Shown here: one piece after another, positions 1-54,216 of the stretch
How the letters are laid out: every line of letters starts with the position of its first letter
How positions within the stretch are numbered: the first letter of the stretch is position 1
The notes under the pieces: model-generated
Told to the model about the DNA's origin: nothing
The model's input: only the letters and a program-made list of their open reading frames with translations
The model's database searches: none
Origin: Clostridia bacterium
Lineage (GTDB): Bacteria > Bacillota > DULZ01
Direction of reading: 5' to 3'
NCBI GenBank assembly: GCA_012840125.1
Contig: DULZ01000049.1
Span: 1-54,216 of the forward strand
DNA: 54,216 nucleotides
Program-made: the position numbers and the translations under genes

Positions 1-247
1 GCCGTGCCATTTTTTTGCCGGTGGGCCGGGGAAACCGGGCCGGGTCAAGGGGCTTGCCGGGCGACTCCCGCCTCTGCCGCCGGCGACCGGTAGGGAGGAG
101 GGCTTGGCGGGCAGGAAACCGAATGGGTCCGGGCCTGCGCCCGGGCCTGCCGGTAAAACCGGGTAGTCTTTCAGCGGCACAGCCCGCAGCCGGCCAGCTG
201 GGTAACTCAGGACCGGCCGTGGGCCCGCGGCCCTCAAATGCTGATTC
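1..247. other. GC-rich stretch, no gene seen
   Basis: This lies downstream of the minus-strand LCP-like gene. It is very GC-rich with several short inverted repeats, for example CCGGT-AAA-ACCGG at 150-162. No reading frame here has both a plausible ribosome binding site and a recognisable protein. The short hairpins lack a T-run, so I do not call a terminator. Confidence 0.4.
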
Positions 248-985
248 TCAGGCGGTCAGGTCATACAGGACCCGGCTGAGTTGCTCCTCCTGAAAATGCC
301 AGGTAATCCCTGTACCGGGGGTGAACTGCGGTTCCAGGGACAGGATGAATTTTCGCAGCTCCCGGGGGTTGAGGTTGGAGGCGATGCGGTAGTGAAGCCG
401 GAGGTTATCCCAGGTCAGGGGAAAATCGGTGCTGATGTAGTACCTGGCCTTTAGAAAGAGCCGGGGCAGGTGCCAGAAATAGACTTCCGCTTTGGTGAGG
501 CGGCGCACCAGCTCCCCCAGGATTTCCTCGTCCTGGGGGCCGGGGGCCATGGTAAAGATGCCTTTCAGATCCACCCGCTTGCCGTTGACCAGGATGGGGC
601 CGGTGATTTGCTCCACTTCATCCATGATGGAGTTTTTGATGGTGACCTGGTAAGCAATAGGCACCCGGAGGCACTCCTCCACCGCCTGCCGCAGACGCAG
701 CAGGCCCGCTTCCCGGTAATAACGGCGGAAATCCATCCCCTGCCCGGGTACTTGCCCCTGGGGCGGGAAAAAGACGGCGGCGGACTGGAACCGGTCCCGG
801 TGGTTGATGCTGTAGACGGCCACCATGGCCAACTCCTCGTCTTCAAAGCCGAGGAAAAGGACGTTGAGGTTGTCCGTTTGGGAATTCAGGCTTTCCGGTT
901 GACTTAGGGCCGGCGCGCCGGGGATAAGAAAAAAAGCTCCCCACAGCAGTCCCGCCATAAAGAGCTTTGTCCAAAAAGATCGCAT
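248..985 (-). CDS. Degenerate LytR-CpsA-Psr-like envelope protein
   Basis: A 245-residue protein with an N-terminal hydrophobic signal or anchor (about residues 5-25) and one extracytoplasmic domain. The stretch NLNVLFLGFED followed by a hydrophobic strand and SINHRDR resembles the start of LytR-CpsA-Psr (LCP) domains, which transfer wall polymers from undecaprenyl phosphate to peptidoglycan. The later VEQITGPILVNGKRVDL is placed like the LCP 'GG-V-V' region. The usual arginine-rich catalytic signature (SIPRD, then R-x-R) is not evident, so the protein may be inactive or repurposed. I chose ATG at 985 because GAGGTGAT sits seven bases upstream; the in-frame GTG at 997 is part of that site. 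It starts 45 bases after mbl ends, suggesting co-transcription with the cell-shape gene. The family call is tentative. Confidence 0.5.
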   Translation of the reverse strand: MRSFWTKLFMAGLLWGAFFLIPGAPALSQPESLNSQTDNLNVLFLGFEDEELAMVAVYSINHRDRFQSAAVFFPPQGQVPGQGMDFRRYYREAGLLRLRQAVEECLRVPIAYQVTIKNSIMDEVEQITGPILVNGKRVDLKGIFTMAPGPQDEEILGELVRRLTKAEVYFWHLPRLFLKARYYISTDFPLTWDNLRLHYRIASNLNPRELRKFILSLEPQFTPGTGITWHFQEEQLSRVLYDLTA

Positions 986-1030
986 GTACGGGATCACCTC
1001 ATGGTTAATGTAACCCAGGTGTCCCGCTGG

Positions 1031-2059
1031 TTATACCAGCAGTTTTTTGGAAATGGAGCCCTTATCCTGCAGCACGTTGAGCATGCTGAGGGCTTTGCCG
1101 GTGCCGGCGGCCACGCAGGAAATGGGATCCTCGGCGATGTGAATGGGCAGGTTGGTTTCTTCCATTAATAAGGTATCCAACCCGTTTAACAAGGCGCCCC
1201 CGCCGGTGAGAACGATGCCCTTGTTCACGATATCCGCCGCCAGTTCCGGGGGCGTTTTCTCCAGCACTTCTTTCACGGCGCCGATGACGGCTTCAATGGG
1301 CTCCTGCACGGCAATGGCCGTTTCCTCCGAGGTGACGGTGATGGTTTTGGGAAGACCAGAGACCAGATCCCGGCCCCGGATGTCCATGGACTTTGGTTCC
1401 GTCATCTTCTTGGGGTTCACGGTGCCGATGGCGATTTTCAGTTCCTCGGCGGTCCGCTCCCCGATCATGAGGTTGTATTCCCGGCGGATGTAGCGCACCA
1501 GGGCTTCATCGAATTTATCGCCCCCCACCCGCAGGGACTTGCTGATGACGATGCCTCCCAGGGAAATCACCGCCACGTCGGTGGTGCCGCCGCCGATATC
1601 CACGATCATGCTGCCGCAGGCGTCGCTGATGTCCATGCCGGCGCCCAGGGCGGCAGCCAGGGGCTCTTCCATGAGATAGGCTTGCCTGGCCCCGGCGGCC
1701 AGGGCGGCTTCCCGGACGGCCCTTTCCTCCACGCCGGTAACCCCCGAGGGAATACAGATCATAACCCGCGGCTTGAACAAGAATCTCCGGCCGCAGGCTT
1801 TTTCAATGAAGTGGCGCAGCATCTTTTCGGTGGTGTCGTAGTCGGCAATGACCCCTTCCCGCATGGGCCGCAGGGCGACGATGTTGCCGGGGGTCCGGCC
1901 CAGCATGCGCCGGGCTTCCTCCCCGACGGCAATGATTTTATTGGTCACTTTATCGATAGCCACTACGGATGGTTCGTTCAAGACAATGCCTTTACCTTTG
2001 ACATAGACGAGGACGCTGGCGGTGCCCAGGTCTATGCCGATGTCTAAACCCCAAGCCAA
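1031..2059 (-). CDS. mbl: MreB/Mbl actin-like cell-shape protein
   Basis: A 342-residue bacterial actin that polymerises under the membrane and guides lateral wall synthesis. Visible actin-fold motifs are phosphate-1 GIDLGTASVLVY near the start, phosphate-2 VDIGGGTTDVAVISLGG near residues 155-170, and the adenosine motif GIVLTGGGALLNGLD near 285. Length and collinearity fit MreB/Mbl. I name it mbl because it directly follows spoIIID, as in Bacillus subtilis; sequence alone does not exclude MreB. The start is a TTG behind GGAGAGGAG, and the protein begins with a short segment before IGIDLG as in Mbl. The LCP-like gene follows closely downstream. Confidence 0.93.
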   Translation of the reverse strand: MAWGLDIGIDLGTASVLVYVKGKGIVLNEPSVVAIDKVTNKIIAVGEEARRMLGRTPGNIVALRPMREGVIADYDTTEKMLRHFIEKACGRRFLFKPRVMICIPSGVTGVEERAVREAALAAGARQAYLMEEPLAAALGAGMDISDACGSMIVDIGGGTTDVAVISLGGIVISKSLRVGGDKFDEALVRYIRREYNLMIGERTAEELKIAIGTVNPKKMTEPKSMDIRGRDLVSGLPKTITVTSEETAIAVQEPIEAVIGAVKEVLEKTPPELAADIVNKGIVLTGGGALLNGLDTLLMEETNLPIHIAEDPISCVAAGTGKALSMLNVLQDKGSISKKLLV

Positions 2060-2139
2060 AATACTACAACTCCTCTCCTCACACCTGTGTTGTTCAGCAT
2101 ATTCATTTCGCTAAAAAGGAGAGGATTCCTGTCCGCAAA

Positions 2140-2397
2140 CTACGAAACTTCTCCTTCTTTGTATTTTTTTCTGGTGGCTTCGCCGCCGCGGAGGTGTCTT
2201 TCCGCTTTGTTCTGGTCTAACACCCGCCGCACTTCCTTGGCCAACTGCTCATTGATTTGCGGGAGGCGTTCCGTGACATCCTTATGTACCGTGGATTTCG
2301 AGACCCCGAACACACCGGCCGTTTGCCGCACGGTGGCGGAAGATTCAATAATATATTTGCTAATATCCAGCACCCGCTGGCGGATATAGTCTTGCAT
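2140..2397 (-). CDS. spoIIID: Sporulation transcription factor SpoIIID
   Basis: An 85-residue DNA-binding regulator of the mother-cell program during sporulation. It has a compact helix-turn-helix (AGVFGVSKSTVHKDVTERL, about residues 28-46) followed by a basic C-terminal tail, the arrangement with which SpoIIID binds DNA as a monomer. Length matches the family. It lies directly upstream of mbl, as in Bacillus. Genes for spoIID and the spoIIQ-type protein diverge on the other strand, giving a compact sporulation cluster. The start ATG follows AGGGG about eight bases upstream. Confidence 0.95.
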   Translation of the reverse strand: MQDYIRQRVLDISKYIIESSATVRQTAGVFGVSKSTVHKDVTERLPQINEQLAKEVRRVLDQNKAERHLRGGEATRKKYKEGEVS

Positions 2398-2474
2398 GCC
2401 CGAGCCCCCTATGAAGTTTGCTTTTTATTCTGATTTATATGAACCTTTGGGGGCAAAAAGAACAGGAAAGATGA

Positions 2475-2504
2475 TGAATAACCGGGGTCCCCGCCTCATA
2501 GAAT
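2475..2504 (+). promoter_or_regulatory. SigE-type promoter of spoIID
   Basis: TGAATAA at 2475-2481 and CATAGAAT at 2497-2504 are separated by 15 bases. This fits the sporulation SigE consensus (KMATATT, 14-15 bases, CATACAHT). The Bacillus spoIID gene is also SigE-dependent. The position also argues against ATG 2503 as the start of SpoIID, because that codon lies inside the -10 element. Confidence 0.65.
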
Positions 2505-2553
2505 GTACAAGCAGCACAAGCCCTTACGGGACAGGGGGCACGGGAGGGAAGTC

Positions 2554-3531
2554 ATGCGCCGCTTATTGATTGCCATGATAGTTTGCACGGTGCTGCTGGT
2601 GGTGGTACTGCCGGCGGCCGTGCTTTATTTCTGGACCCCGGCCGGGCAGGAGGAGCGGGTGAAAATCACGCCGGGGCAGGTGCAGCTGCGGGTGCTCTTG
2701 CAAGAAACGGGCCAGGTGGTCACCATGGATCTGGAGGAGTACCTGGTGGGAGTGGTGGCGGCGGAAATGCCGGCGGTCTTTGCACCGGAGGCCTTGAAAG
2801 CCCAGGCAGTGGTGGCCCGCACTTACGCCCTGAAGCGAAAAGAAATCGCCGCCCAGGGGGGCAATCCCCACCACCCGGAAGCGGATGTTTGCAACGACCC
2901 CGCTCACTGCCAGGCCTGGCATTCCCCCAAGGAGCTGCGGGCCCGCTGGGGGCTGTTCCCTTATTACCTGCACCGGAACAAAATCGAGCAAGCGGTGCGG
3001 GATACGGAAGGAGTGGTGGCCACGTACCAGGGGAAGCTGATCGACCCGGTGTACCACTCCACCTCCAACGGCAACACGGAGAACTCGGAGGAGGTGTGGA
3101 AACTGGCGGTGCCTTACCTGCGCAGCGTGGAATCCCCCTGGGACCTGGTGTCGCCTAAGTATCACGCCCAGGTGACCTATGATGTTTCCGAAGTGGCCAC
3201 CCGGCTGGGTCTGGACCCGGGGAGCCTGGCCGGGCAACCGGGCCTGCCCCTCAAGGTGCTGGAACTGACCGGGGGTGGGCGGGTGAAAAAGATCCAAGTG
3301 GGAGATCAAGTCCTCACCGGGGAGGAATTCCGCCGGCTCCTGGATCTCAACTCGGCGGCGGTGTCCTGGGAAAGGCAGGGAGACCGGGTGATCTTCACCA
3401 CCAAGGGCTACGGCCACGGGGTGGGCATGAGCCAGTACGGGGCCAACGGGATGGCCCTGGAAGGATACAACTACCAGCAAATACTTTCCTATTATTATAA
3501 CGGTATCCAGCTTTACCGGATCACGGAATAG
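2554..3531 (+). CDS. spoIID: Stage II sporulation protein D
   Basis: A 325-residue membrane-anchored lytic transglycosylase of the DMP engulfment machinery, acting on septal peptidoglycan. It has an N-terminal transmembrane segment (about residues 4-24) and then the SpoIID domain. Visible signatures are YLVGVVAAEMPA, LKAQAVVARTYAL, a cysteine/histidine-containing VCNDPAHCQAW, the STSNGNTE stretch, and the C-terminal GYGHGVGMSQYGANGMA with its conserved glycine, histidine and glutamine residues. The ATG at 2554 is preferred: GGGAGGGAAG precedes it, and the upstream ATG at 2503 falls inside a SigE-type -10. The M23 partner SpoIIQ follows 300 bases downstream. Confidence 0.95.
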   Translation: MRRLLIAMIVCTVLLVVVLPAAVLYFWTPAGQEERVKITPGQVQLRVLLQETGQVVTMDLEEYLVGVVAAEMPAVFAPEALKAQAVVARTYALKRKEIAAQGGNPHHPEADVCNDPAHCQAWHSPKELRARWGLFPYYLHRNKIEQAVRDTEGVVATYQGKLIDPVYHSTSNGNTENSEEVWKLAVPYLRSVESPWDLVSPKYHAQVTYDVSEVATRLGLDPGSLAGQPGLPLKVLELTGGGRVKKIQVGDQVLTGEEFRRLLDLNSAAVSWERQGDRVIFTTKGYGHGVGMSQYGANGMALEGYNYQQILSYYYNGIQLYRITE

Positions 3532-3831
3532 AGGGGGAGAGTTCTCAAGGCCGGCTTTACACCGGGAATATTTTTGAGGCCCCCTTTACCGGGTCAGGGA
3601 ATGGAGAGGGAATACTCTCTAGGGCACTTTTGCCAGGCCATGAATAAATGGACGATATTCTCCGGGCCAGCCTCACCGAATTTAAGAGCCTTTTGAACAA
3701 GACTGGTAGAAGGAAGGGTTGGCCTGGGCCGGATGAGTATGAGAGGATGCCATAATATGGCATTTTATGGCCAGCGGGACGGTTTAAGGGGCTCCAGCGC
3801 CGTCAATAATAGTTACTGAGGTGATGGAGCA
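3532..3831 (+). other. spoIID-spoIIQ intergenic region with palindrome
   Basis: About 300 bases without a supported gene. It contains a perfect 8-1-8 palindrome at 3747-3763 (ATGCCATA-A-TATGGCAT), which could be an operator or part of a forespore promoter. Two tiny frames of about 31 and 35 codons near 3600-3755 lack ribosome binding sites and are not called. No clear terminator for spoIID is visible. Confidence 0.35.
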
Positions 3832-4602
3832 GTGTTTAAACCGTATACTTTTTTCCAAAATGCCAGAAAAATAATTAATTTGCGCTTTAAAATGGAAGAA
3901 GGCCGGGGTAGGACGTTTAAGCTTCCCCGGGTGAAGGAGCATCCCGCCTACCGGGTGCTGGTAGCGGGGCTGGTCATCACCGGCATCGTGTCTTTAGGCC
4001 AGTACGTCTCCTCCGGGCAGGGCACCAGGGTGGAGATCACCACCCAGTCCCACCCACCGGCCCAATCCACGCCGGTGCTCCTGAAAGAACCGGTGCACCT
4101 GCCGGAGGGCAGCCCTACGGCACCGGCGCATATCCCGGCGGAGGCGGCCGAGGAACCTGCCGGTGAAGAAAAAGGAGGAGGGTTAACCGCCGCCACCGGC
4201 CCGGACTGGACCCAGAGCCGCAAACCCATCCAGGGGCAGGTGGTGGCCGCTTTCCGCTTCGGCTACGCGGAGTTTTTTGATGACTACCGGCTCCACGGCG
4301 GCATTGACTACATGGCCCCTAGAGGCACACCGGTAACGGCGGTGCTGGCGGGGACGGTGACAGCCATTGCCGACCATGAACTGTACGGGAAAATGATTAC
4401 CATTGACCACGGGGACGGCTGGGAAAGCCATTACGCCCCGGTACAGGATGTGGAAGTGGTGCCGGGACAGTGGGTGGAAGCGGGTACCCAATTGGGCCGG
4501 TTGGCAGGTTCCCCGCCGGCGGAGGGCAGCCGGGGCACCCATCTCCATTTTGAGCTCCACCAGCACGGGGAGCCCCTGGATCCGTCGTTATACATTAAAT
4601 AA
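3832..4602 (+). CDS. spoIIQ: SpoIIQ-type M23 peptidase-like sporulation protein
   Basis: A 256-residue protein with one transmembrane segment (about residues 41-57), a low-complexity proline/glutamate-rich stalk (about 65-125) and a C-terminal LytM/M23 domain. SpoIIQ sits in the forespore membrane and forms the channel with SpoIIIAH. The zinc ligands look intact: H155 and D159 in HGGIDYMAP, and H239 of the HLHFE motif with H237. B. subtilis SpoIIQ lacks this set, whereas clostridial versions can retain it. The GTG start follows GAGGTGATGGAG. Placement next to spoIID and spoIIID supports the SpoIIQ assignment over a generic M23 hydrolase. Confidence 0.88.
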   Translation: MFKPYTFFQNARKIINLRFKMEEGRGRTFKLPRVKEHPAYRVLVAGLVITGIVSLGQYVSSGQGTRVEITTQSHPPAQSTPVLLKEPVHLPEGSPTAPAHIPAEAAEEPAGEEKGGGLTAATGPDWTQSRKPIQGQVVAAFRFGYAEFFDDYRLHGGIDYMAPRGTPVTAVLAGTVTAIADHELYGKMITIDHGDGWESHYAPVQDVEVVPGQWVEAGTQLGRLAGSPPAEGSRGTHLHFELHQHGEPLDPSLYIK

Positions 4603-4633
4603 GGAGCAGCCCGCGCTGCTCCTCTATTTTTCC
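4602..4633 (+). terminator. Terminator of spoIIQ
   Basis: A perfect nine-base stem AGGAGCAGC/GCTGCTCCT (4602-4610 and 4615-4623) with a CCGC loop is followed by CTATTTTTCC. It starts at the spoIIQ stop and abuts the murA stop (4624-4626), so it separates two convergent genes. Confidence 0.85.
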
Positions 4634-5874
4634 TCTATCTGGGCTCCTAGAGCCTTCAGTTTTCCCACCAGGTTTTCGTAGCCCCGGTGGATGTGATGCA
4701 CACAGTCCAGTTCCGTGGTTCCCTCGGCCATGAGGCCGGCGATGACTAAAGCGGCGCCGGCTCTTAAGTCGGTGGCCTTGACGGGAGCGCCGGAGAGTTT
4801 GGACACCCCTTTCACCACGGCGGTGTGGCCTTCAATGACGATGTCCGCCCCCATCCTCTTTAACTCGTCCACGTGCATGAAACGGTTCTCGAAAACCGTC
4901 TCCACTACCACGCTGGTACCCCGGGCCACCGTTAAAAGGGCCATCATCTGGGCCTGCATGTCGGTGGGAAAGCCGGGATAGGGCAGGGTTTTCACATCCA
5001 CGGACTTGAGATCATTATCTGCTTTGACCCTAAGCCCCCCGTTTTCCTCGTAAATCTCCACCCCTGCTTCTTCCAGCTTGGCAATGATGGGCTTCAAGTG
5101 ATCCGCGATCACGTTATCCACCAACACATCGCCCCCGGTGGCCGCGGCGGCGGCCATGAAGGTGCCGGCTTCAATCCGGTCGGGAATGATGGTGTGGGTA
5201 GTCCCGTGGAGTTCCTTCACGCCTTCAATTCTAATGATATTGGTACCGGCTCCCGTCACCCTGGCGCCCATGCTGTTTAGAAAAGTGGCCAGGGCCACGA
5301 TTTCCGGTTCTTCGGCGGCGTTTTCGATAATGGTGGTTCCCTCCGCCAGGGTGGCGGCCATCATGATGTTCTCCGTGGCGCCGACGCTGGGAAAGTCCAG
5401 GTAAACCCGGGCGCCGGTCAAGCGATCCGCCTTAGCTTCCACCACCCCGTGGCCGATGCGCACCTGGGCCCCCAAGGCGGCGAAGCCTTTTAAATGGAGA
5501 TCTATGGGGCGGCTGCCGATGGCACAGCCGCCGGGCAGCCACATCCTGGCCCGGCCCTTCTTAGCCAGCAAAGGCCCCATAACAAGAAAAGAAGCCCGCA
5601 TCTTCCGGACATACTCCTGGGGCGGTTCCACCTCGGCGATGGAGCGGGTGTCGATCAGGAGGGAATTGTTATCTTGCCAATGGGCTTGGGCGCCCAATTC
5701 TTCAATGAGCTGGACAATGGTGTGGACATCAGCCAGCCGTGGCGCTTCGTGTAAATAGGACTGTGATTCCGCCAGCAAACTGGCGGCGATAATGGGTAAT
5801 ACGGCATTTTTCGCGCCGCTCACAGTGACTTTGCCTGTGAGTCGCCTTCCCCCAGTAATGGAGAGTTTTTCCAA
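4624..5874 (-). CDS. murA: UDP-GlcNAc 1-carboxyvinyltransferase MurA
   Basis: A 416-residue enolpyruvyl transferase that adds phosphoenolpyruvate to UDP-N-acetylglucosamine, the first committed step of peptidoglycan synthesis in the cytoplasm. The catalytic cysteine is C117 in [15 protein letters not shown], also the fosfomycin target. The early [15 protein letters not shown] and the late [13 protein letters not shown] are further family signatures. I place the start at TTG 5874, giving MEKLSITGG, because GGGAGG lies about eight bases upstream and Bacillus MurA starts MEKI. An in-frame ATG at 5898 would add eight residues. It sits between ywmB and spoIIQ, as murAA does near spoIID in Bacillus. 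Confidence 0.95.
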
Positions 5875-6078
5875 CGGCTGTTCCTCCCTGTTCCGCAATC
5901 TTTTACATTATTCCACACGGCGGTCGTATTTCCTTCCTACAAATCTTTACAGCCAGGCCCCTGCCAATATATGTAACCCGGCCGGTGTTCAGTATTACCA
6001 CCCGCCGGCACCCCGGGATGAAGGGGCTTACCGGGTGGACCCTGTCCGGCTGCCCCCGCTGCAAGGGGAAAAGAGGGG

Positions 6079-6813
6079 CTAGTAATCCCGGTAGATCAAA
6101 GGTGAACCTAAATAAATATGAGTCCGGTTATCCAAGGGGTGATAACGGGCCGCCGCCTGGACATTGACAGGCTCGCCCCGCACATCCCGGACAAAGGACT
6201 TGATCCTGGGGGAATGGCCGGCCCAGCTGACCAGCAGGCCGTCCGTGGTTTGCCACGTCTGCCGGACGTCCAGGGATTGAAAAATGTTCCCCAGCAGTGC
6301 TTCTATTTCATTATACGCGGCGCGGCCGGGCAAGGTACCTGCCAGCAAGGCGGCGTACTGGGCCTCAAGGCCGTAAGACGAAAACACCTGCTGCCAGTGG
6401 CGCTCCAGCTTGGGCAATTGGTCCACGTCCCGCAGGGTGGCTTGAGCCAAAAGGCGGGCCCGGCCCCCCTGGGCGGTCAGTGCCAAGGCCAGCTCCATGC
6501 CACCGGATGGGTCATGGAACAAGCAGCCGTTCTCAGTCTTTTTCACCACCGGCTCCGGGCCCGGGGGGAAAAGGGCCGGGCCCAAGACCAGGAGTGCCTC
6601 TTCCCAGGCCGCCTCCCTTTCCGGCGGCAGTTCCACCCGGGCTTGCAGCACCCCTTCCCGGGGTGTCACAGCGGCAGCTGTCAGGGCCGGCACCAGCTGG
6701 GCACCGGCAGGCAGGGGCTCCGGGCCGGAGCGGAGGATCCAGGTATATAACAAGGCAGCCGGGACTGCCAGTAGTCCAACAATCAGATAATAATGTCGCT
6801 TCAGGCTCATCAA
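6079..6813 (-). CDS. ywmB: YwmB-family secreted protein
   Basis: A roughly 244-residue protein with an N-terminal hydrophobic anchor (about residues 8-26). The rest is an extracytoplasmic domain resembling YwmB (DUF1779, a TATA-binding-protein-like fold). Supporting stretches are the CLFHDPSGGMELAL region and the closing VNVQAAARYHPLDNRTHIYLGSPLI, typical of that family. Its function is not established. Its position between the atp operon and murA is the same as in Bacillus. The start is TTG 6813 or ATG 6810, both behind AAGGAGGGG. The next gene, murA, begins 205 bases further on, so a separate promoter for murA is possible. Confidence 0.78.
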   Translation of the reverse strand: MMSLKRHYYLIVGLLAVPAALLYTWILRSGPEPLPAGAQLVPALTAAAVTPREGVLQARVELPPEREAAWEEALLVLGPALFPPGPEPVVKKTENGCLFHDPSGGMELALALTAQGGRARLLAQATLRDVDQLPKLERHWQQVFSSYGLEAQYAALLAGTLPGRAAYNEIEALLGNIFQSLDVRQTWQTTDGLLVSWAGHSPRIKSFVRDVRGEPVNVQAAARYHPLDNRTHIYLGSPLIYRDY

Positions 6814-7140
6814 GCCAAGACCCCTCCTTCTTTTGGTATTCTTGCCAAGGGGAGGGGCGTCTATACTCCCGGTCGCCGGTCCAAAGTACCGGCAGTCTTT
6901 TACGACAGGGGGAATACACAGGGGCGAGAATGGGCGGTACTTGTGTTATAAGCCCATGGTAGAACCGTCTCTCTGTGCAGGCGCAATAAACGCAGAGGCC
7001 GCAAGGATCTCCTTGCGGCCTCCACGCCCTTTGGTTAATTGCATTGCTTTTTAGAAAAGCAAGCTGTTAACTTCTATTCGACTTCCTCCGGGACATTTCC
7101 TGCCCGGTCGTCTGGTAGTTTTTGCAACAAGACACAAGGA
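6814..7140. other. ywmB upstream region, no gene
   Basis: This stretch separates the 3' end of the atp operon from ywmB. It contains a strong hairpin at 6995-7022, listed separately. I see no convincing reading frame and no clear promoter for ywmB, although one is expected here. Confidence 0.35.
6995..7022 (-). terminator. Hairpin, likely atp operon terminator
   Basis: A perfect 13-base inverted repeat, GAGGCCGCAAGGA (6995-7007) and its complement (7010-7022). On the minus strand it is followed by TGCGTTTATTG, a weak T tract. It is the strongest stem downstream of atpC, so it probably ends the ATP synthase transcript. Confidence 0.55.
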
Positions 7141-7168
7141 GGCGCTCCTGTAATCTTTTAGGAGCGCC
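7141..7168 (-). terminator. Hairpin overlapping the end of atpC
   Basis: Arms GGCGCTCCT (7141-7149) and AGGAGCGCC (7160-7168) form a nine-base stem with a ten-base loop. It overlaps the atpC stop codon (7158-7160). The following minus-strand bases have only scattered T residues, so it may protect the mRNA end or act as a partial terminator. Confidence 0.4.
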
Positions 7169-7562
7169 CTGCCGCTTTCAGTCTAGCCAGGGACCGGCGC
7201 AAAGCCGCTTCCGCCCGCGCCACGTCCAGCCCGGGATCGCGCTTGGCCAGCCGTTCTTCCGCTCTTTGCTTGGCCCGGAGGGCTCTGTCCACATCGATTT
7301 CCCCGGCCAGCTCGGCGGTATCGGCCAAAAGCACCGCTTTGTCCTGGGCTACTTCCATAAAGCCGCCGGAGATGGCGGCGGTGTCTTGCTTTCCATCAGC
7401 CTTGTAGGTTAAGACCCCGATGCTCAACTCGGCCACCAGGGGAGCGTGCCCGGGTAGGACGCCCAGGTAACCTTCTTTGGCCGGGGCGATGAAGGAATCC
7501 ACTTCTTCCCGGAGCACCACCCGTTCCGGCGTCACCACTTCCAGCGTAATTTTCTTCGTCAT
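7158..7562 (-). CDS. atpC: ATP synthase epsilon subunit
   Basis: A 134-residue F1 central-stalk subunit linking rotation to the catalytic head and able to inhibit ATP hydrolysis. The N-terminal beta-sandwich is clear (ITLEVVTPERVVLREEVDSFIAP, then GYLGVLPGHAPLVAELSIGVL). The C-terminal helical hairpin is rich in alanine and arginine (RAEAALRRSLARL). Length matches bacterial epsilon. It is the last gene of the atp operon, 15 bases after atpD. The ATG start follows the AAAGGGCGGGAT region. Confidence 0.95.
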   Translation of the reverse strand: MTKKITLEVVTPERVVLREEVDSFIAPAKEGYLGVLPGHAPLVAELSIGVLTYKADGKQDTAAISGGFMEVAQDKAVLLADTAELAGEIDVDRALRAKQRAEERLAKRDPGLDVARAEAALRRSLARLKAAGRS

Positions 7563-7577
7563 GGTTATCCCGCCCTT

Positions 7578-9882
<2,305 letters not shown>

Positions 9883-9934
9883 TTCGGTACTTCACCACCT
9901 TCCGGACGCTTCTTCACGAAGCGTTACAGGCTCG

Positions 9935-11452
9935 CTAGTTTTTTCCTCCGGTAAAGGTCTGCTTGAATTCTTCGATGGCCCCTTTCAGGGCGGCGATGGT
10001 TTCATCGGAGAGCTTCCCGGATTCCCTGATGTCCCGCAAGATCTCGGGATGGGAATTGCGCAGGTACGGCAGGAATTCCTTTTCAAAGGGCCGCACTTGC
10101 TCCACCGGGATATCGTCCAAATAGCCGTTGGTGGCGGCAAAGATAATGGCCACCTGTTCTTCCACGGGCATGGGCTGGTATTGATCCTGCTTCAAGATTT
10201 CCGTCAGCCGTTCGCCGCGGGCCAGGCGGGCTTGGGTGGCTTTATCCAGGTCGGAACCGAACTGGGCGAAAGCAGCCAGCTCCCGGTACTGGGCCAGCTC
10301 AATCCGCAGGCGGCCGGCCACTTGCTTCATGGCCTTGATCTGGGCGGCACCGCCCACCCGGGACACGGAGATACCGGGGTTGATGGCCGGGCGGATACCG
10401 GCATAGAACAAGTCGGATTCCAGGAAGATCTGCCCGTCGGTAATGGAGATCACGTTCGTAGGAATATAGGCGGACACGTCACCGGCTTGGGTTTCAATGA
10501 TCGGCAGGGCCGTAAGACTCCCCCCGCCCATCTCGTCATTAAGCTTTGCCGCCCGCTCCAAAAGCCTGGAGTGGAGATAGAACACGTCGCCGGGGTATGC
10601 TTCCCGTCCGGGCGGACGTCTCAACAACAGGGATAATTCCCGGTAAGCGGCGGCTTGCTTGGATAAATCGTCGTATACCACTAACACGTCTTTGCCGTTG
10701 TACATGAAATACTCGCCCATGGCACAGCCGGAATACGGGGCGATATAGAGCATGGGAGCCGGTTCACTGGCCGTTGCCGCCACCACGATGGTATATTCCA
10801 TGGCGCCGGCTTTCTCCAGGTTGTTCACCACGGAGGCCACGGTGGAGGCTTTCTGCCCGATGGCCACGTAAATGCAGATGACGTTCTGGCCTTTTTGGTT
10901 GATGATGGTGTCCACGGCCAAGGCCGTTTTACCCGTCTGCCGGTCGCCGATAATCAGCTCCCGCTGTCCCCGGCCGATGGGAACCAGGGCGTCAATGGCC
11001 TTGAGACCCGTTTGCAGGGGCTGGTGCACCGGGCGCCGGTACACGACACCGGGGGCCACGTTTTCCACCGGGCGGTACTGGTCGGTGATGATGGGACCTT
11101 TGCCGTCGATGGGCTGGCCCATGGCATTGACCACCCGGCCGATTAAGGCTTCTCCCACCGGTACTTCCACGATCCGGCCGGTTCTCCTGACTTCGTCCCC
11201 TTCACGAATATGGGTATAAGGGCCGAGGATCACGCAGCCGATGTTGTCCTCTTCCAGGTTGAGGGCCATCCCGTAGACATCCTGGGGGAAGAGTAAGAGC
11301 TCCCCGGCCATGACTCCTTCGAGACCGTAAACCCGCGCAATACCGTCCCCTACCTGGATCACCGTACCTACATCAGCCACTTCGACCTCGGACCGGAAAT
11401 TAAGGATCTGGTTCTTGAGAATGGAACTAATCTCATCCGGTCGCAGACTCAT
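9935..11452 (-). CDS. atpA: ATP synthase alpha subunit
   Basis: A 505-residue non-catalytic nucleotide-binding subunit of F1. Visible features are the Walker [17 protein letters not shown] near residue 170, the beta-barrel start [20 protein letters not shown], the [37 protein letters not shown] region with the arginine finger segment (quoted in part), and [15 protein letters not shown]. Length and order are standard. The start is ATG 11452, giving [13 protein letters not shown]. Confidence 0.97.
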
Positions 11453-11494
11453 TCTTCTTCTTCACCTCACTATCCAAACTTCAAAAAAAGGCAC

Positions 11495-12031
11495 CTAACC
11501 ACTCAGCTGGGCTTTGAGATTCTTAAGCCTGGTGGCAACGCTGCCGTCAATCACCTTGTCGCCGATCTTTAATACAGCACCTGCCATCAGACCCGGATCC
11601 AGCCGGTACCTCAGCCTGACCTGTTTGCCGGTGGCCTTGGCCAGTTTTTCCGCCAGGGCTTGCCTGTCTTCTTCCGGTAGTTCAACGGCAGTGCGTATTT
11701 CCGCTTCCATCACGCCGTGATGGCGGTCCAATTCTCGCTCAAAGCTCTTGATGATGTCCTCTAAGTACTCCTCCCGGCGCTTTTCCAGGATGACCCCGAT
11801 GAAGTTCAAGGTGAGTGCCTGGAAAGCCTGGCCGAAGAGTTCCTGCATCAACTGGTATTTTTTATAACTGGCGATCCGCTTATTCTGCAAGACCTCTTTT
11901 AACTCCTCACTGCCGGCCAGGACTTGCGCCAGGTTCTTTAAATCCTGTTCCACTTGGGGGAGCAAATCCTGCTGTTTGGCCAGGGAGAATAGAGCGCCTG
12001 CATAGCGGCCGGCCACGATCTGCCTGCTCAT
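11495..12031 (-). CDS. atpH: ATP synthase delta subunit
   Basis: A 178-residue peripheral-stalk subunit (OSCP family) that ties F1 to the b subunits. It has the N-terminal helical bundle (RYAGALFSLAKQQDLLPQVEQDL) and the C-terminal GAVLKIGDKVIDGSVATRLKNL signature. Its ATG overlaps the atpF stop by four bases (ATGA), indicating translational coupling. Confidence 0.95.
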   Translation of the reverse strand: MSRQIVAGRYAGALFSLAKQQDLLPQVEQDLKNLAQVLAGSEELKEVLQNKRIASYKKYQLMQELFGQAFQALTLNFIGVILEKRREEYLEDIIKSFERELDRHHGVMEAEIRTAVELPEEDRQALAEKLAKATGKQVRLRYRLDPGLMAGAVLKIGDKVIDGSVATRLKNLKAQLSG

Positions 12032-12531
12032 TGCAGCTCCCCTGCCTCTACGATAAAGTCATGGATCAGCCGCTCATGGTCCTTCTGGGACAGTTCTTTA
12101 TTGATCACCCGGCCGGCAGCCAGCACGACCAGGGTCGCCATTTCCTCTTTGATCTCTTTCAGGGCCCGGGCTTTTTCCATTTCGATTTCCGCTTTGGCCC
12201 GCTCCAGCATCTTGCCGGCTTCTGCCTGGGCGTTCTTGATGATCTCTTCCTTCATCTCCTCGCCCACTTTAGTGGCATTGGCAATGATGGCCTGGGCCTC
12301 ACTCCTGGCGTTTTGGATTTGTTCTTCGTACTTGGCCAGGAGTTTCTGCGCTTCTTCCCTTTTCTGGGCGGCCTCGTTGATGGCGCCCTCGATCTTCTGC
12401 TCCCGCTCCAGTAGCAGCTTGGTCACCGGTTTATAAGCAATGATATATAAAACCCCAATGGTAATGAGGAGGTTGAGGACGTTAGTAACAAAAGTCCATC
12501 CGTTAAAGTTCAGGGCTTGCAGGACCTCCAT
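12028..12531 (-). CDS. atpF: ATP synthase b subunit
   Basis: A 167-residue peripheral-stalk subunit. It has one N-terminal transmembrane helix (about residues 13-32, TFVTNVLNLLITIGVLYIIAY) followed by a long charged coiled coil (EREQKIEGAINEAAQKREEA onward). It holds the catalytic head still relative to the a subunit. Start and spacing are normal: 75 bases after atpE and overlapping atpH by four bases. Confidence 0.95.
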   Translation of the reverse strand: MEVLQALNFNGWTFVTNVLNLLITIGVLYIIAYKPVTKLLLEREQKIEGAINEAAQKREEAQKLLAKYEEQIQNARSEAQAIIANATKVGEEMKEEIIKNAQAEAGKMLERAKAEIEMEKARALKEIKEEMATLVVLAAGRVINKELSQKDHERLIHDFIVEAGELQ

Positions 12532-12605
12532 AATCTTCTCACCTCCGGCCTTAAATAATACATGGGGCGAATAAGGCCATCCTTATCCGCCCTTTTAGCG
12601 GACAT

Positions 12606-12833
12606 TTATCCAATCTTGGTCCACATGAGAATTGCAATAACGAAGGCAAAGAGTGTTAACGCCTCCATAAATGCTAAGGCCAAAAGTAAAGAAGTCCGGA
12701 TTTCACCAGCGGCTTCCGGCTGGCGCGCGATACCTTCCATGGCCCGGGCGGCGGCATTACCTTGTCCCAAGGCAGAACCTAAACCTACCAAGCCAATCGC
12801 TAACGCAACACCGACGAATGCTAAAGCCGTCAT
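12606..12833 (-). CDS. atpE: ATP synthase c subunit (rotor ring)
   Basis: A 75-residue two-helix proteolipid. Helix 1 carries [24 protein letters not shown] including the polar-loop RQP. Helix 2 carries the ion-binding glutamate in [14 protein letters not shown]. The residue after this glutamate is alanine, whereas sodium-type rings have serine or threonine there. The FMEALT context resembles chloroplast and cyanobacterial proton rings, so I infer proton coupling. ATG 12833 is chosen over 12854 because a run of six Gs precedes it by eight bases. Confidence 0.95.
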
Positions 12834-12894
12834 GTAGATTTCCCCCCTTTCCAAGGTAAATCAAGCTGGCAAATGATAAAAACTGCTAAGCTCC

Positions 12895-13590
12895 CTAATG
12901 CCCGTGTACCATGGTGGCAATGTAGGTGGTGGTTAATAAGGTAAAGACGAAGGCCTGGATAAATGCCATCAGCACACCTAGCAATTGCACCGGAACCGGT
13001 ACGATCAGGGGCACTAGAATCGCCAGAATGGAAGTCACCATTTTTTCGCCGAACATGTTGCCGTAGAGACGGAGGGAGAGGGAAACGGGCTTCACACACT
13101 CCTCCACCACGTTGAGCGGCATCATGGCCGGGTTAGGCGACACGAAATGATGCAGGTACTTGCCCAGCCCCCTGTTGGCGATGCCAATGAGCTGCACCAG
13201 GATGATGGTGGTCACCCCAAAAGCGGCCGTGGTGCTGAGATCCATGGTCGGAGGCTTCAGCCCCGGGATGAACCAGGCCAGGTTGAGGAAGAGGATAAAA
13301 ATAAATAATGTTCCCACCAAGGGCAGGAACCTTCTACCGTCTCGACCCATGGCGTTCTCCAAGACGCTCCAGATGAACAGGACAAACAGCTCTATGAAAT
13401 GTTGTCTGCCGCGACGGGGCACGAGGGTCAGGTTCCTGGTACAGATAAAGGCTACGATGAATAGGATCGCCATGATGACCCAAGTCGTGACCACCGTAGT
13501 GGTAATGGGGATCGGCCCGATGTGAAAGACGGTGTGGGGCGACAAGTGCTCCATAATGTGGGTCAACTCATGGATTTTCGCTTCACTCAT
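12895..13590 (-). CDS. atpB: ATP synthase a subunit
   Basis: A 231-residue membrane stator subunit carrying the ion half-channels. It has five to six hydrophobic segments. The essential arginine is in PVSLSLRLYGNMFGEKM near residue 165, and the last helices contain LLGVLMAFIQAFVFTLLTTTYI. It opens the structural part of the operon. The start is ATG 13590, with GGGGGTG about eleven bases upstream. Confidence 0.95.
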   Translation of the reverse strand: MSEAKIHELTHIMEHLSPHTVFHIGPIPITTTVVTTWVIMAILFIVAFICTRNLTLVPRRGRQHFIELFVLFIWSVLENAMGRDGRRFLPLVGTLFIFILFLNLAWFIPGLKPPTMDLSTTAAFGVTTIILVQLIGIANRGLGKYLHHFVSPNPAMMPLNVVEECVKPVSLSLRLYGNMFGEKMVTSILAILVPLIVPVPVQLLGVLMAFIQAFVFTLLTTTYIATMVHGH

Positions 13591-13707
13591 AGACCAGTTT
13601 TCACCCCCTTTGCTTCAGGATCAGGTGCCGCCGGGCGCCGGACAGCCGGGAGAATCCTGTATACGCCATTTCTGGATCAACTTCACACAAATTGCGGCAA
13701 ACTGGTA

Positions 13708-14067
13708 TTACCTGCGAAAAATTACCGGGAAAGCCGCCAAAAGGTATGTCTGCATTTCCAAAGTCAACCCGGCCACCGCGCCGAGGACGAGCTGCATATG
13801 GATCAGACCGGTGCCTATCACCAGGATGCCGTCCAGGATCATGCGGGCCAGGTATCGCTTCAATAAGGGATTGAAAGTCTTTTCCCACGGGTCCTTGGCT
13901 ACCAGCCAGTAGTTAAAGATGCTCACCGCCGTGCCGAGGAGCAGCCCCAGCACCGCCAGGCGAAGGCCGCAGAGCAGGAAAACCGGGACATAAAAGCAGG
14001 TCACCAGCAGCATCAGCTGTATCCGCTTTTTCATCTCCGCCTGCATGGTCATGGTTGGGCTAGTCAT
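13708..14067 (-). CDS. atpI: ATP synthase assembly protein AtpI
   Basis: A 119-residue membrane protein with four hydrophobic segments, matching the AtpI (ATP synthase I) family. AtpI proteins assist c-ring assembly. The start ATG 14067 overlaps the stop of the upstream atpZ gene by eight bases, indicating coupling; longer frames would run far into atpZ. The segment LGLLLGTAVSIFNYWLVAKD is typical of the family's second and third helices. A gap of about 117 bases separates it from atpB. Confidence 0.82.
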   Translation of the reverse strand: MTSPTMTMQAEMKKRIQLMLLVTCFYVPVFLLCGLRLAVLGLLLGTAVSIFNYWLVAKDPWEKTFNPLLKRYLARMILDGILVIGTGLIHMQLVLGAVAGLTLEMQTYLLAAFPVIFRR

Positions 14068-14311
14068 CCTTACGAGCATCCTTCGGTGGGTTGAACTTAT
14101 CCAGCGCCTGCAGTTCCTTGAGCATGGAGTAAAAAGCCATGGCTGCACCGCCTAACAGACCCAGCACCAGGCAAAGGGGTTCAGTACCAAGCTTCCGGTC
14201 CAGCCACCGCCCGCCGTAAAAGCCCAGAAAGAGGCTGGCGGCCATGGTGACGCCAAAGGAGACGGCGAAATTAGCATACTTGGCGTATCTCCAGTAATCC
14301 TGGCTCTTCAT
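14060..14311 (-). CDS. atpZ: AtpZ-family membrane protein
   Basis: An 83-residue protein with two transmembrane helices (about 12-33 and 45-62) linked by GFYGGRWLDRKLGTEPL, the signature of the small AtpZ/ATPase-gene-1 family. AtpZ cooperates with AtpI in c-ring assembly and has been linked to divalent cation transport in alkaliphilic Bacillus. It is the first gene of the atp operon and overlaps atpI. The ATG follows GCGAGGATAAT. The functional role here is inferred from family and position. Confidence 0.8.
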   Translation of the reverse strand: MKSQDYWRYAKYANFAVSFGVTMAASLFLGFYGGRWLDRKLGTEPLCLVLGLLGGAAMAFYSMLKELQALDKFNPPKDARKDD

Positions 14312-14362
14312 ATATTATCCTCGCCTTGCTTGATACTGTTAAAATTTGTAAACGTGAACACA

Positions 14363-14368
14363 ATTATA
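14363..14368 (-). promoter_or_regulatory. Candidate -10 element of atp operon
   Basis: A perfect TATAAT on the minus strand lies about 50 bases upstream of atpZ in the 143-base gap after wecB. No good -35 hexamer is visible at 16-18 bases, so only the -10 is listed. It is the best candidate for an operon promoter here. Confidence 0.4.
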
Positions 14369-14454
14369 CATTTGCCTGCCGCTAGATACACGATTTGTGT
14401 TATTCGCTATAGATGTCCCAATTCCTTGTTCAACCGGAGAAATTTTCACGACAT

Positions 14455-15624
14455 TCATTTCACAAACTTTGGAAATCGACCGGGCATAAAAGGCTCCGGT
14501 CTCTCCCGGGATTGGCCGGAGACAAATAAAAGGGCTTCCACAATGCGCCGGGAGGCTTGCCCGTCCCCGTAGGGGTTCACCGCTTCTGCCATCTGCCGGT
14601 ACAGTTCCCGGTCCGTCAAGAGGGCCTTGGTATGCCGGTACACCTCTTCCTCCCGGGTGCCCACCACCCGCACCGTGCCTGCCTCCACCGCCTCCGGGCG
14701 CTCGGTGATGTCCCTTAAGACCAGCACCGGTTTGCCCAGGGCCGGGGCCTCTTCCTGCAGCCCGCCGGAATCCGTGAGCACGAGATGGGAGCGGTGCATC
14801 AGGTAGACGAACTGCGCGTAGTCCAAAGGCTCGATTAAGTGGATACGGGGCTCCCCAGACAGCACTTCCCGGGCCGTGGTGCGCACTTTCGGGTTCTTGT
14901 GGACGGGAAAGACCAGCTCCACATCGGGGTGTTCCGCCACGATGCGCTTTAAGGCGCAGAAAATGTCGCGCATGGGCTCCCCCCAGTTTTCCCGCCGGTG
15001 GGCCGTCAAAAGGAGTACCTTCTTGTCGAAATCTATTTTGCGCAGCTCCGGTTCTTCGACAATTCCTTCCGTTTCCGCCACCGCGTCCAGCAGGGCGTCG
15101 ATCACCGTATTGCCTGTCACAAAGATGGACTCCGGATCGACATTTTCCCGCAAGAGGTTCTGTTTGGCCTGCTCCGTGGGCGCAAAATGCCAATCGGCGA
15201 TGGCTCCTGTCAACCGGCGGTTCAATTCTTCGGGAAACGGAGCATACTTGTTGCCGGTGCGCAGGCCCGCCTCCACATGGCCCACAGGGATTTGCTCATA
15301 AAAAGCCGCCAGGGCGGCGGCAAAGGTGGTGGTGGTATCCCCATGGACCAGCACCAGGTCGGGCTGTTCCCGGCGAAAGATTTCCCCCAGGCCCTCCAGC
15401 ACCCGCCAGGTGATCTGGGAGAGGGTCTGGCCTTCCCGCATGATATCCAAGTCGTAATCAGGAATGATGTTAAAGAGCTCCAGCACCCCGTCCAGCATTT
15501 CCCGGTGCTGGGCGGAGACGGCCACCAGGCAGCGCACATGGGGTGTCTCGCGCAGTTTCCGCACCAGGGGAGCCATTTTGATGGCTTCGGGCCGGGTGCC
15601 GAAGACGGTAATCACTTTCAACAT
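14455..15624 (-). CDS. wecB: UDP-N-acetylglucosamine 2-epimerase
   Basis: A 389-residue cytoplasmic enzyme interconverting UDP-GlcNAc and UDP-ManNAc for wall teichoic acid or other glycopolymer synthesis (MnaA in Bacillus). Hallmarks are VFGTRPEAIKMAPLV at the N terminus, VHGDTTTTFA, VGHVEAGLRT, LTAHRRENWG, and LTDSGGLQEEAPALGKPVLVLR near the C terminus. ATG 15624 follows GGAAAGGAG; a longer in-frame start at 15732 would overlap the previous gene. Position before the atp operon matches mnaA in Bacillus. Confidence 0.95.
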   Translation of the reverse strand: MLKVITVFGTRPEAIKMAPLVRKLRETPHVRCLVAVSAQHREMLDGVLELFNIIPDYDLDIMREGQTLSQITWRVLEGLGEIFRREQPDLVLVHGDTTTTFAAALAAFYEQIPVGHVEAGLRTGNKYAPFPEELNRRLTGAIADWHFAPTEQAKQNLLRENVDPESIFVTGNTVIDALLDAVAETEGIVEEPELRKIDFDKKVLLLTAHRRENWGEPMRDIFCALKRIVAEHPDVELVFPVHKNPKVRTTAREVLSGEPRIHLIEPLDYAQFVYLMHRSHLVLTDSGGLQEEAPALGKPVLVLRDITERPEAVEAGTVRVVGTREEEVYRHTKALLTDRELYRQMAEAVNPYGDGQASRRIVEALLFVSGQSRERPEPFMPGRFPKFVK

Positions 15625-15646
15625 AGATAACTCCTTTCCGGGAACC

Positions 15647-15952
15647 CTAGAGATAGCCTTTCTTAGCCAGCTTGTCGATGTGGGCTCCCAGGGCCTTGTC
15701 GATATCGATCCCGTATCGTTCTTCCAGTACAAACATCATGGAGACCGCCGTCTGGGCCACATCCAGCAGCTCCTCGGTGATCTTCCCCATGATTTCTTCT
15801 TCCTCCAGGCTGATCTTCTCCCCGTTCAAGCCCCGGAATTTACCGATGGCTTGGGCCAGCTCGCCTGCCTCTTCCATGAGCTTTAAGGCGGTGGATTCCA
15901 GGGTCGGGGAGAGCTTGCTCAGGCGAGGCAGGGTAATGATTTTGCTCTTCAT
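15647..15952 (-). CDS. MazG-like nucleotide pyrophosphohydrolase
   Basis: A 101-residue all-alpha protein resembling the MazG/NTP-PPase superfamily, which hydrolyses nucleoside triphosphates to monophosphates. The metal-binding pattern is visible as EEAGELAQA (about residues 28-36) and then EELLDVAQTAVSMMF (about 58-72). The preferred start is ATG 15952 (MKSKIITLP), shortly after comEB ends. Neighbours are comEB and wecB, so a nucleotide house-cleaning role is plausible. The substrate is unknown. Confidence 0.72.
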   Translation of the reverse strand: MKSKIITLPRLSKLSPTLESTALKLMEEAGELAQAIGKFRGLNGEKISLEEEEIMGKITEELLDVAQTAVSMMFVLEERYGIDIDKALGAHIDKLAKKGYL

Positions 15953-15965
15953 GGTTCTCCCCCAT

Positions 15966-16403
15966 CTAAAGTTTTCTGATCGGGACGCCTGCTTCCGCCA
16001 AGAGTTCCCGGGCCAGGGCATCGGGATAGTCACCCAGGGTGACGATCTCGGAGATGCCGGCATTGATCAGCATCTTGGCACAGGTCACACAGGGCTGGTG
16101 GGTCACGTACAGTACGGCTCCTTTAATGTTCACGCCGTGGAGAGCCGCCTGGACGATGGCGTTTTGCTCCGCATGGATGCCGCGGCACAGCTCGTTCCTC
16201 TCGCCGGAGGGCACCCCCAGCTTTTCCCTGAGACACCCAATCTCACTGCAGTGGGTGAGCCCGGAGGGACTGCCGTTATAACCGGTGGTGAGGATGCGCC
16301 GGTCTTTCACCAGCACCGCCCCCACGTGACGCCGCAAACAGGTGGACCGCTTGGCCACCAGCTTGGTAATCTCCATAAAGTATTCATCCCAGGAAGGCCG
16401 CAT
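15966..16403 (-). CDS. comEB: Deoxycytidylate deaminase (ComEB family)
   Basis: A 145-residue zinc-dependent deaminase converting dCMP to dUMP for thymidylate synthesis. The zinc and catalytic motifs are HAEQNAI (proton-shuttling glutamate) and PCVTCAK (two cysteine ligands). The N-terminal [19 protein letters not shown] is typical. An extra cysteine/histidine cluster ([10 protein letters not shown]) fits the allosteric dCMP deaminase group. It starts 12 bases downstream of the rpiB-ywlG fusion. Confidence 0.92.
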
Positions 16404-16415
16404 GGCTCCACCTCC

Positions 16416-17429
16416 TCAGCGGCTGTACCTGGCTCTTTCTCCCCCGATGAGCCTGGGCCTGGTTTTGGCCAGGGTGAGATGGGCATGCCCGATCTGCTTG
16501 ATGGGCAGGCGGACGGGCACGACCACGGGCCGTAAATGCATGCCGATGAAGGTGTCACCGATATCCATGCCCAGGTGAGCCTGAACCCCGGCCACCACCA
16601 CCGGCTGATCAAAGCGGCTCATGGCCGCTTCCGCCAGGGCCCCGCCGGCCTTGGCATGGGGCACCACCTGGACGATTTCCAGGCCGTACTGCCGGGCGCA
16701 GGCTTCTTCCACCACCAGGGCCCGGTTCAGGTGTTCGCAGCACTGGACGGCCAGGTACAGCTCCCGCCCCTGGGCGGCGGCCAGGAGTTCCTGCAGGATG
16801 GTTTCCGCAATGGCCAAGCTCCCGGCGGAACCGATGCGCTCGCCGGCCACTTCGCTGGTGCTGCAGCCTACTACCAGGATGTCCCGGGGCTGGTAGGAGG
16901 CCTGGGCCAGCAGGCCGGTGACGGCTTGGCTCGTTTCCAAAGCGATCCGGGCCGGGTCCGGTGTCTTTGGGGGCGCCTCCACGGCGCCGTATTTCTGCTC
17001 GATGGCGGTGATCTTGTCCACCCGGCGGGCGTGCCTGCCCCCTTCGAAGTCGCCGGCCAGCCAGGCCTCCACGATTTCCAGCGCCAAACCGGTCCCGATC
17101 ACCCTTTCTCCCAGGGTAAGGATATTGGCGTCGTTATGCTGCCGGGAAAACCGGGCGGAAAAAGTGTCGTGACACAAAGCGGCCCGGATGCCGGGCACTT
17201 TATTGGCGGCAATGCCGATGCCGATGCCGGTGCCGCACACGAGGATACCCCGGTCGCATTCCCCGCTTCTAACGGCTTCCGCCACCAGCAGGGCGAAATC
17301 AGGGTAATCCACCGAAGCTTCGCTCATGGTGCCGAAATCCAGGTATGCAATTCCCCGCTCTTGCAAGTAGTTGGCAATGGCTTGTTTTAACTTGAACCCG
17401 CCATGGTCACTGCCGAGGGCAATCCGCAT
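16416..17429 (-). CDS. rpiB: RpiB-YwlG (DUF436) fusion protein
   Basis: A 337-residue two-domain protein. Residues 1 to about 148 are ribose-5-phosphate isomerase B: GSDHGGFKLK at the N terminus, catalytic C65 in LVCGTGIGIGIAANK, and HNDANILTLGERVIG. After a short linker (about 148-158), the rest matches the DUF436/YwlG family of unknown function, with ILVVGCSTSEVAGERIGSAGS and QCCEHLNRALVVEE. In Bacillus these are separate adjacent genes, ywlF and ywlG. The frame is continuous through the joint with no internal start that has a ribosome binding site, so I read it as one polypeptide. It lies in the ywlC-D-E-F-G block. Confidence 0.88.
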   Translation of the reverse strand: MRIALGSDHGGFKLKQAIANYLQERGIAYLDFGTMSEASVDYPDFALLVAEAVRSGECDRGILVCGTGIGIGIAANKVPGIRAALCHDTFSARFSRQHNDANILTLGERVIGTGLALEIVEAWLAGDFEGGRHARRVDKITAIEQKYGAVEAPPKTPDPARIALETSQAVTGLLAQASYQPRDILVVGCSTSEVAGERIGSAGSLAIAETILQELLAAAQGRELYLAVQCCEHLNRALVVEEACARQYGLEIVQVVPHAKAGGALAEAAMSRFDQPVVVAGVQAHLGMDIGDTFIGMHLRPVVVPVRLPIKQIGHAHLTLAKTRPRLIGGERARYSR

Positions 17430-17531
17430 GCTGTTCCTTCCTTTCCGTTACAGGGTGCAAAATGCCGGTCGTTCTGCCGGTACCCGGCAAAAGGCCGACT
17501 AGATCTTTCGCCATTTCTAGACATAATTCCT

Positions 17532-17969
17532 TTAGTTTTCTTCCCGGAAACGGGACAGGATGCCGGTCAAGGCTTCCTGCAGGGCCTCTGCGGTGCGGCG
17601 GTAATCCGCCAGGGTGCCGCCGAAGGGGTCCGGGATATTGAAAGAGATCACCTGCTTGTCCCCGGCCTGCGGGAAGGCGGCCAGCAGCTGCTCTTTATGG
17701 GCTTCCGTCATGGTAATAATCCAGTCAGCCCAATCGATTAATTCCCCCGTCACCTGCGTTGCCGCGTGGTCCCTCAGGTCCAGTCCCATTTCCTCCATGA
17801 CCGCCACGGCCTGGTCGCTGGCGGGGCTGCCGGGAAAAGCGAAAACCCCGGCGGTCTTAATCTCCCACGGCACCCGGTGCTCCCGGGCCAGTTTTCCCGC
17901 CAAAGCCCCGGCCATGGGACTGCGGCAGGTGTTGCCGGTACAGACAAACAACACTTTGGTCATGTGCAT
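17532..17969 (-). CDS. ywlE: Protein arginine phosphatase (YwlE-like)
   Basis: A 145-residue low-molecular-weight phosphatase. The P-loop VCTGNTCRSPMA contains C10, R16 and a threonine (T14). In B. subtilis YwlE the equivalent threonine favours phospho-arginine over phospho-tyrosine. The general acid is in DPFGG near residue 115. YwlE reverses McsB arginine phosphorylation that marks proteins for ClpCP. The gene lies between mntP and rpiB, as in Bacillus. The start is ATG 17969, or possibly the ATG two codons in. Confidence 0.88.
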   Translation of the reverse strand: MHMTKVLFVCTGNTCRSPMAGALAGKLAREHRVPWEIKTAGVFAFPGSPASDQAVAVMEEMGLDLRDHAATQVTGELIDWADWIITMTEAHKEQLLAAFPQAGDKQVISFNIPDPFGGTLADYRRTAEALQEALTGILSRFREEN

Positions 17970-17984
17970 CCGTCTCCTCCCAAG

Positions 17985-18563
17985 CTAGAAGAACATGGTC
18001 ACACCGATCAGGGCTAAAAAAATACCGCCTATTAGCTGGGCTTTTTCCCCCAGCCAACAGCCGAGTCTTTCTCCAAACAACAATCCGGCCAGGGTCATAC
18101 CCCCGGCTACCAGGCCGAAGGTAACGACGGTCAGCCACAGGTTAGCTTTCAAAGCCCCTAGGCTCAGGCCCGCCGTTAGGGCATCCAGGCTGACGCTGCC
18201 CGCCAGGATGACCAGGGCCCATAAGCCCGTTAGGACCCGGCTGCGGCCGGCACCGGCGGCAGGCAGGGGAGTGGGGCAATCCTGCCCCGCTTCTCTTTTG
18301 GCCAGGGCTTCATGGAACATGTGCAGCCCCATGAGGACCAAGACGGCCCCGCCGATGTAGCCGGCTACCCGGCCCAGCACTTTGCCCAGCATGAGCCCGG
18401 CCCCCAGCCCCACCAGGGGCATAAGCACGTGAAAAAGGGCCACGACCACGGGAAAAAGATAGACTTGCCGGTTTTTCCCCTTCCCCATACCCATGCAGAC
18501 GGCGAGGGAAAAGGCATCCGTACCCAAAGCTCCGGCGACGACCAGGATCGTTAAGAAATTCAC
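17985..18563 (-). CDS. mntP: Manganese efflux pump MntP
   Basis: A 192-residue six-helix membrane protein. Two repeated motifs contain the transport aspartates: GTDAFSLAVCMGMG in helix 1 and GSVSLDALTAGLSLGAL in helix 4, the MntP hallmark. It exports Mn(II). GTG 18563 is chosen because CGGAGGTATACA directly precedes it; a longer frame to 18680 lacks this. It ends 15 bases before ywlE, matching ywlD-ywlE order in Bacillus. Confidence 0.9.
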   Translation of the reverse strand: MNFLTILVVAGALGTDAFSLAVCMGMGKGKNRQVYLFPVVVALFHVLMPLVGLGAGLMLGKVLGRVAGYIGGAVLVLMGLHMFHEALAKREAGQDCPTPLPAAGAGRSRVLTGLWALVILAGSVSLDALTAGLSLGALKANLWLTVVTFGLVAGGMTLAGLLFGERLGCWLGEKAQLIGGIFLALIGVTMFF

Positions 18564-18699
18564 TGTATACCTCCGTTTATACCTTGCACCGGCCAAGCCA
18601 ATGCATGATCCGCCCCAGGGGCAAACCGCCGGCCCGCGGCACCGGTGCCCAGAGGCGTTTCCTCTATTATTATTACCCACAACGGCTCTTTTACCTGCT

Positions 18700-19407
18700 C
18701 TATTCGAGGAGCGTCAAGAGGAGCACCAGCAGCAAACCCGCCAGTCCTCCCCGCAGGGCCAGGGAACTTCCCTCCCGCCGGCCCTGGGGCCAAAGTTCCC
18801 ACAGGGCGATGTAGAGCATGGCCCCACCGGCCAAGGCCAGCAGGTAGGCAATGAAATGAGCGGAAATGCCCACCAGCAAAAAACCCAGCCCGGCTCCCAA
18901 GGGGGTCACCAGGCTGACTAACCAGGCGGTGGAGAGGATCCGTCCGGCCCGCTGGCCCCCCAACAGCATGGGGGCGGCCATGGCCATCCCTTCCGGGATA
19001 TTGTGAAAGCCAATGGCGACAGCAATTACCCATCCCAAGGTGGGTGCCGCCGCATAACCGGCCGCAATGGCAATGCCCTCCGGCAGGTCATGGAGGGCGA
19101 TCCCTGCCGCCACCAAATAACCTACCCGAGCCAGCCGGTCGCCCTTTTCCCCCGCCTCCAACCGGCGGCCGATCAACCATACCAGCCCCAGGCCCGATAC
19201 CAACCCGGTCGCCAGGTGCCAGGGTCCCCCCAGCCGCCAGGCGGAAGGGAGCAGGTCCAAACCCGCCACCCCCAGCATGGCTCCGGCCGCCAGGCCCAAC
19301 ATCCAAGCTAAAACTCTTTTGGCTGCCCCGCCCCAGAGGAGGGTAATGAGGGCACCCCCCACCGTGGCCAGACCGGCCAACAGGCTTACCGCCATCACCG
19401 TTGCCAT
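18700..19407 (-). CDS. ZIP-family metal transporter
   Basis: A 235-residue membrane protein with about eight hydrophobic helices. The paired metal-binding motifs of the ZIP family are intact: ALHDLPEGIAIA (helix 4) and GFHNIPEGMAMA (helix 5). ZIP proteins import Zn(II) and other divalent ions. It sits directly upstream of the Mn exporter mntP and downstream of sua5, an insertion relative to the Bacillus order. The substrate cannot be decided from sequence. Confidence 0.9.
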   Translation of the reverse strand: MATVMAVSLLAGLATVGGALITLLWGGAAKRVLAWMLGLAAGAMLGVAGLDLLPSAWRLGGPWHLATGLVSGLGLVWLIGRRLEAGEKGDRLARVGYLVAAGIALHDLPEGIAIAAGYAAAPTLGWVIAVAIGFHNIPEGMAMAAPMLLGGQRAGRILSTAWLVSLVTPLGAGLGFLLVGISAHFIAYLLALAGGAMLYIALWELWPQGRREGSSLALRGGLAGLLLVLLLTLLE

Positions 19408-19447
19408 AGGCCCATCACCACTACATCCTATTCGCCCCGGGCAACCC

Positions 19448-20521
19448 TTAGACCCGCAGGATGCGGCGCCCGGCGGCTTTGGTGAGCCGGTTCATAATGG
19501 CCAGCCCCAAGCCTTGGGGCGGCACTCCTTCGGCATAAACCAGGTCCAACCGGTACCGGTCACAGTTGCGCAGAGCGCCGTAAAGACGATTAGCGATTTC
19601 CTCCAAGTGGTCCTTTGACCCTAACACCTCCAGGTAATGGGGTGGGACCAGTTGTTGTTCTCGATAGGAACGGGCCGTTTCCGCGGTGAGCAAAAGCCCC
19701 ACCCGCAAGCCCCGGTCTCTTGCCTCCTGCACCAGCCGGCTTAAGGTATAGAGCCCGGCGGCGGTGAGGCCGACGACCACCGTCACCCGGGCTTTGGGGG
19801 CATAATGGGTATATTTCATCCCCGGCGCCCTGGGTTTGAACTCTTTTCCTCCTTCGGTCGTCAAAGCCGGATCCAGGACCACCGGGCCGATGACCTCCTC
19901 CAGTTCTTCCTTGGTGATTCCGCCGGGCCTCAAAATCACCGGGGGGCTTGCGGTAAGATCTAAAACGGTGGATTCCACCCCGACGGCCGTTCCGCCTGCG
20001 TCCAGCACCAGATCCACTTTCCCGGCCAGGTCTTTTAAGACATGCAGCCCGGTGGTGGGGCTGGGCCGGCCGGAAAGATTGGCGCTGGGAGCAGCCACCG
20101 GCACCCGGGATTTTTCCAGCAGGGCCAGGGCCACCGGGTGGGCCGGCATCCTGACGGCGACGGTGTCCAGGCCGGCGGTCACCACATCGGGTACGCACCT
20201 GCGCCTGGGCAGCACCAGGGTCAAGGGGCCGGGCCAAAAAGCGTTCATCAACAGTTCAGCCTCCGGCGGCATCTCGCGGACCAGCATGTCCAGGTCATCC
20301 ACCCTGGCAATATGTACGATCAAGGGATTATCCGCAGGCCGTCCTTTAGCGGCAAAAATCTTGGCCACGGCGGCGGGATTCAGGGCGTTGGCTCCCAGGC
20401 CGTAGACAGTCTCCGTGGGAAAGGCGACGGTACCGCCCCATCTCAGGATCATTGCCGCTTCCGTCAGGCAGTCGCCGCCGGGACTGCCCGGGAAAATCTT
20501 GCAATAACGGGTTACGTTCAT
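19448..20521 (-). CDS. sua5: Threonylcarbamoyl-AMP synthase Sua5
   Basis: A 357-residue enzyme making threonylcarbamoyl-AMP from threonine, bicarbonate and ATP, the first step of t6A modification at tRNA position 37. The YrdC domain (about 1-215) includes FPTETVYGLGANA, IFAAKGRPADNPLIVHI and VAAPSANLSGRPSPTT. The C-terminal Sua5 domain (about 240-357) begins after the linker RAPGMKYTHYAPKA, the conserved lid motif. Corresponds to ywlC. It is the last core gene before the accessory island. Confidence 0.95.
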   Translation of the reverse strand: MNVTRYCKIFPGSPGGDCLTEAAMILRWGGTVAFPTETVYGLGANALNPAAVAKIFAAKGRPADNPLIVHIARVDDLDMLVREMPPEAELLMNAFWPGPLTLVLPRRRCVPDVVTAGLDTVAVRMPAHPVALALLEKSRVPVAAPSANLSGRPSPTTGLHVLKDLAGKVDLVLDAGGTAVGVESTVLDLTASPPVILRPGGITKEELEEVIGPVVLDPALTTEGGKEFKPRAPGMKYTHYAPKARVTVVVGLTAAGLYTLSRLVQEARDRGLRVGLLLTAETARSYREQQLVPPHYLEVLGSKDHLEEIANRLYGALRNCDRYRLDLVYAEGVPPQGLGLAIMNRLTKAAGRRILRV

Positions 20522-20564
20522 CAGCAGGCCTCGCTTTTTGTTGTGGTCATTGTTATTAAAACAT

Positions 20565-20592
20565 AGTATAACACAACCGCCGCTGGGACAAA
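20565..20592 (-). promoter_or_regulatory. Candidate sua5 promoter
   Basis: Minus-strand -10 TATACT (20565-20570) with a weak -35 TTTGTC (20587-20592), 16-base spacing, about 45 bases upstream of sua5. It lies between the palindromic repeat and the gene, so transcripts from it would not contain the repeat. Confidence 0.45.
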
Positions 20593-20621
20593 ACGGTTAC
20601 GTCCTTGCTTCAATTGTAGTA

Positions 20622-20646
20622 AATAAAAAAGGCAGCGTAAAGCTGC
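20622..20646 (-). terminator. Terminator-like hairpin at repeat copy A edge
   Basis: On the minus strand GCAGC-TTTAC-GCTGC (20632-20646) is followed by CTTTTTTATTT, a good intrinsic terminator. It is the outer left flank of palindromic repeat copy A, and the same 15 bases recur at 20869-20883. It would stop minus-strand transcription coming from the island toward sua5. Confidence 0.6.
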
Positions 20647-20883
20647 ACTCCAGCTTGTTGACTAACTGTCTCTTTGTGTTCGGTGTTAATCGCCGGCTGC
20701 AAGGAGCCCCATTTGGGGATGAGCTCGGTCGCTCTCGGACGCCTCCCATTCGCACCTGGCGGTGCTCAGAGGTCGGCGTTCTCCCTCGAGCTCCCTCGCT
20801 CTTTTGATTCTTGGTCCCATGCAGCCCTACGATTAACACCGAACACCCTTTTGTCTACAGTCTGAAGCGCAGCGTAAAGCTGC
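20632..20883. repeat. Palindromic repeat element, copy A
   Basis: Core 20676-20846 (171 bp) is bounded by a perfect 17-base inverted repeat, GTGTTCGGTGTTAATCG and its complement, with GGCTGC/GCAGCC pairing further inside. The interior is nearly identical to copy B at 41.4 kb, including 37 consecutive shared bases around the hairpin GCACC-TGGC-GGTGC. Outside the core, GCAGCGTAAAGCTGC occurs as a direct repeat at 20632-20646 and 20869-20883. Short frames across it have no supported product. It could be a small non-autonomous mobile element or a structured RNA. Confidence 0.85.
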
Positions 20884-20970
20884 GCTCAAAGGGCTGGTAA
20901 AAGGACAATCGGGCGTAACAGGGCCTTCCCACGGAGCGTTTTTATTGCTGCCCCCGCGGCAGGCGCTGCC

Positions 20971-21323
20971 TTAAGACAAGTACCGGGCGGCAATTTGCGC
21001 TGCAAATGATTTCAAATCAGCCACATTACCGGCGATGATATCATATACAATCCCGCGGTCCGGTCTTAGATAGTCATGTACCAGTATATTACGAAAGTAG
21101 GCCATATCCGTAAATTTCTACCCAATTCCGTGGAGATAACATGCTTCTCCCCTAATACGACAAAAATGTCTCGATAACTGCCGGGCTTTTTATACCTCAT
21201 GTCAGAGATAATGTGGTTGCCGCTGTCAACGGCACATTCAATGGACAGGTGTAAGAACCGTTCCCCGGCGCCGTACAGGTACGGGTCTTCTTTGAAACGT
21301 TCCTTGTCATGCTGCTTGAAATA
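20971..21323 (-). pseudogene. HepT-like toxin remnant (frameshifted)
   Basis: Minus-strand translation of 21323 to about 21115 gives KERFKEDPYLYGAGERFLHL, then IECAVDSGNHIISDMR, SYRDIFVVLGEKHVISTELG. The neighbouring frame continues KFTDMAYFRNILVHDYL and ends at a stop at 20971-20973. Together these match the C-terminal two thirds of HepT/DUF86 (YutE-like) proteins, including the RNILVHDY motif (R-x4-H-x-Y) of HepT RNase toxins. A single-base shift near 21110-21125 breaks the frame, and an in-frame stop near 21324 cuts off the N terminus. No MntA nucleotidyltransferase partner is recognisable. I read it as a decayed toxin gene. Confidence 0.75.
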
Positions 21324-21791
21324 TTATATCACCGGTTGTCTTAATTTTCCAGCAGCATCCAGGGCAAAACTATCCTGTGGATCTGAAAACCACGGGAGAA
21401 CCATCCCCGTTGCTTATTAACCAAATCTCATTCAAATAAGAATATCATCCAAAAAAGGGATGTCTACCCATAATAGTGAATATAAAGATTCAGTTTTGTT
21501 ATTGAAAGCCTGCTAAGACTTCTCGAATGATTAAAATTAAAGGCGACCATAACTCGGGAATATAATCTACCATGGTATCCATTGATAGGTCCGGGCCAAC
21601 TGGGCACGATAAGAATTGGAATTGAGGAACGGGTGGAAAAGACGGCCGGCAGTAGCCATAGGGCCTATTATTGCGGGTTTTGGCAACACAACAATAGTCT
21701 TAATAGCGTTCATTCCTTGCTTAAATTATGCCATGGATAACAGACACATAACAAATCACGTCGTTAACAGATTGCGGAGGAGGACGCAAGT
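21324..21791. other. AT-rich gap upstream of DUF3800 gene
   Basis: About 470 bases, richer in A and T than the flanking genome, without a supported gene. The remnant of the HepT N terminus or of its partner should lie at the left end (21327-21420, minus strand), but I cannot recognise it. Just before the next gene is GGAGGAGG, its ribosome binding site. Confidence 0.35.
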
Positions 21792-22622
21792 TTGGAATAT
21801 ATCATCTATTGCGATGAATCCGTTAAACAGGGAAAATATTTCCAAAACTTTTATGGCGGTGCTTTAGTTAGTTCTAAGGATTTAATGCTTGTCAATGCAT
21901 CATTATGTGAAAAGAAGAAAGAGTTAAACATACTTGGTGAAGTTAAATGGAACAAGGTGTCAACGAATTACCTCGAAAAATACATGCAACTAATGGATGT
22001 ATTTTTTGCTTTTGTCAAAGATAACATAGTTAAGGTAAGGATTATGTTTACACATAATTATACCCCTCCGAAAAACCTTACCCGGGAACAAATCGAAAAC
22101 GGGTATTTCCTTTTGTATTACCAATTTATTAAACATGCCTTTGGCTTACAATATTGCAACTCTACCGGCCAGCCAGTAAGACTTAGGATCTATTTCGATA
22201 AGCTGCCGGATACAAGAGAGAAAAACGAAAGATTTAAAGATTATATTTATGGGTTACAGCACCTGAAACCATTTCAAAAGGCCCACATAGTAATTGATAG
22301 ACAGGATATAACAGAAGTAATATCTCATAACCATGTTATTCTTCAGTGCACTGACGTCATACTAGGAGCAATGCAATTCCGGCTGAATGATATGCATAAA
22401 GAAAAACCTCCCGGTCAATTTCGAAGGGGTAAGAAAACCATCGCAAAAGAAAAGTTATACAAACATATCAATCGACTTATCAGAGATATACATCCGAATT
22501 TCAATATCGGGGTATCAACAGGCATAGCGGATTTAGCTGACAAATGGAATCAGCCATACAGACACTGGAACTTCATACCAAGAGAATACTACATTGACCA
22601 AAGTAAAGTCAAGAACAAGTAA
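21792..22622 (+). CDS. DUF3800 domain protein
   Basis: A 276-residue protein starting YIIYCDESVKQGKYF, the RNase H-like first strand with aspartate and glutamate that defines DUF3800. Further acidic positions occur in RIYFDKLPD, VIDRQDI and near the end in STGIADLADKW, in line with a metal-dependent nuclease fold. The function is not established; such genes often sit in mobile or defence islands. The start is TTG 21792 behind GGAGGAGG. Base and codon use are clearly AT-richer than all neighbours, pointing to horizontal acquisition. No adjacent partner gene is seen. Confidence 0.75.
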   Translation: MEYIIYCDESVKQGKYFQNFYGGALVSSKDLMLVNASLCEKKKELNILGEVKWNKVSTNYLEKYMQLMDVFFAFVKDNIVKVRIMFTHNYTPPKNLTREQIENGYFLLYYQFIKHAFGLQYCNSTGQPVRLRIYFDKLPDTREKNERFKDYIYGLQHLKPFQKAHIVIDRQDITEVISHNHVILQCTDVILGAMQFRLNDMHKEKPPGQFRRGKKTIAKEKLYKHINRLIRDIHPNFNIGVSTGIADLADKWNQPYRHWNFIPREYYIDQSKVKNK

Positions 22623-22685
22623 GCCCCGTCAACTCTACATAAATATCTTAAGTAGGAACTTAAGACTTCGAGTTGGACAGGGCTT
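22623..22685 (+). terminator. Branched hairpin after DUF3800 gene
   Basis: Immediately after the stop, an outer imperfect stem (AGCCCCGTCAACTC pairing with GAGTTGGACAGG...) encloses an inner perfect seven-base stem CTTAAGT/ACTTAAG at 22648-22665. No long T-run follows at once. It may terminate the gene or mark the end of the imported segment. Confidence 0.5.
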
Positions 22686-22885
22686 TCATCCCAACGCACA
22701 ACTAACTGTTGTTTCTAATTCTATTTTATCATCTCCAAAGAGTGTGTCAATATTTCGTCCTTAATTTTCCACTAATGAAATTAAGCGGAAGATGGTGCGA
22801 GCCATGATTCGCCCACGTTTTGTGGCCTCTTTGCTGAATATGTGCTACCTAAACTCAGCACATCGTATATCCCAAAACCAAGTAA

Positions 22886-22926
22886 ATACCCGGGGGGTCA
22901 TGGCTAACACCCCCGGGTATTGCCTT
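22886..22926. terminator. Bidirectional terminator, mrpG end
   Basis: A perfect 11-base stem ATACCCGGGGG/CCCCCGGGTAT (22886-22896 and 22910-22920). The T-rich tracts are TTGCCTTTTCCC on the plus side and TATTTACTTGGTTTTGGG on the minus side. It lies between the convergent DUF3800 gene and the mrp operon. The rest of the 22686-22885 gap holds nothing I recognise. Confidence 0.75.
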
Positions 22927-22939
22927 TTCCCGATCAAGG

Positions 22940-23332
22940 TTATCTCGCGGACTTGGGCGCTCCGTTTCCTTGCACTGCGCCTTCTTCGGCAGGCGGTGTG
23001 TAGTCCTTCATCTGATCCAGCACGCTGCCTTTCCATTGCTTCACCCCGGCAAAATACGCTGCCCGGGTGATCATATGGCTGGCAATGGGGCTGGTAAAGA
23101 AGATAAACAATGTCATCAGCAACAGCTTAAAAGCAAATTCCCCCGTCAAGGCGGTGAAATGCACCACCGCCGCTAGCATTAGGAATCCTACACCCAAGGT
23201 GGAAGTCATGCCGGAAGCGTGGGCACGGCAGTAGAAATCCGGCATGCGGTAAACACCGGCGGCACCGGCAAGGATGAACAGCAAGCCAACCAGGATCAGC
23301 AGACTAACGATGATTTCGATCAATGATAACAC
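22940..23332 (-). CDS. mrpG: Mrp antiporter subunit G
   Basis: A 130-residue subunit with three transmembrane helices. The segment YRMPDFYCRAHASGMTSTLGVGFLML (quoted in part as MPDFYCRAHASG) is the MrpG/PhaG signature. The C-terminal tail is hydrophilic and proline-rich. It overlaps mrpF by 29 bases and closes the seven-gene operon, followed by a strong terminator. Mrp complexes exchange cytoplasmic sodium for protons as one large hetero-oligomer. Confidence 0.92.
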   Translation of the reverse strand: MLSLIEIIVSLLILVGLLFILAGAAGVYRMPDFYCRAHASGMTSTLGVGFLMLAAVVHFTALTGEFAFKLLLMTLFIFFTSPIASHMITRAAYFAGVKQWKGSVLDQMKDYTPPAEEGAVQGNGAPKSAR

Positions 23333-23585
23333 CCTTTACTATGAATTTGGCCAGCCCAGTCGTGCCCACAAAACTGAGGATGGCAATGGTCAGGATACCA
23401 TCGGAAAAGATCAGCGTGTTTTCCTTGATGCACAGCAGCACAATGGCCGCCAACACATGCATCACCAGCGTGTCGGTGCCGACGGCCCGGTCCGGCACCG
23501 TAGGGCCGGTCACAATCCGGTACAAGCAGAGTAAAGCACCTACCCCCAAAGCTGCCAAAGCTACATTGGCCACCAGGTCGATCAT
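23304..23585 (-). CDS. mrpF: Mrp antiporter subunit F
   Basis: A 93-residue subunit with three transmembrane helices. RIVTGPTVPDRAVGTDTL is the family signature between helices 1 and 2. ATG 23585 overlaps the mrpE stop as ATGA, and the longer frame to 23759 would simply read through mrpE. It also overlaps mrpG, so E, F and G are tightly coupled in translation. Confidence 0.93.
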   Translation of the reverse strand: MIDLVANVALAALGVGALLCLYRIVTGPTVPDRAVGTDTLVMHVLAAIVLLCIKENTLIFSDGILTIAILSFVGTTGLAKFIVKGVIIDRNHR

Positions 23586-24076
23586 TCGAACACCTCCAGT
23601 ACCCGTTTTTCGAAGGATTCCTTGATTCCTTCGATGACTGATTGCGGGTCCTCGATCTCCAGGGTATGGATATACAGGGTTTTCCGGTCCGGCGACACTT
23701 CCATGGAAATAGTACCCGGTGTCAAGGTGATTAAGTTGGCGAGGACGGTAATCCCCCAATCAGATTTGACCTCCAAAGGATAAGCCACAATCCCCGAAGG
23801 AGGATTGACGGTACCCTTGCACACCTGCTTCAAGACCGCGATATTGGCTTTCACCAGCTCAACCAGGAAGACCCAGGCCAGGTCAATGAAACCCAGGATC
23901 TTCTTGGTATACATTTTCCCCGGGGGGATCTTGGGAAACAGGAACAACACTCCGGCCCCTAAAATATAGCCCCACACCAGGTTAACTAAGTTGAACTCCC
24001 CTTTCAGGAATGTCCAAACCAGCGCCACGAAGATGTTGAAAATGAGGCTTGCAGCCATGGATAACACCTCGATCAA
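23582..24076 (-). CDS. mrpE: Mrp antiporter subunit E
   Basis: A 164-residue subunit with two or three N-terminal hydrophobic segments and a cytoplasmic C-terminal domain. FVALVWTFLKGEFNLVNLVWGYILG (partly quoted), LANLITLTPGTISMEVSPD and YIHTLEIEDP are MrpE signatures. It begins five bases after mrpD and overlaps mrpF by four. Confidence 0.93.
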   Translation of the reverse strand: MIEVLSMAASLIFNIFVALVWTFLKGEFNLVNLVWGYILGAGVLFLFPKIPPGKMYTKKILGFIDLAWVFLVELVKANIAVLKQVCKGTVNPPSGIVAYPLEVKSDWGITVLANLITLTPGTISMEVSPDRKTLYIHTLEIEDPQSVIEGIKESFEKRVLEVFE

Positions 24077-24081
24077 TTAAA

Positions 24082-25569
24082 TTACTGTCCCAGGACAGCC
24101 TGGATATAGATTTCCGGATGCATCAGCTGTTCCGCCGCCACATCAACGTACTGCAGGAAAAACTCCGCATTCAAACCGATGACGATGGTGCAGAGGGCCA
24201 GGATGGCCGGCGGGGGCAGAAGCTTCCAGTATCGAGCCCCGGTCACCGGTTTGGCTCCTTGAGGAGTGGTCCCCCAGAAAGCAAACCGCCAGATCTTCAT
24301 CATGGAGAACAAGGTCAGGAAACTGACAATGAGACTCACGATGACAATGCCCCATCTTTGTGCTTCCATACCGGCCTGGATCAAGACGAACTTGCTGAAA
24401 AAGCCGCTGAAGGGCGGTACCCCGGCCAGGGACAAGGCCAGGATCAGGAAAATCCAACCGATGCCTGCATTGGTCTTGGCCAAGCCGCCTAACCGTTTCA
24501 GGTGGGTGCTGCCCAGCACTTCCGAAGCCACCCCGGCGCAGAGGAAGAGCCCCGACTTCACCAGGATGTGGTGGATGATATAGAAGATGGCTCCCACGAT
24601 GCCCAGGGGGGTGAAAATGCCGAGCCCCATCACCATGTAGCCTACCTGGCTGATAATATGGTAGGACAGGATCCGTTTAAAATCCATCTGGGACAAAGCC
24701 CCCAAGACGCCCAGGAACATGGTGAAACCGGCAATGACCAGGATGATGTAATGCATGAAGCTCGGATCATAGTTAAAGATCAAAGTGAACATCCGGATGG
24801 TGGCGTAAATCCCCACCTTGGTCAGAAGAGCACCGAACAACGCGGCAATGGCATCGGGCGGCGCGAAGTAGGAACGGGGCAGCCAGAAGTACATGGGGAA
24901 CAAGGCCCCTTTCATCCCGAACACCACCAGGAAGGTCATGCCTACCGCCGTGAGTAATCCTTTTTGCGGCGCCTCCGCCACTTTCAAGGCGATATCAGCC
25001 ATGTTGAGGGTACCGACGACGGAATAGAGCACCGCCACCCCGATTAAAAAGACGGTACCGGACAGCATATTCAAAATGATATACTTGAAGCCTTCTTGCA
25101 GTTGGTACGGTTCTCCTCCCAAGACCAGCAAGATATAAGAAGAAATGAGCAGGATCTCGAAAAACACGAACAAGTTGAAAATATCCCCCGTCACAAAAGC
25201 GCCGTTAATACCCATCATTTGCAAGGCAAACAAGGGATAGTAGAAATGGCTCTCCCGCCCGGCATCAATGGTGAGGAAGGAATAGTACAGGGTCACGAAA
25301 GCCACGATGCCGGCTAATACCAGCATAATGCCGGAGAACACGTCCGCTGCCAAAACGATGGAGAAAGGCGGCGGGAAGGCGCCCACGGGAAGTACGATGA
25401 CCCCGTTTTGGTAAGTAGCTTGCACGATGGTCAAAGCTATAATTAAGTTTAATGCCATGCCGATGCCGACAATGATTTTCTGCCACTGGCGGGAACGGTA
25501 GCCGAACACAGCCAGGATAGCGGCTACCATCGGGATCACTACCGGTAAGACAATGAGATTGTTATTCAT
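24082..25569 (-). CDS. mrpD: Mrp antiporter subunit D
   Basis: A 495-residue, roughly 14-helix subunit homologous to complex I subunits NuoL/M/N and one of the two proton-path subunits. Characteristic stretches are LFVFFEILLISSYILLVLGG with the conserved glutamate, GMKGALFPMYFWLPRSYFAPP with the essential lysine, and SYHIISQVGYMVMGLGIF. It overlaps mrpC by eight bases. Confidence 0.95.
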   Translation of the reverse strand: MNNNLIVLPVVIPMVAAILAVFGYRSRQWQKIIVGIGMALNLIIALTIVQATYQNGVIVLPVGAFPPPFSIVLAADVFSGIMLVLAGIVAFVTLYYSFLTIDAGRESHFYYPLFALQMMGINGAFVTGDIFNLFVFFEILLISSYILLVLGGEPYQLQEGFKYIILNMLSGTVFLIGVAVLYSVVGTLNMADIALKVAEAPQKGLLTAVGMTFLVVFGMKGALFPMYFWLPRSYFAPPDAIAALFGALLTKVGIYATIRMFTLIFNYDPSFMHYIILVIAGFTMFLGVLGALSQMDFKRILSYHIISQVGYMVMGLGIFTPLGIVGAIFYIIHHILVKSGLFLCAGVASEVLGSTHLKRLGGLAKTNAGIGWIFLILALSLAGVPPFSGFFSKFVLIQAGMEAQRWGIVIVSLIVSFLTLFSMMKIWRFAFWGTTPQGAKPVTGARYWKLLPPPAILALCTIVIGLNAEFFLQYVDVAAEQLMHPEIYIQAVLGQ

Positions 25570-25909
25570 CTTCCACGCCCCTTACCTCATTCAAATCTAC
25601 GGTACCCAGTTCTTGGTAGGAGCGATAAGCCATCGCCACCAGGAAAGCGGAAGTACCGAAACTAATCACAATCGCCGTCAGGATCAAGGCTTGGGGAATC
25701 GGGTCGGTGAAAGCCGCCGCGGTGCTGCCGTCGGCAGGAATGAAAGGCGAAATTCCCCGTTTCAGCCGCCCGGAAGTCAAAAGCATCAAGTTGGTGCCGT
25801 GGCTGATTAAAGCCGTCCCCAAGACCACCCGCATCATATTCCGGCAAAGCAAGAGATAAATACCCAGCGCGAACAGTATCCCGATGACAATCGACATCAA
25901 CAGTTCCAT
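25562..25909 (-). CDS. mrpC: Mrp antiporter subunit C
   Basis: A 115-residue, three-helix subunit homologous to NuoK. The pattern GIYLLLCRNMMRVVLGTALI then SHGTNLMLL and DPIPQALILTAIVISFGTSAF is diagnostic. It starts directly after the mrpB stop and overlaps mrpD. Confidence 0.95.
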   Translation of the reverse strand: MELLMSIVIGILFALGIYLLLCRNMMRVVLGTALISHGTNLMLLTSGRLKRGISPFIPADGSTAAAFTDPIPQALILTAIVISFGTSAFLVAMAYRSYQELGTVDLNEVRGVEDE

Positions 25910-26341
25910 TTATTTCTCCTCCCCTATGGCGGTGATGATGGTGATGATGCCGCCAACCACCACCAGGTACACGCCCAAGTCAAATACGAAGGCAGTGGTC
26001 AGTTCCAGGTCCCCGAAAAACGGCAGGTGCACATGGGCAAAAACATGATCCATGAAAATGCCGTAAGCAAACATGGTGGCCAGGCCCGTCCCCACGGCGC
26101 AGGTCAAACCCAGGGCCACCAGTTTCAAACCGTCAAAGGGGAGGGCTTTTTTCACCGCTTCCAGGTTAAAGGCCAGGTACTGGATCACGATGGCGGCCGC
26201 CGTCATGAGCCCGCCGATAAATCCCCCGCCGGGCTCATTATGCCCCCGGCCCAAAAGAAACAGGGAGAAAATCATCACCACGTAAAGAGCTTGGCGGGCA
26301 ATGGCTTGGAAGATTATACTTTCCATCCTCACTTGCCTCAT
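25910..26341 (-). CDS. mrpB: Mrp antiporter subunit B
   Basis: A 143-residue, four-helix subunit. [20 protein letters not shown] is the MrpB signature and [15 protein letters not shown] closes the protein. Its ATG overlaps the mrpA stop by four bases. Some bacteria fuse this domain to MrpA; here the two are separate. Confidence 0.95.
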
Positions 26342-28662
26342 TTGGCACTACCTCTCTTTCCCAGCCGCAATTTAATCAGCGCATACACTGACAAGGCCGC
26401 AATGGAGATCACCGTAATCTCGCCCATGGTATCAAAGCCCCGGAAATCCACCAGCACCACGTTCACCACGTTGTGGCCGCCGCCTAAAGGCAGGGACTGC
26501 TGTAAGTAATAATCAGCGATGACCGGGTCGAATAAGCCGGTGGCGTTGCCGGAAAGCATCAACAAAGTAACCAGAAGGCCGCTGGCTCCCGCCACCAGGA
26601 TGTTGACGAGTTTCTCCGACCCGGATGGCGTTTCTTTCTTCAGTTCCGGCAGGTGGGCAAAAGCCAGCAGGAACAACACCGTGGACACCGTTTCCACAAT
26701 AATTTGCGTGAGTGCCAGGTCGGGGGCCCGCAGATTCACCCAGAACAGGAAGACCACCGCACCCGCCCCGGACAAGGATAAAATGGCCGCCAGCCTTGTC
26801 GGTAACAGCACCACGCCCAGGGCCGCCCCGATCAGGACCAGGGCCAGCACGATTTCATAGGGCCCGACGGGGGATAAATCCAGGGTGGCCAAATTGAGGC
26901 CTCCTTTATAGATCAGCGTCCCGCCCACCGACAGGACAAACCAGAGGAAGATAAAGACCAGGTAATCTCGTAAGAAGCCGGTCATTTGTACTTTCGTAAT
27001 CCAGGTGGCGGAGTTATTCAACCAGACCAGGGAACGATCGTAGAGGACATTTAAGTTAAACCGGTGATTCTGCACCCCCTCCACGAAAGCCACCACGCTC
27101 TGCTGCCGCGTGAAGAACAGGAAACCGCACAGGATCACCAGGGCACTCATCAACAGCGGCAGGTTGAACCCATGCCAGAGGGCCAGGTGTTCGGAGACAG
27201 GCTGTCCCAGGCTGCCTGTGGCCGCCGGGTTAACAATGAGGCGCTCCACCAGGCCGGGGAAAAGACCCACCACAATGTTCACGGCAGCCAAAACCACCGG
27301 GGGCCAGAGCATCTGCCAGGGATCACCGTGGTGATGCCCTCCTCTTTCCATAGGTTCGCCGCCAAACACATTGAAGACCAGCATCATCGAATAAAGGAAA
27401 GTGAAAATGCTGCCGAATACGGCCATGAGGGGGAAGAGCCACCCGGCCACTCCTCCGGCCGGCAGGGCCAGGCTGGCGGAAAAGAACATCTCCTTGGAGA
27501 CGAAACCGCTTAGAAGCGGGATACCGGCCATGGAGAACGCGGTCACCCCGGCCACCAGCGCCGTCACCGGCATGCTGTGCCTCAACCCGCGCAACTGCCT
27601 GATGTCCCTGGTGCCGGTCTCATGGTCAACGATACCCACCACCATGAAGAGGGCCCCCTTAAAGGTGGCGTGGTTAAAGATGTGAAAAGCAGCCGCCGCC
27701 AAAGCCAATTTGGTGGAAAAACCGAACAGGGCGGTCACCAGGCCTAACTGGCTGATGGTGGAAAAGGCCAGTAAAGCTTTCAAGTCCGTCTGCCGTACGG
27801 CCATAAAGGAACCGTAACAGAGAGTCAGCAAACCGACACCGCTGACGAGATAAAACCACGCGGGAGTTCCTCCCAATACGGGAGTGAGACGAGCCAACAG
27901 GTAAAGCCCTGCTTTCACCATGGTGGCGGAGTGAAGATAGGCACTGACTGGAGTAGGCGCTTCCATCGCGTTAGGCAGCCAGATATGGAACGGAAACTGG
28001 GCGGACTTGGTAAAGGCACCAAGCAGCACTAGAATTAAAGCCGGTAAATAATAGGGATGGGATGCCAGGTTTCCACCTTGGGCCATGATTTCCCTGAGCT
28101 CAAAGGAACCTGTCATCAGGTAAATCATGATAAAACCGGCCAGCATGGCCAGCCCGCCAAAGACGGTGATCAGCATGGATTTAAGGGCACCGTAGCGGGA
28201 TTCCTCCCGGTGAAACCAGTAGCCGATAAGGAGGAAAGACGAGACACTGGTAAGTTCCCAGAAGATATAGATGACCAGCAGGTTGCCGGTGGTCACGACC
28301 CCCAGCATGGAACCCATGAAGAGTAAAATAAATGAATAGAAATTCACCAGGTTCTCCTGCTCACCCAAATAACCGGTGGAATATGTAACCACGAAAAAAC
28401 CAATACCGGTTATCAATAAAACAAACAACAAGGCCAAACCGTCAAGATAAATGGAAAAATCAATGCCCAGCCTGGAAACCCAGGCATAATCGACCTGTAC
28501 CGGTGTCCCGGCCGCTACCTGGGGCAGGTAACCGGCAAAGTAAAGAAACAAGCCAAGGGGTATCAGGGAGATAACCCAGCCTGCTTTACGTTTGAACACC
28601 GGCACTAACCACGGCACGACAAGTACGGCCACAAAAGGCAATAAGATCGCAGCCAAGAACAT
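26338..28662 (-). CDS. mrpA: Mrp antiporter subunit A
   Basis: A 774-residue, roughly 20-helix subunit. The NuoL-like half contains [20 protein letters not shown] with the conserved glutamate and [20 protein letters not shown] with the key lysine. The C-terminal part (about 570-774) holds the MrpA-specific and MrpB-like regions with [24 protein letters not shown] 28662 is preferred over TTG 28668 because AGAGGG precedes it by six bases. First gene of mrpABCDEFG, behind a long leader. Confidence 0.95.
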
Positions 28663-28908
28663 GATCAACCCTCTTTCTAGTTTTCCTTACCGCACCCTCG
28701 AGATGCAGGTACAACCCTCCTGCCTCTCCCCAGTACGTCACCTAAACCACTGCAAGGCTTCCAACGCCGGCGTGGAAGCCGTACCCATGATACATATGGT
28801 TAAAGCATTTTCCTAACGGAAAACGCGAGCAACGAAAGAAGCACGGTTGAAATCGGGTTCAACCGGTTTAGAAAAACAAAACTTCCCCCCCATTTTAAAG
28901 ATACTACG
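28663..28908 (-). other. Structured leader of the mrp operon
   Basis: About 245 bases between the predicted mrp start site and mrpA, with no gene. On the minus strand it can form CGGTTGAA/TTCAACCG (near 28848-28868), GGCTTCCA/TGGAAGCC (28756-28780) and GCAGG/CCTGC (near 28704-28722). I match it to no riboswitch consensus I can recall, and no terminator with a T-run precedes mrpA. It is a candidate ion- or nucleotide-responsive leader. Confidence 0.4.
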
Positions 28909-28914
28909 GTTTTG

Positions 28915-28943
28915 ATAGTAACATGCCTCAGTGGCTCTGTCAA
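28915..28943 (-). promoter_or_regulatory. SigA promoter of the mrp operon
   Basis: On the minus strand a perfect -35 TTGACA (28938-28943) and -10 TACTAT (28915-28920) are separated by 17 bases. It is the only strong promoter between the chromate transporter genes and mrpA. Confidence 0.8.
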
Positions 28944-29125
28944 TCTATATTTCCGGGCCCAAACCGGCAATACAGTTGATAATTTAAGTAATATTCTGAA
29001 TTTTTAATATTTTCTTATGGATGCTTTGTCCCAAATTGAAGGCCGCCGTCAAACGACCCAGGACATCCGGCTCGCCGTCGCATCCAAGGAAAACCTTGTG
29101 GGAGCAAGCACAAGATGCCCGCCTG

Positions 29126-29650
29126 TTAAAGGAAATAGAGCACCAGGCCCAGGATCCCCCCGGCGCTCAAAGCGAGAATGGGGTGGACCCGCCAGTAGTG
29201 GGAGGCCAGGAGTGCCGCCAGGCACACCATAACCGGCACCGGCCCCGTCATCACTCCCTGGGCCAGGTTAAAGCCCGCATAGGCAATGAGGGCAACGATG
29301 ACCGGGCGAATCCCTTTCAGGACCGCCTGCACCACGGGATGATCGTGGTGCTTGAGAAAATATGTTACCCCGATGACCAGGATTAAAGCAGCAGGCGTCA
29401 CTACCCCGAGGGTGGCCACCGTCGAGCCCGCCACCCCGGCCACGTTGTAGCCGGCAAAAGTAGCGATATTGATGGCAAAAGGCCCCGGCGTCATCTGGGA
29501 GACTGTAATCATATCCACCAATTGCTCCATGGTGACCCAGCGGTGGTGATGCACTAATTCCCGGGTAATGAGAGGAATCATGGCATAGCCGCCGCCGAAG
29601 GAAAAAGCCCCGATCTTAAAAAAGGTCCAAAAAATCTCCGCTAGGATCAA
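29126..29650 (-). CDS. chrA: Chromate transporter, second half gene
   Basis: A 174-residue membrane protein of the CHR family. It begins FFKIGAFSFGGGYAMIPLI and has VSQMTPGPFAINIATFAGY, the two hallmark motifs. Short CHR proteins work as pairs encoded by adjacent genes, and this is the downstream partner: it overlaps the previous gene by four bases. Transported anion unknown; chromate export is the family prototype. It ends about 180 bases before the predicted mrp promoter. Confidence 0.85.
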   Translation of the reverse strand: MILAEIFWTFFKIGAFSFGGGYAMIPLITRELVHHHRWVTMEQLVDMITVSQMTPGPFAINIATFAGYNVAGVAGSTVATLGVVTPAALILVIGVTYFLKHHDHPVVQAVLKGIRPVIVALIAYAGFNLAQGVMTGPVPVMVCLAALLASHYWRVHPILALSAGGILGLVLYFL

Positions 29651-30216
29651 ATTTCCCGGTCACCTCTTTTCTGTTCCGGACGGTAATAGAACAAATAACC
29701 TGCCAGCCCTCCCAGCAGGATGAGGGTAATGGGGCTCAAGGAAACCACGGGGAAATAATGAAAGAACAGGCTCACCGCAAAGGCGGCCAGGCAGATCAGC
29801 AATCCCCTCCGGTCCTTGGCCGCTTTCTTACCCGTGGAAAAAGCAGCATACAGCAAAAGAGCCACCACCACCGGAGCGGCCCCGGTCATGAAGGCTTCCA
29901 CGGCCTGCATTTCCCGGAACAGCCGGTAAAACCGGGCAATCAAGAGAATGATGAAAAACGAAGGCAGGATGGCCCCCAGCACCGCCGCGGCCGCCCCCCG
30001 GAAACCCCGTACCTTGTAGCCGATCACCAGGGCGGAATTCACGGCAATGACCCCCGGCGCCGACTGGGCCAGGGCGATCATGTCAAGGAACTCTTCTTCC
30101 GACACCCAGCCTTTGTTGGTCACTACTTCTCTTTCAATCAAAGGGAGCATGACATAACCGCCCCCGATGGTGAAACCGCCGATCTTGAAAAAGGTTAAGA
30201 ACAGCTGCCAGGTCAA
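29647..30216 (-). CDS. chrA: Chromate transporter, first half gene
   Basis: A 189-residue CHR-family membrane protein. It opens with FFKIGGFTIGGGYVMLPLIE and has LAQSAPGVIAVNSALVIGYK, the same motif pair as its partner in diverged form. The two halves probably form the transporter with opposite orientations in the membrane. It overlaps prmC by four bases and so is translated in the prfA-prmC operon. Confidence 0.85.
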   Translation of the reverse strand: MTWQLFLTFFKIGGFTIGGGYVMLPLIEREVVTNKGWVSEEEFLDMIALAQSAPGVIAVNSALVIGYKVRGFRGAAAAVLGAILPSFFIILLIARFYRLFREMQAVEAFMTGAAPVVVALLLYAAFSTGKKAAKDRRGLLICLAAFAVSLFFHYFPVVSLSPITLILLGGLAGYLFYYRPEQKRGDREI

Positions 30217-31145
30217 CAGGGATCGCCCTCCTTTCTCCCAGCGACAGGGCCTGAGCCGTCACCCGGGCGGCGCCCGGTCACCACCCGGTCCCGCCCGGCA
30301 TAATCCCGGTGCACCGCCACTGCCTGAAAACCCACTTCCTCAAATATTCGCCGGACCGGTTCCCCCTGGTCCCAACCGATTTCCAAAGCCAGAAAGCCGC
30401 CCGGCTTCAGGCACCGGGACGCTTGCCGGCTGAGCCGGCGGTAATAGGCCAGGCCGTCGGAACCCCCGTCCAGGGCTACAGCCGGCTCATGCTGCACCTC
30501 CCGCGGCAAAGCGGCCATGCCCGCCGAAGGGATGTACGGAGGATTGCCGGCAATGATGTCGAACTGCCCGGGCGTATCTAAAAAAGGGGTGAGCAAATCC
30601 CCTAACACCCATTCCACCTGCACCTGGTGGCGGCGGGCGTTTTCCCGGGCCACGGCCAAAGCGGCGGGGGAAATGTCCACCCCCGTCACCCGGGCTTCCG
30701 GCCAGTAGTAGGCTAGGCTAACGGCAATAGCGCCGCTTCCCGTGCCCACGTCCACAATCCGGCAAGTCCCGCCGGCGCAGAATTCCCCTTTCAGTGCCAG
30801 GACTTTTTCCACCAGGACTTCCGTATCGCTTCTGGGAATCAGCACATGAGGAGTCACTTTAAACTCCAGGGACATGAATTCCTGCTTGCCGGTAAGATAC
30901 TGCAAGGGGTACCCGCTCCCCCTCCGCCGCACCACCTGTTGATAAACTTCCCACTGGTCCGGCGTTAGATACCGCGCATCATGGGTGATAATCCGGACTG
31001 TGTTTTCCTCGAGCACATGGGCCAGCAGCAATTCCGCTTCCAGCCGGGGCTGGGGGATGCCCGCGTTTCTTAAAAATTTAACCGCCTGGAGCAGGGCATC
31101 ACGAATCACCGGCGGTTTTGTACTGAAAGGATTATGCATTGACAT
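30213..31145 (-). CDS. prmC: Release factor glutamine methyltransferase
   Basis: A 310-residue S-adenosylmethionine-dependent enzyme methylating the glutamine of the release factor GGQ motif. The N-terminal helical domain recognises the factor. The catalytic domain shows [14 protein letters not shown] (SAM binding), [11 protein letters not shown] and the active-site NPPYIPS. The C-terminal tail (after about residue 290) is a short unrelated extension. It overlaps its substrate gene prfA by 14 bases. Confidence 0.95.
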
Positions 31146-32202
31146 TTTTCAGTTTTTCCGCTTGTTCCGTAGTCACCAGGGCTTCGATGATTTCCCCCAG
31201 ATCCCCGTCCATGACGGCATCCAACTTGTGGAGAGTCAGGCCGATGCGGTGATCGGTCACCCGGTTTTGCGGGAAATTGTAGGTCCGGATCCGTTCACTC
31301 CGGTCCCCGGTACCAATCATGCTCTTCCTGGCTTCCCGCAGTTCGCCTTGCTGCTTGGCCACGGCAATATCCAAGAGGCGCGCCCGCAAGATCTTCATCG
31401 CCTTGTCTTTATTTTTATGCTGTGATTTTTCATCCTGGCAGGATACCACAATCCCGGTGGGCAAGTGAGTAATCCGCACCGCCGACTGGGTGGTGTTGAC
31501 GGATTGTCCTCCCGGGCCGCTGGAGCAGAACACATCGATGCGCAGGTCGTTGGGGTCAATGTCTACATCCACTTCTTCCGCTTCCGGCAGGACCGCCACC
31601 GTGGCAGCGGAGGTATGAATGCGCCCCTGGGCTTCCGTCACGGGCACCCGCTGGACCCGGTGAACACCGCTTTCGAACTTCAAACGGCTGTAGGCTCCAT
31701 GCCCGGAAACCTGGAAGATGATCTCCTTATAGCCCCCGATGTCCGTGGGGTTTTGGCTGAGGATTTCCAGCTTCCAGTTCCTGCGTTCCACGTACCGGCT
31801 GTACATCCGGAACAGGTCCCCGGCAAAGAGAGCCGCTTCTTCCCCGCCGGTACCGGCCCGGATTTCCATGATCACGTTCTTGTCGTCGTTGGGGTCTTTG
31901 GGCAAAAGCAGGATCTTTAGTTGATGCTCCAACTCTTCCTTCCGCCGGGTCAGTTCATCCACCTCTTGGGCGGCCAGCTCTCTTAACTCCTTGTCCTGTT
32001 CTTCCTCAAGGATTTCCTTGGCCCCCTCGAGATCCGCCAGCACTCCTTTGTAGTCCCGGAAAGCGGTGACGATTTCCGTCAAAGCGGCATGGGCCTTGGC
32101 ATGTTTCTGGTATTCGGCCTGGTCGGCGATGACGGCGGGATCGGATAATAACCGGGCCAACTCTTCATATTTATCTTCAATGGCTTGTAACTTTTCCAGC
32201 AT
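31132..32202 (-). CDS. prfA: Peptide chain release factor 1
   Basis: A 356-residue class I factor reading UAA and UAG stop codons. The catalytic [20 protein letters not shown] (GGQ) is near residue 230. The codon-recognition element PxT is present in [13 protein letters not shown] and surrounding context, and [19 protein letters not shown] is a further signature. The ATG start is near AAGAAGGTGTAGAGC. It is cotranscribed with prmC. Confidence 0.96.
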
Positions 32203-32270
32203 GCTCTACACCTTCTTTGAACAGCATTAAGACTACTATCTTACTTTACGATTAACGTGAGCTAAATGGT

Positions 32271-32279
32271 ATTATATCA
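32271..32279 (-). promoter_or_regulatory. Extended -10 promoter of prfA operon
   Basis: On the minus strand TGATATAAT matches the extended -10 form TGnTATAAT, about 70 bases before prfA. The -35 region is poor, as is usual for extended -10 promoters. It would drive prfA-prmC-chrA-chrA independently of fluC. Confidence 0.55.
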
Positions 32280-32311
32280 CACCACATAAACGATGCATAG
32301 TTTCCCGGAAA

Positions 32312-32695
32312 CTAACGTAAAAGGAACAAGTTCCCGAGCCTGATTCCCAGCAAAACCGACAGTATCCCGCAAACCAGGCTTGCCGCCAGGTAACCGCAGC
32401 CGGTCAGGGGCTGCTTACCGGCCCAAAGGGTCCATATTTCCAAACTAAACGTGGAAAAAGTAGTAAAGGCACCCAGGAAGCCGCTGGTTAACAAGGCCTT
32501 GCCCTCGGGGGATAAACTGTCTCCTAGAGGGTACAGAAAGCCAATGAGCAAGCAGCCTAACACATTTACCGCAAAGGTCCCTAACGGGAATGGCCCGGCG
32601 CTTTGGCTCATCAGCCAGGCGGAAAAATAATACCTGGCCAAAGCACCCGCGGCGCCCCCGGCGGCTACCGCCAGAAAAACGGGAAAATGCAACAA
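32312..32695 (-). CDS. crcB: Fluoride channel FluC/CrcB
   Basis: A 127-residue, four-helix protein forming a dual-topology dimeric fluoride exporter. Hallmarks are AAGGAAGALARYYF, PLGTFAVNVLGCLLIGF and the phenylalanine-box GFLGAFTTFSTFSLE. A single copy fits homodimeric FluC. The start is one of two consecutive TTG codons (32695 or 32692) behind AGAGGTGAG. It follows rpmE and its terminator. No fluoride riboswitch is evident in the short gap. Confidence 0.92.
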   Translation of the reverse strand: MLHFPVFLAVAAGGAAGALARYYFSAWLMSQSAGPFPLGTFAVNVLGCLLIGFLYPLGDSLSPEGKALLTSGFLGAFTTFSTFSLEIWTLWAGKQPLTGCGYLAASLVCGILSVLLGIRLGNLFLLR

Positions 32696-32709
32696 GCCTC
32701 ACCTCTAAA

Positions 32710-32742
32710 TATAAAAATAGCAGCTTTTTGCAGCCGCTATTT
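32710..32742 (-). terminator. Terminator of rpmE
   Basis: On the minus strand AAATAGC and GCTATTT (outer arms, with a weaker GGC/GCT inner part) flank a loop and are followed by TTTATATTT. It lies ten bases past the rpmE stop and just before crcB, so crcB may depend on readthrough. Confidence 0.65.
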
Positions 32743-32751
32743 CCACCTGGA

Positions 32752-32952
32752 TTAGATACCGTATTTTTTCCTGAACCGTTCCACCCGGCCGCCCTTTTCC
32801 ACTACCCGTGTGCGCACTCCCGTGTAGAAGGGATGGCAGGCGGAGCAGATTTCCACCCGGATATCCTGCTTGGTGGAAATGGTGTCAATGACATTGCCAC
32901 AAGCACAGGTAATTGTTGTTTTGTAAACTTTCGGGTGAATACCTTCCTTCAC
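32752..32952 (-). CDS. rpmE: Ribosomal protein L31 (zinc form)
   Basis: A 66-residue 50S protein starting [19 protein letters not shown] after the initiator. The four zinc ligands are present: C-x-C in TCACG and C-x2-C in [11 protein letters not shown]. This is therefore the cysteine-containing form, which Bacillus replaces with YtiA under zinc limitation. The start is GTG 32952 behind GAGGTGA; a longer frame to 33318 runs through the promoter and is rejected. In Bacillus rpmE also follows rho, but here a LysM-M23 gene and a coiled-coil gene intervene. Confidence 0.95.
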
Positions 32953-33001
32953 CGTAATCACCTCGCTTTTTCCATCACCAGGGTAAAATACAACAGCTGT
33001 A

Positions 33002-33030
33002 ATTATACCATAGACTCCGGTGCTTGACAA
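33002..33030 (-). promoter_or_regulatory. SigA promoter of rpmE
   Basis: On the minus strand -35 TTGTCA (33025-33030) and a perfect -10 TATAAT (33002-33007) have a 17-base spacer, about 50 bases upstream of the L31 start. The plus strand carries an overlapping TTGACA at 33024-33029, but without a matching -10. Confidence 0.8.
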
Positions 33031-33133
33031 TAAATCCGGCCCGGATTTTTTCAACTCCCGGCAAAAGGTTTTTCCCGGGCCAAGTCGAATTATTAACTGG
33101 CTGTTAAAACGGAGGTCGGGGAGGTGTTTTGGG

Positions 33134-33508
33134 TTGGAGGAGCTCCTGCAACGGATTCTGGCCGAAATCCAGGGTATTAAGCAGGACATTGAAGTGCTGA
33201 CCAACCGGATTGACCTGGTAGCCACCATGACGGCCAAGCGGTTTAATGAGTTGGAAGCACGCATGGACCGGTTTGAAGCCGACACCAACGAACGGTTTAA
33301 CCGGCTGGAAGCGCGCATGGATCAACTAGATAAGAAGTTTGATCACCATGCCGCAGAATTTCACCAGTTCCGCCGGGAAAATGAAAGAGCCCACGGCATC
33401 ATCGAAGGTAAACTGGACAAGCTCAACGGCCGGATTTTCGAGTTGGAAGGTGTCGTAGCCCAGAACGTAACGGAAATCAACGCCCTGCAGGACGCCGTAT
33501 TTGAATAG
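33134..33508 (+). CDS. Small coiled-coil protein, unknown function
   Basis: A 124-residue, strongly charged, probably all-helical protein. Residues about 20-105 show coiled-coil periodicity with near-repeats [18 protein letters not shown] and [18 protein letters not shown], so part arose by internal duplication. No signal peptide or membrane segment is visible. I chose TTG 33134, which has GGGGAGGTG seven bases upstream; the longer frame from 33020 lacks such a site. It stands alone between rpmE (divergent) and the LysM-M23 gene (convergent) with its own terminator. I do not recognise a function; similar short proteins occur in Firmicutes as 'coiled-coil' hypotheticals. Confidence 0.65.
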
Positions 33509-33509
33509 C

Positions 33510-33545
33510 CAAAAAAGCCCGGTGCCGAGCCGGGCTTTCAGTTTA
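33510..33545. terminator. Bidirectional terminator
   Basis: A nine-base stem AAAGCCCGG/CCGGGCTTT (33514-33522 and 33530-33538) lies between the convergent coiled-coil and LysM-M23 genes. On the minus strand it is followed by TTTTTTGG, on the plus strand by CAGTTTATTT. Confidence 0.8.
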
Positions 33546-34442
33546 TTTGAGATACAGGAGGGGATCCACGGTCTTGCCGTTGACCCATACTTCAAAATGC
33601 ACATGAGGACCGGTGGCCCGGCCGGTGCTGCCAACCTCGGCGATGATTTGGCCGGCCGCGACCCGCTGGCCTTTTTTCACCAGGTTCTTGGAATGGTGAC
33701 CGTAAACGGTGACCAGGCCGTTGTCATGGAGGATTTCCACCGCATTGCCGTAATAACCGTTCTTATAACCGCTGAAACGGACTACCCCCGCCTGGGCCGC
33801 CCGCACGGGTGTCCCCTTTTTGGCGGCAATGTCCAAACCATGGTGGAACTCCTTACCCCTGGGACCGTAGGGAGAGGTAATGGGGCCGTTAACGGGCCAG
33901 TACAATTCTCCTTCTTTGGCCCGGGCCACCTGGCTGCCGCGGGTTTGCACCGCCCAGGACCAGGGCGAACCGGGTATGGTCAAAATCCTGCCTACCTGCA
34001 GTGTTTCCGGTTTCGTAATCCGGTTGGCCACCATCAAAGTTTTCACGTCCACGTCAAACCGCCTGGCAATCCCCCAAAGAGTGTCTCCCGGGCGGACCTG
34101 ATAGGTCTTATCCGGTTCCACGGGGAGCCTCAAGTATTGCCCGGCGTAGATGGTGTCACCCGGAGCCAGGTAATTCATGGCCGCCAGCAATTCCAAATCC
34201 GTGCCCAGCCTGCGGGACAGCCCCCAGAGGGTATCCCCCTTCTGCACTCGATAAAGCTGTCCTTGGGTCTGGGCTTTCATCACGAGGGCTTCCTGAGTCA
34301 GGCGGTCCATTTCCAACCGCCACATCCAGGAATCCTGGTACTCGGCTGCCACCGGTGCCGGCAGGAGCAGGAATAAAGTCAACAACACCGCCGCCAACCC
34401 GTGCCGCAGCCTTGTGTTTATTTGCGCAAACAAAATACTCAC
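33543..34442 (-). CDS. Secreted LysM-LysM-M23 peptidase
   Basis: A 299-residue exported protein. It has a signal peptide (hydrophobic core LAAVLLTLFLLLPAPVAA), two LysM peptidoglycan-binding modules (YRVQKGDTLWGLSRRLGTD near 65 and YQVRPGDTLWGIARRFDVD near 113), and a C-terminal M23 endopeptidase domain. The zinc site is complete: HHGLDIAAKKGTP gives H and D, GHHSKNL the mid histidine, and PHVHFEVW the H-x-H. It probably cleaves peptide cross-links in the wall. The start is GTG 34442 or TTG 34433, the latter better placed behind GGGGTGAG. It lies downstream of rho on the same strand. Confidence 0.9.
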   Translation of the reverse strand: MSILFAQINTRLRHGLAAVLLTLFLLLPAPVAAEYQDSWMWRLEMDRLTQEALVMKAQTQGQLYRVQKGDTLWGLSRRLGTDLELLAAMNYLAPGDTIYAGQYLRLPVEPDKTYQVRPGDTLWGIARRFDVDVKTLMVANRITKPETLQVGRILTIPGSPWSWAVQTRGSQVARAKEGELYWPVNGPITSPYGPRGKEFHHGLDIAAKKGTPVRAAQAGVVRFSGYKNGYYGNAVEILHDNGLVTVYGHHSKNLVKKGQRVAAGQIIAEVGSTGRATGPHVHFEVWVNGKTVDPLLYLK

Positions 34443-34521
34443 CCCATTTTGCCTTACTTGGAATATTTTTCTTCCAAGTCCAGCTACTATTCTTGCCTAG
34501 AGGTGAGCAAAATATTCATTA

Positions 34522-35793
34522 TTAGACTTCGGGAAAGAAATGAGGCAGGGCCCTGATCAGATCCGCGTTGGTGCGGGTCTTTTTCATGGCGTCGATGAGC
34601 ATTTCCATGACTTCCACATTGTTCATGTTGCTGGTCACCCGGCGGAAATGCCAGATGAGGTCCAATTCTTCCCTGGAAAGAAGAAGCTCCTCCCGCCTGG
34701 TGCCGGAGCGTTTCACGTCAATGGCAGGGAAAATCCGCCGTTCCGCCAGTTTCCGGTCCAGGATCAATTCCATGTTGCCGGTGCCTTTAAATTCTTCAAA
34801 GATCACATCGTCCATGCGGCTGCCGGTGTCCACCAGAGCCGTGGCCAGGATGGTGAGACTCCCGCCTTCCTCCACGTTCCTGGCGGCCCCGAAAAACCGT
34901 TTCGGCTTGTGCAAGGCCGCCGGGTCCACGCCCCCGGACAAAGTGCGGCCGCTGGGCGGGATGACCAGGTTTTGGGCCCGGGCCAGCCTGGTCAGGCTGT
35001 CCATGAGCACCACCACATCTTTCTTGTGTTCCACCAGCCTTTTAGCCCTCTCCAGCACCATATCCGCCACTTTGACGTGGTTTTCCGGCAGTTCGTCAAA
35101 AGTCGAGGCGACGACTTCTCCCTTGACGGATCTCTCGATATCCGTCACTTCCTCCGGTCTCTCGTCAATGAGCAGGACGATCAGGTAGATATCAGGATAG
35201 TTGGCGGTGATGCTGTTGGCCACGTTCACTAAGAGGGTGGTCTTGCCCGCCTTGGGGGGCGCCACGATTAAACCCCGCTGCCCTTTGCCGATGGGATCGA
35301 TTAAATCAATGATCCGGGCCGAGATATTATGTTCTTCGGAAAGCTGCGGGCACTCCAGGGTCAGCCTCTCCTGGGGGTAAATGGGAGTGAGCCCGTCAAA
35401 GTGCAGCCTCTGGGGCGAAAGTTCGGGATCCAAACCGTTGACTTTCTGTACCCGCAAGAGGGCGAAATACCGTTCTCCCTCCTTGGGCGGGCGCACCAAA
35501 CCGGACACCAGGTCCCCGGTGCGCAAATCAAACCGGCGGATCTGGGAAGGGGAAACATAGATGTCATCGTCACTGGGGAGATAAGTAAAAGGCCGCAAGA
35601 ACCCGTAGCCGTCAGGCAATATCTCCAAAACCCCTTGGGCCAGCAAGTGCCCGTCTGCCTCAGTCTGTTTCTTCAAGATCTCAAAAATCAATTCCTGCTT
35701 GCGCAGTTTGGAATAACCGGTCAGCCCTATTTCCCGTGCCAGGGCATAGAGTTCGACCATGGTTTTGCTCTCTAGTTCTGCAGCGTTCAACAA
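34522..35793 (-). CDS. rho: Transcription termination factor Rho
   Basis: A 423-residue hexameric RNA helicase. It has the N-terminal Rho-N domain ([26 protein letters not shown]), the RNA-binding cold-shock-like domain with [15 protein letters not shown] context, and the RecA-type ATPase with Walker [14 protein letters not shown] and Walker [15 protein letters not shown]. The start is TTG 35793 or the adjacent TTG 35790; AAGGAGG sits five or eight bases upstream. The in-frame ATG 35823 lies before this ribosome binding site and is less likely. Confidence 0.95.
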
Positions 35794-35902
35794 GAAAACC
35801 TCCTTAAAGATATTTGGGAGCATGTGTTTGGAGAAAGCTTAGAATTGCCTGATAAATTATGGGACAATGGAGGGCTACAGGGCAAAGGGAAGGCTTGGGG
35901 CA

Positions 35903-35936
35903 AGGATAAAAGCCTTCTTCCGGAGAGAAGAAGGCT
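35903..35936 (-). terminator. Terminator of glpX
   Basis: A perfect ten-base stem AGCCTTCTTC/GAAGAAGGCT (35911-35920 and 35927-35936). On the minus strand it is followed by TTTATCC. It separates glpX from rho. Confidence 0.75.
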
Positions 35937-35992
35937 GTTGTCTGGATATATACCAGTATACCACCGGCAGACAATCACGTCAACATGTACAG

Positions 35993-36973
35993 TTATTTTC
36001 CGTCGCCGCAGAGCCGGCGCCAAGTGGGTTTCTTGTCAAAACGGTGCCGGGCCTCAATGAACCGCATGGTACCGGTCAAGCCCCGCAGGACCACGGTGTG
36101 AGTGACCGCACCGCCGGCGGTAAAGCGGACACCCCGCAGGAGGCTCCCGGTGGTAATGCCGGTGGCGGCAAAAATAACGTCATCGGTTTTCACTAAATCA
36201 TCCAAGGTCAAGAGCTGGCGGGGATCCTCCAGCCCCATCTGCCTGGCCCGTTCCTCTTCCGCCGGGTCTGAAGGCACTAGGCGTCCCTGCAGTTCTCCTC
36301 CCAAAGCTTTCAAAGCGGCCGCGGCCAGCACTCCTTCGGGGGCACCCCCGATGCCGATCATCATATCGATGCCCGAATCCTCAAAAGCCGTAGCCACTGC
36401 CGGAGCCACGTCCCCGTCGGAAATGAGCTGGATCCTGGCACCGGCGCAGCGTACTTCTTCGATGATTTGGGCATGGCGCGGCCGGTCCAAGATCACCACC
36501 GTCAGGTCCGGCACGTCTTTGTCGAGGGCGCCGGCAACGGCCTTCAGGTTTTCCGCTACAGGCGCATCCAGGCTAATGCGGCCCCTGGCTTTCGGCCCCA
36601 CGGCAATTTTATCCATGTACATATCCGGTGCATGCAGCAAACACCCCCTGGGAGCCACGGCTACCACGGCCATGGCGCCGGGCAAACCCTTGGCCACCAG
36701 GTTGGTCCCCTCCAGGGGATCCACCGCCACATCCACCGCGGGGGCCTCTCCCGTCCCTACTCTTTCACCGATGTAGAGCATGGGCGCCTCGTCCATTTCT
36801 CCTTCACCGATGACGACCACGCCGTCAATATGCACCGTATCGAACACCGCCCGCATGGCCGAAACGGCCGCTTGATCGGCGGCGTTTTTATCGCCCAGCC
36901 CCATCCAGCGGGCGGCGGCCAGGGCTGCCGCCTCGGTCACCCGGGCAAACTCTAAAGCCAGTTCTCTCTCCAT
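35993..36973 (-). CDS. glpX: Fructose-1,6-bisphosphatase, class II
   Basis: A 326-residue GlpX-type phosphatase of gluconeogenesis. Metal and substrate motifs include [24 protein letters not shown] and [20 protein letters not shown]. Length is typical for class II. Downstream of transaldolase in the fba-tal-glpX block, as in B. subtilis (ywjI), though the murAB gene found there is absent here. ATG 36973 starts [12 protein letters not shown]. Co-location with fba fits a gluconeogenic or pentose phosphate role. Confidence 0.95.
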
Positions 36974-37021
36974 GTACTGAGTCCACCTCTCCCTCGCTAT
37001 CTACTACTTCCTCCGGTTCGA

Positions 37022-37669
37022 CTACTTGTTCTTTACCTTCTCCCAATCGGCCAGGAAGCGGGCGATCCCGATATCCGTCAGCGGGTGTTTAATCATCTGT
37101 TCCAGCACTTTATAGGGCACGGTGGCAATATCGGCGCCTAACAAAGCCGCCTGGGACACATGGAGCGGGTGGCGGATGCTGGCGGCAATAACTTCCGTGG
37201 CAAAACCGTGCTGGGCATAAATCTGGACGATTTCCCCGATCAAAGACAAGCCGTCATGGCTGATATCGTCCAACCTGCCTAAGAAGGGGCTGACATAAGT
37301 GGCACCGGCCAGGGCGGCCAGGAGGGCCTGGTTGGGGGAAAAGACCAGGGTTACATTGGTCTTAATGTTTTTCCGGCTGAACCGGCCCACGGCTTTCAGC
37401 CCTTCCGCCGTCATGGGCACTTTGATGACAATATTGGGATGGATGGCGGCCAACGCTTCCCCTTCCGGGACCATTTCCTCGGCAGTGGTGCTGACGACTT
37501 CGGCGCTGATGGGCCCGTCCACGATGGCGGCAATTTCCTGCACCACTTCCTGAAAATTGCGGCCCTCCTTGGCAATGAGAGACGGGTTGGTGGTCACCCC
37601 GCTGATGACACCCAGTTCCCAAGCCCGGCGGATTTCCTCCAGATTGGCAGAGTCCAAGAACAAACGCAC
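37022..37669 (-). CDS. tal: Transaldolase (small, FSA-like type)
   Basis: A 215-residue TIM-barrel enzyme of the short transaldolase subfamily, moving dihydroxyacetone units in the pentose phosphate pathway. Signatures are [32 protein letters not shown] and the Schiff-base lysine in [14 protein letters not shown] 37669 gives the family start directly behind GGGAGGTGATAGCA. Corresponds to ywjH in Bacillus. It cannot be distinguished by eye from fructose-6-phosphate aldolase, but context favours transaldolase. Confidence 0.93.
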
Positions 37670-37694
37670 TGCTATCACCTCCCCGGGGATTATA

Positions 37695-37746
37695 AACAAA
37701 CTCAAATCGGTGTCAACCGGAAGGCTGTTTCCGGTCAACACCGATT
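37695..37746 (-). terminator. Long hairpin, likely terminator of fba-DUF1540
   Basis: Arms of 18-19 bases (37705-37722 and 37728-37746) pair with two mismatches: AATCGGTGTcaACCGGAA and its near complement. On the minus strand a T-rich TTGAGTTTGTTTATAAT follows. It lies between the DUF1540 gene and transaldolase. Its outer CAATCGGTGTT equals the end of the inverted repeat of palindromic copy B. Confidence 0.65.
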
Positions 37747-37769
37747 GGTAATCTCAAGCACAAATGCGG

Positions 37770-37937
37770 CTACCTGTCCCCTTTCCGGCTGTTTTTCGGT
37801 CGAAAGGTTTCGCAAGCAGTCCCGTCGGAAGAATTAACCAGGTTATCGCCGCTGGAACGCACTTCAATGGCGTCAGCCAGGCAATACTGGTTGGCATTGT
37901 AATAACACTCTTCAACCTGGCATTTAATCCGGCCCAT
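37770..37937 (-). CDS. DUF1540 small cysteine-rich protein
   Basis: A 55-residue protein beginning MGRIKCQVEECYYNANQYCL and ending TACETFRPKNSRKGDR. It matches the DUF1540 pattern C-x4-C-x-Y-N...C-x-A-x-x-I then C-x-T-F, with four cysteines likely binding a metal or forming a knot. ATG 37937 follows TTTGGAGGTGAACGG. DUF1540 proteins are common in sporulating clostridia; their function is unknown. The gene sits 48 bases after fba and ends before a long hairpin, so it is probably cotranscribed with fba. Confidence 0.85.
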   Translation of the reverse strand: MGRIKCQVEECYYNANQYCLADAIEVRSSGDNLVNSSDGTACETFRPKNSRKGDR

Positions 37938-37985
37938 TTCCGTTCACCTCCAAAGGTAGCATCCCCCGGAGGAGAAGGCTCTATG

Positions 37986-38840
37986 CTAGGCCTGGCCGCT
38001 GGAACCAAAGAGGCGAATCTTTTCCCTGATGATAGCGATCATTTCTTCTTTGGCCGGGCCGAGAATCTTGCGCGGGTCGATTTCGTCAGGGTTTTTCGCG
38101 ATGACCTCTTTGACCCCTTTGACGAAGGCTTCCCGGATATTGGTGTCGATATTGATCTTGCGCACACCCAGTGCCACGGCTTGTCTTATGGCCTCGTCGG
38201 GAACGCCGGAAGAACCGTGGAGCACAATGGGCACCTGAGTTAAAGCCCGGATTTTCTCCAGGCGGGCAAAATCCAATTTCGGCACCCCTTTATATCTCCC
38301 GTGGGCGGTGCCGATGGCGACGGCCAGGGCATCCACTCCCGTTTGTTCCACGAAATATTTTGCTTCTTCCGGATCGGTTAAGGAGGCTTCCCAATCGCTC
38401 ACGGAAATATCATCTTCCGTGCCGCCGATTTTGCCCAGTTCCGCTTCCACGGACACGCCGACGGCCCGGGCCACTTCCAGTACCCGGTTGGTCAACCGGA
38501 TGTTTTCCTCTAAAGGCAGTTTCGAACCGTCGATCATGACGGAACTGAATCCCTGCCTGATACACTGCATCACTTGAGCAAAGCTGGTGCCATGGTCCAG
38601 GTGCAGGCAAACGGGCACGCCGGCCTCCTCCGCCGCGACCCTGGTCATGGCCACAATGTAAGAAAGGCCTGCGTATTTGATGGCACCTTGGCTGGCTTGG
38701 ACAATGACAGGGGATCTTTCCTGTTCTGCGGCAGTGATGATGGCTTGAATGATTTCCATGTTGTTGCAGTTAAAAGCTCCTACCGCATATTTCCCCGCTT
38801 CGGCTTGTTCCATTAGTTCCTTCAGCGTGACGAACGGCAA
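37986..38840 (-). CDS. fba: Fructose-bisphosphate aldolase, class II
   Basis: A 284-residue zinc-dependent aldolase. Visible motifs are FNCNNMEIIQAIITAAEQ, the zinc/catalytic VCLHLDHGTSF, SVMIDGSKLPLEEN, AIGTAHGRYKG and VLHGSSGVPDEAI, then GVRKINIDTNIREAF. It cleaves or forms fructose 1,6-bisphosphate in glycolysis and gluconeogenesis. Same position as fbaA in Bacillus (next to spo0F). ATG 38840 follows AAAGGGAAAGGAG. The DUF1540 gene follows. Confidence 0.96.
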   Translation of the reverse strand: MPFVTLKELMEQAEAGKYAVGAFNCNNMEIIQAIITAAEQERSPVIVQASQGAIKYAGLSYIVAMTRVAAEEAGVPVCLHLDHGTSFAQVMQCIRQGFSSVMIDGSKLPLEENIRLTNRVLEVARAVGVSVEAELGKIGGTEDDISVSDWEASLTDPEEAKYFVEQTGVDALAVAIGTAHGRYKGVPKLDFARLEKIRALTQVPIVLHGSSGVPDEAIRQAVALGVRKINIDTNIREAFVKGVKEVIAKNPDEIDPRKILGPAKEEMIAIIREKIRLFGSSGQA

Positions 38841-38868
38841 GACAAAAACTCCTTTCCCTTACTAGAAC

Positions 38869-39540
38869 TTAACTGTTGGTATGGCTTTTTACTCGCGGCC
38901 TCCCGCGCCGCAGCTTCGGCGGTTGGGGCCAGGTACGACCCGTCTCTCCCATGACGATGCCCGGTAGATGCAGGAATCTTTCCAGGTCCTCCGGCAGTAC
39001 GGCCGGTATGAACAGCTCCGTACCGCAGGTAGGGCAGCGGAGCTCCAGCCGGTCGGGACAGATTTCCAGCTCCAGGTTATGATTGCCGCATTGACAATTC
39101 AGCTCTCCCAACTCGGCCATCCCATATAGTTTCTCCAGAATTCCTAGCATTACTTGACAATTCTCAAAGTAGTCGGGGGAACCTACTTCCAACGCCAACT
39201 GGGTTAAGGAACGGCGATGGGATTTGACCCGGTTCACCACCTGTTCCTCCGGGCCGACGGATCCGGCAATATGGTCGCCTCCTTGGCAAACCAGGTCCTT
39301 CGCCGCGGGACGAAGCATGTCCTTCCTGGCAAAGGGCTGCAGGTGGGTCTTGTGACAAAAAGCACACTCATACCGGAACCAGTAATTAGCGTTCCTCCGT
39401 ACTACCTGCAGCACGGGAAAGCCGCACTCACATGTAAAAGCCTGCTCCTTTCCCAGGGAAAACAAAGAAAGGACGTGCCAACTAATACGTCCACACCGCG
39501 AACAAACCACCGCTGCCACCGCACGTGTTTCAATGAGCAA
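38869..39540 (-). CDS. Zinc-ribbon protein, unknown function
   Basis: A 223-residue cytosolic-looking protein rich in paired cysteines. Pairs are seen at VCSRCGR, FTCECG, YECAFCHK, LNCQCGNH and LRCPTCGTEL, forming about two to three zinc ribbons at the N and C thirds with a helical middle (LTQLALEVGSPDYFENCQVML). The TTG start is behind GGGGGAGGGATCCGG. It lies between spo0F and fba on the same strand, where Bacillus has no equivalent. I do not recognise the family; nucleic acid or protein binding is possible. Confidence 0.7.
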   Translation of the reverse strand: MLIETRAVAAVVCSRCGRISWHVLSLFSLGKEQAFTCECGFPVLQVVRRNANYWFRYECAFCHKTHLQPFARKDMLRPAAKDLVCQGGDHIAGSVGPEEQVVNRVKSHRRSLTQLALEVGSPDYFENCQVMLGILEKLYGMAELGELNCQCGNHNLELEICPDRLELRCPTCGTELFIPAVLPEDLERFLHLPGIVMGETGRTWPQPPKLRRGRPRVKSHTNS

Positions 39541-39616
39541 CCGGATCCCTCCCCCATGTCAGTATTCTCTGTCCACAGCAGGATTCCTCCTGTGCCGGCC
39601 GCCGGAAATACAAAAC

Positions 39617-40024
39617 TCAGCAGGCACAAAACTTGCGAGGCTCCTCGGCCAAAGAAGCGTGGAGCACTTCCTTCAGCTCGAAAATGTCGAAAGGTTTGAC
39701 CAGGGTATGGTGAACGCCGAGTTCGGCGCAGTGGTCAAGGAACTCTTTTTCATGATGCGCCGTCAGTAAGACAACTCTACCGGTAAAACCTCTGGCTCGC
39801 AGGGCTTTCAAGGTGGCTAGCCCGTCCATTCCCGGCATTTGCACATCCAGCAACACCACATCGATCTCCTCAGTCTCCACTAAACTCAGGGCTCGATGGC
39901 CGCTTTCGGCAGCGATTACCCGGCGGGTATCCGTGCGAAGAAACTCCGCAATCAAATGCCGCACGCTGGCCTGGTCATCCACAACCAGAATCGTGGCTTC
40001 TTTGAGCACTGGATTCTTGCGCAA
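39617..40024 (-). CDS. spo0F: Spo0F-like response regulator
   Basis: A 135-residue single-domain receiver with no output domain. The acidic pair is in ILVVDDQASVRHLI, the phospho-acceptor is D60 in VVLLDVQMPGMDG, the switch threonine is in VVLLTAHHEK and the lysine in VKPFDIFELKEVL. Spo0F relays phosphate from sporulation kinases to Spo0B. Support beyond the fold: the gene sits next to fba as in Bacillus, and a SigH-type promoter precedes it. A cysteine-rich end (RKFCAC) is unusual. TTG 40024 is the likely start. A generic CheY-like regulator remains possible. Confidence 0.78.
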   Translation of the reverse strand: MRKNPVLKEATILVVDDQASVRHLIAEFLRTDTRRVIAAESGHRALSLVETEEIDVVLLDVQMPGMDGLATLKALRARGFTGRVVLLTAHHEKEFLDHCAELGVHHTLVKPFDIFELKEVLHASLAEEPRKFCAC

Positions 40025-40091
40025 GGCCAGAACACACCCTTCTATTTACAAAATATCCCAGTAGAGCACCGACACAAGTCTCCCTACACAT

Positions 40092-40118
40092 ATTCAAGAC
40101 AAAAACGAAAGTTCCTTC
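40092..40118 (-). promoter_or_regulatory. SigH-type promoter of spo0F
   Basis: On the minus strand GAAGGAACT (40110-40118) matches the -35 consensus RWAGGAXXT exactly and TGAAT (40092-40096) matches the -10 HGAAT. The spacer is 13 bases, one less than the usual 14. Bacillus spo0F also has a SigH promoter. Confidence 0.6.
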
Positions 40119-40139
40119 TAAGAAAAATGTAACATTTGA

Positions 40140-41315
40140 TCAAATATTACGACTCACCGCCTGCCGGGCCGGGGTTCGTACAGCCACCACTTGTCCCTCC
40201 CGCAAGTATACCCTTGGCAGGTCAGGGCTCGCAGTGATCCTGCCCAGGGGAACGGACACAATGTCATTCTCCTTAAGGGGCAGGTCACCGATCTCAATCA
40301 TGGAAAGCTGCATCCCGATGCGGCCCACAATGGGCAGCCAGTGTTCCCCGCTTCTGACCCCCAGGGCCTGGGGTCCCTTGCCCCAATAAGCTAAAACGGT
40401 TTTAACCAGAGTCTTCATCAAATCACCCAGGTTTTTCGGCCGCGCCACCGCCGTTACCCCCAAACCGTCGGCATAACCGTAAGGAATGACGCCGATGCGA
40501 GTGGCCTTTTTCAGGCGGTAATCCCGGCCATAACCCACCCCGGCCCCTTTGGGGAGTTCCTGGATATGGAGGATCCTGGCTTTAGGCTGCCAGGGGTTCC
40601 GCAGGGAAAGGGAATTTCTCACCGCCGGCGGCTTTTGCCCGTAGAGGACGGTACCGAGGCGCACCATATCAAAATGGGCTTCCGGCAATACCAGAGCGGC
40701 AGTGCTGCCGGCAGCATGTTTCAGGGGAATCTCGATGCCTGCTGCTTGGAGTGACTCAATGGCTGTCTTAAACAGGGTCAGCTGTTGTTGGGTAAAAGTA
40801 TCGCCGGGGGCGGGCCGGGCAAAATGGGTATACAGCCCCTCCAGGCGCAGGCCGGGGCACTCCTCCAAAAGCCGCCGGCAGAAGGGAAGTACCTCCGCCG
40901 GTTTCAGTCCCGTCCGCCCCATGCCGGTCTCTATTTTAATATGTACATCTAGCACCTGCCCGGGCGCCAGGGCCTCCTGCAGGGCCCGCGCCGTCTCCAG
41001 GGAATCGACGGTGGGGGTCAGCCGGTAGCGGGCTGCCTCCCCAGCCTCCTGGGGCAGCAGTGGGGCAAACAAGAGAACCGGCGCGGTAACCCCTTCCCGG
41101 CGGAGCAGGATCCCTTCCGCCAGGTGCGTCACCCCCAGCATGTCCACCCCCTCATTTTCAAACAGTTTGGCCACCGGACCCCCTCCCAGGCCGTAGCCAT
41201 CTGCTTTGACGACTGCCAGGATTTTCAAGTGGCCGGGCAAGGCTTGTCTGATAGAATGGAAATTGTAAACCAGCGCATCCAGATCAATTTCAATCCAGTG
41301 AGTGAATGCTTGCAT
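40140..41315 (-). CDS. alr: Alanine racemase (divergent)
   Basis: A 391-residue PLP enzyme of fold type III supplying D-alanine for the wall. The PLP lysine is K37 in AVVKADGYGLGG, the substrate-side tyrosine region is VGYGRDYRLKKATRIGVIPYGYADG, and MVRLGTVLYGQKP holds the PLP-facing arginine. Two hallmark blocks differ from the norm: VKADAYGHG reads VKADGYGLG, and the C-terminal VGR-CMD reads VGRIGMQLSMIEI, without cysteine and aspartate. It may be a second or altered-specificity racemase. Monocistronic. ATG 41315 follows GGAGAGGGAAAGG. Palindromic repeat B starts only 31 bases upstream. Confidence 0.88.
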   Translation of the reverse strand: MQAFTHWIEIDLDALVYNFHSIRQALPGHLKILAVVKADGYGLGGGPVAKLFENEGVDMLGVTHLAEGILLRREGVTAPVLLFAPLLPQEAGEAARYRLTPTVDSLETARALQEALAPGQVLDVHIKIETGMGRTGLKPAEVLPFCRRLLEECPGLRLEGLYTHFARPAPGDTFTQQQLTLFKTAIESLQAAGIEIPLKHAAGSTAALVLPEAHFDMVRLGTVLYGQKPPAVRNSLSLRNPWQPKARILHIQELPKGAGVGYGRDYRLKKATRIGVIPYGYADGLGVTAVARPKNLGDLMKTLVKTVLAYWGKGPQALGVRSGEHWLPIVGRIGMQLSMIEIGDLPLKENDIVSVPLGRITASPDLPRVYLREGQVVAVRTPARQAVSRNI

Positions 41316-41345
41316 CCTTTCCCTCTCCTGCCGTGCAAAAGTCGG

Positions 41346-41587
41346 AGCGGTATCGCCTTCAGGCCGTTGAACAACTGCAAACCCGGCAATCGGTGTTAAT
41401 CGCGGGCTTCAGGGGAGCCCTATTTGGGGATGAGCTCGGTCTCCCTCGGATGCCTCCCATTCGCACCTGGCGGTGCTCAGAGGTCGGCATTTTCCCTCGA
41501 GCTCCCTCGCTCGTTTGATTCTTGCTCCAATTCAGCCCTCGATTAACACCGATTGCCCTTTGCCTGTGAGCAGGGAAGCGGTACCGC
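41346..41587. repeat. Palindromic repeat element, copy B
   Basis: Core 41385-41557 (173 bp) is bounded by a perfect 18-base inverted repeat, GGCAATCGGTGTTAATCG and its complement. The interior matches copy A closely, sharing ATTTGGGGATGAGCTCGGTC, the 37-base block around GCACC-TGGC-GGTGC, and CCCTCGAGCTCCCTCGCTC. The outer four bases differ from copy A, yet both ends of each copy remain complementary. Near-identical direct repeats AGCGGTATCGC (41346) and AGCGGTACCGC (41577) lie outside, again different from those of copy A. Confidence 0.85.
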
Positions 41588-41672
41588 TCTAGCTCTATTG
41601 TATCTCAAATTGGCCCTGAAAAACACTTGCCGGCGGCGCGGCAGGCTTATCGGCCAAGAAAACCGGAGCAAA

Positions 41673-41694
41673 CAAATTTTTTCTCAAAAATTTG
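41673..41694. promoter_or_regulatory. Palindromic operator over the sigma promoter
   Basis: Perfect nine-base arms CAAATTTTT and AAAAATTTG (41673-41681 and 41686-41694) overlap the -35 hexamer of the sigma-factor promoter by three bases. The placement suits a repressor site, but the regulator is unknown. Confidence 0.5.
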
Positions 41695-41720
41695 CAAGTT
41701 TTCCGCGGCAAGGGTAGTAT
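41692..41720 (+). promoter_or_regulatory. SigA promoter of ECF sigma operon
   Basis: -35 TTGCAA (41692-41697) and -10 TAGTAT (41715-41720) with a 17-base spacer, about 35 bases before the sigma factor start. No clear ECF-type (AAC then CGT) autoregulatory promoter was found here. Confidence 0.6.
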
Positions 41721-41754
41721 TTAGTTACAGAAGGGTCTATAAGGAAGTGATAGG

Positions 41755-42342
41755 TTGGAACATTTTCCTGACGAAGTGTTGGTGCAGAAGTCCCTAGCCG
41801 GGGACCGCCAAGCTTTTGCGGTCATCGTGCAAAGGTACCAGAAACAAATCTACAGCCTAGCCTATCGCCTGACCAATAGCCCAGATGACGCCCAGGATTT
41901 GGCACAGGAAGTGTTTATCAAGGTGTACCAGGTTCTCTCCAAATATGATGCCAATCGACCCTTTTTCCCTTGGATGTACAAAGTGGCAACCAATGTTTGT
42001 TATTCATATCTGCGGAGAAAACCGTCTCAAGAGGTACCCCTTGACAAGATCATCGAATTCGGACCGTTGGTGCCCACCGGTCCGGAAGGGCCGGAGGCCC
42101 AATTCGAGCGCAAGGAACTCCAAAGACTGGTACAGCAGGCTCTGGCTGAGCTGCCTGAAAACTATCGCATACCTATGGTTTTACGGTATTTAGAGGAACT
42201 TTCCTACCAGGAAATTGCCGATGTGATGGAATTACCCATCACTACGATTGAAACCAGGCTTTACCGCGGTCGCAGTTTGCTGCAGAAGAGGCTGAATCTC
42301 ATTTTAGAAAGGGGGGTATCTCATGAGATGTCAGGAAGCTAG
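41755..42342 (+). CDS. ECF RNA polymerase sigma factor
   Basis: A 195-residue extracytoplasmic-function sigma factor. Region 2 covers DEVLVQKSLAGDRQAFAVIV to DLAQEVFIKVYQVL and FPWMYKVATNVCYSYLRRK. Region 4 is QALAELPENYRIPMVLRYLEELSYQEIADVMELPITTIETRLYRGR (motif quoted in parts), with the helix-turn-helix in its second half. It resembles the SigW/RpoE-like group. TTG 41755 follows AAGGAAGTGATAGG. It overlaps the anti-sigma gene by 20 bases, so the two are coupled. Confidence 0.92.
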   Translation: MEHFPDEVLVQKSLAGDRQAFAVIVQRYQKQIYSLAYRLTNSPDDAQDLAQEVFIKVYQVLSKYDANRPFFPWMYKVATNVCYSYLRRKPSQEVPLDKIIEFGPLVPTGPEGPEAQFERKELQRLVQQALAELPENYRIPMVLRYLEELSYQEIADVMELPITTIETRLYRGRSLLQKRLNLILERGVSHEMSGS

Positions 42343-44017
42343 AAGTTTAATCTATACTTACATCGACGGCTGCTTGGCAGGCCAAGTGGAAAGGGCTTTC
42401 TTCGGCCACTTGTCCCAATGCCCGTACTGCCAGCAGGAATTGGAGTACGCTCGACAGACTCATGCCCTCCTGGAAAAATATTGCACACCGGTAGAGCCTC
42501 CGGCTGATTTTGTGGACCGGGTGATGGCGGCGCTGGACGGGATCCAGCCTGAACAGCCGGCGGAAACGAAAAAAGCCCTGCCGGAGCAGGCCCCGCTGTG
42601 GCACAGCTTTAGAACTCTTCGCCGCTGGGCCCAGGTAGCCTCGGTAGCCATACTGATGGCAGCCGTATCCTTGACTTCCTTGTTTAACGGCGGCTTCCAA
42701 CTGGCCAGGACGCCAACCCCGGAGAATTTACCGGCTAATGTGGAAACGGTCGGAGAACAAACTGAGGAGCAGCAACCGGGCACTGATCAGGCTGACCAAG
42801 AGGGCAGCACGGTACAGCGGTCCGATCAGTTAGAGGGAGACACCACCGCCCCGGTCCCGGGCAGCGGGGATGTAAGCAATGAACCGGCACAGCAGCCGGA
42901 CCGGACTCCACCGGCACAGGCCGGTGAGCCAACAGGCCTGGAACAGCAAAAGCCGGCGGGAGAGCAAGCACCGCCCGGCGGGATCGAGGTGGCCCAGGTA
43001 ACACCGCCGGAAATACCGGTTCCTGCCCAGGAAGTACCGGCCCCGGCAGGCCCCTTCAAGGCCGCTCAGGTGGAACAAATTGACACCATTAAGAGCGTGG
43101 CGCTGGAGAAGCTACCCCTCACCGGCGACAGCCAGCCCGGCAGCGGTATTTTCACCGGCCAGGAGTTAAAGTACCTCACCGGTAATCCGGGCGAGCGGCT
43201 GACCATCTGGACTTGGCATCCCGGCACAGACTCCTTCCGGCTCGCCGGGGAAACGGCCAAAGGGGTGCTGGGTAATCCCGTCTGGTCTCCCGACGGTCAA
43301 AGGTTAGCTTATTTACACCGGTCTGAACAGGGTGTATCCCTTTACATTGACGATTTGGCCGGCGGCGCCGTTAAAGTCGCCCCGGTGGAACAAGAGGGAG
43401 AAATTCAATATCCTGCTTGGTCCACTAAAGGCGAGATTAGTTACCTGCTCGCCACCGGGACCAATCAAAACCAGGTCGTAGTATCCAACGGCCAGGACAG
43501 CACCGTGGTTGCCGCCACGGACAGCAGTTGCGGCCCGGCCTGGTCCCCTGACGGCACGCAAATTGCCTACGGCAAGGACGGCTACCTGCGCGTGATCAAA
43601 CGGGACGGCACCCAGGACAGAGCCGTCGCCAAGTTGGAAGGAAGCCTCCAAGCTATCGCTTGGTCTCCCGACCAGGGGAAAATCGCCGTCAGTGTCAAAG
43701 GCCCCAATAACCGGCAAGGTCTTTGGATAGGGCATCCCTCCGGGACCAGTTGGAAAAAAATATCGGAAGTCGGCGGCGGGCGCTTATTGAGCTGGGCGCC
43801 GGACGGCAGCAAAGTAGCCTTTACCGATGCCCAGGGCAGTGCTTACCTGCTGACCTTTACCGCCCAAGGCCAGAAAGAAGGGCTTTACCCCATCACTCCC
43901 GACCCGGGTAAAGGCGGTGTAAAGTCCATGGCTTGGGCCGGCGACGGTAAGGAGCTCGTCATCGAATGGGCACCGGCACAAGAAGACAAGGGATTATGGA
44001 AAGCGATAGTTCCGTAA
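42323..44017 (+). CDS. Anti-sigma factor with external beta-propeller
   Basis: A 564-residue single-pass protein. The cytoplasmic N terminus is a zinc anti-sigma domain (C3, H29-x3-C33-x2-C36 in HLSQCPYC). One transmembrane helix is at about 103-122. A proline/glutamine-rich stalk spans about 125-275. The outer part (about 285-564) has six TolB/WD40-like blades: VWSPDGQRLAY, AWSTKGEIS, AWSPDGTQIAY, AWSPDQGKIAV, SWAPDGSKVAF, AWAGDGKELVI. The design suggests an extracellular sensor holding the sigma factor inactive. ATG 42323 follows AAAGGGGGG. The signal is unknown; a regulated protease step is the usual release route. Confidence 0.88.
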   Translation: MRCQEARSLIYTYIDGCLAGQVERAFFGHLSQCPYCQQELEYARQTHALLEKYCTPVEPPADFVDRVMAALDGIQPEQPAETKKALPEQAPLWHSFRTLRRWAQVASVAILMAAVSLTSLFNGGFQLARTPTPENLPANVETVGEQTEEQQPGTDQADQEGSTVQRSDQLEGDTTAPVPGSGDVSNEPAQQPDRTPPAQAGEPTGLEQQKPAGEQAPPGGIEVAQVTPPEIPVPAQEVPAPAGPFKAAQVEQIDTIKSVALEKLPLTGDSQPGSGIFTGQELKYLTGNPGERLTIWTWHPGTDSFRLAGETAKGVLGNPVWSPDGQRLAYLHRSEQGVSLYIDDLAGGAVKVAPVEQEGEIQYPAWSTKGEISYLLATGTNQNQVVVSNGQDSTVVAATDSSCGPAWSPDGTQIAYGKDGYLRVIKRDGTQDRAVAKLEGSLQAIAWSPDQGKIAVSVKGPNNRQGLWIGHPSGTSWKKISEVGGGRLLSWAPDGSKVAFTDAQGSAYLLTFTAQGQKEGLYPITPDPGKGGVKSMAWAGDGKELVIEWAPAQEDKGLWKAIVP

Positions 44018-44050
44018 GGGACCAGTGAAATTCTGGTCTCTTACTTTTTT
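44018..44050 (+). terminator. Terminator of the sigma/anti-sigma operon
   Basis: Stem GGACCAG/CTGGTCT (44019-44025 and 44033-44039) is followed by CTTACTTTTTT. A second strong hairpin, TTTTGCCGG/CCGGCAAAA, follows directly at about 44047-44075 and may act as backup or for the other strand. Confidence 0.75.
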
Positions 44051-44075
44051 GCCGGCTCAACCTCCGGCAAAACGG

Positions 44076-44375
44076 CCAAAAAAAGGACGCCGACCGGGGC
44101 ACGCAACCTTTGTCGCGTTAGGGATATTGTTAGCTGCTATATTCCATTAATTCTGAAACTGACTCATGCATTATGACCAGGTGTGGTTGCAGGGATGTTC
44201 TTTAATAGATGCCGCGGTTAGTCCAAAGCTTGCTTCATCTTTATATACTTCTTTTAAAACGGGACGGCCCGGGCAAAAATAGATCCAAAGTGGAGGTTGA
44301 CTTGACAGCCACGGCTGGTAATATTAACGTAGGATGTATATGAAAATCGGTTAATATAGACAAGGAGAGGTTTTC
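44076..44375. other. argS upstream region
   Basis: About 300 bases with no gene supported. I looked for a T-box before argS and found no AGGGTGG-type core. The right part contains the argS promoter, listed separately. Confidence 0.4.
44297..44324 (+). promoter_or_regulatory. SigA promoter of argS
   Basis: -35 TTGACT (44297-44302) and -10 TAATAT (44319-44324) with a 16-base spacer, about 50 bases before argS. A second -35-like TTGACA starts at 44302 but has a poorer -10 partner. Confidence 0.6.
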
Positions 44376-46058
44376 GTGAATTTGGTAGCACAGCTGGAGG
44401 AACGGATTTACGCGGCTTTACGGGAAGCGGCTTTAAAAGCCCAAAACGAGGGAGAGCTGGTCTTTAGCCAACTGCCGGATTTCGTGCTGGAAGTACCCCG
44501 GGATAAAAACCACGGCGATTATGCCACCAACCTGGCCATGGTGCTGGCCCGGGAAGCCAAGAAGCCCCCGCGCCAGATTGCCGAGATACTGGTAAGAAAC
44601 TTTGAGAAAGAAGGCACCTGGGTGGCGGAAATTGAAATCGCCGGTCCCGGCTTTATTAATTTCCGCCTGGACCACCGCTGGTTGTACCAGGTCCCGCCGG
44701 TAATCGAAGGGGAAGATACGGCCTACGGCCGCTCCGGCGCGGGACAAGGGCGCAAGGTGATGGTGGAATTCGTCAGCGCCAACCCCACCGGTTTGCTGCA
44801 CATGGGCAATGCCCGGGGGGCGGCTTTGGGAGACGCCATTGCCAACCTGTTGGACGCCGCCGGATTCGAGGTCACACGAGAGTACTACATCAACGACGCC
44901 GGCAACCAAATCGAAAACTTCGGTAAATCCTTGGAAGCCCGGTACCTGCAGCTTTTAGGTCACGATGTGCCTTTCCCGGAAGAGGGCTACCACGGGGAGG
45001 ATATCATCGAGACGGTGAAAAGAATTATCGCCCGGGACGGGGACAAGTACCTGGGCATGGAGAGCAGCCTGCGCCGGGAATTCTTGATTAAATACGCTTT
45101 GGAAGAAAAACTGGCCCATATTCGCAGCACTTTAGAACAATTCGGCGTCTCTTACGACGTCTGGTTCAGCGAGCAATCCCTCCATGACAGCGGCGCCGTG
45201 GAAAAGGTCATCCGCGAGCTGGATGCTAAAGGTTATGTTTACGAAAAGGACGGCGCCCTCTGGCTCAAGGGCCGGGACTTGGGCTTGGAAAAAGATGAGG
45301 TTTTGGTGCGCCATAACGGCATTCCTACATACTTTGCGGCGGATATTGCGTATCATAAAAACAAACTGGAGAGAGGCTTTACCTGGCTCATTAACTTGTG
45401 GGGGGCAGACCACCATTCCCATGTGGCCCGCATGAAAGCCGCTTTAAAAGCCCTGGGTTACGATCCGGAACAATTGACCGTGGTGGTCATGCAGCTGGTG
45501 CGCCTGTTCTCCGGGGGCGAAATCGTGCGCATGTCCAAAAGGACGGGCCGGTACATCACCCTCAGCGATTTGATTGAAGAAGTCGGCACCGATGCCGCCC
45601 GGTTCTTTTTTGTCATGCGCAGCGCCGACAGCCACCTGGATTTTGACCTGGATTTGGCCAAGGAGGAATCCAGCGAAAACCCCGTTTACTACGTCCAGTA
45701 CGCCCATGCGAGGATCTGCAGCATCTTGCGCCAGGCGGAAGAGGAAGGCATCCGGCTAAAACCTGCCGCCGAGTGCCACCTGCAGCTCCTCACTCATCCC
45801 ACGGAGCTGGAATTGCTGCGCAAGATGGCGGAACTGCCGGAGCTGGTCAAAGATGCGGCCCTGGCCCTGGAACCCCACCGCTTGACCCACTATGCCGGGG
45901 AACTGGCGAGCTTATTCCATAATTTCTACACCCACTGCCGGGTGCTGACCTCCGAAGCGGATTTAAGAGACGCCCGTTTAATTTTAGTCAACAGCGTGCG
46001 GATTACCCTGAGAAACCTACTGCAGCTTTTGGGAGTGAGGGCTCCGGAGCGGATGTAA
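44376..46058 (+). CDS. argS: Arginyl-tRNA synthetase
   Basis: A 560-residue class I synthetase. It has the N-terminal tRNA-recognition domain (about 1-110), HIGH as HMGN in SANPTGLLHMGNARGAALGD, the KMSK equivalent in RMSKRTGRYITL, WGADHHSHVARMK nearby, and a C-terminal DALR anticodon domain ending FYTHCRVLTSE...LRNLLQLLGVRAPERM. GTG 44376 is preceded by AAGGAGAGG. Monocistronic with its own promoter; pyrG follows after 81 bases with a separate promoter. Confidence 0.96.
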   Translation: MNLVAQLEERIYAALREAALKAQNEGELVFSQLPDFVLEVPRDKNHGDYATNLAMVLAREAKKPPRQIAEILVRNFEKEGTWVAEIEIAGPGFINFRLDHRWLYQVPPVIEGEDTAYGRSGAGQGRKVMVEFVSANPTGLLHMGNARGAALGDAIANLLDAAGFEVTREYYINDAGNQIENFGKSLEARYLQLLGHDVPFPEEGYHGEDIIETVKRIIARDGDKYLGMESSLRREFLIKYALEEKLAHIRSTLEQFGVSYDVWFSEQSLHDSGAVEKVIRELDAKGYVYEKDGALWLKGRDLGLEKDEVLVRHNGIPTYFAADIAYHKNKLERGFTWLINLWGADHHSHVARMKAALKALGYDPEQLTVVVMQLVRLFSGGEIVRMSKRTGRYITLSDLIEEVGTDAARFFFVMRSADSHLDFDLDLAKEESSENPVYYVQYAHARICSILRQAEEEGIRLKPAAECHLQLLTHPTELELLRKMAELPELVKDAALALEPHRLTHYAGELASLFHNFYTHCRVLTSEADLRDARLILVNSVRITLRNLLQLLGVRAPERM

Positions 46059-47729
<1,671 letters not shown>

Positions 47730-47734
47730 GTTTT

Positions 47735-47770
47735 CAGCAAGACTTTGGGTTTCCCGAAGTCTTCTTTTTC
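47735..47770 (+). terminator. Terminator of pyrG
   Basis: Stem AAGACTT/AAGTCTT (47739-47745 and 47757-47763) with an inner GGG/CCC pair is followed by CTTTTTC. Confidence 0.75.
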
Positions 47771-47808
47771 AAGTATTTTCCGGCTCACCAGCGAAGGAGG
47801 TTAACTCA

Positions 47809-48891
47809 TTGGCCTATCACTGCCGCATCATGACCAGCCAGGAAAGAGACTTATTCAATGATTTCATAGCGCGCCATCCAAAGGGCCATGTGTTGCAGAC
47901 CTGGGAATGGGGCGAGGTAAAAGCCAAAACAGGTTGGGAGCCCATCAGGCTCCTTCTCTACCGGGACGAGGAGCCCGTCGCCGCCCTCTCCATCCTAAAG
48001 CGGCAGATTCCGGTAATCGGCAAATCCCTGTTCTACGCGCCCCGGGGACCGGTGGCCCACATGGACGATTACCGGGGGATGGATGAGCTCTGGCGGGCTG
48101 TGAAGAGCCTGGCCCAGAAACATGGCGCCATCATGCTTAAAATCGATCCGGACATACCGGTGCAGGAGGAAGAATTTGCCACCTACCTGGCCAAAGCCGG
48201 TTTCCGCCCGGCCAAAACGGCGGAAGGCTTTGACGGCACCCAACCCAAGTTCGTTTTCCGGCTGGATATCAGCCCTGCGGAAGAGGAGATCTTCGCCAAC
48301 TTCCACTCCAAGACCCGGTACAATATCCGCCTGGCCATGAAAAAAGGGGTCACGGTGCGGGCCGCCCGGGACAAGGAAGACTTAAGGACCTTTTATGATA
48401 TTCTGAAAATCACCGCGGAAAGGGACCGCTTTTTGATTCGCAGTTTTTCCTATTTCGTCTCCCTGTGGGAGGAGCTGGTGGAACATGACCTGGGCAAAGT
48501 ATTCCTGGCGGAGTATGAAGGAAAAGCCATTGCCGGCACTTTGGCCCTGATCCTGGGGGACAAGGCCTGGTACCTCTACGGTGCTTCCGCCAACGAGCAC
48601 CGCAACGTGATGCCGAATTACCTCCTCCAGTGGGAGATGATTAGATGGGCTAAGGCCCGGGGCTGCACCTTGTACGATTTTCGCGGCGTCTCCGGCGACC
48701 TTTCGGAGGATAACCCTCTATACGGCCTGTACCGCTTCAAGAGGGGTTTCAACGGCACCTTTACCGAGTTTGTCGGGGAATATGACCTGCCCTTGTCGCC
48801 TTTTTACTACTGGTTATGGAACGTGGCGGAACCGTTGTATTACAGGAACCTGCGCACCATTGCCAAGCTGCGCCGGAAACTCAAAGGATAG
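47809..48891 (+). CDS. FemA/FemB-like aminoacyltransferase
   Basis: A 360-residue protein of the FemABX family, which adds amino acids from aminoacyl-tRNA to the peptidoglycan stem peptide. It has two GNAT-like halves. Signatures include QTWEWGEVKAKTGWEPIRLLL, FYAPRGPVAHMDD, FHSKTRYNIRLAMKKGVTV, and YLYGASANEHRNVMPNYLLQWEMIRWAK, then YDFRGVSGD and LYRFKRGFNG. TTG 47809 is chosen because AAGGAGG lies eight bases upstream; a longer frame from 47680 overlaps pyrG. The amino acid added is unknown. Its pairing with argS and pyrG has no obvious meaning. Confidence 0.9.
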   Translation: MAYHCRIMTSQERDLFNDFIARHPKGHVLQTWEWGEVKAKTGWEPIRLLLYRDEEPVAALSILKRQIPVIGKSLFYAPRGPVAHMDDYRGMDELWRAVKSLAQKHGAIMLKIDPDIPVQEEEFATYLAKAGFRPAKTAEGFDGTQPKFVFRLDISPAEEEIFANFHSKTRYNIRLAMKKGVTVRAARDKEDLRTFYDILKITAERDRFLIRSFSYFVSLWEELVEHDLGKVFLAEYEGKAIAGTLALILGDKAWYLYGASANEHRNVMPNYLLQWEMIRWAKARGCTLYDFRGVSGDLSEDNPLYGLYRFKRGFNGTFTEFVGEYDLPLSPFYYWLWNVAEPLYYRNLRTIAKLRRKLKG

Positions 48892-48907
48892 TGTTACAGC
48901 AGTTTAA

Positions 48908-48935
48908 AGGCGGGAAATCCTCCCGCCTCTTTGCT
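48908..48935. terminator. Bidirectional terminator, fem/aroF
   Basis: Perfect eight-base stem AGGCGGGA/TCCCGCCT (48908-48915 and 48921-48928) with loop AATCC, lying between convergent genes. It is followed by CTTTG on plus and TTTAAACTG on minus. Confidence 0.7.
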
Positions 48936-48971
48936 GTCAAAATATCAACCGGAGGGGAAGCACCAAAAGGC

Positions 48972-49982
48972 TCAATGCCCGGCCATGGCGGCAGCGATCT
49001 TGTTTATTTCCGCCATGAGAAGTGCGAAGTTCTCCAAGTTCAGGGACTGGGGCCCGTCACACAAAGCGGTGGCGGGATCCGGGTGGACCTCCACCATCAC
49101 CCCGTCGGCACCGACGGCCACCGCCGCCCGGGCCATGGGGGTCACCAGCTTCCAAATGCCCGTGCCGTGACTGGGATCTACAATCACCGGCAAGTGGCTG
49201 TTCTGCTGCACCACCGGCACGGCGCTCAAATCCACCGTATTGCGGGTACTCGTTTCATAGGTGCGGATGCCCCGCTCGCAGAGGACGATCTGGTCGCTGC
49301 CGGCATCCATGATGTACTCGGCGGCCATGAGCCACTCTTCGATGGTAGCGGCTAAGCCTCGCTTGAGCAGCACCGGTTTCCCGGTCATCCCCACTTCCTT
49401 GAGGAGCCGGAAATTCTGCATGTTCCTGGCGCCGATTTGAATCATGTCGGCATGTTCCGCCACCAGTTCCACATCCCGGGGATCCACCGCTTCGGTGACA
49501 ATGGGCAGCCCGGTCACCCGCCGCGCCTCCACCAGGTATTCCAGCCCTTGTTCCTCTAAGCCTTGGAAAGCATAGGGGGATGTCCGGGGTTTGAAGGCAC
49601 CGCCCCGCAGGATATGGGCGCCGGCTGCTTTGACTGCTTGGGCGGCTTCCAACATCTGGTCCAGGCTTTCCACGGCACAGGGGCCGGCAATGACCACTAC
49701 CTCATCACCGCCGATGGTGACGTTGCCCACCCGGACCAGGGTTTTGTCCGGTTTTAGTTCCCGCCCGACTCTTTTGTATGGTTTCATGATGGGGACGATT
49801 TTCTCCACTCCCGGCAGGGCGATAATCGCCTCCATGCTCAGCACTTTCTTGTCCCCGATGGCCCCGATGACGGTTTTTTCCTGCCCGTAAATGGGATGGG
49901 TCTTAAAGCCTAACTCCACCAACCTTTCTTCCACCCGCCGGATGTCTGCTTCGGTTGCTGAAGGGGTCATCACCACAATCAT
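48972..49982 (-). CDS. aroF: DAHP synthase (AroF/AroA type with regulatory domain)
   Basis: A 336-residue enzyme condensing phosphoenolpyruvate and erythrose 4-phosphate, first step of the shikimate pathway. It belongs to the Thermotoga-like I-beta group: a ferredoxin-like N-terminal domain (about 1-75) and the TIM barrel with [44 protein letters not shown] and [14 protein letters not shown] 49982 follows AGAGGAGGATTTAGTG. A T-box leader controls it, consistent with feedback from an aromatic amino acid via uncharged tRNA. Confidence 0.95.
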
Positions 49983-50010
49983 CACTAAATCCTCCTCTCC
50001 AGTATTTCGG

Positions 50011-50322
50011 CTAAAAAAATTAACTCCCCATCCCAAAGGGACGGGGAGTTACCCGCGGTACCACCCTAATTGGCCTATAAGAAGGCCCACTTGTTAAAGA
50101 GTACGGGAAATCCGTGATTTCCGATACCCCCTCTGTTTTAACGGTCAGAGTTCCGGCTCACCTACTATCCCCCTGGGGAATTCAGCTCGCAGCTCAGGGG
50201 AGAACTTCAATAACCGGGTTTTTACCGGGCTCCCACCTCATCCCGGCTCTCTGGGAAAAACCACAATTACCTACTTTTCCCCTTCATGGCTCATGACTGG
50301 TATGAAGTTCTGGCAATAATTT
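50011..50322 (-). promoter_or_regulatory. T-box leader of aroF
   Basis: On the minus strand the T-box core AGGGTGGTACCGCG (50054-50067) is followed by an intrinsic terminator, AACTCCCCGTCCC-TTT-GGGATGGGGAGTT then AATTTTTTT (50011-50050). Upstream lie an AGAGAGCCGG...GGTGGGAG stem I pattern and CCCCTGAGC typical of the specifier stem. The loop sequence GAAG-TTC-TCCC suggests a Phe (UUC) specifier, although the base after it is T rather than the usual A. Uncharged tRNA would favour the antiterminator and turn aroF on. Confidence 0.92.
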
Positions 50323-50328
50323 AGCAAT

Positions 50329-50358
50329 AATTTAGCACAGGAGACAGGCTCTTGTCAA
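50329..50358 (-). promoter_or_regulatory. SigA promoter of T-box-aroF
   Basis: On the minus strand a perfect -35 TTGACA (50353-50358) and -10 TAAATT (50329-50334) with an 18-base spacer. The -35 lies two bases from the ubiB stop. This separates aroF transcription from ubiB. Confidence 0.7.
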
Positions 50359-50360
50359 CA

Positions 50361-51956
50361 CTATTTTCCAGTGATTTTAATAAATGGCTGCAGGAAAAGC
50401 CAGCCCAGGACCAGGGCCGCCGGCACTAGGACCCAGGGGTTGGTCAGAAAGTGGAGCCAGGTGTGACCGCCGGCCAACACGACGGCGCCAAGGAGAAGGC
50501 CGGCGAAGATACACCGCCCCGCCCTTTCCATGGCCCGGGATAAAGGGGCCAGCCCCTCGTGGCGGAAGACGATCTGCTGTTCCCCCCGGGCCAGGTTGGT
50601 CATCACTTCCGCCACTTGGCGGTACAGGTGGGGGATGGCGTCTTTATAGATCAAACCTTGCAGGTAAATAGTATCCTGTTCGAATCTAGGCATCAACTGC
50701 TCCTGCAGGTGTGCATCGGCAATGGAGAGAGCAATCTCCAGGAAATTAATGTCCGGGTCCAAGGCTTTGGCCAGTCCTTCCCCGGCCAGGAGAGCCTTGC
50801 CCAGGAGGAAAAAGTTCTCCGGCAGCTTGATGTGGTGATTTAAAGAAATCTCTGCCATGCCTGCCATGAGGTGGCCTAGATGAATGGAGCGGCTGCCGAA
50901 ACCGGAGATCCGGTCCAAAAGCTCGGCGGTATCCTCATACAGGTGGGCCGGGTGATAAGGGCCCACCACCCGGCCCCATTCCAGGGTCAACTCCGCCACT
51001 TTACCGGCATCCCGCTGGGAGACGGCAAACAACAGCAGGGCCATGCGCCGGCGGAAGGTATCATCTAACCGCCCCACCGTCCCGAAATCCACCCAGGCCA
51101 CTTCCCCTTGGGGTTGGAAGAGGATATTACCCGGATGGGGATCCCCGTGAAAAATCCCTTCCTGAAAAATGGGCCGCAGCAGGGAGTGGAGCACCAGGTA
51201 AGCCGCCCGGCGCCTGGCTTGCAGTTCCATGGCTTCCGGCTTGACATGGGGTATGTAATCCATGACCAGGATTTCCCTGGTACTGTACTCCCAGTGCACC
51301 TTGGGGACCGTCACCCCGGCCAGGGGGGCCAGGATGCGGCGGAAAACATCCATGTTAAAGCCTTCCACGGTAAAATCCAGCTCCCGCTGGATCTTGCGGG
51401 ACAGGTCCTCAATGAGTTCACCGAGATCCACGACGCGGCCGGGAAAGGTGCGGGCGATGAGCCTCTCATGCTTTCTTAAAATAGCCAGGTCTTGTTGAGC
51501 AATCTTTTTCAGGTGGGGCCGCTGGATTTTCACCACCACCTCCTGCCCGCCGGGCAAGACCGCCCGGTGCACCTGGGCGACGGAGGCACTGGCTAAAGGC
51601 CGGTAGTCAAAAACCCGGAAAAGGGCTTCCGGCGGGCGGCCAAAGGCTTTTGCCAGCTGGTAGGTGATCTCCTCCCGGGACATGGGGGCCACGTTATCCT
51701 GTAATTGGGCCAGCTCTGCCGCCAGGCCGGCGGGGATTAAATCCGGCCTGGCACTCAAGAACTGCCCCAGTTTAATAAAGGTGGGGCCCAGTCTTTCCAT
51801 CCCCCGGCGGATATGGCGATAAGGATGGCCGGGCTGCCGCCGGCCATTGGTTTTCCTAACCTCCCTGGCAAAAGCCCAGCCGGTCTCCAGCCCTATTTTG
51901 ATAATCTGCGCTAACCTGCACCAATGGGCGTAACGGCGCCACAGCTTCGCGACCAT
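50361..51956 (-). CDS. ABC1/UbiB family atypical kinase
   Basis: A 531-residue protein with a UbiB/AarF kinase-like domain and two C-terminal hydrophobic helices (about 483-502 and 505-522). The family KxGQ motif appears in PTFIKLGQFLSARPDLIP, the alanine-rich loop in PLASASVAQVHRAVL, the lysine in VVVKIQRPHL, and the catalytic stretch GIFHGDPHPGNILFQ with VAWVDFGTVGRL. UbiB proteins handle isoprenoid lipids such as quinones. ATG 51956 follows GAGGGGGATCAGC. The substrate here is unknown. Confidence 0.92.
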   Translation of the reverse strand: MVAKLWRRYAHWCRLAQIIKIGLETGWAFAREVRKTNGRRQPGHPYRHIRRGMERLGPTFIKLGQFLSARPDLIPAGLAAELAQLQDNVAPMSREEITYQLAKAFGRPPEALFRVFDYRPLASASVAQVHRAVLPGGQEVVVKIQRPHLKKIAQQDLAILRKHERLIARTFPGRVVDLGELIEDLSRKIQRELDFTVEGFNMDVFRRILAPLAGVTVPKVHWEYSTREILVMDYIPHVKPEAMELQARRRAAYLVLHSLLRPIFQEGIFHGDPHPGNILFQPQGEVAWVDFGTVGRLDDTFRRRMALLLFAVSQRDAGKVAELTLEWGRVVGPYHPAHLYEDTAELLDRISGFGSRSIHLGHLMAGMAEISLNHHIKLPENFFLLGKALLAGEGLAKALDPDINFLEIALSIADAHLQEQLMPRFEQDTIYLQGLIYKDAIPHLYRQVAEVMTNLARGEQQIVFRHEGLAPLSRAMERAGRCIFAGLLLGAVVLAGGHTWLHFLTNPWVLVPAALVLGWLFLQPFIKITGK

Positions 51957-52004
51957 GCTGATCCCCCTCTGGTTGACACTAGTATTCTTGCCAGGAGGGA
52001 AACT

Positions 52005-52037
52005 TATACAAAAAAACCCGGCAGCTTTGCTACCGGG
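52005..52037 (-). terminator. Terminator of the deacetylase gene
   Basis: On the minus strand CCCGGTAGC-AAA-GCTGCCGGG is followed by TTTTTTTG. The stem overlaps the last codons of the polysaccharide deacetylase gene. Confidence 0.85.
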
Positions 52038-52893
52038 CTGCTTTCAAGATTAACTTTTTCAAGTCTTCGGCGGAAATATCAGGACTGCCGGCATTAACCC
52101 GGTGCAGCTTATAGGGATTGGTATCCCTCCGGTTCGCGCCGGGTTTAATGCTGAATATGTATTTAAAACCTGCTTCCTCCGCCGCGGCGATGGTCACGTC
52201 ATCGTACTGGCCAAAGGGGGCGGCAAAGTATTCCACCGGGCTCCCCAGCCTATCTTCCAGGATGGTTTTGGAGGTTCTTAGATCAAGAAGCACTCGCTGC
52301 TGCCGCGCTTCCCTTTCTTCTTTCGTCCCGGTGCGGGGATCATAAATCTCCGCCGCTAGAACCGCCTTGTGCCGTCCCAAGAAATCAACGGGCACCTGGT
52401 AATGACCGTCGTAACTGTGGCTTTGGAAACTGATGCCGGCCTGGTGCATCTCCTGGATCTGGCTCCAGGTGAGCTTCGGTATTTCGCCCTCGGACCGGCC
52501 GATGCGGCTGGCGATCAGGAAAACGGCAGCAGGAAAACCATATTCTTTGAGCTGCGGGTAGGCATAGTGATAATTGCTCTCATAGCCGTCGTCAAAAGTA
52601 ATGACCACCGCCTTGGGAGGCACTTCCGCCTTTCCCGCCAGGAAATCCCCCAGCTGCTGCAGGGGGATCACATTAAATCCTTCTTCTTTTAACATGGCCA
52701 GGTGCCGGCCAAACTTTTCGGGGCTGATGGTGGCGGAACTGGTCTCTTCGGGATCCAGGTGATGGTACATCAGTACCACCACTTTGCCGGTATAATCACC
52801 GGTGCCCCAGAGCCCGCCGCCGCTTAGCAAGGCGGCAAGTACCAGGGCAACATTCATAAGCAAAAAGTGCTTCCACTGCCTGCTCAGGGTCAT
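52030..52893 (-). CDS. Polysaccharide deacetylase (CE4 family)
   Basis: A 287-residue exported enzyme with an N-terminal hydrophobic signal anchor (about 10-30). The NodB domain has VITFDDGYESNYHYAYP (catalytic aspartate and metal aspartate), SHSYDGHYQVP (metal histidines) and AAPFGQYDDVTI. The arginine usual in motif 3 is alanine, as in PgaB/IcaB-type deacetylases. It likely deacetylates wall or exopolymer N-acetylglucosamine. ATG 52893 follows GGAAAGGAGTTA. Sporulation PdaB-like roles are possible but unproven. Confidence 0.9.
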   Translation of the reverse strand: MTLSRQWKHFLLMNVALVLAALLSGGGLWGTGDYTGKVVVLMYHHLDPEETSSATISPEKFGRHLAMLKEEGFNVIPLQQLGDFLAGKAEVPPKAVVITFDDGYESNYHYAYPQLKEYGFPAAVFLIASRIGRSEGEIPKLTWSQIQEMHQAGISFQSHSYDGHYQVPVDFLGRHKAVLAAEIYDPRTGTKEEREARQQRVLLDLRTSKTILEDRLGSPVEYFAAPFGQYDDVTIAAAEEAGFKYIFSIKPGANRRDTNPYKLHRVNAGSPDISAEDLKKLILKAAR

Positions 52894-52979
52894 TAACTCC
52901 TTTCCATGTCCATACCGGAAATAAACAGAAAAAAGAGCGGAACAGGCAAACCTATCCCACTCGTGCTTCCTCTCATCCG

Positions 52980-53192
52980 TTAGTTGTTGTTGGGTTCTTT
53001 TTTCGGTTCCTCGTTGATAGGTTCAATCTTGGTGGAATCAGTTATATCCTTGGCAGCCGATTTAAATTCCCTAAGGCCCCTGCCCAGGGCCTTGCCTACC
53101 TCCGGTAATTTACCAGGCCCGAAAATGATAAGTGCAATGGCCAAAATCAGGATCAGTTCCCATGGCCCGATGCTTGGCAGCAAACCGAACAC
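52980..53192 (-). CDS. tatA: Twin-arginine translocase TatA
   Basis: A 70-residue protein with one N-terminal membrane helix ([23 protein letters not shown]), the FGPGKLPE hinge, an amphipathic helix ([13 protein letters not shown]) and an acidic tail. It is the pore-forming component of the Tat pathway for folded proteins. TatA and TatE/B cannot be separated at this length, but TatA fits. GTG 53192 follows AAGGGGCGATG. No tatC is in the window. Confidence 0.93.
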
Positions 53193-53320
53193 GTTGCATC
53201 GCCCCTTTCTAAATCACCATACAACTGCTTTATTATTTATTATTCTATTAAACTGCTTACCATAATAGTAAAGCATGTCACATGAAAAGTCCATACTTCA
53301 CGGGGGCGGTCCGGGGAATT

Positions 53321-53605
53321 TTATTTACAGGCTACTTTGCCGAGCACGGGCCTTTGCCGTTGATGGACATCTCCTTCAAGAAACACTGCTTGCAGTATGG
53401 AACTACTGCATGTTTGCCGCAGGCTGTGAAATAGATCCTGCACTGCTGTCCAGACGTCATCCTCCCGGCCGTAAACGGTAATGGAGAATTTATTTTTTTC
53501 GTATTCCACTTCAAAATATTTCAACCGTTCCACTATTTCATCGATGATCTCCTGCCTGACAGTCCGGTGAGGCACGGAAAACAATGACAACTGGCATATA
53601 ATCAT
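53321..53605 (-). CDS. Small protein, YkoF/thiamine-binding-like
   Basis: A 94-residue protein starting MIICQLSLFSVPHRTVRQEI and continuing KYFEVEYEKNKFSITVYGREDDVWTAVQDLF. The order strand, helix, strand, G-x-x-D-D-V-W then helix resembles the ferredoxin-like YkoF/MTH1187 thiamine-binding superfamily, where the equivalent is GDEDDV. The last 25 residues do not match that family. ATG 53605 follows GGGAGG by nine bases. No neighbour supports a thiamine role, so the call is tentative. Confidence 0.45.
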   Translation of the reverse strand: MIICQLSLFSVPHRTVRQEIIDEIVERLKYFEVEYEKNKFSITVYGREDDVWTAVQDLFHSLRQTCSSSILQAVFLEGDVHQRQRPVLGKVACK

Positions 53606-53944
53606 ACCATATGGCCTCCCAAATGTGTTCTTCTACCTAACTGCAGTAGTATACCGGCAAACAGCATCCATCAGCATGAAAAGTGCTGCAACAATTTGAT
53701 GCTCACCACCTCCGGCCTATGATTGTCATAAATTTCTGACAATAGGCTCTTGGTATTAATATGAGTGCAAACATTGTACCACATGCCACCCCCCCTGTCT
53801 AGGTACCATAACAGGTATAAATGTCCCTTGCTCTTAGTCTCTTTTTCTCAAACTAGGGGTTTACCACCTGCCGCCGGGGCGGCACAGCCATAAGACCGGA
53901 CCGGCCCAGGCCCAACGGGAGCCCGGGAACACCCGGGTGCAGGG
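53606..53944. other. Intergenic region with palindrome
   Basis: No supported gene. It includes a perfect inverted repeat ATTGTCA/TGACAAT (near 53722-53742, extended by CCTAT/AGG), a possible operator, and a minus-strand TATACT at 53648-53653 that could be the -10 of the small gene ending at 53321. The right part (53860-53940) is GC-rich with hairpins I cannot assign. Confidence 0.35.
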
Positions 53945-53978
53945 CAAAAAGAAACACAGGAGCATGATGCTCCTGTGT
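53945..53978 (-). terminator. Terminator of the tRNA cluster
   Basis: Perfect 12-base stem ACACAGGAGCAT/ATGCTCCTGTGT (53954-53965 and 53967-53978) followed on the minus strand by TTCTTTTTG. It lies ten bases beyond the tRNA-Phe. Confidence 0.85.
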
Positions 53979-53987
53979 CCCCAGACT

Positions 53988-54063
<76 letters not shown>

Positions 54064-54067
54064 ATGT

Positions 54068-54144
54068 TGGCGGAGCTGACGGGATTCGAACCCGCGATCT
54101 CCGGCGTGACAGGCCGGCATGTTAAACCGCTACACTACAGCTCC
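54068..54144 (-). tRNA. tRNA-Asp (GTC)
   Basis: On the minus strand GGAGCTGTAGTGTAG opens the gene. The anticodon loop CTGTCAC gives GTC (Asp), CGCGGGTTCGAATCCCG is the T arm, and CAGCTCC-G with encoded CCA (54068-54070) closes the acceptor. It lies four bases upstream of tRNA-Phe. Confidence 0.95.
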
Positions 54145-54190
54145 ATATAGAGAAAGATCAAGGCTCCGGAGAGCCCGATCTTTTATGTGA

Positions 54191-54216
54191 TGGTGACCCG
54201 TAGGGGATTCGAACCC
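54191..54216 (-). tRNA. Partial tRNA cut by window edge
   Basis: On the minus strand only the 3' end is present: a T-arm GGGTTCGAATCCC, then acceptor bases CGGGTCA and CCA (54191-54193). The anticodon lies outside. The acceptor 3' strand CGGGTC implies a 5' GACCCG, as in many tRNA-Glu genes, but this is only a guess. Confidence 0.75.

Follow-up and report, generated by a model that had tools for sequence, protein, structure and literature searches.

The repeat that occurs twice in the window (the whole 54,216-nucleotide stretch analysed here) is a real, non-autonomous mobile element of ~214 bp that encodes no protein. It inserts at the stem-loops of intrinsic terminators and duplicates the whole stem-loop in doing so. 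The two copies, A and B (Table 1), very likely belong to a MITE family whose mover is an IS1182-type transposase acting by joining at the 5′ feet of the target stem-loop. The MITE family, new among IS1182-type elements, is well supported; least secure is the enzyme of the host lineage, which we infer from shared ends and one remnant.

An earlier, sequence-only reading had described a shared core in the two copies, bounded by perfect inverted repeats and devoid of supported proteins. The full cores of copies A and B are indeed alignable with each other, the inner repeats are perfect over 17 bp in A and 18 bp in B, and the long open reading frames of copy A matched no Pfam family. The borders proposed at the time for copy A (20676–20846) proved too narrow, because imperfect 15-bp terminal inverted repeats, defined from an alignment of many copies as CAGACTGTnGACAAA and CAGCTTGTTGACAAA, sit outside that core, with a target stem-loop beyond each end. 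Copy A folds far more strongly than its shuffled versions on both strands (z −9.0 on the minus strand, −6.1 on the plus strand). Reading frames run through several copies, consistent with the same reading's warning that short frames in such repeats could be annotated as spurious proteins. Both copies had also been placed upstream of a minus-strand core gene; copy B does lie upstream of alr, but it equally adjoins a divergently oriented gene for an ECF-type sigma factor. Elsewhere in the window, a DUF3800 gene (PF12686, 21792–22686) carries at its 3′ end, on the opposite strand, a DUF3800-VIII RNA (RF03075, 69.8 bits), and a T-box leader (RF00230, 122 bits) lies at 50034–50296 on the minus strand.

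Table 1. Coordinates of copies A and B of the element and of their flanking target duplications in the window.
Feature	Position	Strand	Remarks
Copy A, element	20651..20864	-	214 bp; 'sense' orientation CAGACTGTAGACAAA...GTCAACAAGCTG
Copy A, terminal inverted repeat CAGACTGTAGACAAA	20850..20864	-	
Copy A, terminal inverted repeat CAGCTTGTTGACTAA	20651..20665	+	
Copy A, inner perfect inverted repeat, arm 1, GTGTTCGGTGTTAATCG	20676..20692	+	17 bp
Copy A, inner perfect inverted repeat, arm 2, CGATTAACACCGAACAC	20830..20846	+	17 bp
Copy A, target duplication, copy 1	20632..20646	-	Terminator-like stem-loop GCAGC-TTTAC-GCTGC, then CTTTTTT (minus strand)
Copy A, target duplication, copy 2	20865..20887	unassigned	Stem-loop AAGCGCAGC-GTAAA-GCTGCGCTC
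Copy B, element	~41360..41573	-	Outer ends decayed; borders +/- a few bases
Copy B, inner perfect inverted repeat, arm 1	41385..41402	+	18 bp
Copy B, inner perfect inverted repeat, arm 2	41540..41557	+	18 bp
Copy B, decayed target duplication, copy 1, around GGAGCGGTATCGCC	41344..41357	unassigned	Borders approximate
Copy B, decayed target duplication, copy 2, around AAGCGGTACCGCTC	41576..41590	unassigned	Borders approximate

In many copies the same terminator-like stem-loop stands to the left and to the right of the element. The flanks had been regarded as unrelated DNA; instead, the left and right flanks of each copy resemble one another. Across 48 copies, flank similarity averaged 9.1 for a copy's own left and right sides and 6.2 for mismatched pairs, the former exceeding every one of 5000 random pairings (highest mean 7.15). 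Individually, 14 of the 48 lay above the 99th percentile of mismatched pairs, and more than half were without a convincing flank duplication, which may have decayed, been lost or never been present (the analysis cannot say which). A set of 17 duplications from seven genomes, hand-picked for good preservation and therefore descriptive, with no claim to unbiased sampling, ranged from 16 to 26 bp in length, and in 15 of them a stem-loop reached within 2 nt of both duplication ends (12% in shuffles). Duplication length thus tracks stem-loop length, because the entire stem-loop is duplicated. The stem-loop stands on both sides of the element, unlike the IS1272-type signature, in which it is lost and nothing is duplicated. 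In a composite subfamily (L147, L066), type-2 elements sit at the foot of the type-1 inner hairpin; these cases were not counted as evidence, since the inner hairpin is not duplicated.

Two orthologous empty sites in sister genomes confirm the duplication of the whole stem-loop (gene names at these loci were read from translations). At the RNase J–tepA junction, genome G001 carries an element between two copies of AGACCCG-TTTC-CGGGTCT, reading ...AAAAGACCCGGAAACGGGTCTT-element-GAGACCCGGAAACGGGTCTTTTT..., where a single terminator stands in G002 and G000. At the second locus, 3′ of a gene conserved in all three genomes, the G001 element lies between two copies of AGCTAAGCC..GGCTTAGCT, and G002 and G000 again have one. 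The stems at the empty sites vary somewhat in sequence among the genomes, as expected at such distances, yet the count is still one versus two. Neither G001 nor G002 keeps the genes that neighbour copies A and B next to one another.

The family is much larger than the two copies first recognised. A DNA search of the host's own genome returned 23 matching pieces, which we estimate to represent ~15 copies or remnants because several pieces are two halves of one copy. Among 60 relatives searched, convincing copies were found only in G001 (at least 13 scored) and G002 (3), both members of the same family as the host; G023 gave a single 24-base match, with the rest of the element absent. An exact core pattern run over the GTDB collection, which may omit the window's own genome, retrieved 47 stretches from two related MAGs (46 in JAAYOX01 and 1 in JAAZDD01), and no other family searched yielded the core. 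Copies are surrounded by unrelated genes. The proposal that the repeat is MITE-like is borne out by the scatter of copies over unrelated surroundings, by their terminal inverted repeats and target duplications, by two empty sites in sister genomes, and also by an IS1182-family insertion sequence in another genome that shares the termini.

What the elements have in common is their ends and not their body, because bodies of 38 bp (L061), 167 bp (L072) and composite structure (L066) occur between the same ends and flanking stem-loops, and ends and duplication persist as the bodies vary. In G000, L008, L009 and L013/L019 carry a different body inside the same arms, some with GCATGGACC-like motifs; this body had no Rfam match. 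When the end pattern CAGMYTGTTGACAAAM was searched over 398 genomes of the phylum, matches were concentrated in a few (notably 30 in G303, 18 in G047 and 6 in G383), with none for the reversed pattern in these three genomes, and many fell exactly at the foot of a stem-loop. Perfect or near-perfect stem-loop duplications flank L188, L191, L199, L213, L221, L266 and L270. Unrelated Firmicutes share both the ends and the mode of duplication, one instance being an IS1182-family insertion sequence. In G047, contigs often stop ~20 bases or less from an end CAGACTGTTGACAAAA, the pattern that a multicopy element missing from the assembly would produce. Separately, the glycine-GGAnGA riboswitch model scored below its threshold (79 of 110 bits) at L096 (983–1161, minus strand).

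The link to IS1182 comes from G383, a genome from another family of the phylum, whose element (L217, L218, L243) has the same 15-bp end CAGACTGTTGACAAA at a stem-loop foot. An open reading frame there starts ~90 bp inside identical termini (beginning MLSKKQDVRHQIEFVSIDQL), contains the Pfam domains DUF772 and DDE_Tnp_1, and is assigned to IS1182 by NF033551 (279.9 bits, cut-off 270) even though the gene is cut by a contig end. The G383 end includes TTGACA, and TATTAT follows 17 bases further on, outside the end; judging by sequence, the two are plausibly a promoter for the transposase gene. L243 represents a full-length but decayed IS1182 element (1562 bp) with a duplicated 26–28 bp stem-loop. 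The G383 element thus carries a transposase gene (within ~1.56 kb in decayed L243), whereas the window copies are gene-less and 214 bp long. Within the host lineage, the only IS1182 sequence next to such an end is a short remnant in G001, ~50 bp inward of it (L241; a weak match, E 1.4e-5). G000, G001 and G002 yielded no intact IS1182 element bounded by these ends, and a search for 1–3 kb end pairs among the loci examined in these genomes revealed no intact autonomous copy. G002 holds one near-complete IS1182 gene with a stop codon (L228), around which no element ends were found at ≤2 mismatches. The assemblies of G303, G047 and G033 contain many such ends and no IS1182 match, and in G386 the one IS1182 element that is complete and has good ends (L227) is flanked by stem-loops that differ between its two sides.

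Reviews based on ISfinder list IS1182 direct repeats of 0–60 bp, so long repeats in IS1182 are probably known in general. For the window copies we infer not only an IS1182 mover but also a cruciform intermediate and 5′-foot chemistry: the ends CAGnnTGTnGACAAA would serve as the recognition sites of the transposase, the target stem-loop would adopt a cruciform form, and joining would take place at its 5′ feet, after which gap repair would copy the entire stem-loop. Two complete terminators would then flank each new insertion, and both neighbours appear to keep one. IS1272, a member of IS1182, inserts into stem-loops or terminators and deletes or replaces them; the stem-loop targets of IS1272 and TnSha1 include verified terminators and show no primary-sequence specificity (PMC4923244, PMC5678879). 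The window family resembles both in its probable IS1182-type transposase, its terminal repeats (~16 bp in IS1272 and TnSha1) and stem-loop targets, but differs from IS1272 in that the whole stem-loop is duplicated and not removed or replaced without duplication. In the literature covered, which was mostly open-access, whole-stem-loop duplication has been drawn only as a hypothetical 'pathway b' (PMC5678879), and terminator duplication by MITEs is nowhere reported.

The sequence-only reading had offered a repeated structured RNA as its alternative. Spelled out, this rival is an RNA gene or a cis-regulatory RNA copied again and again, with the fold under selection and mobility incidental. The stem covariation is real: 15 of 45 pairs changed on both sides, 97.8% of cells are paired against 28–42% when slid, and departures from Watson–Crick pairing on the sense strand favour G-U over A-C (28 versus 13, a count of non-independent events), although the relatedness of the sequences means that neither the covariation nor the G-U figures are clean tests. 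Unpaired stretches such as CTCATCCCCAAA and AAAATCAAAAGAGCGA are also conserved. However, compensating changes can equally arise when one palindrome arm is corrected from the other, copies lie between unrelated genes, and interiors are exchangeable or, in the 38-bp elements, missing, while the ends and the mode of insertion stay constant. Rfam gave no relevant match for the window copies at the curated threshold, and none for copy A at a relaxed threshold either. We therefore consider this explanation unlikely; an RNA role for the window family is unnecessary to explain the repeat and has a low probability.

A catalogued RNA family does coincide with elements of this type. TwoAYGGAY (RF01731), which is listed without a cis-regulatory association and named once in the main text of PMC2864571, matches the interior of all four elements with these ends in G033. 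Two of these exceed the curated threshold of 43 bits (L213, 48.8 bits, 1543–1701; L266, 53.7 bits, 536–691) and two fall below it (L267, 37.2 bits, cut by a contig end; L191, 29.8 bits), as does one element in G252 (L211, 37.1 bits). Clear duplicated stem-loops flank L191, L213 and L266. In G033 the model thus fits the interior of same-ended elements at stem-loops, whereas the window gave no RF01731 match, including for copy A at the relaxed threshold.

Two other movers are highly improbable. A retroelement that moves by target-primed reverse transcription, a counterpart of the group IIC introns that insert after terminators, would agree with the targeting of terminators and with the loss of one end in L010, L011, L012 and L020, but deletions are also internal (L063, L067, L070), the inverted repeats at both termini and the duplication of whole stem-loops are in keeping with a DNA transposon, same-ended elements contain an IS1182 transposase, and a reverse transcriptase was rejected on its profile of matches (none in G001, which has the largest number of copies, or in G002, and one partial in G000). 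Just as improbable is a MITE of the IS1202 group, which makes 16–28 bp target duplications (PMC10132070): the long duplications and a TGT..ACA core within the ends recall that group, but its ends start 5′-TGT and the conserved ends here reach 5 bp beyond TGT, its transposase is a different one, and no target site has been identified for it (PMC10132070). Where elements with identical ends encode a transposase, it is of the IS1182 family; between such ends no IS1202-type transposase was found, the rve-type transposases of G001 looking IS3-like and being without these ends, with none in G000 or G002.

The IS1182-type reading probably extends beyond the host, to a widespread lineage with ends CAGnnTGTnGACAAA that chooses its target by shape, leaves two complete terminators per insertion and has bodies catalogued as orphan RNAs, including TwoAYGGAY (RF01731). 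In DDE transposons the length of the target duplication is normally set by the enzyme; here it would be dictated by the target in place of any ruler in the protein, the duplication being whatever stem-loop was hit. A length that follows the target in this way would amount to evidence from nature that joining at the 5′ feet is directed by structure, a pathway drawn but unobserved in PMC5678879. Duplication of the terminator would also be a simple route to an insertion that is harmless to either neighbour. For RNA discovery, TwoAYGGAY in G033 is a caution that orphan RNA families found through covariation can be the bodies of palindromic mobile elements.

Follow-up and report, generated by a model that had tools for sequence, protein, structure and literature searches.

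The outer ends of a palindromic repeat from a Clostridia bacterium, which differ between copies yet pair within each copy, are maintained as complementary sequence rather than matched by chance, and they belong to the element itself, closing its core as the last base pairs. The probable explanation is that these ends are the terminal pairs of a rod-like foldback of ~180 nt kept by selection for its shape, and that this foldback is the core of a non-autonomous, MITE-like element of ~213-217 bp, which an IS1182-type system would mobilise while duplicating the target hairpin. Two copies of the repeat, A and B, lie in the window, that is, the whole stretch of 54,216 nucleotides of contig DULZ01000049.1 that was analysed. 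Their features are as follows.

41385..41557, no strand assigned: core of copy B, a rod-like foldback with the outer helix GGCAATCGGTGTTAATCG / CGATTAACACCGATTGCC
41345..41356, no strand assigned: left hairpin-like flank of copy B, GAGCGGTATCGC; direct score 17 and inverted score 20 against the right flank
41362..41392, plus strand: left end of copy B, a degenerate form of the family end CTTGTTGACAAACTACA..AATCG; boundary inferred from the ~31-nt distance in other copies
41550..41574, plus strand: right end of copy B, degenerate; boundary set from the 24-27-nt distance in other copies
41577..41589, no strand assigned: right hairpin-like flank of copy B, AGCGGTACCGCTC, weak like the left flank
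20673..20849, no strand assigned: core of copy A, covariance-model match of 157.9 bits
20652..20864, plus strand: whole element of copy A, between its two hairpins
20629..20650, no strand assigned: left copy of the duplicated hairpin of copy A, AAGGCAGCGTAAAGCTGCACTC; direct score 34 against the right copy
20865..20887, no strand assigned: right copy of the duplicated hairpin of copy A, AAGCGCAGCGTAAAGCTGCGCTC

The covariance model matches copy B at 41383-41559 with 167.3 bits. The outer helix of copy A, at 20675-20846, reads GTGTTCGGTGTTAATCG / CGATTAACACCGAACAC, and the interiors of the two copies share 92% identity over 126 nt. Copy B is flanked by two divergent ORFs whose starts face it, one on the minus strand from 41315 and one on the plus strand from 41755, which by eye we take to be alanine racemase-like and sigma-factor-like, respectively; copy A is located upstream of an ORF that begins at 20521 on the minus strand. 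Both strands of copy B, folded as the original prediction had proposed, fold far better than shuffled sequences (z -6.4 and -7.4). The hairpin duplication is clear around copy A, whose direct score passes the threshold of >=18 used in a test of 43 copies, and weak around copy B, whose direct score falls under it.

In the source genome (G000, 106 contigs), blastn returned 18 matches in ~15 distinct places, several of them at contig ends; because the assembly breaks at the repeat, this copy number is a lower bound. Four contigs of this assembly (C20, C48, C69 and C78) terminate inside repeat copies. Over 61 genomes, blastn matches occurred in three, all of family f1. Allowing up to 3 mismatches, pattern matching found 68 occurrences in G001 and one in G002, and scanning named genomes gave 42 stretches in three MAGs, which by their contig positions agree with G001 (JAAYOX01), G002 (JAAZDD01) and G064 (JAAYHE01). 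Near full length was reached by 44 of the 92 unique matches. Base pairs were counted in an alignment (A1) of 45 copies from 3 genomes, from which L113 was excluded (contig end, misplaced anchor) and to which L007 and L008 were added; the 48 partial, rearranged or truncated matches, less these two, stayed outside the counts. The repeat is thus multicopy, dispersed and short, as MITEs are. An exact 20-mer search of viral contigs gave 0 matches to the repeat, and blastn of plasmids and phages with copy B gave none. Literature searches outside subscription journals and ISfinder brought up no description of the repeat or of a whole hairpin being duplicated in nature.

The pairing first noticed in two copies proved to be general across the 45 copies. 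The core folds into a single rod of 57 pairs with asymmetric internal loops and a small apical hairpin. Changes on both sides are found at 21 of the 57 pairs, compared with 9.8±1.6 in shuffles, and over the whole structure 89 cells are doubly changed, against 27.9±4.6 in shuffled alignments (0/500 reached that number); slid controls gave 25 or fewer. The compensatory changes looked for in the outer helix are present: pair 5-179 is A-T in 11 copies, C-G in 11 and T-A in 10, pair 8-176 is T-A in 35 and C-G in 8, and pair 11-173 is G-C in 29 and A-T in 11. Copies with non-pairing outer ends, which would have spoken for coincidence, did not turn up as a rule, as 91.5% of first-helix cells are paired (88.5% of cells overall). 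Pairing ends at the fourth alignment column, pair 3-181 being standard in only 14 of the 45 copies. While the helices change on both sides, the inner loop motifs GAxTGAGCTC / CTCGCTCTTTTGATT remain constant in family copies and in distant homologues.

Such homologues were identified by searching 249 genomes with the structured covariance model R1. Matches at E 0.01 occurred in 13 genomes, three of f1 and ten others, where the rough, per-genome E-values lead one to expect ~2.5 chance matches over the 249 genomes; eight of the ten (out of 246 genomes outside f1) have E <1e-5. The 29 distant matches, 26 of them distinct, form alignment A2, in which 50 of the 57 pairs are doubly changed over the 26 distinct rows, against 36.4±2.6 in shuffles and at most 27 in slid controls, a covariation that leans towards the structure since the alignment was fitted to the model. 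A model of sequence only recovers 18 of 19 distant loci (L230 is missed), mostly through inner positions, and these inner motifs are common to f1 and the distant loci. From the loci found by sequence 15 were taken and 2 dropped for want of flank; at all 13 remaining loci, recognised through inner-motif sequence, each outer end pairs better with its own partner than with that of any other genome, with an own mean of 27 compared with 19 for the best of 132 other-genome pairs. Together with the 45-copy covariation and the distant rows, this strongly supports the proposal that a long stem has been maintained. No hairpin duplication was seen at 17 distant loci, not all of which had both flanks, so the core is not tied to the mobility of f1. 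Since it lies there in other flanks and without this duplication, the core is either older than the f1 mobile form or carried more widely. The copies in G045 carry an outer inverted repeat of their own. By eye, no common gene neighbour of the distant single copies was seen.

In f1, the core is embedded in a larger unit. The ~180-nt core sits inside IS1182-like ends, and the whole, ~213-217 bp, has a copy of a hairpin on either side. In alignments anchored on the core, left ends are close to CTTGTTGACAAACTACATTTTCCCAATCG and right ends read CGATTGCCCTTTTGTCGACAGTCTGA; judged by eye, imperfect terminal inverted repeats are present (TTGTTGACAAA / TTTGTCNACAG). The flanking hairpins vary between copies and are, in many copies, identical within a copy, with loops that agree in direct orientation. 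In direct matching, the two flanks of one copy score 21.4 on average, and flanks taken from different copies 13.6 (42 copies). When the boundaries were fixed (43 copies), the mean direct score is 20.3 against a permutation maximum of 13.4, and scores of at least 18 are reached in 21 of the 43 copies compared with 1.5% of other-copy pairs. Inverted scores reach 18 in 18 of the 43 copies, against 3.3% of other-copy pairs, a rise expected because the flanks are themselves hairpins. Flanks also fold better than controls taken 60 nt further out (p 1.7e-7). A clear duplication is absent in 22 of the 43 copies, copy B included. Target duplication with an empty site, a further mark of MITEs, thus holds for about half of the copies. 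The element is a non-autonomous, MITE-like mobile repeat, and its length of ~217 bp would argue against coding capacity.

To locate empty sites, the sequences flanking 12 G001 copies were searched for in its congener G002 and in G000, and ten loci were inspected (L110 and L111 were left out). At these ten orthologous sites G002 has, in six cases, a single copy of the hairpin found at the occupied site and, in three, one unrelated hairpin; L123 is uninformative. For L079, L077, L102, L115 and L094 both flanks are adjacent in G002, with a single hairpin to which the pair at the occupied site is homologous; L114 has one homologous hairpin with only the left flank anchored, and L072, L099 and L020 have one hairpin of different sequence. 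The G000 sites of L077 and L094 hold one hairpin each, less similar, and that of L079 lacks the right flank. With many natural copies and six empty sites showing the doubling of a hairpin, the geometry of strand joining at the hairpin becomes testable.

The ends of the element suggest what may move it. Reversed, the right end is CAGACTGTCGACAAAAG, which contains CAGACTGT, common to the IS1182 inverted repeats of G002 and G095. The inverted repeats of these elements contain CAGACTGTGTGAAAAC in G002 and CAGACTGTGTCATAATT in G095; those of the G002 element read ACGGCAGACTGTGTGAAAAC, its transposase scores above the NCBIfam IS1182 cut-off, and the G095 relative appears to sit within a split palindrome. 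Direct repeats of IS1182 elements in ISfinder measure 0-60 bp. Eight bases are shared between the repeat ends and the two IS1182 elements, and an autonomous copy with identical ends was not found: relatives searched with PF13751 and an IS1182 protein contained no transposase bearing the element's ends, and an end-motif search led to no recognised autonomous element. G001, with ~70 copies, gave no IS1182 match, and G000 only a C-terminal fragment of an IS1182 transposase. Likeness in ends and in target behaviour points to an IS1182-type transposase as the putative mover, short of proof.

The target behaviour is that of a known group. Like our element, some members of the IS1182 family target hairpins (PMC5678879), and PMC12056078 describes IS1182-related transposases as acting with or without target duplication. 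Work on stem-loop-replacing transposition by IS1272/IS1182 (PMC5678879, PMC4923244) describes hairpin or terminator targets without sequence consensus, as here, and removal of the target hairpin by IS1272, which leaves no duplication. Our element, in contrast, has a hairpin on both sides, and it has no internal transposase gene, unlike IS1272/IS1182. Wan et al. 2017 put forward, as one possible pathway, that a hairpin would be duplicated if strands were joined at its 5' feet (PMC5678879), and duplication of the whole hairpin corresponds to pathway b in their Fig. 13. The papers cited here describe structure-directed transposition for IS1272, with loss of the hairpin; in the present element the hairpin is doubled. 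We infer the following route. A DDE transposase of the IS1182 type would act in trans on the CAGACTGT-like ends and link the element to the 5' foot of each arm of an extruded, terminator-like target hairpin; the single-stranded arms would then be repaired, which would copy the whole hairpin. Bacterial MITEs and ERIC-like palindromic repeats are likewise short, multicopy, mostly intergenic foldbacks with IS-like ends (PMC10969869); the present element differs from them in having a core whose structure compensatory changes preserve across families and in a duplicated target that is a whole hairpin of variable length.

Several other origins of the complementary ends were weighed against selection for shape. 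Coincidence was conceivable while only a small number of copies had been seen; the further copies refute it, since the 45-copy covariation, the 26 distant rows and the own-partner test in 13 of 13 loci all count against it, and we regard it as vanishingly improbable. Insertion into palindromic targets, also put forward in the original prediction, is half right: insertion at hairpins is real, whereas the outer ends as remnants of split palindromes are refuted at the six informative empty sites, which hold the hairpin without the outer ends, and by the position of the hairpins, ~24-36 nt further out and arranged as direct repeats. This origin is accordingly highly improbable. If templated correction, in the form of quasipalindrome repair or arm-to-arm gene conversion, kept the arms complementary without selection, this would account for the few one-sided intermediates, for the joint switching of several adjacent pairs and for outer-stem switches scattered over the interior tree, where the 8 switches required at pair 8-176, with a single non-pairing row, are about as many as the 7.5 for shuffled labels, the tree being poorly resolved. 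Against it, the inner loops remain unpaired and conserved from f1 to other families of the phylum, where correction would be expected to close them, and pairing stops at a fixed boundary. As the sole cause we judge it unlikely; as a contribution to the pairing under selection for shape, templated correction could play a part.

Whether the fold acts in RNA or DNA bears on the phrase "RNA or cruciform DNA" in the original prediction. The share of G·T among standard pairs is 1.9% in A1 and 5.0% in A2 (within the outer helix it is 2.6% and 3.1%, much like that of A·C cells), and column-level counts of G·T and A·C are similar (23 vs 25); in RNA helices the usual G·U share is about a tenth. Orientation relative to neighbouring ORFs is unbiased in the 35 of 43 copies with both neighbours (++ 11, -- 11, -+ 7, +- 6). 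As G·T is rare and shows no strand bias, and the copies no orientation bias, a folded DNA strand or cruciform is slightly preferable to RNA, which is kept as a rival. Mismatches within helices, for which strand bias was judged on helix interiors and at column level, are one-sided (C·T 24 vs G·A 1 on the plus strand), pointing to a single functional strand. That asymmetry, read on the minus strand as G·A, also fits a strand-specific structured non-coding RNA, minus strand as written, spread by mobile elements; so do better folding of the minus strand in all copies looked at and tandem G·A in the conserved inner loops of that strand. The G·T frequencies and the absent gene-orientation bias speak against such an RNA, as does the comparison with Rfam 15: the core shares conserved loops and covarying helices with structured RNAs and matches none of the 4227 families at gathering and E-value thresholds. 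We hold this RNA to be a possible but doubtful alternative. The sole listed Rfam match, c4-a1b1 (E 1), lies outside the copy. Under the preferred reading, the core would act either as a protein-bound cruciform or in single-stranded, folded form, as ssDNA or RNA. Integron attC, whose boxes are R' GTTRRRY and R'' RYYYAAC, was rejected as an identity: by eye, the outer-stem GTTAATC misfits the box, and the stem is wholly different in distant homologues.

More tentatively, with the balance tipped somewhat against it, the core may be a new class of structured nucleic acid, at the ssDNA or RNA level, carried by several families of one phylum in unrelated flanks, with its conserved loops as a protein- or enzyme-binding site, and mobilised in f1 by a whole-hairpin-duplicating transposase, which would make the f1 copies natural cases of pathway b. 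A phylum-wide covarying set with conserved loops and no Rfam family offers an entry to such a possible new structured element.

A second, unrelated dispersed palindromic repeat (GTAATGTTTGCTTCGC..GCAGCTTGCTGCCGG) with the same ends as the element occurs at L168, L145, L180 and L190 (G001/G002); a duplicated hairpin is present at L168, which adds to the support for hairpin duplication. At L146, L160 and L162 the right end of this second repeat adjoins the apical hairpin of copies of family 1; the left sides are missing or recombined there, so that these loci show no duplication. On the minus strand of the window, 22620-22686 matches the Rfam DUF3800-VIII RNA beside an opposite-strand ORF (21792-22622), with no link to the repeat seen, and 37700-37751 is a weak covariance-model match (24.3 bits, 52 nt), perhaps a deletion derivative of the core. 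At L157 (G000 C101:3404) the end motifs nearly touch between two hairpins without a core, as in a minimal derivative or a remnant. At L078 and L088 (G001) and L010, L017 and L050 (G000), the centre is swapped for other sequence while both arms are retained, indicating modular interiors.
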